64,000 nt of DNA from Polaribacter sp. (GTDB lineage: Bacteria > Bacteroidota > Bacteroidia > Flavobacteriales > Flavobacteriaceae). The stretch is from assembly GCA_029250685.1 (NCBI GenBank), contig JAQXEU010000022.1:1-64000 (forward strand). Reading direction: 5' to 3'. The translations under genes were made by a program, and so were the position numbers. The notes below the pieces were generated by a model, which saw nothing but the letters and a program-made list of their open reading frames with translations, ran no database searches and was not told where the DNA came from. Numbering within the stretch: position 1 is the first letter of the stretch; each line of letters opens with the position of its first letter. Shown here piece by piece: positions 1-64,000 of the stretch.

Positions 1-21
1 ATAATTTTAATGGATTAAGTT

Positions 22-50
22 TTTGGAATAGATTAATTATCATATATTTG
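22..50 (+). promoter_or_regulatory. Bacteroidetes-type promoter of the HU gene
   Basis: A TTTG -33 box at 22-25 is followed by a 17-base spacer and TATATTTG at 43-50, which matches the Bacteroidetes -7 consensus TAnnTTTG. The HU start codon lies about 40 bases downstream, a normal leader length. This is a consensus match only; no start-site mapping is available. Confidence 0.6.
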
Positions 51-90
51 CCCCCTCAAAATTATAAAACAAACATACAAATATATTAAG

Positions 91-381
91 ATGACGAAAG
101 CAGATATCGTATCAAAAATTTCAGATAAATCTGGAATTGAAAAGGCAGATGTTTTAGCAACAGTAGAAGCATTTATGACTGAGGTTAAACACGCATTAGA
201 ACAAGGAGACAACGTGTATTTAAGAGGTTTTGGTAGCTTTATTATTAAAACTAGAGCAGAAAAAACAGGTAGAAATATTTCTAAGAACACAACTATTAAA
301 ATTCCTGCACACAACATACCAGCTTTTAAACCAGCTAAAACGTTTACTGAAGGAGTAAAAACAAATGTATTAGTAAAATAA
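91..381 (+). CDS. HU/IHF-family DNA-binding protein
   Basis: This 96-residue protein is a nucleoid-associated DNA-bending protein of the DNABII (HU/IHF) family. The DNABII signature is visible around residues 46-65 (GFGSFIIKTRAEKTGRN). The beta-arm with its intercalating proline follows at about 69-83 (IKIPAHNIPAFKPAK). Length is normal for the family. It acts as a homodimer or heterodimer that compacts and bends DNA. It lies directly upstream of a tiny basic protein and RNase G, an arrangement I recall from other Flavobacteria. A good -33/-7 promoter precedes it. HU cannot be told from IHF by sequence alone. Confidence 0.95.
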   Translation: MTKADIVSKISDKSGIEKADVLATVEAFMTEVKHALEQGDNVYLRGFGSFIIKTRAEKTGRNISKNTTIKIPAHNIPAFKPAKTFTEGVKTNVLVK

Positions 382-430
382 TAACAATATTAATCTAAAC
401 CTATAGTGGGTTTAATAAAACAATCTAATT

Positions 431-520
431 ATGCCAAGTGGTAAAAAAAGAAAGAGAGCAAAAATCTCTACGCACAAACGTAAGAAAAGAGCAAGAGCAA
501 ACAGACATAAGAAAAAGTAA
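431..520 (+). CDS. 29-residue AURKAIP1/COX24-domain protein (bS22/mS38-like)
   Basis: A short ORF starting MPSGKKRKRAKISTHKRKKR encodes 29 residues that are almost all Lys, Arg, His and Ser. The sequence resembles the AURKAIP1/COX24 domain family, which includes the mitochondrial small-subunit protein mS38 and mycobacterial bS22. A role as a small-subunit ribosomal protein is therefore inferred. It starts 49 bases after the HU stop, and its last codons overlap a strong hairpin that probably ends the HU transcript. It is easily missed by gene callers because of its length. Confidence 0.8.
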   Translation: MPSGKKRKRAKISTHKRKKRARANRHKKK

Positions 521-538
521 GCATTAGCTTACTTTTTC
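511..538 (+). terminator. Rho-independent terminator after the HU/bS22-like genes
   Basis: Perfect 12-bp arms GAAAAAGTAAGC and GCTTACTTTTTC surround an ATTA loop, and the 3' arm ends in a T-run. The 5' arm includes the last codons and stop of the 29-residue ORF, so translation and termination overlap physically. Confidence 0.7.
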
Positions 539-575
539 TGCATTTGCTTTAAAAGCTAAAAACGTTCATTGACAA

Positions 576-646
576 GAAGTTTAAACACTTCATACAGGCA
601 AATACCCTGTAACATTATTTTAATCCATCTACACAATTAAGTGTAG
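576..646 (+). promoter_or_regulatory. Three consecutive inverted repeats in the RNase G leader
   Basis: Between the upstream terminator and the RNase G start are three short hairpin-capable repeats. They are GAAGT/ACTTC (576-591), ACAGG/CCTGT (594-610) and CTACAC/GTGTAG (629-646), with loops of 6, 7 and 6 bases. In E. coli the rne leader forms hairpins that mediate autoregulation by RNase E. An analogous role here is inference from position only. Confidence 0.4.
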
Positions 647-664
647 TATAAAACCAAATTCAGA

Positions 665-2197
665 ATGAAAACAGAATTAATTATTCGTTCAAGTTCATCT
701 GATATTGATTTTGCCTTACTAAGAGATGGTAAACTTATTGAATTAAATAAAGAGACAAACGATAATAAGTTTTCTGTTGGTGATATTTTTATTGCCAAAA
801 TAGGAAAAGTATTATCTGGCTTAAACGCTGCATTTGTTAATGTTGGTTATCCAAAAGATGGCTTTTTACATTATCATGATTTAGGTGCGCAAGTAAACTC
901 TTTATCAAAATTCCTTAAGAAAGTAAGCACAGGTAATTACAAAGAATTCACTTTAAAAAATTTCGGCTTTGAGAAAGATATACACAAAGACGGAAGCATT
1001 AATGATGTCCTAAAATCAGGGCAAAACACATTAGTACAAATTGTAAAAGAACCAATTTCTACCAAAGGACCACGAATTAGTTCTGAGCTTTCTATAGCTG
1101 GTAGATTTTTAGTTTTAGTTCCTTTTTCTAATAGAGTTTCTGTATCACAAAAAATTGCAGATCCGAAGGAAAAAGAACGTTTAAAAAGATTAGCCCAAAG
1201 TATAAAACCAAAAGGTTTTGGTGTTATATTAAGAACTGTTGCACAAGATAAAAAAGTAGCAGAACTTGATAGGGATTTACAAAACTCTTTAGAGCGTTGG
1301 AAAGGAATGTGTAAGCAAATTGCAAACACAAACACACCAACAAAAATATTGAGTGAGTTAAACAGAGCATCTTCTATTTTAAGAGATGTAATGAATGATT
1401 CTTTTACAAACATTGTTACAAATGACGAGACTTTAGTTGAAGAGATTAAAGATTATTTACAAGAAATTTATCCTGAAAAGGTAAATATTGTAACACTACA
1501 CAAATCAAAAACACCAATATTTGAGAAGTATGGCATTGAACGTCAAATAAAAACTTCTTTTGGTAAAACAGTATCTATGAGTAAAGGTGCGTATTTGGTA
1601 ATTGAACATACCGAAGCATTGCACGTTGTAGATGTAAATAGCGGAAACAGATCTAACAAAGCAAATTCGCAAGAAGACACTGCTTTAGAAGTTAACATGA
1701 TTGCTGCAAAAGAAATTGCAAGACAATTACAGTTACGTGATATGGGTGGAATTATTGTGGTTGATTTTATTGATATGCAATCAGCAGAAAATAGACAAAA
1801 ACTTTATCAGTACATGAAAGAGGAAATGTCTTTTGATAGAACAAAGCACAAAATTTTACCACCAAGTAAATTTGGTTTAGTACAAATAACTCGTCAAAGA
1901 GTAAGACCAGAATTAGAAATTAAAACAAGAGAGCCAAACCCGAATAAAAACGGAGAAGTTGAGGCGCCAATTGTTTTAATTGATAAAATAGAAATTGAGT
2001 TAGAAAGAATTATATCTAGCGGAAAAAACTACAAAAAGATTACGCTTAATGCGCATCCATTTGTAGCCGCGTACCTTACACAAGGTGTTTCTTCTATTCG
2101 ATTTAAATGGTTCATTAAATACAAAAAGTGGATTGATATATTACCTAGAGATGCTTACCAGTACTTGCAATATAAATTTTATAAAAAAAGCAAGTAA
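665..2197 (+). CDS. rng: Ribonuclease E/G family endoribonuclease
   Basis: This 510-residue single-strand endoribonuclease is of the RNase G type and would act in rRNA maturation and mRNA turnover. An S1-like RNA-binding region lies near residues 37-130 and contains an insertion typical of this phylum. The catalytic DNase I-like region has the two metal-binding aspartates in VVDVNSG (D323) and GGIIVVD (D367). The Zn-link cysteines (CPxC) of proteobacterial enzymes are absent; the sequence after ITRQRVRPE continues TREPNPNKNG instead, as I recall for Bacteroidetes homologues. There is no long disordered C-terminal scaffold, so RNase G is a better name than RNase E. The leader contains three hairpins. 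Confidence 0.93.
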   Translation: MKTELIIRSSSSDIDFALLRDGKLIELNKETNDNKFSVGDIFIAKIGKVLSGLNAAFVNVGYPKDGFLHYHDLGAQVNSLSKFLKKVSTGNYKEFTLKNFGFEKDIHKDGSINDVLKSGQNTLVQIVKEPISTKGPRISSELSIAGRFLVLVPFSNRVSVSQKIADPKEKERLKRLAQSIKPKGFGVILRTVAQDKKVAELDRDLQNSLERWKGMCKQIANTNTPTKILSELNRASSILRDVMNDSFTNIVTNDETLVEEIKDYLQEIYPEKVNIVTLHKSKTPIFEKYGIERQIKTSFGKTVSMSKGAYLVIEHTEALHVVDVNSGNRSNKANSQEDTALEVNMIAAKEIARQLQLRDMGGIIVVDFIDMQSAENRQKLYQYMKEEMSFDRTKHKILPPSKFGLVQITRQRVRPELEIKTREPNPNKNGEVEAPIVLIDKIEIELERIISSGKNYKKITLNAHPFVAAYLTQGVSSIRFKWFIKYKKWIDILPRDAYQYLQYKFYKKSK

Positions 2198-2215
2198 GGC
2201 ATTACTTTTATCAAC

Positions 2216-2253
2216 AAAAAAAACCGCATCATTAAAATGATGCGGTTTTTTTT
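2216..2253. terminator. Bidirectional terminator between rng and the YwqK-like gene
   Basis: Arms CCGCATCATT (2224-2233) and AATGATGCGG (2236-2245) are flanked by an A-run upstream and a T8 run downstream. It can therefore terminate rng on the plus strand and the convergent gene on the minus strand. Confidence 0.85.
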
Positions 2254-2273
2254 ATAATTTGTTTTACTGTCTT

Positions 2274-2627
2274 TTATTCTTTATTGGATGCCAGTTTGGT
2301 ATCTTCATTCCATTTTTTAACACTAATTACTTTGTTGTTATTGTAAGTAATTTCTTTTAATGAATTATTTTTCCAAGAGAACCATTTTCCTACTTTTTTA
2401 CCAGCTTGGTAATTTGCTATCATTGTTTTTTCTCCTTCTAGATTATAAGAAACCCATTGACCAGTTAATTTTTTGTCTTTAAAAAAACCTTGCTCTTTTA
2501 CAGAACCATTTTCAAAATAGTATGTAGCTTTTACCATATCACCAGATATTTCATAGGTGGGCTTAACCTCTTGAGAATTGATAATTGAAACTGTAAATAA
2601 AAATATTAAGGCGACTAATTTTTTAAT
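2274..2627 (-). CDS. Secreted MORN/YwqK-like repeat protein, probable ATT start
   Basis: The protein contains MORN-like strands (YYFENGSVKEQGFFKDKKLTG, then GEKTMIANYQAGKKVGKWF) as in the 'YwqK family antitoxin' proteins of Bacteroidetes. The first ATG in frame (2537) would give 87 residues and no signal peptide. The open frame extends 30 codons further and encodes a clear signal sequence, IKKLVALIFLFTVSIINSQ, with no ATG, GTG or TTG available after the upstream stop. Two adjacent ATT codons (2630 and 2627) precede the lysines, and a promoter lies just upstream. I therefore set the start at ATT 2627, giving 117 residues; this is inference. The antitoxin label is annotation habit, and no toxin gene is adjacent. 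Confidence 0.7.
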   Translation of the reverse strand: MKKLVALIFLFTVSIINSQEVKPTYEISGDMVKATYYFENGSVKEQGFFKDKKLTGQWVSYNLEGEKTMIANYQAGKKVGKWFSWKNNSLKEITYNNNKVISVKKWNEDTKLASNKE

Positions 2628-2657
2628 AATATGTGTGTTTAATGTTAACTACTCACA

Positions 2658-2689
2658 CAAATATACTTTTAATATTAACAATTAACAAA
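2658..2689 (-). promoter_or_regulatory. Promoter of the YwqK-like gene
   Basis: Read on the minus strand, TTTG (2686-2689), a 20-base spacer and TATATTTG (2658-2665) match the Bacteroidetes consensus. The predicted transcript start is about 20 bases upstream of the tandem ATT codons and more than 110 bases from the first ATG, which supports the longer protein. Confidence 0.55.
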
Positions 2690-2718
2690 CATTTACATAA
2701 CATTAAATTAACATTGGG

Positions 2719-4899
2719 CTAAAACCAAAAACCCAAATTAAAATACCAATATGTTTTATTAGTATCAGGAGACCAAGAATATTTTAAGTCTATTGGGCCT
2801 AAAATTGAGTTTAAACTATAGCCTAACGCGTATCCAGATTTTGTATCATCAAACAAATCGCCGCCTTCTAAAACACTACTATCAACTCTTGCGTAATTTG
2901 CAATAACATGTAAAAACTGATTTTCTGTAACATCAAATCTAAAATTAAATGTAGATTTTAAAAATGATTGCTCAGACAAAGCATTAATATCATAACCATA
3001 AAAGGGAATAAAATTATTAATGAAATTTTGATTGTACCCACCAAGTAAAAAATCAAAAGTTGTTGAGTTAACTTCTCCTAATGTAAAACCTGCTTCCGAC
3101 TCAAATAAAAAGGTTGTTTTTTTACTTATCGCTTTTGCAAACCCAATTCTTCCTTTTGCTTGAGAAAACTGCCTAAAGTCATTATTATAATCAGAAGACG
3201 ATATATACCATTTGAATTTAGCAGCTATAAAAAAGCCTTTTTTAGGATAGTATTTGTCATCATGAGTATCTAATTTTAGATAAGAATACATATTAAAATA
3301 ATCACTGTCGTCAAAAACAAAGGGCTCATTTGATGGTGTAGAAATTGTTTCAGTTTCGGACAACAATCTTTGATGTTCTAAACCTAAACCAATGGCGAAT
3401 TTTCTATCGAACGTTGTTTGAATATAAATTCTATTAGTAAAGTCTCTGTAGTTTAAATCAATTAAATTTATTCCTGGAATCTTTGATTTTACATTCGTTT
3501 GAAAACTATTATATCTAGAACTGAATCCGTAACTATAATAAAATCCATTATCAACAAAATACTGTAAATCAAACCTTGGTTTATCTCCAATAACTAAATC
3601 CAAAGAAATAGCATCATTTTTAGATAAAATATTTTTTTGATTTAAGTTGATTAAAACTCCAGATTTATACACAAAATCATAATGAACACCTAATCTAAGA
3701 CTCGCTTTTACATTGTTTTCTTTAATTTTTAATATAATAATGTCTCCTTCAGTAGTTTTTTTAATCTTAAAATTAATCATCTTAAAATTATCAGTTGCTG
3801 ACAAATAACTAATCTTATTTGCTAGTTTCTTGTAGTTGATTTTATCTCCTTCATGCAGTTTTAATTTGCCTAAAACATACGCTCTCGTATAATTTTCATT
3901 TCCAGAAATTTCAATTTTATGAACAACAATTTCTTTATCCCTAATTACTAAATCAATTGGATTTCTTTTTATTGATTGAAGCTTAGCAATGCTATCAAAT
4001 GTTTTCGTGAACTTTTTTGCAATTTGAGTTCCTTTAGAAAGAATTTCTAGTGATTTATCAAATGAAACTACAGAATATTCATAAATATCAGGATGAATAT
4101 ACACGTCTGTTTTTGCAATTTTTTCAGGATTTTTTTTATACATCTGATAACTTGAAATCTGACTTAAAACATCTATTGCAGACTTTATATTTTCTTTATT
4201 AAATAATTTAGATTGCACATCAACACCAATAATAATATCAACTCCCGTTTTTTCCATTTCATCAACCGGAAAGTTGTTTGCAATTCCGCCATCAATTAAT
4301 AATTTTCCATTAACTTCTATCGGATTTAATAAAGTAGGAAATGAGCCACTTGCTCTTAAAGCTATAGGCAAAGAGCCATTTGTTATTTTTACCTGATTAC
4401 CCGTTTCTACATCTGTTGCAATACAAAAAAACGGAATTGGTAATTTAGAAAAATCAGAAATTGAATCTACAGGCGACAATAATTCTGTTAAAAACCTCAA
4501 CACATTTTGTCCTTTAGAAACACCTTGTGGCAAACCAATCTTCCCTTTATTTATAGGTAAAACCAATGAATGCTTTTCGCCGTGTTCTTTTTCAAAAAAA
4601 GATTCTGATTTTCTAAAATTTTTATCTTGTAAGAGCGTATAAAAATCTGTGTCAATAACAATTTTTTCTATTTGTGTTGCACTATAACCAGCAGCATACA
4701 GACCACCAACAATTGCGCCCATGCTTGTTCCTCCAATATAATCTATTTGAATTCCAGCTTTTTCAATTTCTTTTAAAACACCAATATGTGCAAACCCTTT
4801 TGCGCCACCTCCACTTAAAACCAAGCCGATTTTTGGTTGTTTTTTTTGTGAAAAAACAACTGCAGAAATCATTAGAAATATAAAAAATAGCTTTTTCAT
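2719..4899 (-). CDS. Patatin-like phospholipase with POTRA and outer-membrane barrel (type Vd autotransporter)
   Basis: This 726-residue protein has a signal peptide (MKKLFFIFLMISAVVFSQ), then a patatin domain. Visible motifs are the oxyanion loop LSGGGAKG, the nucleophile elbow GGTSMGA (Ser 59) and the dyad aspartate in LLIDGGIANN. A POTRA-like segment (IVVHKIEISGNENYTRAYV) follows around residue 330. The C-terminal half is rich in amphipathic strands and ends in FNLGFWF, typical of a BamA/TpsB-like barrel. This architecture matches PlpD/FplA-type Vd autotransporters, so an outer-membrane lipid acyl hydrolase is expected. Its ATG overlaps the uvrC stop (TAATG), suggesting translational coupling. 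Substrate and surface exposure are not shown. Confidence 0.88.
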   Translation of the reverse strand: MKKLFFIFLMISAVVFSQKKQPKIGLVLSGGGAKGFAHIGVLKEIEKAGIQIDYIGGTSMGAIVGGLYAAGYSATQIEKIVIDTDFYTLLQDKNFRKSESFFEKEHGEKHSLVLPINKGKIGLPQGVSKGQNVLRFLTELLSPVDSISDFSKLPIPFFCIATDVETGNQVKITNGSLPIALRASGSFPTLLNPIEVNGKLLIDGGIANNFPVDEMEKTGVDIIIGVDVQSKLFNKENIKSAIDVLSQISSYQMYKKNPEKIAKTDVYIHPDIYEYSVVSFDKSLEILSKGTQIAKKFTKTFDSIAKLQSIKRNPIDLVIRDKEIVVHKIEISGNENYTRAYVLGKLKLHEGDKINYKKLANKISYLSATDNFKMINFKIKKTTEGDIIILKIKENNVKASLRLGVHYDFVYKSGVLINLNQKNILSKNDAISLDLVIGDKPRFDLQYFVDNGFYYSYGFSSRYNSFQTNVKSKIPGINLIDLNYRDFTNRIYIQTTFDRKFAIGLGLEHQRLLSETETISTPSNEPFVFDDSDYFNMYSYLKLDTHDDKYYPKKGFFIAAKFKWYISSSDYNNDFRQFSQAKGRIGFAKAISKKTTFLFESEAGFTLGEVNSTTFDFLLGGYNQNFINNFIPFYGYDINALSEQSFLKSTFNFRFDVTENQFLHVIANYARVDSSVLEGGDLFDDTKSGYALGYSLNSILGPIDLKYSWSPDTNKTYWYFNLGFWF

Positions 4900-6692
4900 T
4901 ATGATTTTTTGTTGAAATAATCAAATATAATTTTGGCTCTTGTATTACCAACCTCAGCAACTAACTCTTCTAAAGTTGCAGACTTTACTCTCTTTGCTGA
5001 CTTAAATTTACGTAATAAAGTTGTAATAGTTTGCTTACCAACAGATGGAATTTGTTCTAATTCAGACTGAATTGCACTTTTACTTCTTTTGTTTCTGTGT
5101 AAAGTAATTCCGAATCGGTGTGCTTCGTTTCTTAAAAACTGAATGATTTTTAAACTTTCAGATTTTTTATCTAAATACAAAGGAACAGAATCTCCTGGAT
5201 AATAAATTTCTTCCAATCGTTTTGCGATACCAATAATGGCAATTTTTCCTCGAAGCTCTAAAGCATCTAAACTTTTTAAAGCGGACGAAAGCTGCCCTTT
5301 TCCTCCGTCAATAATTATCAACTGCGGTAAAGGCTGTTTCTCGTCTAAAAGTCTTTTATAGCGTCTAAAAACCACTTCTTCCATCGACGCAAAATCATCT
5401 GGACCAACAACCGTTTTTATATTGTAATGTCTGTACTCTTTTTTACTTGGTTTTCCGCTTCTAAAAACTACACAAGCTGCAACCGGATGCGTTCCTTGAA
5501 TATTTGAATTATCAAAACATTCAATATGTCTCGGTTCTTCATGTAAGCGCAAATCAGATTTCATTTGAGACATAATTCTTTTTGCATGACGATCCGGATC
5601 CACAATTTTCATTTGCTTAAATCGATCTTGTCTAAAATACCTTGCATTTCTGATAGATAAATCTACAATGCGTTTTTTATCACCAACTTTCGGAATGGTT
5701 ACTTTAATTTCATCTCCAACATCAACAGCAAACGGAACGTAAATTTCTTTTGCAAGCGAATTAAATCGCTGACGGATTTCTACAATTGATAATTCTAATA
5801 ATGCCTTGTCAGTTTCGTCTAATTTTTTCTTTATTTCTGATGTGTGAGATTGAATAATTGATCCGTTTGCAATCTTAAAAAAATTGACATAACCAAAGCT
5901 TTCATCTGAAATGACTGAAAAAACATCAACATTATTTATACTCGGATTTACGACGGTAGATTTTGCTTGATAATTCGCTAATTGCTCTAATTTTACTTTT
6001 ATTTTTTGCGCTTCTTCAAATTCCATTTTAGCTGCAAAATCTTGCATTAATTCAGAGAATTTTTCTAACGATTCTTTAAAGTTTCCTTTTACAATATTTC
6101 TAATTGCTGTAATATCTTGTAGATAATTTTCTTCGGATTGTAGGTTTTCACAAGGCGCTTTACAGTTTCCTAAATGATACTCCAAACAGACTTTGTATTT
6201 TTTTGCTGCAACTTTTTCTTTGCTTAAATCAAATTTGCAAGTTCGTAATAAATACAATTCCTTAATTAAATCTAATAAGGCTTTAGCGGTTCTAATTGAT
6301 GTATAAGGGCCGAAATATTCAGAGCCGTCTTTTACTACATTTCTAGTTAAAAAAATTCTTGGAAAACGTTCTTTTTTAATGCAAATCCAAGGATAGGTTT
6401 TATCATCCTTTAGCATCACATTATATTTTGGTTGGTACTTTTTTATCAGATTATTCTCTAACAGCAATGCATCTGTTTCTGTTTCAACAACAATGTGTTT
6501 TACCGAAACAATTTTCTTTACTAAAACTCTTGTTTTACCATTTTCGTGATTTTTATTAAAATAAGAAGCAACTCTTTTTTTAAGATTTTTTGCTTTACCG
6601 ACATAAATAATAACATCGTTGGCATCAAAATATTGATACACACCAGGAGAGTTTGGCAACGATTTTATTTGAATTTCTAAAGCATTAGACAT
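4899..6692 (-). CDS. uvrC: UvrABC excinuclease subunit C
   Basis: This 597-residue protein is the dual-incision nuclease of nucleotide excision repair. It has an N-terminal GIY-YIG domain (PNSPGVYQYF...IIYVGKAKNL), a Cys-containing linker (CLEYHLGNCKAPC), a UVR motif near residues 200-235 and an RNase H-like C-terminal nuclease (HIECFDNSNIQG, IIDGGKGQLS). A terminal helix-hairpin-helix region (IPSVGKQTITTLLRKF) closes it. Length is normal. It shares a TAATG overlap with the downstream patatin gene. A near-consensus -7 box (TAATTTCG) lies just upstream of the start. Confidence 0.97.
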   Translation of the reverse strand: MSNALEIQIKSLPNSPGVYQYFDANDVIIYVGKAKNLKKRVASYFNKNHENGKTRVLVKKIVSVKHIVVETETDALLLENNLIKKYQPKYNVMLKDDKTYPWICIKKERFPRIFLTRNVVKDGSEYFGPYTSIRTAKALLDLIKELYLLRTCKFDLSKEKVAAKKYKVCLEYHLGNCKAPCENLQSEENYLQDITAIRNIVKGNFKESLEKFSELMQDFAAKMEFEEAQKIKVKLEQLANYQAKSTVVNPSINNVDVFSVISDESFGYVNFFKIANGSIIQSHTSEIKKKLDETDKALLELSIVEIRQRFNSLAKEIYVPFAVDVGDEIKVTIPKVGDKKRIVDLSIRNARYFRQDRFKQMKIVDPDRHAKRIMSQMKSDLRLHEEPRHIECFDNSNIQGTHPVAACVVFRSGKPSKKEYRHYNIKTVVGPDDFASMEEVVFRRYKRLLDEKQPLPQLIIIDGGKGQLSSALKSLDALELRGKIAIIGIAKRLEEIYYPGDSVPLYLDKKSESLKIIQFLRNEAHRFGITLHRNKRSKSAIQSELEQIPSVGKQTITTLLRKFKSAKRVKSATLEELVAEVGNTRAKIIFDYFNKKS

Positions 6693-6788
6693 AAATACGA
6701 AATTACTATTTTACTTTTTCCTTTTTAACTTCTAAAAGATAATTTTACTACTTTTAAGGATTATTAATTAACCCCAATACGTATTATT

Positions 6789-7169
6789 ATGAAAAAAGTG
6801 AACACTATTACATTAAAAACTGCCAAAAAATGGGCTAGTAACTGGAGAGAATTAGAGTCTACCTTCAACAAATACAATGAATGTAGAGCGTTTAACATTC
6901 CTAAAATTGACCTCCAAGAAGTTTTAGCTGAAGATGGTGTTGCAAGTATTAGGGCTTACCTTGGCGTAAAAGAAACACTAAATCCTAAAACAAAAGAGAC
7001 TACATACGAAGAAAAATTAATGATTGTAGGTGTTGATAAAAACAACAAAGACATGATTTCTACTGTAAAAGCAGTTGATGGTTTAGGTGACGGTGATGAA
7101 GATGATATTTATGATTTTACAGATCCATGTCCAAATGTTTGCGATCCAGATAGTCCTTTAAACGGTTAA
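6789..7169 (+). CDS. Conserved hypothetical protein with Asp-rich, Cys-containing C-terminus
   Basis: The family function is unknown to me. The protein has 126 residues, no signal peptide and no membrane segment. The N-terminal half is a basic amphipathic region (TAKKWASNWRELESTFNKYN). The C-terminal part is very acidic (GDGDEDDIYDF) and ends in DPCPNVCDPDSPLNG with two cysteines. It starts a plus-strand group with a 7-TM-like protein (6-base gap), a histidine kinase and a response regulator, so a signalling role is plausible but inferred. The tail could bind metal or be a redox or recognition motif; nothing in the sequence decides this. Confidence 0.8.
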   Translation: MKKVNTITLKTAKKWASNWRELESTFNKYNECRAFNIPKIDLQEVLAEDGVASIRAYLGVKETLNPKTKETTYEEKLMIVGVDKNNKDMISTVKAVDGLGDGDEDDIYDFTDPCPNVCDPDSPLNG

Positions 7170-7175
7170 TAAAAT

Positions 7176-7832
7176 ATGCCACCAGTTAGATATTTAATTT
7201 ATTTTGGGCATGCATTGTTATTAATAAATGCATTACTTTACATTAAAAGCTATCGTAAAAATTCGGTCGCTTTTAACATATTTACGTTTTACCTTTCTTT
7301 TATTTTAATTATACAACTTATTACTAGTTATAAGGGTTATTTTAAAGAGAATAACATTTATCTTTCACATTATTATTTCATTGGTCAATTTGTTTTATTA
7401 AGCTTGTTATTCAAAAAAATTCTTAAAAAAAGAGTATTACAAAAAGTCATTACAATCATTTTGATTTTTACGTTAATCGCTTTGAGTGTTTTCTATATAA
7501 TATATCCTTCAAGCTATTATCAGTTTAATATTTTTGAAATACTATTAACTTCAATACCATTAATTCTTTTTTGTTTTTTATTTTTTATTCAAACTATTGA
7601 TGGATCTGATAAGAAATTTATTTATATAATTTCTGGGTTTTTCTTATATGTTTTATGCAGTACATTATTGTTTTCTGCCGGTAATTTAGAAAAAGACACA
7701 AGAAATATTATTTGGTGGACAAACTCAATTTTATATTTAGTTTATCAGTTGTTAATTTTTGTTGAGTGGTATAAACACCTTAAAAAGCCAATAAAAAAAC
7801 TACCCGTAAAAACAATTGATTATAAGCAATAA
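7176..7832 (+). CDS. Multi-pass membrane protein, possible sensor component
   Basis: This 218-residue protein has about seven hydrophobic segments, beginning YLIYFGHALLLINALLYI and ending WWTNSILYLVYQLLIFVEW, then a short basic tail. I do not recognise the family. It starts 6 bases after the small acidic protein and ends about 60 bases before a histidine kinase that has only one membrane segment and no sensory domain. A role as a detached sensor for that kinase is inferred from context. A structural membrane protein is equally possible. Confidence 0.8.
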   Translation: MPPVRYLIYFGHALLLINALLYIKSYRKNSVAFNIFTFYLSFILIIQLITSYKGYFKENNIYLSHYYFIGQFVLLSLLFKKILKKRVLQKVITIILIFTLIALSVFYIIYPSSYYQFNIFEILLTSIPLILFCFLFFIQTIDGSDKKFIYIISGFFLYVLCSTLLFSAGNLEKDTRNIIWWTNSILYLVYQLLIFVEWYKHLKKPIKKLPVKTIDYKQ

Positions 7833-7893
7833 TAAAATCAATAGCTGTATTCACTGCAATTTTTGATATCTTCGTTTTAAGCAACTAAATGTA

Positions 7894-8685
7894 ATGGAAG
7901 GTTTATTTTCTAAAGACAATCAATTAATTACTATTGTTATTATCGGGGTAATGTTACTCTTATTAATGGCTATTTCACTGTTGTTGTTTTTCTTCTTTTC
8001 TCGGAAAAAAATTGTTGAAAAAGAACTAGAAAAAAAGACTCTAGAGATCAGTCATCAAAAAGAAATGATACAATCCATCATTGTAACTCAAGAAGAAGAA
8101 CGAAAACGAATTGCACAAGATTTACATGATGATATTAGCTCAAAACTAAACGTTATTAATTTAAACGCTAATCTATTAAAAGACGGCGAGCTTAGTAAGG
8201 AAGAATATATAATTGTAAACGATAGCATTTTAGATGCTACAGACAAAACATTAGAAAGCGCTAGAAAAATTGCGCATAATTTATTGCCTCCAATTTTAGA
8301 TAAATTTGGGTTAAAAGATGCAATTGAAGAATTGGCAGATTCTTTTAATAACAGTAGAAAAATCACTATTAATTATATAATAAACTATAAGAACAAGCAA
8401 CTTTCTTCTCAGTCTGAATTGCATCTTTTTAGAATTGTACAAGAATTAATTAACAACTCAGTAAGACACGGAAAAGCAAAGAATAGCACAATTACAATTA
8501 CTTCAATAGGCACTAAAATTCATTTTTATTATAAAGATGATGGTGTTGGTTTTAATCTAAAAAACGCACTGCTTAAAAAAGGAATTGGAATGAAAAATAT
8601 TGAAAGTAGAGTTGCTTTACTGCGAGGAAAATACTCAATTAAAACATCAGAAAACAAAGGTTTTGAAATAAATATTAACACCTAA
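7894..8685 (+). CDS. Membrane sensor histidine kinase (HisKA_3/NarX-DegS type)
   Basis: This 263-residue protein has one N-terminal membrane helix (ITIVIIGVMLLLLMAISLLLF), a short coiled coil and a HisKA_3 dimerisation domain with the phospho-acceptor His in RIAQDLHDDIS. A compact HATPase_c domain follows, with N box ELINNSVRHG and G1 box DDGVGF. There is no periplasmic or PAS sensor, so the input must come from a partner, possibly the membrane protein just upstream. It is followed after 12 bases by a LuxR-type response regulator, its likely cognate partner. A near-consensus -7 (TATCTTCG) lies at 7867-7874. Confidence 0.92.
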   Translation: MEGLFSKDNQLITIVIIGVMLLLLMAISLLLFFFFSRKKIVEKELEKKTLEISHQKEMIQSIIVTQEEERKRIAQDLHDDISSKLNVINLNANLLKDGELSKEEYIIVNDSILDATDKTLESARKIAHNLLPPILDKFGLKDAIEELADSFNNSRKITINYIINYKNKQLSSQSELHLFRIVQELINNSVRHGKAKNSTITITSIGTKIHFYYKDDGVGFNLKNALLKKGIGMKNIESRVALLRGKYSIKTSENKGFEININT

Positions 8686-8697
8686 AATCTCCCAAAG

Positions 8698-9378
8698 ATG
8701 AAAAAAATTAATATAGCAATTGCTGATGATGAGCAGCTTTTTAGAAGTGGAATTAAGTTTTTACTAGAGAGAGAAGCATGTTTTAATGTAATTTTTGAAG
8801 CAGAAAACGGCAAAGAGTTAATTGAGTTTATTACTAATACTGACGTTTTCCCTGATGTTATTTTAATGGACTTAAAAATGCCAGAAATAAATGGTATTGA
8901 AGCCACAAAAGTAATTCATAAAACGCATCCAGGTATAAAAATAATTGCTTTAACCAGTTATGGTGGGAAATCTTTTATCACGAACATGATTGATGTTGGT
9001 GCCTCTTCTTATTTGCTAAAAAACACAAGCCCTAAAGTGGTCGTTCACACTATACATGAAGTGTACGACAAGGGTTTTTATTATGATGAAAAAGTACTTG
9101 CAATTATTCAAGAAAATATCATTTCTTCAAGCGGAAAACGCATAAAAAATGATTTAGATAAAAAGTTACTTTCTAATAGAGAAATAGATGTCTTAGAACT
9201 TATTTGCGAACAATTTACAACCTCTGAAATTGCAGAAAAATTATTTATCAGCCCAAGAACTGTAGAAGGACACAGAAATAATTTATTGTTAAAAACACAA
9301 TCTAAAAATGTTGCTGGTTTAGTAATTTACGGAATTCAAAAAAAATTAATAGAAGTGACACCAGACTTTAATATCTAA
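8698..9378 (+). CDS. NarL/FixJ-family response regulator
   Basis: This 226-residue protein has an N-terminal receiver domain with the acidic pair in IADDEQLF, the phosphorylatable Asp in ILMDLKMPEING, the Thr/Ser switch in IIALTSY and the conserved Lys in YLLKNTSP. A C-terminal LuxR helix-turn-helix follows (LSNREIDVLELICE, TSEIAEKLFISPRTVEGHR). It acts as a transcription factor once phosphorylated by the kinase encoded 12 bases upstream. Its targets are not evident. It converges on lspA with 7 bases between stops. Confidence 0.95.
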   Translation: MKKINIAIADDEQLFRSGIKFLLEREACFNVIFEAENGKELIEFITNTDVFPDVILMDLKMPEINGIEATKVIHKTHPGIKIIALTSYGGKSFITNMIDVGASSYLLKNTSPKVVVHTIHEVYDKGFYYDEKVLAIIQENIISSSGKRIKNDLDKKLLSNREIDVLELICEQFTTSEIAEKLFISPRTVEGHRNNLLLKTQSKNVAGLVIYGIQKKLIEVTPDFNI

Positions 9379-9385
9379 AAATGAA

Positions 9386-9973
9386 TTATTGTTCCGTTGT
9401 TTTTTCTTCTTCCTTAGGAAAAGCTTCTTTATTATAAATAAATAATAAGATTACACCTATTGTAATAAATGAATCTGCACCGTTAAAAATGGCATTAAAA
9501 AACGTAAAACTTTCACCTTCATAAATTGGAAAGTATAACATATCAACGACTCTTCCGTAAAATAGTTCTCCATAAGGGTTTTCAGCAAAAAGTGTTGCAA
9601 CTCCATGAGCTGGAGCATCAAAAATAACACCGTAAAAAACAGAATCAATGATGTTTCCAAAAGCCCCAGAAAGCACTAAGGCAATTGCTAAAACAACTGC
9701 AGTTGGTGCGTTTCTTTTAATCGTATTTCGCAACCAATAAATAATTCCAAATACAGCAACAACTCTAAATAAAGTTAAAAATAATTTCCCTGCTTTTCCT
9801 CCAAACTCAAAACCCCAAGCCATTCCGTTGTTTTCAGTAAAGTGAATTCGAAACCAGTCAAAAACACGAACACTTTCTTGAATTTCGAAATGTGTTTTTA
9901 CATAAATCTTACTTAATTGATCTATTAGCAATGCTAAAATAACGGTAACAATTGCAATGGTTTTTTTTGACAT
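9386..9973 (-). CDS. lspA: Lipoprotein signal peptidase (signal peptidase II)
   Basis: This 195-residue inner-membrane aspartyl protease removes signal peptides from diacylglyceryl-modified prolipoproteins. Four membrane segments are visible. The catalytic aspartates are in GAFGNIIDSV and FNGADSFITIG, the two conserved family motifs. The central loop before the last helix (FAENPYGELFYGRVVDMLYFPIYEG) is long, as in other Bacteroidetes. It lies downstream of the DksA-like gene, separated by a terminator, so it probably has its own promoter. Confidence 0.95.
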   Translation of the reverse strand: MSKKTIAIVTVILALLIDQLSKIYVKTHFEIQESVRVFDWFRIHFTENNGMAWGFEFGGKAGKLFLTLFRVVAVFGIIYWLRNTIKRNAPTAVVLAIALVLSGAFGNIIDSVFYGVIFDAPAHGVATLFAENPYGELFYGRVVDMLYFPIYEGESFTFFNAIFNGADSFITIGVILLFIYNKEAFPKEEEKTTEQ

Positions 9974-9995
9974 AAATAATAAATATTGTACTTAA

Positions 9996-10023
9996 AAAAA
10001 GCTTCCAAAATTGGAAGCTTTTT
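9996..10023. terminator. Terminator between the DksA-like gene and lspA
   Basis: Arms AAAAAGCTTCCAA and TTGGAAGCTTTTT surround a two-base loop. Runs of A before and T after make it usable on either strand, and on the minus strand it ends the DksA-like transcript. Confidence 0.8.
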
Positions 10024-10026
10024 GTT

Positions 10027-10404
10027 TTATTGTTTTCTTTTAGCTTCTATGCTAAGTGTAGCATGAGGAACTAATTTTAAGCGTTCTTTCTTTATTAATT
10101 TACCCATTACCCTACAAACTCCATATGTTTTGTTTTCGATACGCAATAAGGCATTTTTTAAATCTCTGATAAACTTTTCTTGACGAATTGCTAATTGAAC
10201 ATTGGCTTCTTTTGCCATTGTATCCGCGCCTTCATCAAACGATTTAAACGACGGCGATGTATCATCTGTTCCGTTATTTGCATCATTTTTATAAGCACTT
10301 TGTAAAGACGCTAAATCTTCTTCTGCTCTTGCAATTTTCTTATCGATAATTTCTTTGAATTCTTGTAAGTCTTCATCTGAATATCTAACAACGTTGATTG
10401 CCAT
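10027..10404 (-). CDS. TraR/DksA-family protein
   Basis: This 125-residue protein has an N-terminal coiled coil (DLQEFKEIIDKKIARAEEDL) and a C-terminal zinc-finger-like tip (YGVCRVMGKLIKKERLKLVPHATLSIEAK). It would bind the RNA polymerase secondary channel like DksA. Only one cysteine of the C4 finger is retained, as I recall for Bacteroidetes homologues, so zinc binding is doubtful. It starts 5 bases after ileS ends, so it is probably co-transcribed with ileS and ends at the hairpin before lspA. Confidence 0.88.
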   Translation of the reverse strand: MAINVVRYSDEDLQEFKEIIDKKIARAEEDLASLQSAYKNDANNGTDDTSPSFKSFDEGADTMAKEANVQLAIRQEKFIRDLKNALLRIENKTYGVCRVMGKLIKKERLKLVPHATLSIEAKRKQ

Positions 10405-10409
10405 ATTTC

Positions 10410-13400
10410 TTAAATTTTTTTTATTAATATTTTACTTTTGATGTTATCAAATTCTATATCTGTACCATCTGTTAATGAGTCTACAAAAACCATCTCAGAA
10501 GTTAGTGTTTCACTCATTATATATGCTTTGTTTGCCTCTACTGATGTTTGTAGGTTTTCAAAGTTTAATACCGATAATTTAATTTTATCGGTAACTTCTA
10601 AACCAGAGTCTTTACGTAAATTCTGAATTCTATTCACCAATTCTCTGGCAATTCCTTCTTCTCGTAAATCTTCAGAAATGGTAACATCTAAAGCAACTGT
10701 CAATCCATTTGCATTTGCAACTAACCAACCTTCTATGTCTTTTGATGAAATTTCTACATCTGAGATTTCCAAATGTATAATTTTTTCATCAATTTTTATA
10801 GAAAGATTTCCATCTTTTTCGATGTTAATTATATCTTCTTGACTAAAATTCTGAATTGCGTTAGAAATCGATTTCATATCGCGTCCAAACTTTGGCCCTA
10901 AAGTTTTAAAGTTCGGCTTAATTTGTTTCACCAAAATACCAGAAGCATCATCTAACAATTCAATTTCTTTTACGTTTACTTCTGATTTAATCAAATCAGA
11001 AACTGCCGAAATTGCTGCTTTTTGTTCTGTATCCAACACCGGAATCATAATTTTCTGCAATGGTTGACGCACTTTTATTTTTTCTTTTGCTCTTAATGAT
11101 AAAACCAATGAAGATATTGTTTGCGCATTTTCCATTTTTAGCTCTAAAGAAGTGTCTATAAATAATTCATCATACTTTGGGAAATTTGCTAAATGTACAG
11201 ATTCAAAATTCTCTTTTTGAGTCGATTTTGTTAAATCTTTATACAATCTATCCATAAAAAATGGAGCAACTGGTGCACTTAATTTTGCAACCGTTAACAT
11301 ACAAGTATATAATGTTTGATAAGCAGAAATTTTATCTTGCTCGTATTCTCCTTTCCAAAAACGTCTTCTACATAAACGAACATACCAGTTACTTAAAAAT
11401 TCTTGTACAAAATCAGAAATTGCTCTTGTTGCTTTCGTAGGTTCATATTCATCGTAAAAAGCATCCACTTTTTTCACTAAAGAATTTAATTCTGATAAAA
11501 TCCAACGATCAATTTCTGGTCTTTTATTTAAAGGAATGTCTGCTTCAGCATATGTGAAATTATCAATGTTTGCGTACAAAGTAAAAAACGAATACGTGTT
11601 GTAAAGCGTTCCAAAAAATTTACGCGAAACTTCAGCAATTCCTTCTACATCAAACTTTAAATTATCCCACGGATTTGCATTCGAAATCATGTACCAACGC
11701 GTAGCATCAGCTCCATAAGTTTTCAATGTTTCAAAAGGATCTGTCGCATTTCCTAAACGTTTCGACATTTTCTGTCCATTTTTATCTAAAACCAATCCGT
11801 TAGAAACAACGTTTTTATACGCAACAGAATCAAAAACCATTGTTCCGATTGCATGCAATGTATAAAACCAACCTCTAGTTTGATCCACTCCTTCAGCAAT
11901 AAAATCTGCTGGATAAAACTCTTTATTGTCAATTAACTCTTTGTTTTCAAACGGATAATGCCATTGTGCATAAGGCATTGATCCAGAATCGAACCAAACA
12001 TCAATTAAATCACTTTCACGTTGCATTGGTTTTCCAGACGCAGAAACTAAGGTGATTTTATCAACTACATTTTTATGTAAATCAATCGTATCATAATTTT
12101 CTTCTGACATGTTTCCAACTTCAAAATCAGCAAAGATATCTTCGGACATAAATCCTGCTTCAACGGCATTTTTCATTTCTGATTTTAATTCTTCAACAGA
12201 ACCGATAATGATTTCTTCTTTTCCGTCTTCAGTTCTCCAAATTGGCAATGGAATTCCCCAAAAACGAGAACGAGATAAATTCCAATCATTTGCATTTTTT
12301 AACCAATTTCCAAATCTTCCTGTTCCAGTTGATTCTGGTTTCCAGTTAATCGTTTCGTTCAATTCGTGCATTCTATCTTTTACATCTGTAATCTTGATAA
12401 ACCAAGAATCTAACGGATAATATAAAATAGGTTTGTCTGTTCTCCAGCAATTTGGATAACTGTGCACGTATTTTTCAACCTTAAAGGCTTTGTTTTCTGT
12501 TTTTAATTTGATGGCCAATTCTACATCAACCGATTTCTCTGGCGCTTCACCATCTGCATAATACTCGTTCTTTACGTATTTACCTGCAAATTCGCCTAAT
12601 TCTGGTCTGAATTTTCCTTGTAAATCTACTAACGGAACTAAGTTATCATTCTCGTCTTTTACTAATAATGGTGGAATTTCTGGACTTGCTTGTTTTGCAA
12701 CCATCGCATCATCTGCTCCAAAAGTTGGGGATGTATGCACAATTCCTGTTCCGTCTTCTGTAGTGACAAAATCTCCAGAAATTACTCTAAAAGCATTTTC
12801 AACGTTTTCATATGGCAATGCATATTTTAATAATTGCTCATATTTAATTCCGACTAAATCCGTTCCTTTACATTCTGTAGCAACTAAAAACGGAATTTTT
12901 TTATCTTCTTTTTTATAGCTCGATAATTCAGAAACTTCTTCAGTTTGCTGATATTTTTTTCCGCCAAATTGTTTTCCAACTAAATTCTTTGCAAGAATTA
13001 CATGAATTGGCTCAAAGGTGTATTGATTGTATGTTGCAACAACTACATACTCTATTTTATTTCCAACAGTTAACGCAGTATTACTTGGCAATGTCCAAGG
13101 TGTTGTTGTCCAAGCTAAAAAGTGTAAGTGATCAAACTTTTTTAAGAAATCTGGAAGTGTGTTTTCCGTTGCTTTAAATTGCGCAACAACTGTTGTATCA
13201 GTAACATCTTGATAGGTTCCTGGTTGATTTAATTCGTGCGAACTTAAACCAGTTCCAGCTTTTGGAGAATACGGCTGAATCGTATATCCTTTATACATCA
13301 ATTTTTTGCTGTAAATCTCTTTTAACAACCACCAAACCGATTCCATATATTTAGGTTTATAGGTAATATATGGATCTTCCATATCTACCCAATAACCCAT

Positions 13401-13817
13401 TTTATTGGTTAAATCGTTCCAAATATCTGTATAACGCATTACTGCTTTTTTACAAGCTTCGTTGTATTCTTCAACAGTAATTTTGGTTCCGATATCTTCT
13501 TTGGTTATTCCTAATTCTTTCTCAACACCTAATTCTACTGGAAGCCCATGCGTATCCCAACCTGCTTTACGCTTTACTTGAAAACCTTTCATGGTTTTAT
13601 ATCGCGGAAAAATATCTTTAATAGCACGTGCTAAAACATGGTGAACTCCTGGTAAACCATTTGCTGAAGGTGGTCCTTCAAAAAACACATATGGTTTATT
13701 TCCTTCTCTAGATGAAATACTCTTTTCAAAAATGTTATTTTCATTCCATTCTGTTAAGATTTCGTCTGCAACTTTTGATAAGTTAAGTCCCTTGTATTCA
13801 GTAAATTTCGTGCTCAT
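10410..13817 (-). CDS. ileS: Isoleucyl-tRNA synthetase
   Basis: This 1135-residue class I synthetase charges tRNA-Ile and edits Val. The HIGH-like motif is in GLPGVHHVLARA near residues 53-64 and the KMSKS motif appears as KMSKR (NGQKMSKRLGN). The CP1 editing domain (TTTPWTLPSNTALTV) lies between them, and the anticodon-binding and C-terminal regions follow. Length fits the long bacterial/eukaryote-like type. It precedes the DksA-like gene by 5 bases. Its upstream region holds TAATTTCG, one base off the -7 consensus and the same variant as at uvrC. Confidence 0.97.
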   Translation of the reverse strand: MSTKFTEYKGLNLSKVADEILTEWNENNIFEKSISSREGNKPYVFFEGPPSANGLPGVHHVLARAIKDIFPRYKTMKGFQVKRKAGWDTHGLPVELGVEKELGITKEDIGTKITVEEYNEACKKAVMRYTDIWNDLTNKMGYWVDMEDPYITYKPKYMESVWWLLKEIYSKKLMYKGYTIQPYSPKAGTGLSSHELNQPGTYQDVTDTTVVAQFKATENTLPDFLKKFDHLHFLAWTTTPWTLPSNTALTVGNKIEYVVVATYNQYTFEPIHVILAKNLVGKQFGGKKYQQTEEVSELSSYKKEDKKIPFLVATECKGTDLVGIKYEQLLKYALPYENVENAFRVISGDFVTTEDGTGIVHTSPTFGADDAMVAKQASPEIPPLLVKDENDNLVPLVDLQGKFRPELGEFAGKYVKNEYYADGEAPEKSVDVELAIKLKTENKAFKVEKYVHSYPNCWRTDKPILYYPLDSWFIKITDVKDRMHELNETINWKPESTGTGRFGNWLKNANDWNLSRSRFWGIPLPIWRTEDGKEEIIIGSVEELKSEMKNAVEAGFMSEDIFADFEVGNMSEENYDTIDLHKNVVDKITLVSASGKPMQRESDLIDVWFDSGSMPYAQWHYPFENKELIDNKEFYPADFIAEGVDQTRGWFYTLHAIGTMVFDSVAYKNVVSNGLVLDKNGQKMSKRLGNATDPFETLKTYGADATRWYMISNANPWDNLKFDVEGIAEVSRKFFGTLYNTYSFFTLYANIDNFTYAEADIPLNKRPEIDRWILSELNSLVKKVDAFYDEYEPTKATRAISDFVQEFLSNWYVRLCRRRFWKGEYEQDKISAYQTLYTCMLTVAKLSAPVAPFFMDRLYKDLTKSTQKENFESVHLANFPKYDELFIDTSLELKMENAQTISSLVLSLRAKEKIKVRQPLQKIMIPVLDTEQKAAISAVSDLIKSEVNVKEIELLDDASGILVKQIKPNFKTLGPKFGRDMKSISNAIQNFSQEDIINIEKDGNLSIKIDEKIIHLEISDVEISSKDIEGWLVANANGLTVALDVTISEDLREEGIARELVNRIQNLRKDSGLEVTDKIKLSVLNFENLQTSVEANKAYIMSETLTSEMVFVDSLTDGTDIEFDNIKSKILIKKI

Positions 13818-13883
13818 TTTTTCCTTCTGTATAATCGATTTGCGAAATTACATATTTTCTTGTAATTGTAAGGTTTGTTCAAT

Positions 13884-13910
13884 AAAAAAACGCCCTGTTT
13901 TTAGGCGTTT
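13884..13910 (-). terminator. Terminator downstream of the TerB/DnaJ gene
   Basis: Arms AAACGCC (13888-13894) and GGCGTTT (13904-13910) flank a 9-base loop. On the minus strand the stem is followed by a T-run, placing it just after the TerB/DnaJ stop. Confidence 0.7.
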
Positions 13911-13932
13911 CTTTTATTTTCTTTGTAAATTA

Positions 13933-14679
13933 TTATATTCCACGCTCGCTTTTAATTTTTTCGTACGCATTTTGGATTTGCAAAAACTTGTCCTCTCCGC
14001 CTTTGATGTGTTCTGGCCCTAAATCTTGAAGTTTATCTGGATGGTATTTTTTAGCCATTTTCCTATACGCTTTTTTTACTTCGTCGTTGTTTGCTGATTT
14101 TGTAATTTCTAAAATTTTATATGCATTGTCTGAACCATCAAAAAACATGGCTTTAATTGATTCAAAATCATGTGGATTGATATTTAAATAACCAGCAATC
14201 TTTTTGATTTCATTGACCTCAACTTCAGTTACATGCTCATCTGCTTTTGCAATTCCGAATAAAAAGTGTAGTAATTGTAATCTTGACGCATGTGGCATGT
14301 GTTGACGAATTTGCCCACAAACTTGATGTGCAGAAACTTCTTTTTTCATGATTCCGCCAAACAATTTAAACGCATGATTTGCACGTTCTTTACCGTACAT
14401 TCCAACAAATTGAGTTCTCACAAAGTTGAGTTCACGTTGATCAATTTTTCCATCTGCTTTTATAACTACCGAAGCTAAGATTAGCAAACTAATTTCAAAA
14501 TCACCTGATTGTGTATTTCTGTTTCGGCTTCCATTTTGGTTTTCTTGAAATTCTTTTAAAAGATCTTCTTTAGAAAATCCGTCTACAAAACTACCTACAG
14601 CAAATCCTATAATACTTCCTATTGGTCCACCTAAGGTAAATCCCAATCCTGCTCCTAACCATTTGGTAAAACTTGCCAT
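13933..14679 (-). CDS. TerB-DnaJ domain protein (DjlA-like)
   Basis: This 248-residue protein begins with a glycine-zipper membrane segment (LGAGLGFTLGGPIGSIIGFAVG). A TerB-like helical domain spans about residues 55-160 (VVIKADGKIDQRELNFVR). The C-terminal J domain carries the HPD motif (RKMAKKYHPDKLQDLG) that stimulates DnaK ATPase. The order membrane segment-TerB-J is that of the co-chaperone DjlA. It is probably anchored in the inner membrane with the J domain in the cytoplasm. It stands alone, with a terminator after it. Confidence 0.9.
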   Translation of the reverse strand: MASFTKWLGAGLGFTLGGPIGSIIGFAVGSFVDGFSKEDLLKEFQENQNGSRNRNTQSGDFEISLLILASVVIKADGKIDQRELNFVRTQFVGMYGKERANHAFKLFGGIMKKEVSAHQVCGQIRQHMPHASRLQLLHFLFGIAKADEHVTEVEVNEIKKIAGYLNINPHDFESIKAMFFDGSDNAYKILEITKSANNDEVKKAYRKMAKKYHPDKLQDLGPEHIKGGEDKFLQIQNAYEKIKSERGI

Positions 14680-14724
14680 GTATTTTATTTTTTTAAGTTG
14701 CTAATTTACAAAGTTCTATTGTTT

Positions 14725-14880
14725 GACGCCTGTTTTTTAAGATTGTTTCAATCTAAATTGGATTTATTTTCTGCGTGAAGGATTGAAGTGGCATCCTTTT
14801 TTGTTTTCCAAAAAAAGATATAACGAAAAGCCTGGCGATTTTTAAAATAATTGCTGAGTGAAACCACGACAAATTTTTTA
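14725..14880. other. Structured non-coding intergenic region
   Basis: This part of the 264-base gap between the divergent djlA-like and bacilliredoxin genes has no credible ORF but several hairpins. They are AGATTG/CAATCT (14740-14754), AAAT/ATTT (14755-14765), GGAT/ATCC (14780-14796) and CTTTTTTG/CAAAAAAAG (14796-14817). Short GC islands (GACGCCTG, AGCCTGGCG) stand out from the AT background. It could be a small RNA, a decayed repeat or a leader. The sequence does not decide which. Confidence 0.4.
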
Positions 14881-14914
14881 AAAATGGACACGCCCAAAAA
14901 ATGAAAAATATCAG

Positions 14915-14922
14915 TATCTTTG
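14915..14922 (+). promoter_or_regulatory. -7 box of the bacilliredoxin gene
   Basis: TATCTTTG matches the Bacteroidetes -7 consensus 21 bases before the ATG. No convincing -33 TTTG is seen at the usual distance. Confidence 0.45.
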
Positions 14923-14943
14923 TAGCCAATTAAATTTAAAATT

Positions 14944-15354
14944 ATGTATCCAGAAGAATTAGTAAAACCAATGCGCGACGAATTGATAAACGCAGGTTTT
15001 GACGCTTTATATACTGCTGCAGATGTTGATACTGCTTTAGCAAAAGAAGGAACCACTTTAGTAATGGTAAACTCGGTTTGTGGTTGTGCTGCCGGAACTG
15101 CAAGACCAGGAGCAATTGCTTCTTTAGGCGCAGATAAATTCCCAACACATTTAACTACTGTTTTTGCAGGAGTTGAGAAAGAATCTACGCAAAAAGCGAG
15201 AGAACATATGATTCCATTTCCTCCATCTTCACCGGCAATTGCATTGTTTAAAGATGGTAATTTAGTGCATATGTTAGAACGTCATCATATTGAAGGAAGA
15301 TCTGCGCAAATGATTGCACAGAATTTAGCACAAGCTTACGAAGAGTTTTGTTAA
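14944..15354 (+). CDS. BrxA/BrxB-family bacilliredoxin
   Basis: This 136-residue protein is of the YphP/YqiW (BrxA/BrxB) family. It has a thioredoxin-like fold and the characteristic CGC motif in VNSVCGCAAGTARPG near residues 44-46. In Bacillus these proteins remove bacillithiol from proteins. Many Bacteroidetes carry them, so a low-molecular-weight thiol repair role is likely but inferred. The length and the C-terminal helix (AQNLAQAYEEFC, ending in Cys) fit the family. It is a single gene with its own -7 box and terminator. Confidence 0.93.
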   Translation: MYPEELVKPMRDELINAGFDALYTAADVDTALAKEGTTLVMVNSVCGCAAGTARPGAIASLGADKFPTHLTTVFAGVEKESTQKAREHMIPFPPSSPAIALFKDGNLVHMLERHHIEGRSAQMIAQNLAQAYEEFC

Positions 15355-15396
15355 TCTAATTTAGATTGATAAACTTTTTTAAAAAGTATTTGATAA

Positions 15397-15424
15397 AAAA
15401 CCACGCAATTTGCGTGGTTTTTTT
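15397..15424 (+). terminator. Terminator after the bacilliredoxin gene
   Basis: Arms CCACGC (15401-15406) and GCGTGG (15412-15417) are flanked by A and T runs. It lies about 45 bases after the stop and only about 12 bases before the HD-domain ORF. Confidence 0.75.
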
Positions 15425-15435
15425 ATTTTTATAAA

Positions 15436-16092
15436 ATGAACAAAACTCAAATAATTGACAACACAACTGCCTTTGTAAAGGAAACATTAAAAGGTGCTGA
15501 AGGAGGACATGATTGGTTTCATATAGAACGTGTTTACAAAAACGCATTACTAATTGCAAAAGAAGAAAATGTTGACGAGTTTATCGTTTCTTTAGGTGCC
15601 TTATTACATGATATTGCGGATGCAAAATTTTATAATGGAGACGAAACTGTTGGGCCAAAAATGGCAAGAACGTTTTTACAAAATCAACAAGTTGATGAAG
15701 CTGCAATTGTTCATGTAGAAAATATTATCAACTATATTTCTTTTAAATCTTCACTTTCAATCGGTGAAAAATTCACGTCTCCTGAATTAGAAGTAGTTCA
15801 AGATGCAGATAGATTAGACGCCATTGGTGCAATCGGAATTGCACGTTGTTTTAATTATGGTGGATTTAAAAACAGGACTTTGTATGACCCTGAAATCACT
15901 CCGAATTTAAATATGACAAAAGCAGCATATAAAAATTCTACTGCGCCAACTATCAATCATTTTTATGAGAAACTATTGTTACTTAAAGATAAAATGAATA
16001 CAAATTCTGGGCGGCGAATCGCCGCTGATAGACACTTATTTATGGAGCAATTTTTAGGTCAATTTTATGATGAATGGAATGGGGAAAAATAA
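15436..16092 (+). CDS. HD-domain metal-dependent phosphohydrolase
   Basis: This 218-residue protein is of the YpgQ/YedJ-like HD family. The metal ligands are seen in GGHDWFHIERV (first His), GALLHDIADAKF (HD pair) and VVQDADRLDAIGAIGIAR (last Asp). Such enzymes hydrolyse nucleotides or related phosphoesters; the substrate here is unknown. Near the C-terminus a GC-rich palindrome (16011-16025) encodes GRRIAA with the unusual Arg codon pair CGG CGA. Its stop is 1 base from the convergent enoyl-CoA hydratase stop. Confidence 0.9.
   Translation: MNKTQIIDNTTAFVKETLKGAEGGHDWFHIERVYKNALLIAKEENVDEFIVSLGALLHDIADAKFYNGDETVGPKMARTFLQNQQVDEAAIVHVENIINYISFKSSLSIGEKFTSPELEVVQDADRLDAIGAIGIARCFNYGGFKNRTLYDPEITPNLNMTKAAYKNSTAPTINHFYEKLLLLKDKMNTNSGRRIAADRHLFMEQFLGQFYDEWNGEK
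16011..16025. repeat. GC-rich perfect palindrome inside the HD-domain gene
   Basis: GCGGCGAATCGCCGC has 7-bp complementary arms around a single A. It is strikingly GC-rich for this AT-rich window and is read as coding sequence. It may be a small palindromic repeat tolerated in frame, or chance. Confidence 0.4.
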
Positions 16093-16093
16093 T

Positions 16094-16876
16094 TTATTTT
16101 CCTGGAAAATCTGCTCTTCTTTTTTCTAAGAAAGCTGTGGTTCCTTCTTTAAAATCTTCCGTTCCAAAACAAGCTCCGAATTCAGAGATTTCTGTTTCAA
16201 ATCCATTCACACCGTCTTTAAAATTGTCATTTACTGCTTTAATAGCTGCTCCAATTGCTACTGATGAATTTCGCATAATTTTACTTGCTATTTTTGTTGC
16301 TAACGGAATCAACTCTTCTTGTGTAGTAACATGATTTACCAATCCGTAGTTTTTTGCATCTTCAGCAGAAATCATTCCGGCAGTCATTACCAATTCCATT
16401 GCACGGCCTTTTCCTATTAATTGTGGCAAACGTTGTGTTCCTCCATAACCAGGAATTACACCTAAAGAAACTTCTGGTAAGCCCATTTTTGCATTGTCTG
16501 ATGCTACTCTAAAATGACACGACATTGCTAATTCTAATCCGCCACCAAGTGCAAATCCGTTTACAGCTGCAATAACTGGAGTAGATAAGTTCTCAACAAA
16601 ATCGAACAACATTTCTTGCCCTTTTGCTGCTAATCTTCCACCTTCTTCCACAGAAAAATGTGCAAATTCAGAAATATCTGCGCCAGCAACAAAAGCTTTT
16701 TCTCCGCTTCCAGTTATAATAATTGCTTTAACAGAAGCATCAGTTTCTAAATTTTTAAATGCATTGTGTAATTCTTCAATGGTGTTTTTATTTAAGGCAT
16801 TTAATTTTTTTGGGCGGTTGATTGTAATTGTTGCCAATCCGTTTTCAGTAGAAACAAGTAAATTTTCGAATGTCAT
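16094..16876 (-). CDS. Enoyl-CoA hydratase/isomerase family protein
   Basis: This crotonase-fold enzyme has 260 residues from the ATG at 16876 (MTFENLLVSTENG). A longer reading from 16951 would overlap the kinase gene and adds no family sequence. The CoA oxyanion-hole region is at KAFVAGADISEFA. The two catalytic glutamates are present in GGGLELAMSCHF and GLPEVSLGVIPGYGGTQ, so true hydratase activity is likely. The role would be beta-oxidation or 3-hydroxyacyl-CoA metabolism; the exact substrate cannot be read. It begins 4 bases after the NtrY-like kinase stop, so the two may share a transcript. Confidence 0.93.
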   Translation of the reverse strand: MTFENLLVSTENGLATITINRPKKLNALNKNTIEELHNAFKNLETDASVKAIIITGSGEKAFVAGADISEFAHFSVEEGGRLAAKGQEMLFDFVENLSTPVIAAVNGFALGGGLELAMSCHFRVASDNAKMGLPEVSLGVIPGYGGTQRLPQLIGKGRAMELVMTAGMISAEDAKNYGLVNHVTTQEELIPLATKIASKIMRNSSVAIGAAIKAVNDNFKDGVNGFETEISEFGACFGTEDFKEGTTAFLEKRRADFPGK

Positions 16877-16880
16877 GTGT

Positions 16881-18332
16881 TTATTTTTTTGGTAATGTAA
16901 CTGTAAAAATAGTTCCTTCTTTTTTATTTGAGGTAAAAGCGATAGAACCATTATACGCTTCTATAATTTTTTTTATCATTGGTAAACCTAATCCCATTCC
17001 ACTAGATTTTGTGGTAAATTTAGGTTCAAATATTAAATCTTTTACATCATCATCAATTCCTTTTCCATTATCAATTACAGCAATTTTTATCGATTTTTTA
17101 TTAGAAGAAACAGTTACTTTAATTGTTGGATTTTCTATATTTTCAGTAGCTTGAGTGGCATTTGTAATTAAATTCGTTACAATTCTAATTAACTGTGTTT
17201 TATCAAGATTCGCTATTAAATTATCTTCAGTATAAGAATACGAAATATAATCTTCGTTAAAAATATCTAGTGCCAATTTTACAACTTCAACCACATTAAT
17301 TTCTTCTTTATTTTGCTTTGGCATTTTTGCAAAATCAGAAAAAGCAGACGCAATTGAACTCATTACATCGATTTGTTGAATTAAAGTTTGACTGTATTCT
17401 TTTAATTTTTCTTTAATTTTTGGATCTTCTGGATCAAATCTTCTTTCAAAACTTTGAACCGTTAATCGCATTGGTGTTAGCGGGTTTTTAATTTCATGTG
17501 CTACTTGTTTTGCCATTTCTCGCCAAGCTTGTTCACGCTCACTTTGTGCTAATTTCACTGCACTTTCTTGGAGTTCATCAATCATTCTATTGTACGCATT
17601 TACCAACGTAATAATTTCAGTGCTTCCAGTATTGAATTCTATTTTTTCGTTGCGTTTATTTAAGCGCGTTTCATGAATCTTATCTGAAATTGTTTTAATT
17701 GATCTTGTAATATAACTCGATAAAAAATAAGCCAATGCTATAGCGATAATAAACATAAAAACATACACATAAGCAAGGCGATACATAAACTCATTGAGTT
17801 CTTTTTGCTGCATCGTATTGTCTTGTGAAAACTCTAGCTTTAAAACACCAATATTGTTTAACTTTAAATCGCTTAAGTAGGTGTATGAAGTTTCAAAACT
17901 GATATTTTCTACTTCGTCATTTTTAAAAACTCTGTGATTCGTATTGGACTCTAATTCATTTAAAATTCTTGGTGAAATAACACTTTCATCTATTTTATCA
18001 AATGCTGTTGATGTTGATGAAATTAGTAAATTTCCTTTTAGATCATAAATCGAAATCTCTAAATTATGAACCGATGAAATTTCAAAAATTCTCATTTTAA
18101 AAATTCTCGAAAGATTGTCAGAAGTTAGGTTTTCTAACAGATTTCTCTTTAATTCAAAATCAATATCTTTTCTGGTATTATCTTCTTTACGTCCAAAACG
18201 GTCAATGTTATATTCTTTCGTTTCTTCATCATATTGATATACCGTTACACCAACAATTAAAACAGATGCCAATAACACCAGCAAAATCATTGCTAAAAAA
18301 ATACGAATTCGTAATGAGATACTTTTAAACAT
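16881..18332 (-). CDS. NtrY-like membrane sensor histidine kinase
   Basis: This protein has 483 residues from the ATG at 18332. It has an N-terminal membrane helix (IFLAMILLVLLASVLIVGVTV), a periplasmic domain of about 150 residues, a second helix (YVYVFMFIIAIALAYFLSSYI), a HAMP linker and a HisKA domain with the acceptor His in VAHEIKNPLTPMRLTVQSFERRF. A HATPase_c domain follows (IVTNLITNATQAT, VIDNGKGIDD, SGMGLGLPMIKKIIE). The His-box wording is that of NtrY-type kinases. No response regulator is adjacent, so its partner is encoded elsewhere. It follows a lipoprotein gene by 5 bases and precedes the enoyl-CoA hydratase by 4. Confidence 0.92.
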   Translation of the reverse strand: MFKSISLRIRIFLAMILLVLLASVLIVGVTVYQYDEETKEYNIDRFGRKEDNTRKDIDFELKRNLLENLTSDNLSRIFKMRIFEISSVHNLEISIYDLKGNLLISSTSTAFDKIDESVISPRILNELESNTNHRVFKNDEVENISFETSYTYLSDLKLNNIGVLKLEFSQDNTMQQKELNEFMYRLAYVYVFMFIIAIALAYFLSSYITRSIKTISDKIHETRLNKRNEKIEFNTGSTEIITLVNAYNRMIDELQESAVKLAQSEREQAWREMAKQVAHEIKNPLTPMRLTVQSFERRFDPEDPKIKEKLKEYSQTLIQQIDVMSSIASAFSDFAKMPKQNKEEINVVEVVKLALDIFNEDYISYSYTEDNLIANLDKTQLIRIVTNLITNATQATENIENPTIKVTVSSNKKSIKIAVIDNGKGIDDDVKDLIFEPKFTTKSSGMGLGLPMIKKIIEAYNGSIAFTSNKKEGTIFTVTLPKK

Positions 18333-18337
18333 CAATA

Positions 18338-18805
18338 TTATTTTTCTGTTTGTATGCGTTTGGTTTTCATAATTAAAATATCATCAAAATTTCCATCTTC
18401 ATCCCAATCATATTTGCTTTTTCCTGTAAAACCTTTTTCTGTTTTTTCAATATGATATGATACTTTTACAGCTCTTCCTCCGTAAAAATATTCGATAAAT
18501 AAAGAATCTTTTTTCACATTCCATTTTCCTGTAGATTCTTCTTTTTTCTCTCCTTTCAGATTGATATACCAAGCAGAAAACGAACCATCTTTCTTGTATT
18601 TAGATTGCGCTCTTCGTGGTGGATTGTTTTTAAAATCATCTTCAAAAACAAAAGTTGAGTCTGATTTTTGATACGTCATCATATCAATCTTTAAATAGGT
18701 TGTTTCCCAAGAATCTATGAGATATTCTTTGGTAGATTTTTCTTGATTACAACTCGCAAAAAGCATTCCGAAAACTGCAATATATAAGAAAGTTTTAGTT
18801 TTCAT
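18338..18805 (-). CDS. Small lipoprotein, lipocalin-like
   Basis: This protein has 155 residues from the ATG at 18805 (MKTKTFLYIAVFGM). The lipobox LFASC places the lipidated cysteine near residue 18. The rest is beta-rich (TESTGKWNVKKDSLFIEYFYGGRAVKVSYHIE), resembling lipocalin-like domain proteins of Bacteroidetes. A longer upstream reading would cover repeat and terminator DNA and is rejected. It is encoded just upstream of the NtrY-like kinase, which suggests it could be envelope-side input to that kinase; this is inference. Confidence 0.8.
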   Translation of the reverse strand: MKTKTFLYIAVFGMLFASCNQEKSTKEYLIDSWETTYLKIDMMTYQKSDSTFVFEDDFKNNPPRRAQSKYKKDGSFSAWYINLKGEKKEESTGKWNVKKDSLFIEYFYGGRAVKVSYHIEKTEKGFTGKSKYDWDEDGNFDDILIMKTKRIQTEK

Positions 18806-18838
18806 TTTTTTGGTTTTAAGAATGACAAGATAGTTAAA

Positions 18839-18871
18839 TAAAAAAGCCATTACAAACTGAGTAATGACTTT
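18839..18871 (-). terminator. Terminator downstream of leuS
   Basis: Arms AAAGCCATTAC (18843-18853) and GTAATGACTTT (18861-18871) pair with one mismatch around a 7-base loop. On the minus strand the hairpin is followed by a T-run. It lies between leuS and the lipoprotein gene. Confidence 0.65.
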
Positions 18872-18875
18872 AATT

Positions 18876-18926
18876 TTTTTTATTCTCGAAACAATTTTTT
18901 TATTCTCGATTGCGCTCGAACTGACA
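18876..18926 (-). repeat. Interspersed palindromic repeat copy downstream of leuS
   Basis: On the minus strand the core reads TTCGAGCGCAATCGAGAA, preceded by GTCAG. It differs at one base from the core inside leuS at 21061-21084. Just beyond it lies a short direct repeat of TTTATTCTCGA (about 18878-18889 and 18899-18909). From general knowledge this is a recurrent flavobacterial interspersed motif. Confidence 0.6.
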
Positions 18927-18972
18927 AATTTTCCTACAAAAACAAGCTCAAGCCAAAAGAACACTGCCTGTT

Positions 18973-21900
18973 CTAGCCAACGATGTTTATAATTTTACCC
19001 GGAACAATAATCACTTTCTTAGGTGTTCTTCCTTGTAACTGAGCTTGCGTTTTTTCGTGAGCCATCACTGTTTCTTCGATTTCATCTTTTGATAAATCTA
19101 ACGATAAATCCATCGTAAAGCGCATTTTGCCGTTGAATGAAACTGGATATGTTTTAGAACTTTCTACCAAATGACTTGCCTCAAACACAGGGAAATCTGC
19201 AGTAGAAATTGAATCTTTATTTCCTAATAAACTCCACAATTCTTCTGCAATATGCGGTGCATAAGGTGAAACCAATATCGCCAAGGGTTCTAAAATTGCA
19301 CGCTTGTTACATTTCAACGCTGTTAATTCATTTACAGCAATCATAAACGTAGAAACGGATGTATTGAAAGAGAAACTCTCAATATCTTCTTCTACTTTTT
19401 TAATGGTTTTATGCAATACTTTTAATTCGTCAGCTGTTGGTTTTTCTTTCGAAACTTCAAATGTGTCCTCGTTGTGATACAACTTCCATAATTTTTTCAA
19501 GAATGATGAAACTCCAGAAATACCTGAGGTTTTCCAAGGCTTAGCTTGTTCTAAAGGCCCTAAAAACATTTCAAACAATCGTAAACTGTCTGCTCCGTAT
19601 TCTTCACAAATAGCATCTGGATTTACAACATTGTATTTCGATTTCGACATTTTCTCAACCTCGCGGGAAACTTTGAATGTATCATCACTTTCCGTGATGA
19701 ATATTGCCTTTTTATATTCAACATTCAATGAATCATTTCTAAATTCTTGAACATCTAATTCATCAGACGAATTCACAAACATTACATTAACATGCTTCTT
19801 TAAAAGTTCAACAGAAACTATTAAACCATCTTTTAATTTTAATAACTCAGCATATTTATCTTGTCCCTTTTCAAGTTTAGCTTTAGATTTTTTTAATAAC
19901 GCTAAAATTTCTTTTTGGGTTAATTCTTTTTTATCTGAAACAACTATTGGAGTCTTAATTCTCCAAAATCCACTCTCATTTTCGGTTTTGTATGCAAACC
20001 CATTTATTACATTTACAAAAGCACTCGTTCCCAAAATCATTCCTTGGTTGATGAGTTTTTTTGCAAACTCATCTACAGGCACAATTCCTTTATCAAATAA
20101 GAATTTTTGCCAAAAACGTGCGTACAATAAATGTCCGGTTGCATGTTCAGAGCCACCAATATATAAATCTACCTCTTTCCAATACTCTAGATTTTCTTTC
20201 GAAGCAATTTCATTTTCGTTGTGCGGGTCCATATAACGATTAAAGTAATATGAACTTCCTGCCCAACCTGGCATAGTGTTTAATTCTAACGGATACACCG
20301 TTTTGTTTTTCAACTTTTCATTGCTAACAACTTTCTTTCCGCGAGAATCCCAAGCCCATTCTGTTGCGTTTCCTAAAGGCGGTTTTCCATCTTCAGTTGG
20401 CAAGTATTTTTCAACTTCTGGCAATACAATTGGCAAGTGTTTCTCGTCAATCATTTGCGGCATTCCGTCTTTATAATAAACCGGAAAAGGCTCTCCCCAA
20501 TAACGTTGTCTGCTAAAAACAGCATCACGCAAACGGTAGTTTATTTTACCATAACCAGCGCCTTTTTTCTCTAATTCGAAAATGGCTAATTTTAATGCTT
20601 TCTTATATTTTAATCCTGATAAAAAATCAGAATTTGCAATTTTTGTTCCGTCTTTATCTGCATGCGCAGCTTCAGAAATATCTACATTTTCGAAAATATT
20701 CGGAATATCAATATCAAAGTGTTTAGCGAAATCATAATCACGTTGATCTCCACAAGGAACCGCCATAACTGCTCCTGTTCCATAGTTTGCCAACACGTAA
20801 TCTCCAATCCAAATCGGAATTTGTTTTCCAGAAAAAGGATGCAAAGCATATGCACCAGTAAATGCACCAGAAATGGTTTTTACATCTGCCATTCTATCAC
20901 GTTCAGAACGTTTTGAAGTTGCAGAAATATATGCTTCAACTGCTGCTTTTTGAGCGTCCGTTGTAATTTTAGAAACTAACTCATGTTCTGGAGCTAAGGT
21001 CATAAATGAAACTCCGAAAATTGTATCTGGTCGTGTTGTAAATACATCTATTTTAAAAGACTTCTCGACTGCGCTCGAAGTGATCTTCTTTTTACTTTCA
21101 GTTTTTTGAACTTTAGGAAATTGAATTGCAAAATTAATTTCAGAAACAACTTTTACAACATTTTGAATTACTTCTTCATTTGTAAAACGAATTACATTAA
21201 AGCCTTCATTGTTGAAAAATGCTGTTCTTACTGCTTCATCTTCTTTACCAGAAAATTCAACAATTAAATTTTTTGCTAAACACACATAATCCACTAAAAA
21301 TGTACCAACAGTATATTTCTTTCTGAATTTTGATGCCCCTTTTTTATTTTTAATTTCATTCCAAAGCGTTGTTTCTGCTTTCGATAAATTTTGACGTAAT
21401 TCTTTTAAAGCTTCTAATTCTTTGTATGATAATTTTACTTCTGAAGTTGTGTTTTCTAAATCTCCAGCCACATCAAAAGAAACCATTGCTCCAACCGATT
21501 TTCCAATCCAGTTTGTTTGAGAATCTTTTAAAGGTTGTGGCCAATCAATTGTTTCCAATCCGTCTAACAAACGTTGTGCATACGCAGAAATTCGCATTGA
21601 CCATTGTGTCATTTTTTTTCTAACAACTGGATGACCTCCTCGTTCTGAAACTCCGTTTACAATTTCGTCATTTGCTAAAACGGTTCCTAATGCTGGACAC
21701 CAATTTACTTCTGTATCTGACAAAAATGTCAATCTATATTGTAATAAAACTGCTTCTTGTTCAGCTTTTGAAAAAGCTTTCCATTCTTCCGCAGAAAACG
21801 ATTTTATTTCATCCTCACAAACAGCATTTACGGTTGTATTTCCTTCTTTTTTAAAGATTTTTTCTAACACAGAAATATCTTCTGCTTTGTCAGCATCTTT

Positions 21901-22344
21901 GTTGTACCAAGAATTGAACAGTTGGATAAAAATCCATTGTGTCCATTTATAATATTCTGGATTTGAAGTTCTCACTTCTCTACTCCAGTCAAAAGAAAAA
22001 CCAACGCGATCTAATTGTCTTCTATAGGTTTTTATGTTTTCTTCAGTAGTTTTTGCAGGATGTTGTCCTGTCTGAATTGCATATTGTTCTGCTGGCAAAC
22101 CAAAAGAATCATATCCTTGCGGATGCAACACATTAAAGCCTTTATGACGTTTGTAACGCGCATAAATATCTGATGCAATATATCCTAACGGATGCCCAAC
22201 GTGTAAACCTGCTCCGCTTGGATATGGAAACATATCTAACACATAATATTTAGGCTTTTCAGAAGTATTACTGGCTTTAAAAGTTTGGTTTTCTTCCCAA
22301 TATTTTTGCCATTTTTTTTCTATCTCAATATGATTGTATTGCAT
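18973..22344 (-). CDS. leuS: Leucyl-tRNA synthetase with DUF559-like insertion
   Basis: This 1123-residue class I synthetase charges tRNA-Leu. The HIGH motif (GLHVGHPLGY) is at about residues 46-55 and KMSKS at 898-902 (EKMSKSKYNVV). The CP1 editing domain begins with IDVFTTRPDTIFG at about 431. Residues 296-428 are not synthetase sequence. They resemble the DUF559 PD-(D/E)XK nuclease-like domain (ELRQNLSKAETTLWNEIKNK, KFRKKYTVGTFLVDYVC, NLIVEFSG, FNVIRFTNEEVIQN), placed exactly at the entry to the editing domain. A second expansion of about 70 residues (784-856) lies before KMSKS. Without the DUF559 part, length would be about 990. The reading frame stays open throughout, so the enzyme is probably functional. 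Confidence 0.96.
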   Translation of the reverse strand: MQYNHIEIEKKWQKYWEENQTFKASNTSEKPKYYVLDMFPYPSGAGLHVGHPLGYIASDIYARYKRHKGFNVLHPQGYDSFGLPAEQYAIQTGQHPAKTTEENIKTYRRQLDRVGFSFDWSREVRTSNPEYYKWTQWIFIQLFNSWYNKDADKAEDISVLEKIFKKEGNTTVNAVCEDEIKSFSAEEWKAFSKAEQEAVLLQYRLTFLSDTEVNWCPALGTVLANDEIVNGVSERGGHPVVRKKMTQWSMRISAYAQRLLDGLETIDWPQPLKDSQTNWIGKSVGAMVSFDVAGDLENTTSEVKLSYKELEALKELRQNLSKAETTLWNEIKNKKGASKFRKKYTVGTFLVDYVCLAKNLIVEFSGKEDEAVRTAFFNNEGFNVIRFTNEEVIQNVVKVVSEINFAIQFPKVQKTESKKKITSSAVEKSFKIDVFTTRPDTIFGVSFMTLAPEHELVSKITTDAQKAAVEAYISATSKRSERDRMADVKTISGAFTGAYALHPFSGKQIPIWIGDYVLANYGTGAVMAVPCGDQRDYDFAKHFDIDIPNIFENVDISEAAHADKDGTKIANSDFLSGLKYKKALKLAIFELEKKGAGYGKINYRLRDAVFSRQRYWGEPFPVYYKDGMPQMIDEKHLPIVLPEVEKYLPTEDGKPPLGNATEWAWDSRGKKVVSNEKLKNKTVYPLELNTMPGWAGSSYYFNRYMDPHNENEIASKENLEYWKEVDLYIGGSEHATGHLLYARFWQKFLFDKGIVPVDEFAKKLINQGMILGTSAFVNVINGFAYKTENESGFWRIKTPIVVSDKKELTQKEILALLKKSKAKLEKGQDKYAELLKLKDGLIVSVELLKKHVNVMFVNSSDELDVQEFRNDSLNVEYKKAIFITESDDTFKVSREVEKMSKSKYNVVNPDAICEEYGADSLRLFEMFLGPLEQAKPWKTSGISGVSSFLKKLWKLYHNEDTFEVSKEKPTADELKVLHKTIKKVEEDIESFSFNTSVSTFMIAVNELTALKCNKRAILEPLAILVSPYAPHIAEELWSLLGNKDSISTADFPVFEASHLVESSKTYPVSFNGKMRFTMDLSLDLSKDEIEETVMAHEKTQAQLQGRTPKKVIIVPGKIINIVG
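21061..21084 (-). repeat. Interspersed palindromic repeat inside leuS
   Basis: On the minus strand the core TTCGAGCGCAGTCGAGAAG is read in frame as SSAVEK at the 3' end of the DUF559 insertion. It matches the intergenic copy at 18902-18925. Its position at the insertion edge suggests it came in with the insertion. Confidence 0.6.
21061..21459 (-). mobile_element. Probable DUF559 nuclease-like insertion within leuS
   Basis: This 399-base in-frame segment encodes leuS residues 296-428. The domain has the DUF559 order: a helix with NLSKAETTLW, then KFRKKYTVGTFLVDYVC, then LIVEFSG, then a C-terminal VIRFTNEEVIQN. The usual IELDG..H stretch reads VEFSGKED, so nuclease activity may be lost. The 3' edge is an interspersed repeat; no copy is seen at the 5' edge. 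Treating it as a mobile insertion is inference. Confidence 0.6.
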
Positions 22345-22447
22345 TTGATTTTCTGCTTTTTAGAAGCGCCAAAGTTACAGCTTATTACTAAAAGATTAAA
22401 GTAAAATACTTGTGAAATAAAATCGATAAAATTGTACGTTATTTGCA

Positions 22448-23377
22448 GTGAAAAAACGAACCACTTTGAAAAATAATCTTGTAAAAGCACACCTTGCATT
22501 ATTGGGAGCCAATTTAATTTATGGGGCCAATTATATCATTGCGAAAGGTGTAATGCCAAATAAAATAGGCCCTTCTGCTTTTATTTTTTTAAGAATTGTT
22601 GGAGCTGGAATTCTTTTTTGGATCATCAAGTCATTTATTAAAGAAAAAATAAACAAGAAAGACATTCCGCTTTTAGTTTTATGTGGATTTTTAGGTGTTG
22701 CTTCCAATCAGTTATTATTTTTTCACGGATTAAATTTAACATCTCCCATTGATGCATCTATAATTATTACTGCAATTCCGATTGTTGTATTAACTTTTAG
22801 TGCCATCATTTTAAAAGAAAAAATTACAAAAAACAAGTTACTAGGTTTAACAATTGGAGGAATTGGAGCTGTTTTACTGGTTTCGTACGGAAATAGAACT
22901 GAAGGAACGAGTTCTTTTCTTGGTAATGCTTTTGTGTTTTTAAACACGTGTACCTATGGTTTATACTTAGTTTTAGTAAAACCTTTGATGAAAAAATACA
23001 GTCCTTTTACTGTAATAACTTGGGTGTTTTTATTTGGGTTTTTCTTTATGCTTCCATTCGGAATTCCAGATATTTTAAAAACAGACTTTTCTGCTTTTAC
23101 AGCTAGCACTTATGCTGTAGTTGCCTTTGTAATTATCGGAACAACATTTTTAGCGTATCTATTTAATATTTATGCCTTAAAAACTGTTGCTCCTTCTGTC
23201 AGTGGAAGTTATGTGTATTTACAACCTGCAGTAAGTTTTATTATGGTAAGTATTTACGCTTACGGTTTTGGAAAAATAGAGTATGCTCAAGATATTAATC
23301 CTGTTAAAATTACGTGCTGTTTGTTAGTGATAGTAGGGGTTTATTTAATTAGTAAAAAGCCAAAACTTAGAGCATAA
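22448..23377 (+). CDS. EamA-family (DMT) transporter
   Basis: This protein of about 309 residues has ten hydrophobic segments in two EamA repeats (HLALLGANLIYGANYIIAK; GNAFVFLNTCTYGLYLVLV), as in drug/metabolite exporters of the inner membrane. The substrate is unknown. The start is uncertain: GTG at 22448 gives MKKRTTLKNN, while TTG at 22466 gives MKNNLVKAHL. A weak TAnnTT-like box at 22435-22446 would favour the TTG. It is divergent from leuS and convergent with the DUF2911 genes. Confidence 0.88.
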   Translation: MKKRTTLKNNLVKAHLALLGANLIYGANYIIAKGVMPNKIGPSAFIFLRIVGAGILFWIIKSFIKEKINKKDIPLLVLCGFLGVASNQLLFFHGLNLTSPIDASIIITAIPIVVLTFSAIILKEKITKNKLLGLTIGGIGAVLLVSYGNRTEGTSSFLGNAFVFLNTCTYGLYLVLVKPLMKKYSPFTVITWVFLFGFFFMLPFGIPDILKTDFSAFTASTYAVVAFVIIGTTFLAYLFNIYALKTVAPSVSGSYVYLQPAVSFIMVSIYAYGFGKIEYAQDINPVKITCCLLVIVGVYLISKKPKLRA

Positions 23378-23406
23378 AAAAATCCGAAAAAATTAATTTT
23401 CGGATT
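23378..23406 (-). terminator. Terminator of the DUF2911 operon
   Basis: Arms AATCCGAAAA (23381-23390) and TTTTCGGATT (23397-23406) flank a 6-base loop. The T-run follows only on the minus strand. Confidence 0.75.
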
Positions 23407-23427
23407 CTTAAATATTTTGATATCTAC

Positions 23428-23952
23428 TTATTTTACAGCAACTGTAACCACTGTGTTAGCCCATCCAATATGCATGTCTCCAGATTTAGAAAATGTAATT
23501 GCTAATGCTTCTACAAAACTAGAACCTTTAGATACTTTTCCTGCTACCCTTACTACATCATTTGCTTGCTTGTAGCTTCCGCTACCCCAAGTGTGCAGCT
23601 TATTACTTAAAATAATTGTCCATTCAGAGCTTCCTGGAATTGCAAAAACCGTATACGTTCCTGCTTTTACAGATTTACCTCCAAACATTACATTTTTATA
23701 AAATCTAACCTCTGTAGATTCGTTTGCGCCAAGTCTCCAAACCTTTCCAGCTGGAGCTAATTTCGCCATGCTTCTCCCTTTCAATTGAGGTCTACTATAA
23801 ACAACTTTTGCAACTGCTCCATCAGCTTTGTTGCTATACATAGCAACATCTAAAGGGCTTTTATCTAACTTAGGGAATTTTTGTGCAGTTGTTTCATTTG
23901 AGAACAATACTGCCATTACGAACAATGCGATTACTAATACATTTTTTTTCAT
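23428..23952 (-). CDS. DUF2911 domain secreted protein (copy 2)
   Basis: This 174-residue protein has a signal peptide (MKKNVLVIALFVMAVLFSN, cleavage after TTA near residue 23). The DUF2911 body includes VVYSRPQLKGRSMAKLAPAG, KVWRLGANESTEVRFYKN and VKAGTYTVFAIPG. The family function is unknown; members are periplasmic or outer-membrane-associated in Bacteroidetes. It starts 10 bases downstream of a close paralogue, with near-identical signal peptides, so the pair is a tandem duplication and probably one transcript. Confidence 0.9.
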   Translation of the reverse strand: MKKNVLVIALFVMAVLFSNETTAQKFPKLDKSPLDVAMYSNKADGAVAKVVYSRPQLKGRSMAKLAPAGKVWRLGANESTEVRFYKNVMFGGKSVKAGTYTVFAIPGSSEWTIILSNKLHTWGSGSYKQANDVVRVAGKVSKGSSFVEALAITFSKSGDMHIGWANTVVTVAVK

Positions 23953-23962
23953 CTTATTATAT

Positions 23963-24493
23963 TTATTTAATTGAAACTTTAACTATTGTATTTCCCCATC
24001 CCATGAATAAATTCATGTCTTTATCAAATGTCATAGAAAACGCATTAATGTTAGCCATGCTAGACATTAATTCTCCTTTAACTCTTACAACATCTTCTTC
24101 TTGTTTATAAAAATAAGAACCCCAAACATTTTTTGCAGTACTTAAAATAACTGTCCAGTTTCCTTCGTTTGGAATTGCAAATAATGAATAACTTCCAGCT
24201 TTCACTTTTTTACCACCAAATATCACATCTTTATAAAAAGTAATTTCTGCAGCTTCGTTTGCGCCTAGCCTCCAAACTTTTCCAGCCGGAGCTAATTTCG
24301 CCATGCTTCTTCCATTTAACTGTGGTCTGCTGTAAACAACTTTTACAATTTTGTCTGAAATTTTATAGTTTGATGGAAAAGACGCAGCATCCATCGGGCT
24401 TTTATCTAATCCTTCAAATTTTTGTGCAGTCGTTTCGTTTGAAAATAATACTGCCATCGCAAAAAGAGCGATTACTAAAACATTTTTCTTCAT
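23963..24493 (-). CDS. DUF2911 domain secreted protein (copy 1)
   Basis: This 176-residue protein is the upstream member of the DUF2911 tandem pair. Its signal peptide (MKKNVLVIALFAMAVLFSN) differs by one residue from that of the next gene. The core motif KVVYSRPQLNGRSMAKLAPA and the stretch KVWRLGANEAAEITFYKD are shared, while the C-terminal halves have diverged (WGSYFYKQEEDVVRVKGEL against WGSGSYKQANDVVRVAGKV). No catalytic residues can be assigned. Confidence 0.9.
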   Translation of the reverse strand: MKKNVLVIALFAMAVLFSNETTAQKFEGLDKSPMDAASFPSNYKISDKIVKVVYSRPQLNGRSMAKLAPAGKVWRLGANEAAEITFYKDVIFGGKKVKAGSYSLFAIPNEGNWTVILSTAKNVWGSYFYKQEEDVVRVKGELMSSMANINAFSMTFDKDMNLFMGWGNTIVKVSIK

Positions 24494-24610
24494 GATATTT
24501 ATTATTGGTTAATCTTTTAAATCTGTCTCCAAAAATACGTTTCCTTACTCAGGAGACTAATTAACTTTTGTTAAAGAATTTAAAAAGTTTTACCCTATAA
24601 AGATATCAAT

Positions 24611-26011
24611 TTATTGTTTAACTCTTTTTAAGACCCAATTAGAGATTTCTTTTAATGCAATAGGCGAGAAAGTTTGATCAATTTTTCGGTACTCATTCAT
24701 ATTACCTGTTTCACATTCTTGAAAAAAGTGATTCAAACCCTCTAACTCTACTATTTTAAAATCTTTGTTTCTTCCTTTTATCAAAGCATACTTTATTCCT
24801 GTTTGATTGATCTTTGCATCCACTTGTGTGTCTTTACTTCCGTTTAAAGATAAAACTGGAATTTTTAATTTTTCGAATTCGTCTGCTGGATTATACTTTA
24901 AAAAATAACGATTCCATGGTTTATTACTTGTTTTAACCTGATTCTCAATAAATGCATTTATGTTTTTCTCTGGCGCACCCAAAGATGTTAAAATAGGTCT
25001 TAAAAACGCATTGTAATGCGCATCTATTTCTTTTTTAATTTCATCGTTACTTTTATTAGAGGTTACAATTGCAATCGCTTTTCTTGTGTTTTTTTCATAT
25101 TCAACTTCGTCTTTTACAGGAAAACCTCTTAAAGTTTTAGACTGCATTACTGATAACTCTGTTCCAGAAACTCCTGTAGAAGCTAACAATACAATAAAAG
25201 CAACATCATTTGAATTATTTGCGGCCAATGGTGCTATAATTCCACCTTCACTATGCCCAATTAACCCAATCTTTTTCACATCAATTTCTTTTCTAGTTTT
25301 TAAATACGCAAATGCACTTAAAACATCCTTAGAAAAATCTTCTGTGGTTGCGGTTCCAAAATCACCGGTTGACTTTCCATGACCTCTATCATCAAAGCGT
25401 AAAACTCCAATTCCTTGTCTTGTTAAATGATCTGCTAGTACTAAAAATGGTTTATGCCCCATAAAAGTTTCATCTCTATCTTGAGGTCCACTTCCGGTAA
25501 TTAAAACAACAACTGAGTAATTACCTTTTTTACTTGGTAATGTTAACGTTCCTGCTAATTTAACATTCGCTTTTTTATTATAAAAAACTACTTCTTCCTC
25601 ATAATAAGGATATGGTTTTGTAGGTTCTTGAGGTCTTTTTGTATCGACTACCTTAACAATTCCTTTTTTTAAGTTTAACTTTAAAACTATCGACCCTTCT
25701 TTATAAACCCCTTCAAATTGTTGAGAACTCTTATTGAATTCTCCTTGATAATTCATGCCTAAATTAGAGCCATCAATTGTTAATTTACCATTTAAATATG
25801 TTGTAGATCTTGGTTTTACTCCAGAAACCCTAAATGTTGGAACTGCCATTGTAGATTCATAGGTACTTCCTTGCTTCTTTATTGTAAATACAAAGGTTAA
25901 TTCTTTGTCACCTCTCATTGTTTTTCCGCTCCAATCTCCAGAAATATCTTGAGAAAAAACACTTACAATTGAAATTGTTGTTATTAAAATTAATGCGATA
26001 ATTGTTTTCAT
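24611..26011 (-). CDS. Secreted alpha/beta hydrolase
   Basis: This 466-residue protein has a signal peptide (MKTIIALILITTISIVSVFSQ) and a beta-rich N-terminal domain of about 110 residues (DISGDWSGKTMRGDKELTF). An alpha/beta hydrolase domain follows, with the oxyanion strand ITGSGPQDRDE, nucleophile elbow GHSEGG, acidic region LNGSKDTQVDAK and a C-terminal His in LEGLNHFFQ. This resembles the BD-FAE/S9-like acyl or peptidyl hydrolases of Bacteroidetes, probably exported to the periplasm. The substrate is unknown. A hairpin GTCGA/TCGAC lies upstream at 26043-26059. Confidence 0.9.
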   Translation of the reverse strand: MKTIIALILITTISIVSVFSQDISGDWSGKTMRGDKELTFVFTIKKQGSTYESTMAVPTFRVSGVKPRSTTYLNGKLTIDGSNLGMNYQGEFNKSSQQFEGVYKEGSIVLKLNLKKGIVKVVDTKRPQEPTKPYPYYEEEVVFYNKKANVKLAGTLTLPSKKGNYSVVVLITGSGPQDRDETFMGHKPFLVLADHLTRQGIGVLRFDDRGHGKSTGDFGTATTEDFSKDVLSAFAYLKTRKEIDVKKIGLIGHSEGGIIAPLAANNSNDVAFIVLLASTGVSGTELSVMQSKTLRGFPVKDEVEYEKNTRKAIAIVTSNKSNDEIKKEIDAHYNAFLRPILTSLGAPEKNINAFIENQVKTSNKPWNRYFLKYNPADEFEKLKIPVLSLNGSKDTQVDAKINQTGIKYALIKGRNKDFKIVELEGLNHFFQECETGNMNEYRKIDQTFSPIALKEISNWVLKRVKQ

Positions 26012-26042
26012 TTTGATTTGATTTTAGACAGTTTTATTCATT

Positions 26043-26059
26043 GTCGAGAAATATTCGAC
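26043..26059. repeat. Inverted repeat upstream of the alpha/beta hydrolase
   Basis: GTCGA and TCGAC arms flank a 7-base AT spacer, in the gap between the ECF-sigma operon and the hydrolase. It could be an operator or a weak hairpin. The evidence is only the symmetry. Confidence 0.3.
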
Positions 26060-26112
26060 GTTTTAATAATTTAATAAATACTTGATTTAATATCCTTAGG
26101 TATTGATTAGTA

Positions 26113-26559
26113 TTAAAGTGTTGTTTTTAAAGAATTACCATAGATTTCTGCTTTAGAATCCATAGATTTCACTATTGCAATTCCAATCAACATTCCTAAT
26201 GTCATCCCTAATGATGCACCAATATAGCTTTCTATCATTGCGCCAATCGGTATTCCGAAACACATTCCTATTGCAATTCCTAAACTTGTGTAGTGACCTT
26301 CAATGGTCAAAGAAAATTTTACTTTTAAAAATTGTTGTAGTTTAGAAAAATTGCGGTTCAATTCTTTAAATCTAGGTTTAGAGCTCAATTGTAAATTCTC
26401 TAATTGTTTCTCAATTTCTTGAAACTCCTCTTGACTTAAATCCTTAGATTGTAAATCTGTTAAGACAGCTATAAAAGTGTTATAGCTTTTAATTCTTGAT
26501 TTTTTATTAGTTTCTTTTTTAGATTTTCCTAAAAAAGAAATCGCTTCTGTAATCTTCAT
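26113..26559 (-). CDS. Membrane protein with glycine-zipper segments
   Basis: This 148-residue protein of unknown family has a soluble, coiled-coil-like N-terminal two-thirds (SQEEFQEIEKQLENLQ). The C-terminus is a Gly-rich hydrophobic pair (SLGIAIGMCFGIPIGAMI and GASLGMTLGMLIGIAIV), probably two membrane helices. It follows the 218-residue membrane protein and the sigma factor in the same direction, so it may be the third gene of the ECF operon. Confidence 0.75.
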   Translation of the reverse strand: MKITEAISFLGKSKKETNKKSRIKSYNTFIAVLTDLQSKDLSQEEFQEIEKQLENLQLSSKPRFKELNRNFSKLQQFLKVKFSLTIEGHYTSLGIAIGMCFGIPIGAMIESYIGASLGMTLGMLIGIAIVKSMDSKAEIYGNSLKTTL

Positions 26560-26622
26560 CTTTAATATTCTTTTCTAATAAGTGGCTCATCTTTTAAAAT
26601 ATTACACTTTTTATAAAAAATA

Positions 26623-27279
26623 TTATTTTTTTAATTCCTCCATGTCTTTAATCATGGTTTTTAACCTTCTCATGATACGTCCATAGCCTAGGTTAAAATC
26701 CCATTTTCCTATTTTGGCACCTACAACAGCTAGAAATATCATTGCTAAAAGCATAATCCCTACAAATACTAACGGAAATCCAAATACTAATGGTGTATGT
26801 GGGTACTCATTGATAAAACCATTTGTAATAATATCTCCTGGAACATCTCCACCAATTTCACCACACCAAAAACCAAAAAACATTGTTAAAAACATGTATG
26901 GATATAAGAATCTAGAAAATTTTGTGTTTGTATCTATTAGCTTATCTGTCCAATTCTTAAAAGAAATTAAATACTCATAACTATTTAAAGTGTTATCAAT
27001 TTTATTCAATTTGTATATTGTTTTTCTATTAACAATTATAATAAGGTTGAATAAAAAAAACATCATAATTCCCATATATGGGATTTTCACAAGATATGAA
27101 ACAGGTACAATAATAAAAGAAAACACAACAATACCAATCACATTAATTTTGTACATTTTTTTAAATTTACTAACAAGATCTATTGACTTTTGATTGTATA
27201 AATCGTTTACTTTAGGAGCAATCAATTTATCATCATTCACAAAACCTTCTTTCCAGATTGATTCAATTGATTTTTCCAT
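26623..27279 (-). CDS. Membrane protein encoded with an ECF sigma factor
   Basis: This 218-residue protein has an N-terminal cytoplasmic segment of about 45 residues (MEKSIESIWKEGFVNDDKLI) followed by four hydrophobic segments. Its start overlaps the end of the sigma-factor gene by 17 bases, so the two are co-translated. Position and topology fit an anti-sigma factor or a membrane sensor of the sigma system. No ZAS or other anti-sigma motif is seen, so this is inference from context. Confidence 0.78.
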   Translation of the reverse strand: MEKSIESIWKEGFVNDDKLIAPKVNDLYNQKSIDLVSKFKKMYKINVIGIVVFSFIIVPVSYLVKIPYMGIMMFFLFNLIIIVNRKTIYKLNKIDNTLNSYEYLISFKNWTDKLIDTNTKFSRFLYPYMFLTMFFGFWCGEIGGDVPGDIITNGFINEYPHTPLVFGFPLVFVGIMLLAMIFLAVVGAKIGKWDFNLGYGRIMRRLKTMIKDMEELKK

Positions 27280-27754
27280 CTAATAATTTTTTTAATCGTT
27301 CTTTAATTCTAATAATTCGTACTGATATATTGTTTTTACTAGTTCCAATAATATCAGCAATGACTTCATTTGGTTTTTCTTCTAAATACAATAAAATAAT
27401 AGCTCTATCAATTTCTGATAATTTTCGAATCGCTGTATATAAAAGGTTCAAAGACTCATCTTCAAAAGTTTTAGTTTCTACTCCAATTTCTTTTTGTTCA
27501 AAGTCAGAAGGCATATTTTGACGATTATTCTTCTTCTTTTTAACTAAAGTTAAACAGCAATTCAAAGTTAACCGATACACCCAAGTAGACCATTTAGATT
27601 CTTCTCTAAAACGATCTTTACTTTTCCAAATTTGTAAACAGACTTCTTGGTAATAATCTTCAAAATCTTCTTGCGTATCTGTATATGCACGGCAGATTTT
27701 AATAATTATCCCTGAGTGTGGTAAAATTGAATTTGTGTAAAAATCGTTGCTCAA
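27263..27754 (-). CDS. ECF-type RNA polymerase sigma factor
   Basis: This 163-residue sigma-70 family protein has region 2 (DTQEDFEDYYQEVCLQIWKSKDRF, WSTWVYRLTLNCCL) and region 4 (LSEIDRAIILLYLEEKPNEVIADIIGTSKNNISVRIIRIKERL, shown here in pieces as the core helix-turn-helix). Size and the absence of regions 1 and 3 place it in the extracytoplasmic-function group. It starts at TTG (27754). It overlaps the downstream membrane-protein gene by 17 bases. Its regulon is unknown. Confidence 0.92.
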   Translation of the reverse strand: MSNDFYTNSILPHSGIIIKICRAYTDTQEDFEDYYQEVCLQIWKSKDRFREESKWSTWVYRLTLNCCLTLVKKKKNNRQNMPSDFEQKEIGVETKTFEDESLNLLYTAIRKLSEIDRAIILLYLEEKPNEVIADIIGTSKNNISVRIIRIKERLKKLLDGKIN

Positions 27755-27785
27755 TATCTATTATATTGGTTAGTGGTTCAAGATA

Positions 27786-27804
27786 AAGAATATTACATAT
27801 TCTT
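27786..27804. repeat. Perfect inverted repeat upstream of the ECF sigma gene
   Basis: AAGAATAT and ATATTCTT flank a TAC spacer. It lies between the FeoB-associated peptide stop and the sigma-factor start. It could be a weak terminator of the feo operon or an operator of the sigma gene. Confidence 0.4.
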
Positions 27805-27823
27805 CAAAAAAATAAATAAAAAA

Positions 27824-27943
27824 CTATGCGCAACCACAATTTGTATCGCAGCCATTTTTGTTTTTTTTTGATTTAAAAACAAATTTTCTAAGCAAAAAAC
27901 TTACTGCAATTATTAAAACGATATAAGAGATTATTTCTTGCAT
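27824..27943 (-). CDS. FeoB-associated Cys-rich membrane peptide
   Basis: This 39-residue protein starts at an ATG overlapping the feoB stop (TAATG). It has one hydrophobic helix (MQEIISYIVLIIAVSFLLRK) followed by a basic stretch and a Cys-rich tail (NGCDTNCGCA). This is the pattern of FeoB-associated Cys-rich membrane proteins, thought to act with FeoB in ferrous iron uptake in place of FeoC. Confidence 0.88.
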   Translation of the reverse strand: MQEIISYIVLIIAVSFLLRKFVFKSKKNKNGCDTNCGCA

Positions 27944-30057
27944 TAGCTAAAAATTGTAAAGGTGATAAATGAAGCAACGTATGCTAAAATTCCCATACCA
28001 ATTAATTGCGCCATTGGCCATTTCCAAGATTTAGTTTCTCGTTTCACAATTGCCAATGTTCCCATGCATTGCATTGCAAACGCGTAGAAAATTAATAAAG
28101 ACATACCGACTGCTAAATCGAATCTTTTTTCTCCTGTTTCTGGGTTTACTTCTGCTCGCATTCTTTCTTTAATTGTACTATTGTTTTCGTCATCACTTTC
28201 TACACTATAAATAGTTGCTAAAGTTCCTACAAAAACTTCTCTTGCAGCAAAAGAACTAATTAACGCAATTCCTATTTTCCAATCGTAACCGAGAGGTTTA
28301 ATTGCAGGTTCTATGCTTTTCCCCATAATTCCGATATACGAATTCTCTAATTTTGCAGAAGCAATTTTAGTTTGAATTTCATCCGAAGAAAGGTTTTCAT
28401 TCAACACATTTTTAGTGATATTTTTTTCTACATTATCAAAAGAATCTGGTCCGTTAGAGGCTAAAAACCACAATACAATAGAAATTGCTAAAATGATTTT
28501 CCCAGCACCAAAAACAAATGCTTTTGTTTTTTCTAGTACATCAAAAACAACATTTTTTATTGATGGTAATTTATAATTTGGCATCTCTGCTACAAAAAAT
28601 GAAGTGCTTTTTACCTTCAATAACTTGTGCAATATAAATGCTGAAATGATTGCAATAGCAAATCCTAAAACATATAAACTCAATAATGTAAAACCTTGTA
28701 AGCTAAAATAGCCTAAGAATTTTTTATCAGGAATTACCAACGAAATTAAAATTGCATATACAGGCAACCTTGCAGAGCAGGTTGTGAATGGTGTTACTAA
28801 AATGGTAATTAACCGTTCTTTCCAACCAGAAATTGTTCTTGTTGCCATTACGGCCGGAATTGCACAAGCAGTTCCAGAAATTAACGGAATTACACTTTTT
28901 CCGCTCATTCCGTATCGACGCATAATTTTATCCATTAAAAAAACAACACGACTCATATAACCGGTTTCTTCTAAAATAGCAACGAATAAAAATAAAATGG
29001 CAATTTGTGGAATAAAAATTACAACTCCACCAATTCCGGGTATAATTCCATCTGTGATTAAATCTCTTAAAACTCCATCGTTCATTTGCTTAGTTACAAA
29101 CTCGCTTAAGTTTGCAAATTGCGCATCAATAAAGTCCATTGGAGCTGAAGACCAATCAAAAATTGATTGAAAAATCAACAATAAAACTCCGAAGAAAATT
29201 ACGTATCCAAATATTTTATGTGTAAAAACGCGATCTAATTTACCTCGTAAATCTTTCGCTTTTGTTCGATCAACAAGATAGGTTCTTTTTAATATTTGAT
29301 TGATTTGTTGATATCGATGAATGGTTTCTTTGTGTTGATATCGCTTCACTCTAGAAACATCTTGAGTAAATTGTAAAAGCTTCTTTTTTTCTTCTTCTGT
29401 TAACGAATCAGGAAAATTGTTTTGGGTAATCATCAACCATAATTCATACAAAGTATGATTAGAACTTACTTCTTTTAATTTCTCAAAATAATCTCCATCA
29501 ATTTTATGATTGATAGAACACAACGGATGCGTATTTGAAACCTCAGCACAATTTTCAATGGCTTTTTTTACGTCATTTATTCCAATATTTTTTCTTGAAC
29601 TTATTAAAACAACTTCGGTTTGCAATTCTTTTTGCAATGTTTCAACATCCAAAGAAATGCCTTTTCTTTCCATTTGATCTGACATGTTAATTGCCAAAAT
29701 AATCGGTATTTCTAAATCTTTTACTTGAGAAAATAAAAAGAGATTTCGTTTTAAATTTTCTACATCTGCGACTACAACAATAATATCTGGAAAATCTTTA
29801 TCAGTTGTATTTAAAAGAGAAGTAAGTACAATACTTTCATCAACCGAAGTTGGATTAATGCTGTACGTTCCTGGTAAATCTGTAATTATTGCCGTTTTAT
29901 TATTCAATAATTTACAAGTTCCTTGTTTTTTATCTACGGTAACACCTGGATAATTCCCAACTTTTTGCGTTAAACCTGTAAGTTGATTAAATAATGAAGT
30001 TTTTCCTGTATTCGGATTTCCAATTAAAGCTACTTTTATGGGTTTTGGGTTTTCCAT
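27943..30057 (-). CDS. feoB: Ferrous iron transport protein B
   Basis: This 704-residue inner-membrane Fe(II) transporter has an N-terminal G domain (G1 GNPNTGKTSLFN, G3 DLPGTYS, G4 NMSD). The membrane part has about eight to ten helices, including two Gate motifs (FVAILEETGYMSRVVFLMD; ALISSFAAREVFVGTLATIYS) and the conserved SGTACAIPAVMATRT region. Length is typical. It lies 4 bases after feoA and is coupled by TAATG to the Cys-rich peptide. An iron-dependent operator is suspected upstream of feoA. Confidence 0.97.
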   Translation of the reverse strand: MENPKPIKVALIGNPNTGKTSLFNQLTGLTQKVGNYPGVTVDKKQGTCKLLNNKTAIITDLPGTYSINPTSVDESIVLTSLLNTTDKDFPDIIVVVADVENLKRNLFLFSQVKDLEIPIILAINMSDQMERKGISLDVETLQKELQTEVVLISSRKNIGINDVKKAIENCAEVSNTHPLCSINHKIDGDYFEKLKEVSSNHTLYELWLMITQNNFPDSLTEEEKKKLLQFTQDVSRVKRYQHKETIHRYQQINQILKRTYLVDRTKAKDLRGKLDRVFTHKIFGYVIFFGVLLLIFQSIFDWSSAPMDFIDAQFANLSEFVTKQMNDGVLRDLITDGIIPGIGGVVIFIPQIAILFLFVAILEETGYMSRVVFLMDKIMRRYGMSGKSVIPLISGTACAIPAVMATRTISGWKERLITILVTPFTTCSARLPVYAILISLVIPDKKFLGYFSLQGFTLLSLYVLGFAIAIISAFILHKLLKVKSTSFFVAEMPNYKLPSIKNVVFDVLEKTKAFVFGAGKIILAISIVLWFLASNGPDSFDNVEKNITKNVLNENLSSDEIQTKIASAKLENSYIGIMGKSIEPAIKPLGYDWKIGIALISSFAAREVFVGTLATIYSVESDDENNSTIKERMRAEVNPETGEKRFDLAVGMSLLIFYAFAMQCMGTLAIVKRETKSWKWPMAQLIGMGILAYVASFITFTIFS

Positions 30058-30061
30058 AAAG

Positions 30062-30286
30062 TTAATTCTTGGTGATTTTTATTTGTTCGGCCATTTCTTT
30101 TCTAATTGCTAAATGGCTTCCGTTTACACAGATATATAATGGATCTTTTAATGGCGCAACTTGTAATAATTCGACTTCAACTCCTGGTAAACATCCCATT
30201 TCCAATAATTTAAGCGGAATAACGTCTAATGACTCTTCGGAAATAATTCCGATTTCTCCTTTTACTAAAGTTGCAATTGTGTTCAA
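30062..30286 (-). CDS. feoA: Ferrous iron transport protein A
   Basis: This 74-residue SH3-like cytoplasmic protein (LVKGEIGIISEESLDVIPLK, LLEMGCLPGVEVELLQVAP) is required with FeoB for Fe(II) uptake. It starts at TTG (30286), the only start that fits the family. A Bacteroidetes promoter with an embedded palindrome lies 22 to 55 bases upstream. Its stop is 4 bases from the feoB start. Confidence 0.93.
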   Translation of the reverse strand: MNTIATLVKGEIGIISEESLDVIPLKLLEMGCLPGVEVELLQVAPLKDPLYICVNGSHLAIRKEMAEQIKITKN

Positions 30287-30307
30287 AAATCCTTGTTTTA
30301 TAGACTA

Positions 30308-30342
30308 CAAAGATACGTGTTTAGAATGATTCTAAACAAAAA
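30308..30342 (-). promoter_or_regulatory. feoAB promoter with embedded palindromic operator
   Basis: On the minus strand a TTTG box, a 21-base spacer and TATCTTTG (30308-30315) form the promoter. The spacer is largely filled by a 21-bp perfect palindrome at 30318-30338 with arms TGTTTAGAAT and ATTCTAAACA around one G. A repressor bound there would block RNA polymerase. Fur or a DtxR-type iron regulator are the obvious candidates; which one is inference. Confidence 0.65.
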
Positions 30343-30350
30343 AACATTTA

Positions 30351-31031
30351 TTATTTACGGTTATATTCTTCTTTTAACAAAGCAATATCTGCAATTACTT
30401 TTTTCATGTCTTCTTTCTCGGTTCCGTCATAATAACCACGAATTCTTCTGTCTTTATCAACCAGTACAAATTGCTCTGTATGAATCCAATCATTTTCATC
30501 GCCATTTCCTTCATCAATCACAGCAAAATAACTTTTTCGAGCCAATTCGTAAATGTGTTTTTTGGATCCAGTTGTAACATTCCATTTTCCATCAATTACA
30601 CCTTTTCTTAAAGCATATTCTTTTAAAACTGGAACGCTATCCATAACAGGAGTTACCGAATGAGATAAAAACATTATGTCGTTATCATCTTTGTAAAATT
30701 CTTGCAATTCGCTCATGTTATAAGCCATTGCGATACAAATAGTTTGGCATCGTGTAAAAAAGAAATCAGCAATATAAATTTTGCCTTTATAAGAATCGTT
30801 TGTAATGGTTTCTCCGTTTTGATTTGTCAACCTAAAATCGGCGATTGTATGATTTTTCTGAATGTGTTTTACAGAAGCATCTACCAATTTTGGGTTTACA
30901 TCCGAAGGGCTATAAATTGGCAACCTTTTGTCAACAGATAATAAGTTGTAAAAAACCGTTAATGCAATTACAGAAAAAACTGCAAAAAAAATGATAAATG
31001 AAAGTGATTTTTTTACTGAGAAGAACCCCAT
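30351..31031 (-). CDS. SCO1/SenC-family thioredoxin-like protein
   Basis: This 226-residue protein has one N-terminal membrane anchor (LSFIIFFAVFSVIALTVFY) and a periplasmic thioredoxin-like domain. The copper-binding CxxxC is in FFFTRCQTICIAM (Gln replaces the usual Pro after the first Cys), and the third ligand His is in WIHTEQFVLVD. SCO proteins deliver copper to the CuA site of cytochrome oxidase or act as thiol reductants. No oxidase genes are adjacent. A TAATTTTG -7 box lies at 31055-31062. It is separated from feoA by the feo promoter. Confidence 0.92.
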   Translation of the reverse strand: MGFFSVKKSLSFIIFFAVFSVIALTVFYNLLSVDKRLPIYSPSDVNPKLVDASVKHIQKNHTIADFRLTNQNGETITNDSYKGKIYIADFFFTRCQTICIAMAYNMSELQEFYKDDNDIMFLSHSVTPVMDSVPVLKEYALRKGVIDGKWNVTTGSKKHIYELARKSYFAVIDEGNGDENDWIHTEQFVLVDKDRRIRGYYDGTEKEDMKKVIADIALLKEEYNRK

Positions 31032-31167
31032 TTTTATATGTATTTTATTATTGCAAAATTACGTGATAATCTTCTTTAAATAAAGCAAATTCGAAGAATT
31101 TGGGATAAATCTTTGTTAAAAATAACAATACAACTCGTTTGCTATTTTACAACTCTTATTAAAAACG

Positions 31168-31175
31168 TACATTTG
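31168..31175 (+). promoter_or_regulatory. -7 box of rseP
   Basis: TACATTTG matches TAnnTTTG 27 bases before the ATG. No clear -33 box is seen at the standard spacing. Confidence 0.45.
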
Positions 31176-31201
31176 TCCGATTAAAAAAGAAAAAACACTA
31201 C

Positions 31202-32551
31202 ATGGAAATATTAATTAAAGCTTCTCAATTCATTTTAAGTTTATCACTTTTGATTGTTTTACATGAATTAGGGCACTTTATACCTGCAAAATTGTTTAAA
31301 ACTAGAGTAGAAAAATTCTACTTGTTTTTTGATTATAAATTCTCTCTAGTTAAGAAGAAAGTTGGTGAAACTGTCTACGGGATTGGTTGGATTCCGCTTG
31401 GTGGATATGTGAAAATATCTGGAATGATTGATGAAAGTATGGATACCGAGCAAATGGCATTACCACCACAACCTTGGGAATTTAGATCTAAACCAGCTTG
31501 GCAACGTTTAATAATTATGTTAGGTGGTGTAATTGTGAATTTTATTTTAGGAATTTTAATTTACATTATGTTGATGTATTCTTACGGAGAAAACTTTTTA
31601 CCAAATAAAAATGTAAAAGGCGGAATTTGGGTACAAGATTCTTTAGGAACTTCTTTAGGCTTAAAAACTGGTGATAAAGTTTTAACAATTGATGGTAATG
31701 AAGTTAGAAAATTTGCCAACTTACCAATTGAATTTATCAACGGAAACAACTATACAATAGAAAGAAATGGTCAAGTAATTGATAAAGAAATTCCGATTGA
31801 TTTTATTTCTAAACTAATTGAAAGAGGGAAAAATGAAGGTTCTTTTTTATTACCTAGATATCCTTTTGTGATTGGTAAAGTTTCTGATGACTCTCCAAAT
31901 TTAAATAGTGGACTATTACAAAAAGACATAATCACTGCAATTAATAATGAGGCGATTACTTATTATGATGAAGCCGAAGATGTCTTAAAAAAATATACAA
32001 ATCAAAACATTTCTCTAACAATAAAAAGAGGTTCAGAAACAAAAGAAATTCCTGTTAAAATTACTAGTGAAGGTGCAATTGGTGTTCAATTAGCTAGACT
32101 TTCAGTTTCTGATTTAGAAAGATTAGGGTATTATGATTTAGAAAATATTGAATATACTTTTGGAGCAGCAATTCCCGCAGGATTAAATAAATCTTGGAGC
32201 ACATTAACGGGTTATGTAAAACAATTAAAAAAAATATTTAATCCAAGTACTGGAGCTTATAAAGGTTTAGGTGGGTTTATTTCTATTGGAAGTATATTTC
32301 CATCAGAATTTAGCTGGCAAACGTTTTGGAACATTACAGCATTCTTATCAATCATGTTAGGGTTTATGAACTTATTACCAATTCCTGCTTTAGATGGTGG
32401 GCATGTTGTTTTTACTCTTTGGGAAATGATTACAGGTAAAAAACCTGGTGATAAATTCTTAGAATATGCACAAATTGTTGGTTTCTTTTTACTGATTGCA
32501 TTATTACTTTTTGCAAACGGAAACGATGTTTATAGATGGCTTTTTAAATAA
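31202..32551 (+). CDS. rseP: Site-2 intramembrane metalloprotease RseP
   Basis: This 449-residue RIP protease has the zinc motif HELGH in VLHELGHFIPAKLF (first helix). It has PDZ regions in the periplasmic loop (SLGLKTGDKVLTIDG; LNSGLLQKDIITAINN) and the third ligand motif LDGGH near the C-terminus (LLPIPALDGGHVVF). The tail helix FLLIALLLFANG completes the S2P fold. It would cleave anti-sigma factors or signal peptide remnants in the inner membrane. It stands alone here, without bamA or cdsA neighbours. Confidence 0.95.
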   Translation: MEILIKASQFILSLSLLIVLHELGHFIPAKLFKTRVEKFYLFFDYKFSLVKKKVGETVYGIGWIPLGGYVKISGMIDESMDTEQMALPPQPWEFRSKPAWQRLIIMLGGVIVNFILGILIYIMLMYSYGENFLPNKNVKGGIWVQDSLGTSLGLKTGDKVLTIDGNEVRKFANLPIEFINGNNYTIERNGQVIDKEIPIDFISKLIERGKNEGSFLLPRYPFVIGKVSDDSPNLNSGLLQKDIITAINNEAITYYDEAEDVLKKYTNQNISLTIKRGSETKEIPVKITSEGAIGVQLARLSVSDLERLGYYDLENIEYTFGAAIPAGLNKSWSTLTGYVKQLKKIFNPSTGAYKGLGGFISIGSIFPSEFSWQTFWNITAFLSIMLGFMNLLPIPALDGGHVVFTLWEMITGKKPGDKFLEYAQIVGFFLLIALLLFANGNDVYRWLFK

Positions 32552-32570
32552 AATTAGCTAAAACACATAT

Positions 32571-32687
32571 TTAATTTTGACCACATTTATCACATTCATA
32601 AAACTTAAAGCCAGAGATGTATTTTAATATACCACGGCGCTGTAATCTATGTCTTGAATACGACTTACATTTAGGGCAAAATTTCAT
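32571..32687 (-). CDS. 38-residue zinc-ribbon micro-protein
   Basis: A short ORF (MKFCPKCKSYSRHRLQRRGI at its start) carries two CxxC knuckles, CPKC and CDKC, separated by about 25 residues with many basic and aromatic residues. This is a complete zinc-ribbon pattern, so the ORF is likely real and may bind RNA, DNA or the ribosome. The family is not identified. It lies between rseP and the TonB-dependent receptor, on the minus strand. Confidence 0.65.
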   Translation of the reverse strand: MKFCPKCKSYSRHRLQRRGILKYISGFKFYECDKCGQN

Positions 32688-32793
32688 AATCGGGGAACAA
32701 ATTTAACGCAAATTTACAGTAAACAATTAAACTAAGAATACGTATGAGTACTTAGTTCGTGTATAAAAAGTATTGTTCTAAACTACTAAAAGG

Positions 32794-34614
32794 TTAAAAT
32801 TTATAAGTTAGATCTAGTAAAAAGTTAGATTTTGGCATAGGAACCAAATTAGTTTCTGTATACTCTTTATCAAAAATATTATTCCCAATAAGCGATACAT
32901 TAAAAGGCTTTAAATTTAATGTAAACATTACATCTACAATACCATAGCTTTCTCCAGTAGACCTTTCTGAGAATTTATAAACAAGACTCTGGCTTACATT
33001 TTTAAAGAACTGAGATCTAAATGTTGATGTAAAATGATGCTTTAATGAATTAATAGAGTATCTAGAAAAATTAGCATTTACTTTGTCTAAATTTTCATCT
33101 AAATAAGTATAACCAAAGGTGAAGTTTTGTGTAAATTCTTTTAATTTATAACGAAAAGACCCATTAAATTCAAATCCGAATGAATTTAAATCTTGAATAT
33201 TTGTTGCTTCCCATTTATCGTTAGCATTTGCTTTAACATAGTCGATTAAGTTATTTGAATCTCTATTAAAAATGGCTGCTGAAAAATCTATTCTTGATGA
33301 TGAATATTTTAATCCCAACTCTTCAGAAATGGCCTCTTCTGGATTTAAATTGGCATTACCTAAAGTTGTTGGGTCGCTATAAAATAAATCTGTATAAGTA
33401 GGAATTCTATAAGTATATCCGGCATTAGCATACACTTTTAAGTTTTCACTTAAAGAAAACCCAATATCAACCCCTGGAAATGCATGAAACTTAAAGTCTG
33501 AAAAATAATTAATTGCAACTCCTGGAGTAATATCTATTTTATCATTCAATAATTTAAAACGATGTTCTAAAAACACGTTTGCCATAAAACGCTCTCTAGA
33601 ACCTAAGTTATTACTTGTTAAAAATACTTTTGCAATATCAATTCCAAAACCTGTAATTCCTAAAGAAGAGCTATATGAAGTATTTAACTCAGCCCCAACT
33701 TTATTTGCGATATGTAAATTTCTATAAACAGAAGGGTTATTACGAATGAAAACATACATATCTTGATTTCTTTTCCAATAAAATCGTGGCTTTAATGTGA
33801 GTTTTTCTCCTTTAATAACTGTTGACAAACCAACTAAACTAGATTGTGTTTCTTCGTATTGATTGATTGCAGAAGGTGAAGCATAAAACCCATTAGCACC
33901 AAAATTTCTTTCTGTAAAGTATCCGATAAAATTAATTGGAGTATTGTTTTTATTAAATGTGTTTTTTATAAAATAATTTTGATTTTTAAAATCTGTATTA
34001 TGTCTATATCCGTCTGATGAATTTATAGATGCGTGAGCAATAACCGAACTATTCTCAAGGTTTTTTCCAACCGTGATCGCTCCATTTTTCTGACCAAAAG
34101 AACCTATTTGAACTCCAACAGAGTTTACATTATTTGCATTCTTTTTGGTAACAATATTAATGGCTCCAGTAAATGCATTTTGTCCAAAAATACGTGCCGC
34201 TGCTCCTTTAATAATTTCTACACGTTCAATAACTTCAATTGGCAAAGCCATATTCATTGTGTGATGTCCTGTTTGTGGGTCTTCAACTTTAATACCGTCA
34301 ATTAATAACAATGTTTGATCAAAGCTACCTCCACGAATGTATAAATCTGCTTGCATTCCGCTTACACCTCTTCTTCGCATATCTACACCAGCAACTTGTT
34401 GCAATAAATCGGTAATATTTGTTACAGCGCTTTGTTTTATTTGTTTAGCGGTAATTACTAAAATTGTTCTAGAGTTTTCTTTAAAAGGTAGATCTATTCT
34501 ACTAGAAGTAATGATAACTTCTTTTAAAGTATCTCTTTTTACAGGATCTATTTGTGCTTTTACCTGAACGGTATAAAATAATATGGCAATTATTAATGTA
34601 ATTTTTAATTTCAT
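32794..34614 (-). CDS. TonB-dependent outer-membrane receptor (BtuB-like)
   Basis: This 606-residue protein has a signal peptide (MKLKITLIIAILFYTVQVKA) and a plug domain with the TonB-box region (KRDTLKEVIITSSRI). Plug motifs include LLQQVAGVDMRRRGVSGMQ, LLIDGIKVEDPQTGHH and VERVEIIKGAAARIFG-like sequence. A 22-strand barrel follows and ends in LLDLTYKF. The short length and plug wording resemble BtuB/cobalamin or metal-chelate receptors rather than SusC. No SusD, ABC importer or B12 riboswitch is adjacent. It is divergent from a MocR-type regulator with only 67 bases between, which may control it. Confidence 0.9.
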   Translation of the reverse strand: MKLKITLIIAILFYTVQVKAQIDPVKRDTLKEVIITSSRIDLPFKENSRTILVITAKQIKQSAVTNITDLLQQVAGVDMRRRGVSGMQADLYIRGGSFDQTLLLIDGIKVEDPQTGHHTMNMALPIEVIERVEIIKGAAARIFGQNAFTGAINIVTKKNANNVNSVGVQIGSFGQKNGAITVGKNLENSSVIAHASINSSDGYRHNTDFKNQNYFIKNTFNKNNTPINFIGYFTERNFGANGFYASPSAINQYEETQSSLVGLSTVIKGEKLTLKPRFYWKRNQDMYVFIRNNPSVYRNLHIANKVGAELNTSYSSSLGITGFGIDIAKVFLTSNNLGSRERFMANVFLEHRFKLLNDKIDITPGVAINYFSDFKFHAFPGVDIGFSLSENLKVYANAGYTYRIPTYTDLFYSDPTTLGNANLNPEEAISEELGLKYSSSRIDFSAAIFNRDSNNLIDYVKANANDKWEATNIQDLNSFGFEFNGSFRYKLKEFTQNFTFGYTYLDENLDKVNANFSRYSINSLKHHFTSTFRSQFFKNVSQSLVYKFSERSTGESYGIVDVMFTLNLKPFNVSLIGNNIFDKEYTETNLVPMPKSNFLLDLTYKF

Positions 34615-34654
34615 AAATAGTTATTTAAATAAGATGCAAAATTCGTAATTTCCC

Positions 34655-34672
34655 GGACGATTAAAGTAGTCC
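34655..34672. promoter_or_regulatory. Candidate MocR operator
   Basis: An 18-bp imperfect palindrome has outer arms GGAC and GTCC. It sits 9 bases upstream of the MocR-type gene and between it and the divergent TonB-dependent receptor. Autoregulation is a common mode for MocR proteins. The assignment rests on position and symmetry. Confidence 0.4.
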
Positions 34673-34681
34673 AGTATTAAA

Positions 34682-36178
34682 ATGATAGATAGTCCGATTA
34701 ATAATATTTTGAAACAGTTAATAGATTTTGATAAAAATCTATCTCAACCTTTATACATACAGGTTTCACAGCAAATTATAAATGCAATACAACGTAGGTA
34801 TTTAGCTAAAGGGACAAAGTTACCAGGAACTCGTATGTTTAGTCAGTTATTAAGTATTCATAGAAATACTGCTGTTGCCATCTACGAAGAGTTAGCTTCT
34901 CAAGGTTGGGTAGAAATTATGCCCAATAAAGGAACTTTTGTTTTGGAGCCAGAACAAAAGACAGCAAAAATAAAAGCAACTTCACAAAAAATAAATGAGG
35001 CATATACATATGCAAAAACAACAGGATTCCCTTTTCAAGAATCATTTCATTTAGCATCAACTATTCAATTAACAAATTCAAAATATACCATTAACGAAGG
35101 AAGCCCAGATTTACGTTTGCATCCTGTTCATCAGTTTACAAGATGGTATAGTGCTGCCATGAAACGAAAAACGTTAATAAAAAAATGGAACAGACCAAAC
35201 GAATCATCCTATTCATTATTCCAAACGCAACTTTGTAATTATTTAAATGCAACTAGAGGTTTTCATATAAATCCAAATAACCTGGTAAGTACACGTAGTA
35301 CAGAAATGAGTTTGTACATCGTTTCGCAATTGTTGATAAAACAAAACGACTTAGTATTGGTGGGAAATTTAAGTAATTATGCTTCTAATATGATTTTTCA
35401 ACAAACTGGCGCAGACATTAAAACGATTCCAGTAGATAAAAATGGTTTAGATATTGAATACATAAAAAAACATTTTATTAAAGGAAGCATTCGGTGTGTT
35501 TATGTATGTGCTCATAGAGATTACCCAACGATAGTGACATTAAGTGCAGAACGTCGTTTGCAGTTGTTACAACTTGCTAAAGAATATGGATTTGCAATTA
35601 TTGAAGATGATTACGATTACGATTTTCAGTTTGAAGGTTCTGCAATGTTGCCCATGGCTAGTTCAGATGCTGATGGAATGATTATTTATTTAGGAAAATT
35701 GGGACAATCATTATTTCCAAGTTTTCAAACAGGATTTGTGGTAGCGCCTGAAAACTTAATTTCGGAAGCAAAAAATTATTTAGAATTACTAGACAAACAG
35801 GGGGATTTAATTCAGGAACAAATGCTGTCGGAATTAATTAGCGAAGGTGAAATTTATCGCCTAATGAAAAAAAATATTGTCATATATAAACAACGGCAAG
35901 ATTGTTTATGCAAACTCTTATCTCAATATTTTTCAGAAATAGCACAATGGAAAATACCTTCTGGCGGATTAGCTATTTGGTTAAAATTTCAATCTAAAAT
36001 ATCTTTAGTAAAATTATCGGAAGAAGCAGAAAAAAACGATTTGTTTATACCCAAAACTGTACTTTATCAAGATAAAAACACCTGTGCAATTCGTTTTGGT
36101 TTTGGGCATTTAAATGAAGAAGAAATAGCCATTGTAATTAAAAAATTAAAAAACGCTTACAATAAGCTGTTTATATAA
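34682..36178 (+). CDS. MocR-family regulator (GntR HTH fused to aminotransferase)
   Basis: This 498-residue protein has an N-terminal winged helix-turn-helix of GntR type (QQIINAIQRRYLAKGTKLPG, SIHRNTAVAIYEELASQGWV). It is fused to a fold-type I aminotransferase domain. The PLP lysine is in IYLGKLGQSLFPSFQTGFV and the PLP-stacking region in IEDDYDYDFQFEG. MocR proteins such as PdxR and GabR sense PLP or amines and control nearby genes. Possible targets are itself and the divergent TonB-dependent receptor. The start at 34682 fits the family. Confidence 0.92.
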   Translation: MIDSPINNILKQLIDFDKNLSQPLYIQVSQQIINAIQRRYLAKGTKLPGTRMFSQLLSIHRNTAVAIYEELASQGWVEIMPNKGTFVLEPEQKTAKIKATSQKINEAYTYAKTTGFPFQESFHLASTIQLTNSKYTINEGSPDLRLHPVHQFTRWYSAAMKRKTLIKKWNRPNESSYSLFQTQLCNYLNATRGFHINPNNLVSTRSTEMSLYIVSQLLIKQNDLVLVGNLSNYASNMIFQQTGADIKTIPVDKNGLDIEYIKKHFIKGSIRCVYVCAHRDYPTIVTLSAERRLQLLQLAKEYGFAIIEDDYDYDFQFEGSAMLPMASSDADGMIIYLGKLGQSLFPSFQTGFVVAPENLISEAKNYLELLDKQGDLIQEQMLSELISEGEIYRLMKKNIVIYKQRQDCLCKLLSQYFSEIAQWKIPSGGLAIWLKFQSKISLVKLSEEAEKNDLFIPKTVLYQDKNTCAIRFGFGHLNEEEIAIVIKKLKNAYNKLFI

Positions 36179-36263
36179 TTCTATCGTAAAAGAAAGTGCT
36201 TTTTAACATATTAAGATATTAACAATGTCTTTTTGCCTTCTATTTTTTGATATTTTTATAGAC

Positions 36264-37523
36264 ATGTATGTTTTGGTAGATTGTAATAATTTTTATGCTT
36301 CTTGCGAACGGGTTTTTAATCCGAATTTGCAGAAAAAACCAGTTGCTATTTTAAGCAATAACGACGGTTGCGTAATTTCTATGAGCGATGAAGCAAAAGC
36401 AATAAATCTTCCTTTTGGCGCGCCAATTTTTAAATGGGAAAGCTTTTGTAAAGCCAATAATGTTTCGGTTTTGTCTTCTAATTATCCGTTGTACGGAGAT
36501 ATGAGTGCTCGTGTGATGAAAATTCTGAGTCAGTTTTCTCCAAACATAGAAGTGTATTCTATTGACGAAGCTTTTTTAGAGTTGAAAGGTTTTGAAAATT
36601 ATAATTTTACGGATTACGGAACAAAAATTAGAAGCCGAATTTTACAATGGACTGGAATTCCGACTTGTGTTGGTGTTGCACCAACGAAAGCGCTGAGTAA
36701 AGTAGCCAATAAAATAGCACGTAAATTTCCTGATGAAACTAGTGGAGTTTATGTAATTGATTCTAAAGAAAAACGAATAAAAGCACTAAAATGGATTCCG
36801 TTAAAAGATGTTTGGGGAATTGGAAGACGTTTGCACAAACGTTTAGCTGTAAAAGGGTGTAAAAATGCTTTTGATTTTACGCAGCTTTCTGATGCTTGGG
36901 TTTTAAAAAACTTTTCTATTACTGAATGGAAATTAAAAAAAGAGTTAGAAGGTGTTCCTAAAATTGAATTGGAAAGCGAGATCAATTCTAAAAAATCAAT
37001 TGCAACAACCAGAAGTTTTGAATACACATTTTCTGATATAGAAAACATCAAAGAACGCGTTTCTACTTTTGCATCAAGTTGTGCAGAAAAACTCAGGAAA
37101 CAACAATCAAGCTGTCATATGATTATAGTATTATTAAGCAGCGATCGCAATAAAAAAGACACTGAACAACACAGAACAAGCAGAACGGTTATTTTTCCGT
37201 ATCCTACAGATTCTACTTTAACAATTAGCAAAGCTGCAGTAAATGCGGTAAATTCTATGTTTAAAAAAGGCATAAAATACAAACGTGCTGGTGTAATTGT
37301 TAGTGGGTTAGTACCAACAGACAATCATCAATTAAATTTATTTTTACACGAAAACCCAAAACATAAACCATTAATGTCTGCTATTGATCATATTAATACT
37401 AGATTTAAAGCAGATAAAATTAAATTAGGAAATCAAGATTTAAAACGTACTTGGAAAATGCGTCAAGAACGATTATCTCCTAAATACACCACAAATATTA
37501 AAGATATACTCGTTGTTAAATAA
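36264..37523 (+). CDS. umuC: Y-family DNA polymerase V catalytic subunit
   Basis: This protein has 419 residues from the ATG at 36264 (MYVLVDCNNFYASCERVF); an upstream in-frame ATG adds 13 hydrophobic residues not found in the family. Catalytic acidic residues are D6 and the pair D101-E102 (YSIDEAFLEL). The little-finger and UmuC C-terminal regions follow, ending in PKYTTNIKDILVVK. It performs translesion synthesis together with processed UmuD. umuD follows after 6 bases, the reverse of the E. coli umuDC order. Confidence 0.95.
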   Translation: MYVLVDCNNFYASCERVFNPNLQKKPVAILSNNDGCVISMSDEAKAINLPFGAPIFKWESFCKANNVSVLSSNYPLYGDMSARVMKILSQFSPNIEVYSIDEAFLELKGFENYNFTDYGTKIRSRILQWTGIPTCVGVAPTKALSKVANKIARKFPDETSGVYVIDSKEKRIKALKWIPLKDVWGIGRRLHKRLAVKGCKNAFDFTQLSDAWVLKNFSITEWKLKKELEGVPKIELESEINSKKSIATTRSFEYTFSDIENIKERVSTFASSCAEKLRKQQSSCHMIIVLLSSDRNKKDTEQHRTSRTVIFPYPTDSTLTISKAAVNAVNSMFKKGIKYKRAGVIVSGLVPTDNHQLNLFLHENPKHKPLMSAIDHINTRFKADKIKLGNQDLKRTWKMRQERLSPKYTTNIKDILVVK

Positions 37524-37529
37524 AATCGT

Positions 37530-37970
37530 ATGGATACAAAGACCTCTAAAAACTTAACTTTTTTTACTCCAAAAACTTCTGATAGCGATGGAGCAATTTT
37601 TATTGACTCAGGAATTTCTGCCGGATTTCCTTCTCCTGCAGATGATTTTAGAGAAACCAGAATTTCTTTAGATGAAGAATTAATCACCAATAAAGAAGCA
37701 ACATTTTTTGCAAAAGTTAGCGGACAATCTATGATTGGAGCAGGTTTAAATGATAATGATTTGTTGGTAATTGATAGAAGTATTGAGCCAACTAACAATA
37801 AAATTGCCGTTTGTTTTTTAGATGGCGAGTTTACAGTAAAACGTTTACGAGTAGAAAAAGACGAGGTTTGGTTACAACCAGAAAACCCTGATTATCCGAT
37901 AATTAAAATCACCGAAGAGAACAATCTTGTTATTTGGGGAATTGTAACAAGTGTGATTAAAAAACTTTAA
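37530..37970 (+). CDS. umuD: UmuD-like self-cleaving protein (LexA/S24 family)
   Basis: This 146-residue protein has the cleavage site Ala31-Gly32 in ISAGFPSPADDF. The Ser-Lys dyad is S66 (VSGQSMIGAG) and K103 (EFTVKRL), with the same 37-residue spacing as E. coli UmuD. RecA-stimulated self-cleavage would activate it for Pol V. It starts 6 bases after umuC, so the pair is an operon with umuC first. No SOS box is recognised upstream of umuC; the Bacteroidetes LexA motif is not one I can identify by eye. Confidence 0.93.
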   Translation: MDTKTSKNLTFFTPKTSDSDGAIFIDSGISAGFPSPADDFRETRISLDEELITNKEATFFAKVSGQSMIGAGLNDNDLLVIDRSIEPTNNKIAVCFLDGEFTVKRLRVEKDEVWLQPENPDYPIIKITEENNLVIWGIVTSVIKKL

Positions 37971-37996
37971 AATCATTCTTTTTTAATAATTTATTA

Positions 37997-38024
37997 TTGT
38001 TTTTCGATAATTTTTATATCTTTG
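37997..38024 (+). promoter_or_regulatory. Promoter of the frameshifted zinc-ribbon gene
   Basis: TTG (37997-37999), a 17-base spacer and TATCTTTG (38017-38024) match the Bacteroidetes consensus 20 bases before the start codon. It may also serve the DUF2975/HTH genes downstream. Confidence 0.6.
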
Positions 38025-38043
38025 CAATGTTAAAATATACAAC

Positions 38044-38249
38044 ATGGCGAATATACCTACATCAAAACAACAAATCATAAAAGGAAAAAAACTTACGTGT
38101 ACAGTTTGTAGCAATGATACTTTTTGGGAAAGAGAAACTTTAATGAATACTGTAAAGATTTCTTTAATCTTGATTGGTTAAACAAAAAAGCAAAAAACTA
38201 TATCTGTGATAATTGCGGACACGTGCTTTGGTTTATGAATAAAAAATAA
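38044..38249 (+). pseudogene. Frameshifted zinc-ribbon protein
   Basis: The first frame reads MANIPTSKQQIIKGKKLTCT and on through CTVC and WERETLMNT, then ends at a stop at 38179-38181 after 45 residues. A different frame continues DWLNKKAKNYICDNCGHVLW to a stop at 38247-38249 and carries the second knuckle CDNC. Joined by a one-base correction near 38155-38170 they make one two-knuckle zinc-ribbon protein of about 67 residues, of a type I recall in Flavobacteria (CxxC..FWER.TLMNT..YxCDxCGxVxWF). A sequencing error cannot be excluded. Confidence 0.7.
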
Positions 38250-38253
38250 AATT

Positions 38254-38769
38254 ATGAAAACAGAAAAAATCTTAAAAATTATGAAATTCTTTTCATGGTT
38301 TGCATTTATCGGATTAATGATTAAAGCTGGAGCTATATTATTTACTTATTTCTTAAGTATCAATAACGCCGAAGTTTCTAAAGATTTATATGAAGGCATA
38401 AATCTTTTTGAATACAGAGAATATAGTTTTATACAGTATTCTTTTATTATTGGATACAAAATATTGCTTTATGCTACAGAAGCATATATTGCTTATTTGG
38501 TGATTCAATTATTGCGAAAACTAGACATCAAACAACCTTTTAATTTGGATGTACAACAGTTTATGCAACAAATAAGTAAAGGGATCTTTTATTTATGGAT
38601 TATTGCTATTGTGCACAATACACACATGCAAATAATCGGTAAAAAATATGATTTTGAAATGGATTTATTCTCAAGCGATTTTGTTTTCTTGTCTGTTATC
38701 ATCTTCATTTTTGCACAAATTGTAAAACGCGGAATTGAAATTCAATCTGAAAACGACTTAACAATTTAA
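38254..38769 (+). CDS. DUF2975 membrane protein
   Basis: This 171-residue protein has four hydrophobic segments (FFSWFAFIGLMIKAGAILF, IIGYKILLYATEAYIAYLVI, IFYLWIIAIVHN, FVFLSVIIFIFAQIV) and the DUF2975 layout. Its function is unknown. It is encoded 2 bases before a YozG-type helix-turn-helix gene. DUF2975 and this small HTH are a recurrent pair, perhaps a membrane-linked regulator. It starts 4 bases after the frameshifted zinc-ribbon gene and so may share its promoter. Confidence 0.88.
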   Translation: MKTEKILKIMKFFSWFAFIGLMIKAGAILFTYFLSINNAEVSKDLYEGINLFEYREYSFIQYSFIIGYKILLYATEAYIAYLVIQLLRKLDIKQPFNLDVQQFMQQISKGIFYLWIIAIVHNTHMQIIGKKYDFEMDLFSSDFVFLSVIIFIFAQIVKRGIEIQSENDLTI

Positions 38770-38771
38770 CT

Positions 38772-38978
38772 ATGGCAATTATTGTAAATTTAGATGTAAT
38801 GCTTGCCAAACGCAAAATGAGAAGTAAAGACTTGGCAGAAATAATTGGTATTACAACTGCCAACTTATCCATCTTAAAATCTGGGAAAGCAAAAGCAGTT
38901 CGTTTTTCAACGTTAGAAGCAATTTGTAAAGCGCTAGATTGTCAACCATCAGATATTTTAGAATATGTAAATGATTAG
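38772..38978 (+). CDS. Cro/C1-type HTH regulator (YozG-like)
   Basis: This 68-residue protein is essentially one XRE-type helix-turn-helix (MLAKRKMRSKDLAEIIGITT, NLSILKSGKAKAVRFSTLEA, ICKALDCQPSDILEY). It is of the YozG family that accompanies DUF2975 proteins. It probably autoregulates the pair. Confidence 0.92.
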   Translation: MAIIVNLDVMLAKRKMRSKDLAEIIGITTANLSILKSGKAKAVRFSTLEAICKALDCQPSDILEYVND

Positions 38979-39023
38979 AAGATTTTGTGTAGTTTTGAAT
39001 AAATTATTTTAAATCACAAATCA

Positions 39024-40826
39024 ATGCGTTTACATTTTTTTAAAACCTTAGTACTTTCACTTTGTATTACAACAATTGCAAGTGCTCAAAGTTATATCAA
39101 ATACGATATTTCTTTTAACAATGCTGTACATCACGAAGCAGAAATTAAAGTATCATTCACTAAAATTAAAAAAGGAAAATTTTCTTTTAGAATGAGTAGA
39201 ACTTCTCCAGGAAGATATGCTATTCATGAGTTTGCTAAAAACGTATACAATGTAAAAGCAACCGACAGTAAAGGAAAATCTTTAAAAATTACACGCCCAA
39301 ACCCTTATCAATGGGATGTAGATAATCATGATGGAACTGTAATTGTTACGTATACATTATTTGCAAATAGAGGTGGCGGTACCTATGCACAAATTGATGA
39401 AACACATGCACATTTAAACATTCCTGCAACTTTTATGTTTGCGCCTTCATTAAAAGAAACACCAATTCAAGTTACGTTTAATCCAAGAAAAGATTGGAAA
39501 ATTGCAACCCAATTAAAACCAATGTTCGATAATACATATTATGCGCCAAACATGCAGTATTTTATGGACAGTCCAACGGAATTGAGTAATCATTTAGTGC
39601 GTTCTTTTGATGTTGAATCTGACGGAGAAAAATTAAAAGTAAAATTAGCATTGCATAATATTGGAACTGAAGCAGAAGCTGATCAATATTTTGAAAGTGT
39701 TAAAAAAGTTGTTTTACAACAAATGGCTGTTTTTGGCGAATTACCAAAATTTGATTATGGTGAATATGTTTTCTTAGCATGTTATGTACCGAATGCTAGT
39801 GGAGATGGAATGGAGCATAGAAATTCTACCGTTGTAACAAGTACAAGAGCATTAGCAAATGGCGGAATGACAGGAAACATCGGAACCGTTTCTCATGAGT
39901 TTTTTCATGCTTGGAATGTAGAGCGAATTAGACCACAATCTTTAGAGCCTTTTTCTTTTAAAGAAGCAAATATGAGTGGAGAATTGTGGTTTGCAGAAGG
40001 ATTTACAAGTTACTATACAAATTTGTTTTTAGCTAGAGCAGGGTTAATGTCTCCGGAAAGCTATATCAATAGCTTAAACGGAACGTTTAACTACGTTTGG
40101 AATTCTCCAGGGAGATCATTTTTCAATCCGATAGAGATGAGTTATCAAGCGCCTTTTGTGGATGCCGCAACTTCTGTTGATCCTGTAAATAGAGGAAATA
40201 CTTTTATTTCTTATTATTCTTACGGAAGTGCTTTAGGTTTAGCATTAGATTTAGCATTACGTAACGAAAAAGGGAACCTAACTTTAGATGGCTACATGAA
40301 ATCTGTTTGGAAATCTTATGGAAAAAAAGAAAAGCCTTACACAGTTGCTAATTTAAATGATGTTTTAAATAAATATGCAGGTAAGTTATTCGGGAATTAT
40401 TTCTTCTCTAATTTTATCTACAAAAGTGCAATGCCAAATTACCAAGCTTTGTTTAAAAAAGTTGGTGTTGTTTTAAAACAAGATAGCGAAAAAGTGTTTT
40501 TTGGAGCGTCAACATCAAACGGAGTTGTAAGAAATAATCCGCAAATTGGAAGTCCGGCATATAAAGCAGGCTTAAACACAAAAGATAAAATTGTAGCAAT
40601 CGATAATCATGTAATTAGTGATAGAAATTCTGTGAATAAAATTTTATCAAACTATAAAATTGGAGATGCAATAACGATTCAGTTTAGCAGATACAATCAA
40701 TTAAGAACTGTAAAAACTACGTTGATTAAAGATCCTAGATACACAATTATGACCTATGAAAAAGCTGGTTTAGAACTTACTCCAGAAATGTTGAAAAACA
40801 GAAAAGCGTGGTTAGATAAAAAGTAA
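39024..40826 (+). CDS. M61-family glycyl aminopeptidase-like protease with PDZ domain
   Basis: This 600-residue protein has a signal peptide (MRLHFFKTLVLSLCITTIASA) and an N-terminal beta domain. The gluzincin zinc motif is in VSHEFFHAWNVERI, with the third ligand Glu in LWFAEGFTSYYTN. A C-terminal PDZ domain follows (GSPAYKAGLNTKDKIVAIDN). This is the arrangement of M61 peptidases related to Sphingomonas glycyl aminopeptidase. It is probably periplasmic and works in peptide scavenging, like the DPP IV-type enzyme encoded convergently next door. A TAGTTTTG -7 box is at 38990-38997. Confidence 0.93.
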   Translation: MRLHFFKTLVLSLCITTIASAQSYIKYDISFNNAVHHEAEIKVSFTKIKKGKFSFRMSRTSPGRYAIHEFAKNVYNVKATDSKGKSLKITRPNPYQWDVDNHDGTVIVTYTLFANRGGGTYAQIDETHAHLNIPATFMFAPSLKETPIQVTFNPRKDWKIATQLKPMFDNTYYAPNMQYFMDSPTELSNHLVRSFDVESDGEKLKVKLALHNIGTEAEADQYFESVKKVVLQQMAVFGELPKFDYGEYVFLACYVPNASGDGMEHRNSTVVTSTRALANGGMTGNIGTVSHEFFHAWNVERIRPQSLEPFSFKEANMSGELWFAEGFTSYYTNLFLARAGLMSPESYINSLNGTFNYVWNSPGRSFFNPIEMSYQAPFVDAATSVDPVNRGNTFISYYSYGSALGLALDLALRNEKGNLTLDGYMKSVWKSYGKKEKPYTVANLNDVLNKYAGKLFGNYFFSNFIYKSAMPNYQALFKKVGVVLKQDSEKVFFGASTSNGVVRNNPQIGSPAYKAGLNTKDKIVAIDNHVISDRNSVNKILSNYKIGDAITIQFSRYNQLRTVKTTLIKDPRYTIMTYEKAGLELTPEMLKNRKAWLDKK

Positions 40827-40846
40827 CATCTAAACACTTAACATAA

Positions 40847-40875
40847 AAAAACGCCGAGCATTGCTCGGCGTTTTT
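40847..40875. terminator. Bidirectional terminator between the two peptidase genes
   Basis: ACGCCGAGC (40851-40859) pairs with GCTCGGCGT (40863-40871) around ATT, with A and T runs on the two sides. It serves both convergent genes. Confidence 0.88.
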
Positions 40876-40894
40876 AGTTTTATAAAAAGAAAAC

Positions 40895-43381
40895 TTATTT
40901 CTTTTTTGGATTGTCTCTATTCATCTCTGTAATATCTACACTTGTAGCTTCAACTCCTAAAAAGAATTTACTAAAGTGATCTGCGCGTAACCAGAAAGAA
41001 TATTCTGTCATGTTACCAAATCCGTGACGTTGTCCTGGCATTAACATAAATTTAAAACGCTTATTCGCTTTAATTAATTCGTTTGCCATTCTAATTGTTC
41101 CTGCAGGATGTACATTGTTATCAACATCACCATGAATCAACATTAAATTACCTTTTAGGTTATTTGCTAACGATTGATTGTAATCAATTTTATATTTATA
41201 AGTCGATTTTCCTTTGCTATCTATTTCTTCTTTAACTCCGTGATGTGTTTCACTCCACCAAGAATTATAGACTCTATTGTCATGATTTCCTGCAGAAGAA
41301 ACAGCTGCTTTAAAGAAATCTGGATATACTAACATTGCTGCTGTAGACATAAATCCTCCACCAGAATGACCGTAAATTCCAACTTTAGAAATATCAATAT
41401 AATCGTGCTTATTTGCTAATTGCTCAGCAACATATTTTTTATCAGCCAAACCATAATCTCTTAAGTTTCCATATCCGTAGTTATGATACCATTTAGATCG
41501 ATCTGGATGTCCACCACGATTTCCTAAAGTGATTACTAAAAAACCAACTTGTGCCATTCTGTCTAAACGATCCATTCTAAAAGAAAAAGATTTGTTTACA
41601 GATTCTGTTTGAGGTCCAGGATATACATATTCTAATAATGGATATACTTTTGTAGAATCAAAATCGAAAGGCTTATACATTACGCCGTATAAATCTGTAA
41701 TTCCGTCATCTGCTTTTACTTTAAATGGTTCAGGAAATTTATATCCTGTTGCAAATAATTGCGATAAATCTGCCTCTTCTAATTTCATAACTAATCTTCC
41801 GTCAGCAGAACGTAATTCTGATTTTGGAACTGTATTTACTCTTGAAAAGTTGCTTACAAAATACTTATTAGAATCTGACATACTTGTTCTAGAAGTATAA
41901 TCTCCTGGATTCAATGTACGCATTCCAGAGCCATTTAAATTGATTTTATAAGTGTGTGCAAAGTATGGGTCTTGCTTTTTATTTACACCATTTGCTGTAA
42001 AATACAAGGTTTTAGATTTTTCGTCTAATCCAGCAAATCCAGCTACATGATAATCTCCATTTGTAACTTGATTCTTCAATTTTCCATTCGCGTCATACAA
42101 GTAAAAATGTGCCCAGCCATCACGTTCTGCCCAATGTAACATTTCTGTTTCATTATTGAATAAAATTAACGGTCTAGATTCAATATACGTGTTAAAACGT
42201 TCTTCAATTAAAACTTTAGATTTACCCGTTTCTAAATCAGCTACACAGATATCGTATTTTTTACGATCTCTACTGATTACGCTATAATATAATTTTCCTT
42301 TTTTTGATAACAATAAAGAAGGTTTAAAAAGATCATCTCTGCTAGATTGTTTTGATGGTGCTCTAAATACTGATACACTTTGTTGTTTGATTGTATCTAA
42401 TGCTACATTTACTATTCTTTTTGATGAAATATCAAAAATCATTAGTTCGTTTTTAGAAAACTCTGGTTCTCCAGGCATGTGATATTTATACGTTTCTAAA
42501 ACTGGTCTTTTACTTGACACAGAATTAATAACCCATAAATCTTTAATTTTTCTTGAGTCAGATTTTTGAAAAACGAATTTTTTAGAATCATGAGACCAAG
42601 TTCCCCAAAGACCTTTACGATTATCTTTGTTTTTAAGTTTCGTTTCGTTGTTTTCGCCTCTTCCACCACCGCCGTAACCGTAGTTTTCAACTCCATCTTT
42701 TGTCCATTGGTTCTCAACAATTGTTGAATCTTTTTCGTCTTTAACTGCTTTTAAGAAGTTTGCTTTATCCATCCAAAAAACGTTAAAGTTTTTAGAGTAT
42801 AATACGATAGAACTATCTGGTGCAACATTTGCCCAACGTTTCCATTTTCTTTCATCTTTTTTATTGTCGATAATGGTTAATCCGTTACCACCTAACCTGT
42901 ATTCTAAGTGATATACTTTCTTCTCCATTTTAGGTTTTCCTTTTTTGGCTTTTTTATCCTTTTTACCTTTTTCTTTTTCATCAACTTTAGGAACTTCTTC
43001 TGTTGCCGTTACTCTAAAGCGAATTGCTGTTTCAGCTTCATTAAATTTGAAAGAAAATCTTGGCAAATGTTGTCCATCATAAGGATCTTTAGTGATTTCT
43101 GTTAACCACTTTGCCATTTTAACGTTATCAAAAAGTTTTTTTCTTGTTTTTTTATCTGCATCAACGATGTAATAGTTTGCTCCGTCTGAAGTTTTGTATT
43201 GATACCAAAAACGATTTCCTTTTTTAAGCCAATGTGGGCTAACTGATGTTGAATGTACTAGTTTGGCTAAGTTTTTAGGCGAATATTTTGCTGCTTGTCT
43301 GTAGTTTGGTTTTGGAGTTTCTTGTGCAAATGAGATGCTAGAAACAAATACAAAAAGCAATAGTAGTGCGCTTTTTTTCAT
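40895..43381 (-). CDS. Prolyl oligopeptidase-family (S9, DPP IV-like) peptidase
   Basis: This 828-residue secreted serine peptidase has a signal peptide (MKKSALLLLFVFVSSISFAQ) and a beta-propeller N-terminal domain with a Lys-rich insertion (EKEKGKKDKKAKKGKPKMEK in part). The C-terminal alpha/beta hydrolase domain has Ser in GIYGHSGGGFMS, Asp in LIHGDVDNNVHP and His in MPGQRHGFG. It would remove dipeptides from periplasmic peptides. The poly-Lys insertion in the propeller is low-complexity and of unknown role. Confidence 0.93.
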   Translation of the reverse strand: MKKSALLLLFVFVSSISFAQETPKPNYRQAAKYSPKNLAKLVHSTSVSPHWLKKGNRFWYQYKTSDGANYYIVDADKKTRKKLFDNVKMAKWLTEITKDPYDGQHLPRFSFKFNEAETAIRFRVTATEEVPKVDEKEKGKKDKKAKKGKPKMEKKVYHLEYRLGGNGLTIIDNKKDERKWKRWANVAPDSSIVLYSKNFNVFWMDKANFLKAVKDEKDSTIVENQWTKDGVENYGYGGGGRGENNETKLKNKDNRKGLWGTWSHDSKKFVFQKSDSRKIKDLWVINSVSSKRPVLETYKYHMPGEPEFSKNELMIFDISSKRIVNVALDTIKQQSVSVFRAPSKQSSRDDLFKPSLLLSKKGKLYYSVISRDRKKYDICVADLETGKSKVLIEERFNTYIESRPLILFNNETEMLHWAERDGWAHFYLYDANGKLKNQVTNGDYHVAGFAGLDEKSKTLYFTANGVNKKQDPYFAHTYKINLNGSGMRTLNPGDYTSRTSMSDSNKYFVSNFSRVNTVPKSELRSADGRLVMKLEEADLSQLFATGYKFPEPFKVKADDGITDLYGVMYKPFDFDSTKVYPLLEYVYPGPQTESVNKSFSFRMDRLDRMAQVGFLVITLGNRGGHPDRSKWYHNYGYGNLRDYGLADKKYVAEQLANKHDYIDISKVGIYGHSGGGFMSTAAMLVYPDFFKAAVSSAGNHDNRVYNSWWSETHHGVKEEIDSKGKSTYKYKIDYNQSLANNLKGNLMLIHGDVDNNVHPAGTIRMANELIKANKRFKFMLMPGQRHGFGNMTEYSFWLRADHFSKFFLGVEATSVDITEMNRDNPKKK

Positions 43382-43485
43382 GATTTAATTGTTTGGTTTA
43401 TAGATATAAAAGCTAAAGTTCTTTAAAAGAAATAAGATATCAAACTTTAAAGAGAATTATTTCTTGAATTTTAACATTAAAGCAT

Positions 43486-43517
43486 AAAAAAAGTCCTCAT
43501 TAAATGAGGACTTTTTT
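43486..43517. terminator. Terminator of the atpDC operon
   Basis: AAAAAAGTCCTCAT and ATGAGGACTTTTTT flank a TAA loop. On the minus strand it lies about 20 bases after the atpC stop. Confidence 0.85.
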
Positions 43518-43536
43518 ATTTTATATCTAATTAAAA

Positions 43537-43824
43537 TTAGTCGGCCAATAAAATTACTTTATTGTCTTTCATTTCAATAGTTCCAGAATTAATTACTAAT
43601 GTTAAAACTTTATCATCATCTGCATGAGGAACTAGTTTATCACTTAATTCATTTAACTCTAAATGCTCTTGAGTGTGAATTTGAACTGTTCCTTTCTTTA
43701 GTATAGAAACAATTGGTGCGTGATTATTCAACATTTGAAATTCTCCATTTACTCCAGGTACTGATATTGAATCAATTTCTGATGAAAATAAAATAGCTTC
43801 TGGTGTTACAATTTCTAAAAACAT
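43537..43824 (-). CDS. atpC: F1F0 ATP synthase epsilon subunit
   Basis: This 95-residue protein contains the N-terminal beta-sandwich of the epsilon subunit (LEIVTPEAILFSSEIDSISV, GVNGEFQMLNNHAPIVSILK). It lacks the C-terminal helical domain of the E. coli protein, as is common in Bacteroidetes. It couples rotation of the central stalk to catalysis. It lies 14 bases after atpD. Confidence 0.95.
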   Translation of the reverse strand: MFLEIVTPEAILFSSEIDSISVPGVNGEFQMLNNHAPIVSILKKGTVQIHTQEHLELNELSDKLVPHADDDKVLTLVINSGTIEMKDNKVILLAD

Positions 43825-43838
43825 AATTCTTTAGTTTT

Positions 43839-45362
<1,524 letters not shown>

Positions 45363-45393
45363 TTAATGTTAGTTATTTTATTTTGTGGTTTTT

Positions 45394-45420
45394 ACCCTTC
45401 TTTTTCAGGGTGCAAAGATA
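45394..45420 (-). promoter_or_regulatory. atpD -7 box and leader hairpin
   Basis: On the minus strand TATCTTTG (45413-45420) is followed closely by a hairpin with arms ACCCT and AGGGT around an 8-base A-rich loop (45394-45411). The hairpin would form at or near the 5' end of the transcript, where it could stabilise the mRNA. Confidence 0.45.
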
Positions 45421-45517
45421 ATTATAATTAATGTAAAATTAAAAACCTTTCGAGTCTTTTTTACAATGAAAAAACTATTGGTTTAAATATTAAAAGTGAA
45501 AAAAAATTAGAGTAATA

Positions 45518-45549
45518 AAAAAAGCCTCATACAATGTATGAGGCTTTAA
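45518..45549 (-). terminator. Terminator of the ompA-like gene
   Basis: AAAGCCTCATAC (45521-45532) pairs with GTATGAGGCTTT (45536-45547) around AAT. The T-run follows on the minus strand. Confidence 0.82.
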
Positions 45550-45567
45550 TTTTATTATAGTTTGTAA

Positions 45568-46920
45568 TTATTTCAAGTTAGAAACTTTAATAACAACTCT
45601 TCTATTTGTAGCTCTTCCAGATCTCGTTTTGTTATCTGCTAATGGATATAACTCTCCGAATCCACCAGCTTCTAATCGACTATTGTCAATTCCTTTTTTA
45701 ACTAGGTAATCTCTAACAGATAATGCTCTTTTTTCAGAAACTCTTAAGTTTGTCGCTTCTGTTCCTGTACTATCAGTATGTCCTTCAATTATAAAGTTAG
45801 CTTTAGGGAATTGGTTCATAATAGCAACAACATTGTCTAACTGCTCTGAACCACCTTTTTTGAAAGATGTTCTTCCTGAGTTAAATAAGATTGCTTTAGC
45901 TGCCATGTTAATTGATTGAGTAGCAGCGTCTGTAATTACAGGCTCTGGACATCCGTTATTAGAAGCAGGTCCTGCTTCATTAACACAATTATCATCTTTA
46001 TCTAAAACACCATCACCATCAGTATCAGGCCAAGGACATCCTCCGTTAGCTGCAGGTCCTGCAACATTTGGACAGTTATCATCTTTATTTACAACACCAT
46101 CACCATCTGAATCTGGACAACCTCTGTTTGCAGAAGATCCTTTTTCATTTGGACACATATCGTCTTTATCAGCAATTCCATCGCCATCAGCATCTGGACA
46201 TCCGTTTAATGCAGCTAAACCAGCAGTGTTTGGACAAGAATCTTTAGAATCTTGGATTCCATCACCATCAGCATCTGGACAACCATTGAAAGCCTCTAAA
46301 CCAGCAACATCTGGACAAGAATCTTTTTTATCAACAACTCCGTCACCATCAGTATCTACTGCACCGAATCTGTAAACAACTCCAACAGAATGTTGGAAAT
46401 GATCAGCACCATCGTCTCCAAAACTACGTTTAGCACCAGATTGGAAGTTAATTCCATATTGTTCGTTAATCCAAGAAGTGAAACCAGCTCCAATATTCAT
46501 TGTTAAAGCTTTACCTCCGTATAAATGGTTAATACCAAAACCAGCGTAAATATATGGATCAAAGTATTGGCTCGTAGAACCAAAAAGTTTTTCTGACCAT
46601 CTATTTACATCATACTTTACATTTGCATCAGCAGCAATATATGTTGCTCCATTAATTTTATTAAATGACCCAGCTAATTGAAGCGTAAATCCTTCTTTAT
46701 AATATCTTTCAGCAGTAATTCTTGGAACACCAAATTCCCAATCACTTAATCCAATATAATCTTTAACGATATCACCAAATCCGGCATTACCACGAATATC
46801 AACCATATTAAATCCTAAACTAACTGCCCAAGGATTATCAGAATCCTGAGCGTTTACATTAGAGACCATCGCTAATGTAAATAAAGCTATCACAGCTATT
46901 TTTAAATGTTTCATTATCAA
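45568..46920 (-). CDS. OmpA-family protein with thrombospondin type 3 repeats
   Basis: This 450-residue protein has a signal peptide ([23 protein letters not shown]), an N-terminal beta-barrel-like domain of about 170 residues and then about five calcium-binding TSP3 repeats ([20 protein letters not shown] type, spaced about 24 residues). A C-terminal OmpA peptidoglycan-binding domain follows ([20 protein letters not shown], ending [12 protein letters not shown]). It tethers the outer membrane to peptidoglycan. The perfect promoter upstream suggests high expression. The track-equivalent start includes MIM; the ATG giving MKHLK is equally likely. Confidence 0.95.
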
Positions 46921-46952
46921 ATTTTTAAATTAAAAGTTCTTTATATAAGATA

Positions 46953-46983
46953 CAAATGTAACTTGTTCAAGTTTATTTACAAA
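46953..46983 (-). promoter_or_regulatory. Consensus promoter of the ompA-like gene
   Basis: On the minus strand TTTG (46980-46983), a 19-base spacer and TACATTTG (46953-46960) give an exact fit to the Bacteroidetes TTTG-N19-TAnnTTTG promoter. It is the best match noticed in the window, about 33 bases upstream of the start. Confidence 0.75.
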
Positions 46984-47029
46984 GATTTTTTGTAAAAAAA
47001 ACAAAAAAACAGCATTCAATTGTAAGTGT

Positions 47030-48223
47030 TTATATGACTTTCAGTAATCTCCCAACCTTAATAAACGCATTAATTGCTTTATCTAAGTGCTCTTTATTAT
47101 GTGCTGCAGATAACTGTACTCGAATCCTTGCTTTTTCTTTTGGTACAACTGGAAAAAAGAAACCTATTACATAAATTCCTTCTTCTAACAGCATGTTAGC
47201 CATTGTTTGAGAAAGTTTTGCGTCATATAGCATTACAGGAACAATCGCTGCATCCGCACCAACCAAATCAAAACCGGCATTTTCCATTTCTGTTCTGAAA
47301 TAATTAGTGTTCCATTCTAATTTATCACGAAGTGAAGTGTCTGCAGAAATCATTTCAAAAACTTTTAAAGATGCACCTACAATTGCTGGCGCCAAAGAAT
47401 TGGAAAACAAATACGGGCGAGAACGTTGACGTAAAATTTCAATTATTTCTTTTTTACCTGTTGTATAGCCACCCATTGCACCACCTAAAGCTTTTCCAAA
47501 AGTTCCTGTTACAATATCAACACGCCCAATAACGTTTTTCAACTCAACAGTTCCTCTTCCTGTCTTTCCAATAAATCCAGTAGCGTGACATTCATCAACC
47601 ATTACTAGTGCATCATATTTATCTGCTAAATCACAAATCTCATCCAATTTAGCAACAATTCCATCCATAGAGAAAACACCATCAGTAACGATAATTTTAA
47701 AACGATGATTTTGTTTATTCGCTTCTATAAGTTGATTCTCTAGAGCTTTCATGTCATTATTATCATAACGGTAACGCGCTGCTTTACATAAACGAACTCC
47801 GTCTATAATAGAAGCGTGATTTAAACTATCAGAAATAATTGCATCTTCTTTTGTTAATAAAGGCTCAAAAACACCACCATTTGCATCAAAAGCTGCTGCA
47901 TATAATATAGTGTCCTCAGTTTGATAAAACTCAGCAACTTTAGCCTCTAATTCTTTATGAATATCTTGAGTTCCACAAATAAAACGAACAGACGACATTC
48001 CAAAACCATGGGTATCCATCGTATCTTTTGCTGCTTGAATAACTTCTGGGTGATTTGACAACCCCAAATAATTATTTGCACAAAAATTAATTACTTCTTC
48101 GCCAGTTGAAATTTTTATTACAGCATCTTGAGATGATGTAATAATTCGCTCAGACTTATACAATCCTGCATCTTTAATTTCTTGTAATTCTTGCTGTAAT
48201 TGTTCTTTTATGTTTCCGTACAT
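47030..48223 (-). CDS. kbl: Glycine C-acetyltransferase (2-amino-3-ketobutyrate CoA ligase)
   Basis: This 397-residue PLP enzyme of the alpha-oxoamine synthase family joins glycine and acetyl-CoA in threonine degradation, run in reverse. The PLP lysine is in [15 protein letters not shown], the PLP-aspartate in [10 protein letters not shown], and the N-terminal [15 protein letters not shown] is typical. Length matches Kbl rather than BioF or HemA. No threonine dehydrogenase gene is adjacent. A TAACTTTG -7 box (48262-48269, minus strand) overlaps the end of the upstream helicase gene. Confidence 0.95.
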
Positions 48224-48266
48224 TATATATAGGTTATAATTTTTTTAAAGTTTTAAATGCGCAAAG

Positions 48267-51200
48267 TTAAGAAACTTCTTCAATCAAAATTTGTTCATTA
48301 ACATATATGAGTAGTTTTTTTACTACTTTTATTTGCATTGATGACAATACATCTTCATATGTTATTAATTGTTGATGATGTTCTTTTGAAGGTTTTCCTG
48401 TCTTATAATCAACAATAACTGCTTCATTTTGTTGATTAAACACCAGTCTATCCGGAATAAAAACATGATTTTCTTTTGATACAATTTCTCGTTCATTAAA
48501 AACAATTACCTGATCAGAAAAGTAGTTTATTAACTTCGGATGATTTACAATATCAAAAAGCATTTTCTTTATTTTAATAACATTTTCCGAATTCAAAAAC
48601 CCTTCCTGAAAATACTGCTGAACAACTTTTTCAATATCCTCTTTTAAAATAACTTTCGACAACATTTCGTGTACTAAGTTTCCATATTCGATTGCTTTTC
48701 CTTGTTCAGTTTCCCAAAGTTTTGATGAGTTTGCAACCATAAAAATATTATGCTCATGCCAAGGACTACTGATAAATTCTTTCTGAATTACTGAACTAGA
48801 AGTTACTGTTTCTGCTTTACTAACTTTCTTTTTATCACCAAAAGTGTATTTTAATTTATCATTAGACCATTTTCCACTTTCTTTTAGAAAATTAATCAAA
48901 ACTCCAGAAGTAGAATTTGTATTTACTACTTCTCTTGCATTGATGTTTTTCTCAGTTATCACATATAATTGCTCAACAGACCTTGTTAAAGCAACGTACA
49001 ATAAATTAAAATTATCTAACTCTAATTCTTCTCGTTGATGTTTGTAAATCTCTGCTCCTTTATCTCCAATATATTTTATACTTGAATGAGAATCAATCAA
49101 TAATTCGTCAAAACTCTCAAATTGTTCTGAGGGTAAGTTTTGTAACCAAGATTTTGGGTTTATTTGTCGATAAATTTCTATATCATAAGGAAAGATTACA
49201 ATAGGGAATTCCAACCCTTTCGATTTATGAATTGTCATAATTTGAACCGCATTTTCTGCTTTTGGCGCAACAATACTCAGTTTGTCTTTTTTCAAACTCC
49301 AAAAATCTAAAAACTGCTGAATACTAGTTCCTTTCTTTTGCTGCTCAAAAACGACGTCTAAGAAAAACTGAATATATGCATCAGATTCTTCAGCCAATTT
49401 AAAAGCCCTAATAATTTCTTCAATCTGTTCGTAAAATGGAAGTTTTGAGAAATTCTCAACATCAAATTGTATCGTATATTCCGAAATCCTTTCGAAGAAA
49501 TTAACTTCATTTTTAATGTCAAAAGAAGCGATAAAACTATGTTTATCGTTTTTAATTTTCAAATGATCATGTAAGAAATAAGAAATATTTAGCCAAGTTT
49601 CTTGGTCTTTTGGGTGTTGAATAGCTTGTAATAAGTCAATAATGAAATTTACTTTTTCGCTATTCTGAATCAACAAGGTTTCTGACGAAATAATTTCAAT
49701 TCCTTGTTCTGATAAGTAGTTTGCAACCGAAACTCCCTCTTTTTTTCGCCTAACTAAAACACATACATCTTTTCTTGGAAAATCAGCCTCTAAATTGATA
49801 ATCGTTTCATAAACCTTCTTAGCATATCTTATATCGTTTTCCTCTTTGTTATCTTCTTTCTCAAGGAAATCAATCGATACAAATCCGCCTTTTTTTTGTG
49901 TTGTGTTTTGTTTATTTCCATCAACAAATAGTTGTTGATACAATGGGTTTTGAAAACATCCAGAAACGAATTGAAAAAACGAATTATTAAAGTCGATTAT
50001 TTCACTATAACTTCTAAAATTTGTTTCCAATCCTTTTACCTCTTTTTGCACTTGAAACGGATTAGAAATTCGTTCGTTTTGTTCATCAGACCCCAATTTT
50101 ATAAACTGCTCTGCTTTTCCGCCACGCCAACGGTAAATTGCTTGTTTTCCATCACCAACCAACAGCAGATTACTTTTTTCTTGCGCCAATGCATTTTCTA
50201 TTAACGGAATTAAATTTTGCCATTGTAAAATGGATGTATCTTGCATTTCATCAATAAAATAATACATGAATTTTTGACCGATTCTTTCATAAATAAAAGG
50301 CGCTGGTTCTTCTTTGATATTGTTAGAAATTAACTGATTAAATTCTGAAATTAATTGAATATTATTCTCTTCTTTTATCGTAGTTAATTCTGAATTTACT
50401 TTCGTTAAAACCGCTAACGGAATGATGCTTTTTAAAGCTAATTTATTTAAAGTTTGTTGTTGATATAATTGTTCAGATTCGTTATACAATTGAAGAATTT
50501 CTGGTAAAATTTCTTCAATATTCGCTTTGATTTCGTCTGATTTTGATTTCGCGTAAAACATATTTTCTTCGATTCGAAGTTTGAGTTTTGATGCATCAAA
50601 AAACTTTGCTTTTTCAATTGTTTTTAAAGACAAAAAATGCTTCGGAATTAACGAGTAATAAAAATCATTATGCTTTAAATTTTTAGAATCAATTAAAGCT
50701 AATCCTTCTTCGCTAATTTCAATAAAACGCTTTTCTAATTCTTTTTGATGTTGTGATAATTTCTTTTTTAAAGAAGTAAAATCACTTATCGTTTTTGAGT
50801 TTAATTTTTTAAAGTGCTTTGCATCCTCATCTTTCAATAAAATCTTTGCAAATTCATTTAAATCTCTAGAAATATCCCAAGATTTATCTTCTTTCGTTTT
50901 GTCTAAAGAATACTCAATTAACGTATTTGTAATGTCGTTTTCTACACCAATTTTAGATATCAAAACATCAACCGCTAAAGATAATAACGTATCTGAATCT
51001 AACTCAACTTCAAAGTTTAAATTTAGTCCTAAATCAAACGCAAAACTTTTAATTATCTTGTGTGTAAAACTATCAATTGTGGTAATTGCAAAAGCGCTAT
51101 AGTTTTGTAAAATAGCTTCTAAAATTAAACTACTTCTTTTCTGAATTGTAATTGTATCAAGTGTGGTTTCTTTTTGTAACTTCAAGAACAAATCGTTCTT

Positions 51201-51410
51201 TTTTCCCTCTGAAAAACACTGCAAATTATCCAACACGCGTTCTTTCATTTCAGAAGCCGCTTTGTTTGTAAAAGTTATGGCCAAGATTTTCTGAAACACA
51301 AATCTGTCGTCAGATTGCAACACAACTTTTAAATATTCTTTTACAAGCGTAAATGTTTTTCCACTTCCTGCGGATGCATTATAAACCTGAAAATTGGATG
51401 TCGTTTGCAA
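48267..51410 (-). CDS. UvrD-type helicase with RecB-like nuclease (AddA/RecB-like)
   Basis: This 1047-residue protein has superfamily 1 helicase motifs: Walker A NASAGSGKTFTLVKEYL, motif Ia ITFTNKAASEM, motif II FYFIDEMQDTSILQW-like sequence, motif III LLVGDGKQAIYRWRGG, motif V VQIMTIHKSKGLEFPIVIFP and motif VI LYVALTRS. A C-terminal PD-(D/E)XK nuclease carries H in YGNLVHEML and the signature IPDRLVF..VIVDYKTGKP. This is the domain order of AddA/RecB, used for end resection in double-strand break repair. No AddB/RecC-like partner lies next to it in the window. Confidence 0.93.
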   Translation of the reverse strand: MQTTSNFQVYNASAGSGKTFTLVKEYLKVVLQSDDRFVFQKILAITFTNKAASEMKERVLDNLQCFSEGKKNDLFLKLQKETTLDTITIQKRSSLILEAILQNYSAFAITTIDSFTHKIIKSFAFDLGLNLNFEVELDSDTLLSLAVDVLISKIGVENDITNTLIEYSLDKTKEDKSWDISRDLNEFAKILLKDEDAKHFKKLNSKTISDFTSLKKKLSQHQKELEKRFIEISEEGLALIDSKNLKHNDFYYSLIPKHFLSLKTIEKAKFFDASKLKLRIEENMFYAKSKSDEIKANIEEILPEILQLYNESEQLYQQQTLNKLALKSIIPLAVLTKVNSELTTIKEENNIQLISEFNQLISNNIKEEPAPFIYERIGQKFMYYFIDEMQDTSILQWQNLIPLIENALAQEKSNLLLVGDGKQAIYRWRGGKAEQFIKLGSDEQNERISNPFQVQKEVKGLETNFRSYSEIIDFNNSFFQFVSGCFQNPLYQQLFVDGNKQNTTQKKGGFVSIDFLEKEDNKEENDIRYAKKVYETIINLEADFPRKDVCVLVRRKKEGVSVANYLSEQGIEIISSETLLIQNSEKVNFIIDLLQAIQHPKDQETWLNISYFLHDHLKIKNDKHSFIASFDIKNEVNFFERISEYTIQFDVENFSKLPFYEQIEEIIRAFKLAEESDAYIQFFLDVVFEQQKKGTSIQQFLDFWSLKKDKLSIVAPKAENAVQIMTIHKSKGLEFPIVIFPYDIEIYRQINPKSWLQNLPSEQFESFDELLIDSHSSIKYIGDKGAEIYKHQREELELDNFNLLYVALTRSVEQLYVITEKNINAREVVNTNSTSGVLINFLKESGKWSNDKLKYTFGDKKKVSKAETVTSSSVIQKEFISSPWHEHNIFMVANSSKLWETEQGKAIEYGNLVHEMLSKVILKEDIEKVVQQYFQEGFLNSENVIKIKKMLFDIVNHPKLINYFSDQVIVFNEREIVSKENHVFIPDRLVFNQQNEAVIVDYKTGKPSKEHHQQLITYEDVLSSMQIKVVKKLLIYVNEQILIEEVS

Positions 51411-51446
51411 AAAATAGATGTTAAAAATTCCGTTAGCAATTTAACT

Positions 51447-51475
51447 AAAAAAAGATTCCCGCTTTCGCAGGAATC
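51447..51475 (-). terminator. Terminator of the ZIP transporter gene
   Basis: On the minus strand GATTCCTGC, a GAAA tetraloop and GCGGGAATC form a 9-bp stem followed by T7. The wording also resembles a widespread interspersed hairpin in bacterial genomes. Confidence 0.82.
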
Positions 51476-51504
51476 ATAATTATTTTATATAAATAAATTG
51501 TGTC

Positions 51505-52341
51505 TTATCCTAAACCAACATCCAAAGACATCATTACAATAAATCCACCTATAAAACCTAGTGTGGCAATGTCTGTATATTTATCTCTTTGTGTTTCCGG
51601 AATTACTTCTTCTACAACAACAAATATCATTGCGCCAGCTGCAAATGCTAAAGCGTACGGTAAAATTGGCGTAAAAAACGCAACTGCAACAGCTCCTAAA
51701 ACTGCAGCAACTGGCTCTACAACTGCTGATAATTGACCGTACCAAAAGCTTTTAAACCTACTAACTCCTTGTCTTCTTAAGGGCATTGCTACTGCAAATC
51801 CTTCAGGAAAATTCTGAATCCCGATTCCAATTGCCAATGAGATTGCAGCAATAATCATTTCTGTTTGTTCTACACCAACTAGGGTTGATGCTGCTCCAAA
51901 TAAAACTCCAACGGCTAATCCTTCAGGAATATTATGCAACGTAATAGCCAACGTTAATAAGGTGGTTTTATGCCATTCTGTTTTTACTCCTTCTGCTTCA
52001 CTTTCTTTAAAATTAATGTGTAAATGTGGTAAAATTTTATCCATTCCGAACAATGCCAAAGCACCCAATCCAAAACCAATTGCAGATGGAATTACTTTTA
52101 CAAATCCTTCACCAGGACTATTTTCAATTGCTGGTGCTAACAAACTCCAAAAACTTGCCGCTACCATAACTCCTCCTGTAAAACCTAACATTCCGTCTAA
52201 AACAGCTCTGTTTAATTTTTTGAAAAAGAAAACTAAACTTGCTCCTAAAGCAGTTAATCCCCAAGTAAATAATGATGCATATAATGCTGCCCAAATTGGG
52301 TTTTCTTTTGCAAATACAACGATTTGATCAAATGTGCTCAT
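51505..52341 (-). CDS. ZIP-family metal transporter (ZupT-like)
   Basis: This 278-residue inner-membrane protein has eight hydrophobic segments and the ZIP metal-site motifs in helix IV (TLAITLHNIPEGLAVGVLFG) and helix V (IGIQNFPEGFAVAMPL). It imports divalent metals such as Zn, Fe or Mn. It follows the DtxR/MntR-type regulator by 10 bases in the same direction, so it is probably the regulator's target and shares its transcript. Confidence 0.93.
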   Translation of the reverse strand: MSTFDQIVVFAKENPIWAALYASLFTWGLTALGASLVFFFKKLNRAVLDGMLGFTGGVMVAASFWSLLAPAIENSPGEGFVKVIPSAIGFGLGALALFGMDKILPHLHINFKESEAEGVKTEWHKTTLLTLAITLHNIPEGLAVGVLFGAASTLVGVEQTEMIIAAISLAIGIGIQNFPEGFAVAMPLRRQGVSRFKSFWYGQLSAVVEPVAAVLGAVAVAFFTPILPYALAFAAGAMIFVVVEEVIPETQRDKYTDIATLGFIGGFIVMMSLDVGLG

Positions 52342-52351
52342 GATTTTTTAT

Positions 52352-53020
52352 TTATTGTCCGTTTTGGACTTTTTGAATGTATAAATTGTTTGCAATTTTA
52401 TTTGAAATTGAAATCTTTTTATTGTTGATTTTAATGGTCATAGAACCATCAAAGTCTTCTTTTTCAATTACTGTAATTTCTTGTCCTAATGCAATTTTTT
52501 GTTTGTCTAAAAACTGTAAAAATGTTGATGATGAATCGTGTACACCAACACAAATTCCAAATTCATTTATTGTTAAAGTTGCTAATAAGCTTTTTTCAAT
52601 TTGATCTAAATTTCCTTCATTATCAGGAATCGGATCTCCATGTGGATCATACTTTGGAAAACCTAATAAAGCATCAAGTTCGTTAATTAGTTTAGGCGAT
52701 TTGATATGCTCTAATTGTTCTGCAACATCGTGTACTTCATCCCAATTAAAGTTTAATTTTTCTACCAAAAAAACCTCCCACAAACGGTGTTTTCTAATAA
52801 TATTTGCAGCCGTTTTATTGCCTTCTTTTGTTAAAGAAACACCTTGGTATTTCCTATAAACCAACACGTTTTTGTCTGCGAGTTTTTTTACCATATCAGT
52901 TACAGAAGACGCTTTTGTTCTCAATCTTTTTGCAATAGCATTTGTACTTACTCCTTTATTTGAAGTAATTCCCAAATGATAAATTGCTTTTAAATAATTT
53001 TCTTCTGAAGACGTAAACAT
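52352..53020 (-). CDS. DtxR/MntR-family metal-dependent regulator
   Basis: This protein has 222 residues from the ATG at 53020 (MFTSSEENYLKAIYHLG); a TTG at 53035 is in frame but lies at the predicted transcript start. It has a winged HTH (VSTNAIAKRLRTKASSVTDM), a metal-binding dimerisation domain (HDVAEQLEHIKSPKLINELD, HGDPIPD) and a C-terminal FeoA-like SH3 domain (ITVIEKEDFDGSMTIKINNK). It represses or activates metal uptake when bound to Mn or Fe. It is coupled with the ZIP gene. A TACATTTG -7 box is at 53038-53045. Confidence 0.92.
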   Translation of the reverse strand: MFTSSEENYLKAIYHLGITSNKGVSTNAIAKRLRTKASSVTDMVKKLADKNVLVYRKYQGVSLTKEGNKTAANIIRKHRLWEVFLVEKLNFNWDEVHDVAEQLEHIKSPKLINELDALLGFPKYDPHGDPIPDNEGNLDQIEKSLLATLTINEFGICVGVHDSSSTFLQFLDKQKIALGQEITVIEKEDFDGSMTIKINNKKISISNKIANNLYIQKVQNGQ

Positions 53021-53037
53021 GTTCTTTAATTTCAATG

Positions 53038-53045
53038 CAAATGTA
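53038..53045 (-). promoter_or_regulatory. -7 box of the dtxR-ZIP operon
   Basis: Minus-strand TACATTTG matches TAnnTTTG. Its upstream region holds an AT-only palindrome (53064-53077) and an imperfect TTTTA...TAAAA repeat that could be the metalloregulator's own operator. Confidence 0.45.
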
Positions 53046-53114
53046 TTTAATTTTAAGTTAGTATAAAAATATTTTTAGTCTTGTCTAAAAATAAATTATT
53101 ACAAATACTTATAG

Positions 53115-53122
53115 TACATTTG
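53115..53122 (+). promoter_or_regulatory. -7 box of mfd
   Basis: TACATTTG lies 15 bases before the TTG at 53138. A start at 53081 would be upstream of the transcript, so this box helps fix the mfd start. Confidence 0.5.
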
Positions 53123-53137
53123 CTAAAAATAGTTGCA

Positions 53138-56100
53138 TTGAGTACAGAGATTATAATTAATCGATATAAAAATTCTGCTAAGTTTCAGCAGATTTTATCG
53201 GAACTTCAACACGAAAAAAACCATTTTCAAATTACGAATTTGGTTGGATCGTCGTTGTCTTTTGTTATTTCCGAGAGTTTTAAAAAAACAGAAAAACCAT
53301 ACCTTTTAATCTTTAATGATAAAGAAGAAGCGGCTTATTATTTAAATGATTTTGAACAATTGTTGGGTGATAAAAATGTGCTTTTTTATCCAGGTTCATA
53401 TAGAAGGCCTTATCAAATTGAAGAAGTAGATAACGCAAATATTCTATTAAGGTCTGAGGTTTTAAATCGAATAAATTCACAGAAAAAACCTGCAATAATT
53501 GTAACATATCCAGATGCGTTGTTCGAAAAAGTTGTTACTAAAAGAGAATTAGAAAAGAACACCTTAAAACTAAGTATTGGCGAAAATCTTTCACTAGATT
53601 TTGTAAACGAAGTATTGTTCGAGTACAATTTTAATCGTGTTGATTTTGTAACTGAACCTGGCGAATTTTCTGTTCGTGGTGGAATTATAGATGTGTTTTC
53701 TTTTTCGAATGATGAACCCTACAGAATTGAGTTTTTTGGCGACGAAATAGAAAGTATTAGAACCTTTGATGTAGAAACACAGCTTTCTATAGAAAAATTG
53801 AAAAAAATCAGCATTATGCCAAATGTTGAGAATAAAGCATTGCAAGAAAAGCGTGAAAGTTTTTTAAAATATATTTCATCAAAAACAATTATTTTTCATC
53901 AAAATATAGAATTATTAACGGGTAAATTAGATACTTTTTACGCAAAAGCAACCGAAGCCTTTAAAGAATTATCTACAGAAATAAAACACGCAAAACCCGA
54001 CGAATTATTTTGTAATGGCGCGTTTATAAAAGAACAAATCAATCAATTTTCTGCCGTTGCAATCAATCAATCAGAAAAAGCAAAAACTTCTACAAACGTC
54101 ACGTTTAAAGTTTCTCCTCAACCATCTTTCAATAAACAATTTGATCTTTTAATCAAGAATTTAAATAACTATTCTAAACAAGGTTATACCAATTATTTAT
54201 TTTGTGGAAATGAAAAACAAGCACAACGTTTTCATGATATTTTTAATGATGTTGAAGAAGAAGTTCATTACGAAACGATTGTTTTTCCAATTCATGAAGG
54301 GTTTATTGATGCCGACGAAAAAATAGTTTGTTATACAGATCATCAAATCTTTGAACGTTATCATAAATTCAGATTAAAAAATGGTTATGCAAAAAAGCAA
54401 TCTATCACATTAAAAGAAATCAATAATTTAGAAATTGGAGATTATGTAACACATATTGATCACGGAATTGGAAAATTTGGTGGTTTACAGAAAATTGATG
54501 TTGAAGGAAATAAACAAGAAGCCATCAAATTAATTTATGGTGACCGCGATATTTTATACATCAGCATTCACTCATTGCATAAAATTTCGAAGTTCAACGG
54601 AAAAGATGGAAAACCGCCAAAAATTTACAAATTAGGTTCTGGGGTTTGGAAAAAAATCAAACAAAAAACCAAAGCTAGAGTTAAACATATTGCCTTCAAT
54701 TTAATTCAACTATACGCAAAAAGGCGTTTAGAAAAAGGATTCCAATTTGGTCCAGACACACATATGCAACATGAGTTGGAAGCGAGTTTTATTTATGAAG
54801 ATACGCCAGATCAATTTACATCAACACAAGATGTAAAAACGGATATGGAAAAAGAACAACCAATGGACAGATTGGTTTGTGGAGATGTTGGTTTCGGTAA
54901 AACAGAAATTGCTATTAGGGCTGCTTTTAAAGCAGTTGATAACGGAAAACAAGTTGCCATTTTAGTGCCAACAACTATTTTGGCGTATCAACATTTTAGA
55001 ACATTTACGGAACGGCTAAAAAACTTTCCTGTAACAATAGATTACCTAAATAGGTTTAGAACAACCAATCAAAAAAACCAAGTAATTGAAGGTATTTCTG
55101 ATGGAAGTGTTGATATTGTTATTGGAACACATCAATTAACAAATCAGCGAGTGCAATTCAAGGATTTAGGGTTATTAATTATTGATGAAGAACAAAAATT
55201 TGGTGTAGCTGTAAAAGACAAATTAAAAACGATAAAAGAAAATGTTGATACGTTAACATTAACGGCAACTCCAATTCCAAGAACGCTACAATTTAGCTTA
55301 ATGGCAGCGAGAGATTTATCAGTAATTACAACACCGCCACCAAATCGTCATCCTGTAGAAACTAATGTAATCCGTTTTAGTGAAGAAACAATTAGAGATG
55401 CTGTTTCATATGAAATCTCTCGAGGCGGACAAGTGTTTTTCATCCACAACAGAATCGAAAACATTAAAGAAGTTGCTGGTTTATTACAACGATTAATCCC
55501 GTCTGCAAAAATCGGAATTGGTCATGGTCAAATGGAAGGAAGAAAGCTAGAGGAATTGATGCTCGGTTTTATGAATAATGAGTTTGATGTATTGGTTTCT
55601 ACTACAATTGTTGAAAGCGGTTTAGACGTACCAAATGCCAACACTATTTTTATTAATAACGCCAATAATTTTGGTCTTTCAGATTTACATCAAATGCGTG
55701 GACGTGTTGGTAGGTCTAATAAAAAAGCCTTTTGTTACTTTATTACGCCACCATATCATATGATGACAGATGACGCGAGAAAACGAATTACAGCATTAGA
55801 ATTATTTTCTGATTTAGGAAGCGGAATTAATATTGCCATGAAAGATTTAGAAATTCGTGGGGCAGGTGATTTATTGGGTGGAGAACAAAGTGGATTTATC
55901 AATGATATTGGATTTGATACGTATCAAAAAATACTTTCTGAAGCGATTGAAGAGTTGAAGGAAAATGAGTTTAAAGAATTGTATCCGACTGATAAAACAA
56001 AACCGAAAGAGTTTGTAAAAGAGGTAACAATTGATACCGATTTCGAAATTTTGTTTCCTGATGATTATGTGAACTCGATTACAGAACGTTTGAATTTATA

Positions 56101-56473
56101 CAACGAATTGGCCAGTTTAACAAAAGAGGTTGAAATCAAACAATTTGAAACAAAATTGATTGATCGATTTGGGGAATTACCAATTCAGGTTGTGGATTTA
56201 TTAGACTCTGTTCGCATAAAGTGGTTTGCTAAAAAATCTGGTTTAGAAAAAATCCTTTTAAAGAAAAAACGCATGATTGGTTATTTTGTTTCTGATCAAC
56301 AAAGTTCCTTTTATCAAACAGAAAACTTCACAAACATGTTAAAATACGTACAACAAAACAGTAAAAGCTGTGTCATGAAAGAAAAGGAAACTAAAAATGG
56401 TTTGCGATTATTAATTACGTTTATTCATATAGATTCTGTTTCTAAAGCATTGTCTGTTTTAAAAGCTGTTTAA
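53138..56473 (+). CDS. mfd: Transcription-repair coupling factor
   Basis: This protein has 1111 residues from the TTG at 53138 (read MSTEIIINRYKNS). A longer frame from 53081 starts before the predicted promoter. N-terminal UvrB-like domains are followed by the CarD-like RNA polymerase interaction domain (EIGDYVTHIDHGIGKFGGL). The SF2 motor has Walker A VCGDVGFGKTEIA, DEEQ box IIDEEQKFG and motif VI QMRGRVGRS. A TRCF C-terminal domain closes it. It removes stalled RNA polymerase and recruits UvrA. A DMT transporter follows after 1 base. Confidence 0.96.
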   Translation: MSTEIIINRYKNSAKFQQILSELQHEKNHFQITNLVGSSLSFVISESFKKTEKPYLLIFNDKEEAAYYLNDFEQLLGDKNVLFYPGSYRRPYQIEEVDNANILLRSEVLNRINSQKKPAIIVTYPDALFEKVVTKRELEKNTLKLSIGENLSLDFVNEVLFEYNFNRVDFVTEPGEFSVRGGIIDVFSFSNDEPYRIEFFGDEIESIRTFDVETQLSIEKLKKISIMPNVENKALQEKRESFLKYISSKTIIFHQNIELLTGKLDTFYAKATEAFKELSTEIKHAKPDELFCNGAFIKEQINQFSAVAINQSEKAKTSTNVTFKVSPQPSFNKQFDLLIKNLNNYSKQGYTNYLFCGNEKQAQRFHDIFNDVEEEVHYETIVFPIHEGFIDADEKIVCYTDHQIFERYHKFRLKNGYAKKQSITLKEINNLEIGDYVTHIDHGIGKFGGLQKIDVEGNKQEAIKLIYGDRDILYISIHSLHKISKFNGKDGKPPKIYKLGSGVWKKIKQKTKARVKHIAFNLIQLYAKRRLEKGFQFGPDTHMQHELEASFIYEDTPDQFTSTQDVKTDMEKEQPMDRLVCGDVGFGKTEIAIRAAFKAVDNGKQVAILVPTTILAYQHFRTFTERLKNFPVTIDYLNRFRTTNQKNQVIEGISDGSVDIVIGTHQLTNQRVQFKDLGLLIIDEEQKFGVAVKDKLKTIKENVDTLTLTATPIPRTLQFSLMAARDLSVITTPPPNRHPVETNVIRFSEETIRDAVSYEISRGGQVFFIHNRIENIKEVAGLLQRLIPSAKIGIGHGQMEGRKLEELMLGFMNNEFDVLVSTTIVESGLDVPNANTIFINNANNFGLSDLHQMRGRVGRSNKKAFCYFITPPYHMMTDDARKRITALELFSDLGSGINIAMKDLEIRGAGDLLGGEQSGFINDIGFDTYQKILSEAIEELKENEFKELYPTDKTKPKEFVKEVTIDTDFEILFPDDYVNSITERLNLYNELASLTKEVEIKQFETKLIDRFGELPIQVVDLLDSVRIKWFAKKSGLEKILLKKKRMIGYFVSDQQSSFYQTENFTNMLKYVQQNSKSCVMKEKETKNGLRLLITFIHIDSVSKALSVLKAV

Positions 56474-56474
56474 T

Positions 56475-57338
56475 TTGAAAAACACACATACAAATCAACT
56501 TTTCGGATTGTTATTGGCAACATTATTTATCAGCACTTCTGGTGTTTTAGGTAAATACATTGCAATGCCATCTGAAGTTATTGTTTGGTTTCGTTCTGCT
56601 ATTGCAATGGTTTTCTTATATTTTTATTGCAATCTGAAAAATATTAGTTTAAAAATCACTCGTGTAAAAGACATTCCTTCTTTAGTGATTAGTTCTTTGT
56701 TCTTAGGAGCACATTGGATTACGTATTTCTATTCTTTAAAACTATCAAATGTTGCTATTGGAGTTTTGTCTTTATATACATTTCCTGTGATTACAGCTAT
56801 GTTAGAACCTCTTTTTATGAAAACAAAATTTGACTATGTTCATGTTTTGTTGGCGTTGTTGGTTTTATTAGGTATCTATATTCTTGTCCCAGACTTAAAT
56901 CTACAAAGTTCGTATACAAAAGGGATTTTGTTTGGGGTTTTATCTGCATTTTTATATGCTGTTAGAAGTTTAATTCTAAAAAGAAATCACACACATAAAT
57001 ACCATGGATCTACCATTATGTTTTATCAAACAATGATAATAAGTGTTGTGCTAATTCCTGTACTCTTTTTTATGGATGTTTCAAATATTACGACTCAATA
57101 CCCATATGTTTTGTTGTTAGGTGTTCTTACGACCGCATTAGGGCATAGCTTAATGGTGAGAGCATTTAAACATTTCTCCGTTTCAACCGCAACAATAATC
57201 AGTAGTGTTCAGCCAATATTCGGAATTCTTTTAGCGTTCTTATTCTTAAATGAAATTCCGACCATCAATACTTTTTTTGGTGGATTGTTGATTTTATCTA
57301 CCGTTGTAATTGAAAGTATTCGATCTAAGAAAAAGTAG
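56475..57338 (+). CDS. EamA-family (DMT) transporter
   Basis: This 287-residue protein has about ten hydrophobic segments in two EamA halves (LFGLLLATLFISTSGVLGKY; GILFGVLSAFLYAVRSLILK). It starts at TTG, 1 base after the mfd stop, so it is co-transcribed with mfd. The substrate is unknown. It is a different subfamily from the 22.4 kb transporter. It converges on dprA with 2 bases between stops. Confidence 0.88.
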   Translation: MKNTHTNQLFGLLLATLFISTSGVLGKYIAMPSEVIVWFRSAIAMVFLYFYCNLKNISLKITRVKDIPSLVISSLFLGAHWITYFYSLKLSNVAIGVLSLYTFPVITAMLEPLFMKTKFDYVHVLLALLVLLGIYILVPDLNLQSSYTKGILFGVLSAFLYAVRSLILKRNHTHKYHGSTIMFYQTMIISVVLIPVLFFMDVSNITTQYPYVLLLGVLTTALGHSLMVRAFKHFSVSTATIISSVQPIFGILLAFLFLNEIPTINTFFGGLLILSTVVIESIRSKKK

Positions 57339-57340
57339 TT

Positions 57341-58465
57341 TTAAATAGCCTCAAACAATTTTCCTGGTAAGGGTTTTAAAACGCCCTTCATTTCTAATTG
57401 TAATAAAAATGGTGCTAATTTATAAATCGGAATTTGACAATCTAAAGCAATTACATCCAATAGTTGTTTTCCGTTATTTAATAAGTAATCGTAAATTTTT
57501 TGCTCCTCAGAATTTAACTCAATAAATAATTGTTGTTGTTTAGGTGTAGCGTTTTTCGCTTGAGACAAATCCCAATTGAGCATTTTTGCCACATCTTCAG
57601 CAGATGTTAACAAGGCTGCTTTGTGATCTTTAATTAAACGATTAGATCCTTTACTGAACAAGTCTGTTGTTCTTCCAGGAACTGCAAAAACATCTCTATC
57701 GTACGAATTAGCAATATCTGCAGTAACTAAAGAGCCCCCTTTTTCAGCAGATTCTATAATAATTGTTGCCTGAGAAATACCAGCAACAATTCTATTTCGT
57801 TTTAAAAAATTTTCTCTCAAAGGGTTTTCATCATGCCAAAATTCTGTGATAAATCCGCCATTTTCATTCACTTGATTGATATATTTTTTATGAACTTTCG
57901 GATAAATTTGCTCAAAACCATGTGCCAAAACAGCAATGGTTTGTAATTCGTTTTTTATGGCTTCCTTATGTGCACATATATCAACTCCGTAAGCAAATCC
58001 GCTTACAATTATTGGGTTGTATTGTTTGATGTCTTTTATAAATTCTTTGCAAAAACCACGCCCATAAGAAGTCATATTCCGTGTACCAACAATACTGATG
58101 ATGCGTTCATTTTTTAAGTCGATTTTTCCATCTTTAAAAATTAAAATTGGTGAATCGATGCATTGTTGCAAGTTTTTGGGGAAATCATCTTCTAAAAAGT
58201 AAGAGGTTGTAATGTTATTTTCTTCGATGTAATTAAGTTCTGTTTCGGCAAGAATTTCGTTTTTCTTATCAAACAATTGATTGGTAACGTGTGTTCCAAT
58301 TCCATTGACTTTTAATAAAGTAGCGGGTTTTTCTTTAAATATCTGACGAACATCGCCAGTGGCAACAATTAGCTTTTTTGCTAAAATATCGCCCACAGCT
58401 TTTGTCTTTTGCAAACGCAAAATGGCTTTTAATTTTTCTTTTTTCAAATCGCAATAATTTGACAA
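57341..58465 (-). CDS. dprA: DNA-processing protein DprA
   Basis: This 374-residue protein loads RecA on incoming single-stranded DNA in natural transformation. It has an N-terminal helix-hairpin-helix-like region (LLKVNGIGTHVTNQLF), then the Rossmann-like DprA core (IVGTRNMTSYGRGF, VSGFAYGVDICAHKEAI, IIESAEKGGSLVTADIANSY, FAVPGRTTDLFSKGSNRLI) and a C-terminal winged helix. The start is a TTG at 58465. It is divergent from the HU/SPOR gene. Confidence 0.93.
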   Translation of the reverse strand: MSNYCDLKKEKLKAILRLQKTKAVGDILAKKLIVATGDVRQIFKEKPATLLKVNGIGTHVTNQLFDKKNEILAETELNYIEENNITTSYFLEDDFPKNLQQCIDSPILIFKDGKIDLKNERIISIVGTRNMTSYGRGFCKEFIKDIKQYNPIIVSGFAYGVDICAHKEAIKNELQTIAVLAHGFEQIYPKVHKKYINQVNENGGFITEFWHDENPLRENFLKRNRIVAGISQATIIIESAEKGGSLVTADIANSYDRDVFAVPGRTTDLFSKGSNRLIKDHKAALLTSAEDVAKMLNWDLSQAKNATPKQQQLFIELNSEEQKIYDYLLNNGKQLLDVIALDCQIPIYKLAPFLLQLEMKGVLKPLPGKLFEAI

Positions 58466-58530
58466 TCAATATACAACAAATTTTTGTTGATAAGTTTCTA
58501 ATCAGTCTCGGATTTTTTGCAAAAAAATAC

Positions 58531-58538
58531 TAACTTTG
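58531..58538 (+). promoter_or_regulatory. -7 box of the HU/SPOR gene
   Basis: TAACTTTG matches TAnnTTTG 5 bases before the ATG at 58544, so the transcript may be nearly leaderless. This argues against the longer upstream start at 58517. Confidence 0.5.
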
Positions 58539-58543
58539 TTATT

Positions 58544-59452
58544 ATGACTTTAACTAGCTACATCAACGATTTATTATACAGATACGATTGCGTAATTATA
58601 CCAGATTTTGGGGGATTTGTAACCAATGCTATTTCGGCAAAAGTGAATCATTTTTCACACACATTTTATCCACCAACAAAACAAATCACGTTTAATTCGC
58701 ATTTAAAAAACAATGATGGTTTATTAGCAAATCATATTGCTTCTTCAGAAAATATTTCTTTTGAAAAAGCTTCTAAGAAAATTAGTGAAATTGTAAATAG
58801 TTGGAATACTCAATTAAAAACCGAAGCTGTTGTTATTGGTAAAGTTGGGAGTTTGTCTTTAAACAAAGAAAAGCAACTAATTTTTGAACCAAATACCGCA
58901 TCGAATTATTTGATTGAAACTTTCGGAATGAATGCTTTAAGTTCCCCTGCTGTTAAGCGTTTAGAATATCAAAAAGAAGCTACAATATTAGCGCCAGTTG
59001 TTGTTACTAAAAAGTCTTCAAACTTTTTAAAATACGCTGCTTCTGTTGCAATTTTATTTGCTGTTGGTACAATTGGATGGAACGGTTATCAGAACAATCA
59101 ATTACAAGAACAATACACAAAACAACAATCTGATGTTGAGAAGAAAATTCAATCTGCAACTTTTGTTATTGGAGATCCTTTACCAACAATTCAGTTAAAT
59201 GTTGAAAAAGAAGGACCAAAAAACTTTCACATTATTGCTGGTGCTTTTGAGTTTCCAGAAAATGCTGAAAAGAAACTACGTCAATTAAAAGCGAAAGGTT
59301 TTGATGCAGAAATCATCGGAAAAAACAGATGGGGTTTAACACAAGTAACGTATTCTAGTTTTAGAACCAGAGCAGAAGCTTATAAAAGCTTAGAAGAAAT
59401 CAGAAGCTCTCATTCTGAAGATGCCTGGATGTTTATAAAGAAATTACAGTAA
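58544..59452 (+). CDS. HU-CCDC81 and SPOR domain envelope protein
   Basis: This protein has 302 residues from the ATG at 58544 (MTLTSYINDLLYRYDCVIIP). The N-terminal part matches the paired HU-CCDC81 domains of Bacteroidetes (IPDFGGFVTN, VGKVGSLSLNKEKQLIFEPN). A membrane helix follows (YAASVAILFAVGTIGWNGY). A C-terminal SPOR domain of about 75 residues (FHIIAGAFEFPENAEKKLRQ, WGLTQVTYSSFRTRAEAYKS) should bind denuded peptidoglycan at the division site. DNA binding by the cytoplasmic HU-like part with septal targeting of the SPOR part would link nucleoid and septum; this is inference. Confidence 0.92.
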   Translation: MTLTSYINDLLYRYDCVIIPDFGGFVTNAISAKVNHFSHTFYPPTKQITFNSHLKNNDGLLANHIASSENISFEKASKKISEIVNSWNTQLKTEAVVIGKVGSLSLNKEKQLIFEPNTASNYLIETFGMNALSSPAVKRLEYQKEATILAPVVVTKKSSNFLKYAASVAILFAVGTIGWNGYQNNQLQEQYTKQQSDVEKKIQSATFVIGDPLPTIQLNVEKEGPKNFHIIAGAFEFPENAEKKLRQLKAKGFDAEIIGKNRWGLTQVTYSSFRTRAEAYKSLEEIRSSHSEDAWMFIKKLQ

Positions 59453-59501
59453 AACACTTTTTTAAATACGAATATCGCAATAACATTAATTTGTTATTGT
59501 T

Positions 59502-59509
59502 TATCTTTG
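59502..59509 (+). promoter_or_regulatory. -7 box of the thioesterase gene
   Basis: TATCTTTG lies 25 bases before the ATG. No convincing -33 box at the right spacing. Confidence 0.5.
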
Positions 59510-59534
59510 CGAATAATTTAAAATTCTATTTCTA

Positions 59535-60044
59535 ATGAGTTCAAAAACTCCATCCGAATCATTAACTGTTTTAACAGATATGGTTTTACCAGGCGAAACA
59601 AATCCTTTAAATAATTTATTTGGTGGTGAACTGTTAGCAAGAATGGATAGAGCTTGTAGCATTGCTGCACGTAGACATTCTAGAAGAATTGTTGTAACCG
59701 CATCAGTAAATCATGTTTCTTTCACAAAAGCTGTACCTGTTGGAAGTGTTGTAACTGTAGAAGCAAAGGTTTCAAGGGCTTTTAAGTCTTCTATGGAAGT
59801 GTATGTTGATGTTTGGATTGAAGACAGAGAATCTGGTTTAAAATCTAGAGCAAATGAAGGTATTTACACATTTGTTGCTGTTGATGAAACAGGAAGTCCT
59901 GTTCCTGTTCCGAAAATTATACCAGAAACCGATTTAGAAAAAGAGCGTTTTGACGGAGCGTTAAGAAGAAAACAATTGAGTTTGATTTTATCTGGAAAAA
60001 TGGATCCAAATAATGCTACAGAATTAAAAGCGCTGTTTAATTAA
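59535..60044 (+). CDS. Acyl-CoA thioesterase (hotdog fold)
   Basis: This 169-residue hotdog-fold thioesterase is of the YciA/BFIT type. It has the conserved NPLNNLFGGELLARMDRACS with the catalytic Asp/Asn region, VTASVNHVSF and a long helix. It hydrolyses acyl-CoA to free CoA and fatty acid; chain length cannot be read. It is a single gene with its own -7 box. It converges on the EnvC-like gene with 1 base between stops. Confidence 0.92.
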   Translation: MSSKTPSESLTVLTDMVLPGETNPLNNLFGGELLARMDRACSIAARRHSRRIVVTASVNHVSFTKAVPVGSVVTVEAKVSRAFKSSMEVYVDVWIEDRESGLKSRANEGIYTFVAVDETGSPVPVPKIIPETDLEKERFDGALRRKQLSLILSGKMDPNNATELKALFN

Positions 60045-60045
60045 A

Positions 60046-61263
60046 TTATCTTTTTAACAACCAACTTGCTGGGTTTTGCCTATTTGTTTCTTTATGTAAA
60101 ACAAAAATCAATGTCGTTTTTTGATTGATTTTATTGGTGAAAATCTTTCCTAAAACTTGACCTGTTATAACGTTATCACCTTTTTTCACTGTTAACGTTT
60201 CTAAATTATTATAGGTTGTGATATAATTTCCATGTTGAATTAAAACTGCTTTTTTCCCACCAGTTAGAACTTGTATTGCCAAAACTTTTCCGTTAAAAAC
60301 ACTTTTTGCAGTTGCTCCTTTATCGGTTGCAATGTGCAAACCAGAACTTGTAATTGTTATTCCGCGTAAAGTTGGATGTGCCTGTGTGCCAAATCTTCTA
60401 ACGACCAGGCCGCTCTTTACTGGCCAAGGTAATTTTCCTTTATTACTTTCAAACTTTTTTGCTAATATTTTAGCTTCTGGAGTTAATGCAAATCCTTTGG
60501 CTTTTTTGATGCCTTTTAAAGCATTAGATTTTGCAATAGCGGCTTTAATAATTTTATCTATTTGTGCCGAAATTTTACGTTCCTCTTGTTGCTTCGCTTT
60601 TATTTCTCTGATGTATTTTCTTTCGTTTCTTTTTATTTGAGAAACTAATCTTACTTTATTTTTTTTATCTGTTTCATTTTGTGTTTTTTCAGCAATTTCA
60701 ACTTTAATCAATGTCTCTTTTGCTTGTTTCTTTAATGAAAGTGAATCGTTTAATTTTTTTACAACATTCGTTTGAACCACAATTTCTTCTCCTTGCTTTT
60801 TTCGAAAAGAAGTGTATTGTTTCATGTATTGCATACGCTTGTATGCTTGTCTAAAACTTTCTGATGACATAAAAAACAGCAACTGACTTTGTTTAGATTT
60901 GCTTTTGTATGATTTAAAAATCATGTCAGCATAATCTTTCTTTAAAACGGCAAGTTCTTTGGTTAATTTTGCAATTTCTTTTTCGTTTTTACCTATTTCT
61001 GAGGACAAAACGACAGCTTCACTATTAATCGTTTTTAAGTACTCTGTTCTCGTTGCTATTTTTTTGGTAAGATCATCTAAAGCTTCTAAAGCGTTTTTTT
61101 CTTTTTTCTGCTCGGTAAACAACAGCTTATTTACTTTAACAATTTCTTGTTTTAATTTTTTTCGTTTTTCTTCTAATTGCTTTCTTGTTTGCGCATAAGA
61201 AGTATCAATATTAGAGAATAAAGCGACTAAAAATACACAGAAAAAAAGTTTAAAAGCTTTCAT
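60046..61263 (-). CDS. EnvC-like murein hydrolase activator with degenerate LytM domain
   Basis: This 405-residue exported protein has a signal peptide (MKAFKLFFCVFLVALFSN), long coiled coils (residues about 25-260, rich in Lys, Glu and Gln) and a C-terminal M23/LytM fold. The zinc-site motifs are broken: the first motif reads SSGLHIATDKG and the HxH motif reads FVLHKE. It is thus an activator of amidases, like E. coli EnvC, not an enzyme. The ATG overlaps the stop of the DUF4292 gene (TAATG). TPR, DUF4292 and this gene form one operon. Confidence 0.9.
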   Translation of the reverse strand: MKAFKLFFCVFLVALFSNIDTSYAQTRKQLEEKRKKLKQEIVKVNKLLFTEQKKEKNALEALDDLTKKIATRTEYLKTINSEAVVLSSEIGKNEKEIAKLTKELAVLKKDYADMIFKSYKSKSKQSQLLFFMSSESFRQAYKRMQYMKQYTSFRKKQGEEIVVQTNVVKKLNDSLSLKKQAKETLIKVEIAEKTQNETDKKNKVRLVSQIKRNERKYIREIKAKQQEERKISAQIDKIIKAAIAKSNALKGIKKAKGFALTPEAKILAKKFESNKGKLPWPVKSGLVVRRFGTQAHPTLRGITITSSGLHIATDKGATAKSVFNGKVLAIQVLTGGKKAVLIQHGNYITTYNNLETLTVKKGDNVITGQVLGKIFTNKINQKTTLIFVLHKETNRQNPASWLLKR

Positions 61264-62039
61264 TAAAAAACAACTTGTTTATAACCTCTTGGCGCTCTAA
61301 AAGGAATTGAAATATTCTTATTAAAAATCACTGATCTATAATCAATATCTAAATTGGTGAATTTTCCGTTGTCTTTTGCTCTAATTTCAATTTTTTTCGG
61401 AAAAACTTCACCATCAATTGTTGAGTAGCTTTTATAAGCAACTTTTAATTCTTGCTTTTTTGGACTATTCTGCAATGCTTGCATATCTAGCTTAAAATGA
61501 TTTGGATTGATCCAAAACAATATATCAAAAAGTGTTTTTTGTTGAACGGGTAACAATAAATGTGCATCGTTATCAACTACAGATTTATATCTCTGCATTT
61601 TTAAATCAAAAATAGTTTCGCCTATCAACATACTTTGTAATTGTTTGAAGTTTACTTCAGCACCAAACATTTTTTCAAGTAATTTAAAATTTCCTTTAAA
61701 ATAAGTTCTATTGATTTTCTCGTAATAACTAACAGAGGTTGGAGTGATTTTTGCTCTCGCTAATAAAACCAGCCCTTTATAAGTAACGTTAATCCAAATT
61801 ACCTTGTCGGTTTCTATACGTAATTTTACTTTTAATTTATGCTTTTGCTTTTCATCTTTGTAAGCAACATTCATTTTCGCATCAATTGTCCTTTTATTAA
61901 GAAATGTAGCAATGTGTTTCTTAGAAACTTTTCTTGCAGACATTTTTTTAGTGACATTCGTTTTACTAACTGCAATACTTTTCGTTTTACATGAAGTAAA
62001 AACCAGAAAAGTCACTAAAATCAATCGAAAAAACTTCAT
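61263..62039 (-). CDS. DUF4292 lipoprotein
   Basis: This 258-residue protein has a lipobox at the end of its signal peptide (MKFFRLILVTFLVFTSCKTK), so it is anchored by lipid. The body is beta-rich like LolA/LolB-type folds (VIWINVTYKGLVLLARAKIT, VDNDAHLLLPVQQKTLFDIL), which is consistent with DUF4292. A lipid- or lipoprotein-handling role is inference. It is between the TPR gene (7 bases) and the EnvC-like gene (1-base overlap). Confidence 0.9.
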   Translation of the reverse strand: MKFFRLILVTFLVFTSCKTKSIAVSKTNVTKKMSARKVSKKHIATFLNKRTIDAKMNVAYKDEKQKHKLKVKLRIETDKVIWINVTYKGLVLLARAKITPTSVSYYEKINRTYFKGNFKLLEKMFGAEVNFKQLQSMLIGETIFDLKMQRYKSVVDNDAHLLLPVQQKTLFDILFWINPNHFKLDMQALQNSPKKQELKVAYKSYSTIDGEVFPKKIEIRAKDNGKFTNLDIDYRSVIFNKNISIPFRAPRGYKQVVF

Positions 62040-62046
62040 TAAAATT

Positions 62047-62985
62047 TTATTTTTTACGTAATGTTAACGCTTTATTCTTGCTTTTTATTGCTTCACTTTT
62101 ATTACCTAAACCGTTATAACATTTTGCAATTTCGTCATAAAAATCGGCTTCTAATTTATTGTTATCAATCACAAAATCGATGCCGTTTAATAATTGTTCT
62201 AGCCCTTTTTTAAAATCATTATTTTGATTTAAAGCTTTTGCATTCATCAAATAAACAAACGCTTGCGCGGGAAATAATTCTAATCCTTTATTGCTATAAA
62301 AAAGTAATTGCTTGTTATTAATTGTCGACAAAGTTACTATTTTACGAAGTGTTTCAAAGCTTTTTTCAGATTCAAATTTAGCGATTAAATCTTCTACGCT
62401 TTCTAATGTTTCTGTTGATTTTTTAATCACTTTTTTGAAAAATCGATTCTTGAACAAAACTAACTCTGGAGTTAATTGATTTGCTTTTTCTAAAGTGGTT
62501 AAAAGTGATTTTGCTTTTTCAATTTGATTGTTTTGAAAATACAAATACACTAAATCTACTTTGTGCATTGAATTTATTTTTACCAATTTTTCTTGAACTA
62601 CAATCGCGCTTTTTATATTACTGGAAGCCAAATACACTTTACTTAAATGTTTTAAAATCCAATAATTATTATCGTCAATTCTTAATGCTTGTTGCGCATA
62701 TTGCTCTGCTTCCAAGAACTTTTTCATCATTAAATAATTCTTAGAAAGCTCAAACAAAACAGAAACATCATTTGGCTTCAACTCATTACATTTTTCTAAG
62801 TTCTGAATAGCAACTCTATAATTATAAATAGATTTTTGTGCCAGTGCTTTAAAGAAATGATCTTGAAATTTTAAAAAACTCTGCTCTTTTAAATTTGGTG
62901 AAATTGGGATGCTATCTTGTGAAAATCCAACAATAGGATTCCACAAAAAAAGTAATAATAAAAAAGTAATGCTGCTTAATCTCAT
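62047..62985 (-). CDS. Exported TPR-repeat protein
   Basis: This protein has 312 residues from the ATG at 62985 (MRLSSITFLLLLFLWNPIVG, signal peptide ending GFSQ). A longer reading starts at TTG 63051 and places 22 extra residues before the signal peptide, so I prefer the ATG. Several TPR units are visible (SVLFELSKNYLMMKKFLEAE, YWILKHLSKVYLASSNIKSA, YLMNAKALNQNNDFKKGLEQ, DFYDEIAKCYNGLGNKSEAI). It probably acts as a scaffold in the periplasm with the DUF4292 and EnvC-like proteins encoded next to it. Confidence 0.88.
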   Translation of the reverse strand: MRLSSITFLLLLFLWNPIVGFSQDSIPISPNLKEQSFLKFQDHFFKALAQKSIYNYRVAIQNLEKCNELKPNDVSVLFELSKNYLMMKKFLEAEQYAQQALRIDDNNYWILKHLSKVYLASSNIKSAIVVQEKLVKINSMHKVDLVYLYFQNNQIEKAKSLLTTLEKANQLTPELVLFKNRFFKKVIKKSTETLESVEDLIAKFESEKSFETLRKIVTLSTINNKQLLFYSNKGLELFPAQAFVYLMNAKALNQNNDFKKGLEQLLNGIDFVIDNNKLEADFYDEIAKCYNGLGNKSEAIKSKNKALTLRKK

Positions 62986-63102
62986 CAAATTGATAATAAA
63001 TAACATTGCAAGATAGTATTTATAATATTTCTTAAAAGAGAAATTGCTCAAAACCTCTTCTAGTTTGATTTGTTTTTAGGTTCTTTGCAAAAACTTTTTA
63101 TA

Positions 63103-64000
63103 GTGAATTACTTATCGGTAGAAAATATCTCTAAATCTTACGGAGAAAGAATACTTTTTGAAGACATTTCTTTTGGAATAAATAAAGATCAAAAAATTGC
63201 TTTTGTTGCCAAAAACGGAAGTGGGAAAACATCTATTTTAAACATCATTGCTGGTTTAGATATTCCTGATAATGGTCAAGTAATTTCTAGAAAAGGAATT
63301 CAGATTTCATATTTAGCTCAAAACGATACTTTAGATCCAAAGCTTACTATAAAAGAAGTTGTTTTTTCTTCGGAAAACAAAACCTTACAAGTAATTTCTC
63401 AATACAATAAAGCCTTAGAGAATCCAGAAAATGCAGATGCTTACCAAAAAGCTTTTGAGTTGATGGAGCAACATAATGCTTGGGATTTTGACACACAATA
63501 CCAACAAATTTTATCGAAATTAAAGTTCGATAATTTAGATCAAAAAGTTTCTGAGCTTTCTGGTGGACAAAAAAAGCGTTTGTCTTTAGCAACAATTTTA
63601 ATTAACAAACCAGATTTATTAATTCTTGATGAACCAACAAATCATTTAGATTTAGAAATGATTGAGTGGTTAGAAAGTTACTTTGCTAAAGAGAAGATTA
63701 CACTTTTTATGGTAACGCACGATCGTTATTTTTTAGAACGTGTTTGTAATGAAATTGTAGAATTAGATCACGGAAAACTATACAGATATAAAGGAAATTA
63801 CTCGTATTATTTAGAGAAAAAAGAAGAACGAATTGCTGTTGAACAAACTACGGTAGAAAAAGCAAAAAACCTCTACAATAAAGAATTAGATTGGATGCGT
63901 CGCCAACCAAAAGCACGTACAACAAAATCGAAATCTAGAATCGATGATTTTTACGAAATCAAAGAGAAAGCACACAAGAGAAGACAAGATCATCAGGTTC
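63103..64000 (+). CDS. ABC-F family ATPase, partial (runs off the window)
   Basis: The reading frame begins at a GTG (63103; then NYLSVENISKSYGERILFED) and is open to the window edge, 299 codons. The first ABC domain is complete: Walker A AKNGSGKTSI, signature LSGGQKKRLSLA, Walker B LLILDEPTNHLDLEMIE and the H-loop VTHDRYFLERV. The inter-domain arm (DWMRRQPKARTTKSKSRIDD) follows. This is the Uup/EttA type of soluble ABC-F protein that acts on the ribosome. The second ATPase domain lies beyond 64000. It is divergent from the TPR gene. Confidence 0.92.
   Translation, partial: MNYLSVENISKSYGERILFEDISFGINKDQKIAFVAKNGSGKTSILNIIAGLDIPDNGQVISRKGIQISYLAQNDTLDPKLTIKEVVFSSENKTLQVISQYNKALENPENADAYQKAFELMEQHNAWDFDTQYQQILSKLKFDNLDQKVSELSGGQKKRLSLATILINKPDLLILDEPTNHLDLEMIEWLESYFAKEKITLFMVTHDRYFLERVCNEIVELDHGKLYRYKGNYSYYLEKKEERIAVEQTTVEKAKNLYNKELDWMRRQPKARTTKSKSRIDDFYEIKEKAHKRRQDHQV

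Follow-up and report, generated by a model that had tools for sequence, protein, structure and literature searches.

A degenerate DUF559 nuclease domain in frame within a Polaribacter leucyl-tRNA synthetase, a probable remnant of a hairpin-ended mobile element

The nearest published systems to the embedded domains described here are the Rickettsia palindromic elements (RPEs; PMC10969869, PMC3733652) and the ShiLan element (PMC11855218). RPEs are described as palindromic repeats lying in frame inside unrelated protein-coding genes and translated with them (PMC10969869), and in-frame palindromic insertion in unrelated genes is common to RPEs and embedded DUF559. An RPE is about 150 bp and encodes a short peptide, whereas the DUF559 element is a nuclease of about 108 amino acids between two hairpin ends with conserved catalytic residues. 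ShiLan is described as a hidden HNH insertion in a phage methylase which reads through in the host frame and is no known intein or intron (PMC11855218), and so is a nuclease-carrying read-through insertion of neither known kind, as embedded DUF559 is; its HNH nuclease, however, is reported there to lie in another frame with its own start and stop, while DUF559 is in the host's own frame. The embedded nuclease differs further in being DUF559/Vsr-like and in occupying many cellular enzymes.

The I-Bth0305I homing endonuclease and mobile inteins differ in that no splicing domain was found here, the domain apparently stays in the enzyme and homing is a prediction. REP/RAYT systems pair small dispersed hairpin repeats with a nuclease-type gene, a likeness to the present case, but there the enzyme is a Y1 transposase while here DUF559 is inserted in frame inside genes. 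Stand-alone DUF559/Vsr-like nucleases, such as Caulobacter VsrA (PMC12907096), share Pfam family and fold with the embedded copies, but 19 of the 20 Flavobacteriaceae copies sampled formed a group apart from these in a tree of the domain; one stand-alone copy, L111, grouped with the embedded clade. No published report of embedded DUF559 appeared among the papers listed by full-text searches of the open-licence PubMed Central literature, and PMC5771137 did not bear on the matter.

The insert in leuS and its site in relatives

The window is the whole 64,000-nucleotide stretch of Polaribacter sp. DNA that was analysed, from a 2.22-Mb genome in 61 contigs. Within it leuS, encoding leucyl-tRNA synthetase (LeuRS, 1123 amino acids), runs on the minus strand from 22344 to 18973 as one uninterrupted frame of 1123 codons (TIGR00396, 876 bits), and as this is the only LeuRS match in the genome (assembly 95.8% complete) the insert-bearing gene is presumably the working one. 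Residues 296-428 (21061..21459, minus strand), at the start of the CP1 editing domain, form the inserted block. An alignment to Thermus LeuRS (1h3n) stops at query residue 294 and restarts at 428 while the target residues, 238 and 239, are consecutive, so that the block is a clean extra in-frame segment with no LeuRS residues lost. A first-pass annotation, made from the sequence alone, had likened the block to a DUF559 domain, and a Pfam match to residues 312-407 (PF04480; 21124..21411, minus strand) that scores 73.7 bits where the cut-off is 20.6 (E 1.3e-20), flanked on both sides by LeuRS domains and recovered also by a family search of the window's genome, bears this out. A structural search with the predicted model of the insert alone is in agreement, returning the PD-(D/E)XK/Vsr-like fold of DUF559 (families not listed by the VIA-align structure comparison are not counted as excluded); the full-length LeuRS model (mean pLDDT 67, pTM 0.43) was not used for placing the insert. 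No splicing (Hint) domain was among the five Pfam families found in the window LeuRS at E ≤ 0.01, in keeping with the annotation's description of the insertion as inteinless.

The motif VEFSGKED (21238..21261, minus strand) replaces E-x-D-G-x-x-H in the alignment, its second D being substituted and its H deleted. Over the six conserved residues (E..H..D..E-x-D-G-x-x-H) the window copy keeps E, D and E, has Y for the first H and S for D, and lacks the last H, and so the earlier suggestion that the nuclease is dead is probably right. The same annotation had placed the 3' edge of the block at a repeat read as SSAVEK. This 22-bp imperfect palindrome (21062..21083, minus strand) is real, in frame and interspersed: a second copy downstream of leuS (18903..18924, plus strand) is 91% identical, and its 16-bp core occurs at 25 sites in the 2.22-Mb genome, allowing up to two mismatches, against none for a reversed-pattern control. 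It was rejected as the element's own end, being recognisable in only 17 of 106 LeuRS with the window's type of insert (window included) and quite different from the hairpin ends of canonical copies.

Of 58 genomes of the genus, 56 gave a LeuRS match; a few cut pieces aside, its frames were 910-1182 amino acids long. At the 30 best same-genus loci the insertion site was short or empty in 6 (14 or 20 residues), held the window's degenerate DUF559 (type B) in 21 and a canonical DUF559 insert (type A) with Pro/Gly-rich ends in 2, and in one (L133, genome G411) held a different in-frame repeat, VIASETKQS..TPRNDE, with no nuclease. The short sites support the proposal of in-frame insertion at a position which LeuRS tolerates, and show that not all relatives carry the segment, though the 120 nearest LeuRS (the best 120 of 7999 matches in a collection of 5.8 billion proteins) all carry DUF559. 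Nine of these 120 are type A; the others are type B, 106 of them assigned by pattern and 5 (one truncated) by eye. The organisms named are mostly Polaribacter with some Tenacibaculum; VEFSGKEDE or a close variant is the motif in type-B relatives. In a tree of the LeuRS host with the insert excluded, the canonical G131 and the type-B G426 were sisters (support 93) within a starred clade that also includes the window, an empty host, G431, lay among type-B hosts (98, starred), and the site states required 6 changes against a possible minimum of 3. A single insertion followed by plain descent is not supported, as type A, type B, the other repeat and empty sites are intermixed on this tree.

Of 110 Flavobacteriaceae genomes, each from a different genus, 108 yielded a LeuRS, with weak matches only in G015 and G058, and in at least five (G000, which is the window's genome, G002, G023, G036 and G050) DUF559 lay inside the enzyme. 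Another 20 long LeuRS frames were inspected at this position; none held DUF559, and three of them had VIASETKQS or VIASEAKQS in frame there. Nuclease-free in-frame repeats (VIASETKQS, VIPSEAKES..GHAELVEAP) were seen in the CP1 loop of L133, L262, L264, L271 and L279, and with several such repeats the loop looks like a hotspot for several repeat families.

Some further observations concern these genes and their surroundings. In genome G112 (contig 53, L085) a DUF559-bearing LeuRS is divided between two overlapping frames and may be a broken copy or a product of misassembly. LeuRS residues about 778-845 (window 19810-20013) are a second length-variable stretch in which the consensus of a 45-sequence alignment is lost; DUF559 was not matched in it. 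LeuRS lengths near 1071 and 1119 amino acids recur among relatives. Two adjacent similar genes in the window (23428-23952 and 23963-24493) share nearly the same signal peptide (MKKNVLVIALF), an apparent tandem duplication, and a weak second DUF559-like frame in the window's genome (L088, contig 21, 820-1128; 182 amino acids, 28.5 bits) is not of the embedded type.

Embedded copies in other proteins and their hairpin ends

Beyond what the first-pass annotation had described, the LeuRS insertion is one instance of an element that recurs across the phylum and whose catalytic residues are intact elsewhere. With the insert as query, matches were obtained in 155 of 397 Flavobacteriaceae genomes, a lower bound since a single-sequence query may miss diverged copies and the matches are listed in part; the 30 best (window included) lie in stop-free frames of 845-1251 amino acids. 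By Pfam the domain is internal, or between two domains, in LeuRS, IleRS (identified by domain make-up), ValRS, MetRS, MetH, RecG and UvrA, and likewise in an aldehyde dehydrogenase-MaoC protein, adenine deaminase, CinA, a DegT-type aminotransferase, a methylmalonyl-CoA mutase fusion, urocanase, an Lhr-type helicase and an epimerase-type protein; in HisD, HemD, IspF/YgbB and an amino-acid kinase it lies near one end. This amounts to about 19 kinds of protein, LeuRS included, most of them mutually unrelated. Results from the protein collection refer to the best 120 of 1069, of 7999 and of 8000 matches; among the best 120 of the 1069, which came from a search restricted to candidates of 637-2028 amino acids, one MetH of 1702 amino acids holds three DUF559 copies. 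In a scan of named genomes, 67 of the best 80 of 580 related stretches lay in frames of more than 220 amino acids, ranging from Maribacter, Winogradskyella and Flavobacterium to Pedobacter, Prevotella and a Porphyromonas bin; Pfam gave a host family for all 19 of the 67 that were submitted, and for the remainder the host was identified, where this could be done, from flanking motifs read by eye. In a sample spanning the phylum, 147 of 345 genomes gave DUF559 matches at E ≤ 1e-12, embedded and stand-alone together. One MetH with the element (L191) is in a record labelled Candidatus Nitrotoga, outside the Bacteroidota, but as it resembles Flavobacterium MetH that bin is probably contaminated.

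The inserts in LeuRS, IleRS and ValRS sit directly before TTRPDT, TTTPWTLPS and TTRPET respectively, apparently the equivalent CP1 position of the three paralogues. The duplicates L001, L089-L093 and L095-L097 were left out of trees and counts, as was the split gene L085; because L041/L240 and L045/L254 are identical sequences, at least two repeats remain in the sets of 122 and 123 elements used below.

Embedded domains are framed by short GC-rich hairpins with in-frame readings such as APQPPKGE..APPSGAGGA and SPTLSEGKG..SLSSGKG. The MetH of G215 has two inserts about 300 codons apart whose outer termini are identical and whose ends, AGCCCCCC(AA or CG)CCCCCAAAGGGGGAGC and GCT(C/T)CCCCTTTGGGGGCGGGGGGGGCT, differ very little; 30 of 122 elements, located in MetH, LeuRS, ValRS, IleRS and MetRS, have a strict form of these ends. 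Terminal inverted repeats, a trait of DDE-type IS elements and transposons, are present, since a score of at least 22 was reached by 63 of the 122 elements, compared with 6 of 363 controls from the same gene. When ends were exchanged between loci, 72 of 366 controls also reached it, so part of the signal reflects a shared end family, and about half of the elements had no inverted repeat at the score used. (The 122 include five type-B rows, and copies too close to a gene end for 150/200-base flanks were dropped.) Three translated end sequences were stop-free in all six frames. One hairpin pattern occurred at 30 sites in 8 of 11 genomes (control 0), some as inverted pairs about 100 bp apart, and 23 of the 30, in 6 genomes, were away from the LeuRS insert; the window genome had no site of this one pattern, and hairpin ends are no longer visible at the window LeuRS copy. 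By eye no target-site duplication was apparent in 30 flanks, and none of these was a recent insertion with near-identical empty DNA. The canonical copies are in-frame, hairpin-ended elements in the manner of RPEs, probably translated, to judge from the open frame.

Stand-alone Flavobacteriaceae DUF559 genes (L098-L117) are likewise frequently bordered by hairpin repeats such as TCCTCCCTTTTAAAAAGGGAGG, and 14 of the 20 loci scored at least 22 between wider, 250-bp flanks, for which there was no matched control; the repeat association may therefore belong to the wider family.

Both LeuRS, in the genus survey, and MetH, at its site 1, show an insertion site that is constant in position, patchily occupied and empty in some alleles. 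MetH site 1 is occupied in 22 of 120 close relatives and requires 17 changes on the host tree, at least 12 of them forced by well supported branches; with shuffled labels the mean was 20.5 changes, and 8 of 500 shuffles were as low as the observed 17, so that the label is highly dispersed yet falls a little short of random, occupied genes being somewhat more clustered than by chance. Within one genus, site 1 is occupied in G396 but not in G018. Site 2 is occupied in G379, and in G222 and G465 of the same genus it has no insert but has the repeat-like residues STPSGEMSEGQRR and ECHPERIRG. Between NDDDI and TLRQQ at site 2, proteins without DUF559 (P0241-P0336) show varied in-frame repeat-like footprints (SPPSGEVPEGQR, CHPERSRGLSGNE, ALRLRSG..SLSGAEA). 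P0307 holds what looks like a domain-free scar of both ends.

The domain tree was built on 108 columns from 199 of 238 rows, rows more than 90% identical within a label being dropped, and leaves 92 of its 196 inner branches open. Copies in it cluster for the most part with others from the same host gene, but copies from MetH site 2 arise several times within those from site 1. In each of L067, P0002 and P0024 the two copies are sisters (supports 86, 87 and 91, none starred), moderate support for sister copies at different sites of one protein. Domain and host identities at MetH site 1 are correlated (r 0.76), suggesting that much inheritance is vertical or slow, and the domain was at least as similar as its host in 165 of 900 pairs. 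Part of the patchiness could stem from ordinary homologous recombination between alleles.

Selection on the domain and alternative explanations

We consider the window insert to be a degenerate DUF559 (Vsr-like) domain which is likely, on a balance that favours it with some margin for doubt, to be the fossil of a hairpin-ended mobile element, intact copies being predicted to be homing-like and probably translated unspliced. Outside type B, 118 of 123 embedded domains retain all six conserved residues (one of the five failures, L084, is another degenerate copy), and over 209 domains each residue is conserved at 98-100%. Median dN/dS for canonical domains was 0.089 against 0.069 for their hosts, from the 8 pairs used for medians out of 76 retained by a 4-mer overlap filter from 1126 same-class pairs (type-B rows and L084 excluded). 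Conserved residues and low dN/dS together suggest that canonical copies are active nucleases under selection. Type B, with Y for the first H, mostly S for D, the last H deleted and D and E kept, had a median of 0.24 against 0.12 for the host (207/210 pairs), a value which rules out a decaying pseudogene, and the type, window copy included, is a constrained remnant that is probably inactive. In-frame start codons lie near 111 of the 123 domains (71 with ATG), a count with no chance control, and internal translation of the embedded nuclease is possible.

Strong purifying selection would equally fit a useful domain, a nuclease fused to housekeeping enzymes for regulation, repair or defence and kept by host selection. 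That canonical domains evolve nearly as slowly as their hosts and retain their six residues, and that even type B is under constraint, is as expected of such domestication, but it would have to account for about 19 kinds of host with no shared pathway, for very patchy presence among MetH relatives, for two or three copies within one enzyme and for the hairpin ends, and we regard it as unlikely.

Rather less probable still is that some other machinery inserts the hairpins in frame, as with Rickettsia palindromic elements, the DUF559 reading frame being a passenger. RPEs do insert in frame, according to PMC10969869, and the same LeuRS and MetH loops hold nuclease-free in-frame repeats (e.g. VIASETKQS, CHPERSRG), yet a passenger is unlikely to keep six catalytic residues and a dN/dS near 0.09.

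An intein-like element spliced from the protein would explain an in-frame position in conserved enzymes beside conserved motifs, and a nuclease partner is typical of mobile inteins. Pfam, however, found no splicing domain in LeuRS or the other hosts scanned, the ends by eye are Pro/Gly-rich linkers without conserved Cys/Ser or His-Asn, and the window insert has 37 amino acids outside the DUF559 match, which is too short, as a splicing domain needs more than this; an intein is thus very improbable. An assembly chimera or pseudogene, for which the 61-contig assembly might speak, is for practical purposes refuted by the presence of the domain, from many sources, in every one of the 120 nearest LeuRS (best 120 of 7999), by purifying selection and by there being no second LeuRS found in the genome.

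A proposed course for the element and its implications

Under the mobile-element reading that we prefer, a hairpin-ended, nuclease-coding element would enter loops of conserved proteins and be kept only where the reading frame and the host fold survive; occupied sites would be seen in surface loops beside conserved motifs, since an insertion at other positions would destroy the host gene. The intact nuclease would cut DNA at empty or repeat-bearing sites, break repair would then use an occupied site as the source for copying the element into one that is empty or bears a hairpin, and solo hairpins may act as landing pads. The element would be translated with the host enzyme, probably without splicing. 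The window copy may represent a late stage, with the nuclease lost, the ends eroded and the domain retained; such a remnant could be removed only by exact in-frame deletion or allele replacement, and so is likely to persist as a structural part of LeuRS.

More tentatively, and with the odds in our judgement slightly against its holding in full, we propose a phylum-wide class of Bacteroidota elements in which a stop-free, hairpin-ended nuclease gene in frame in essential genes becomes a surface domain, is active via host expression, homes to empty alleles or hairpin loops and stays as an extra domain once inactive. The embedded element would explain odd database names, such as that of P0005, which has MetH domains yet is named “DUF559 domain-containing protein”, and the extra length of many Bacteroidota enzymes. 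LeuRS, IleRS, ValRS, MetRS, MetH, RecG and UvrA would provide a natural set of domain-insertion experiments and, if the proposal is true, selfish nucleases colonise essential proteins without inteins or introns, merely tolerated as extra domains.
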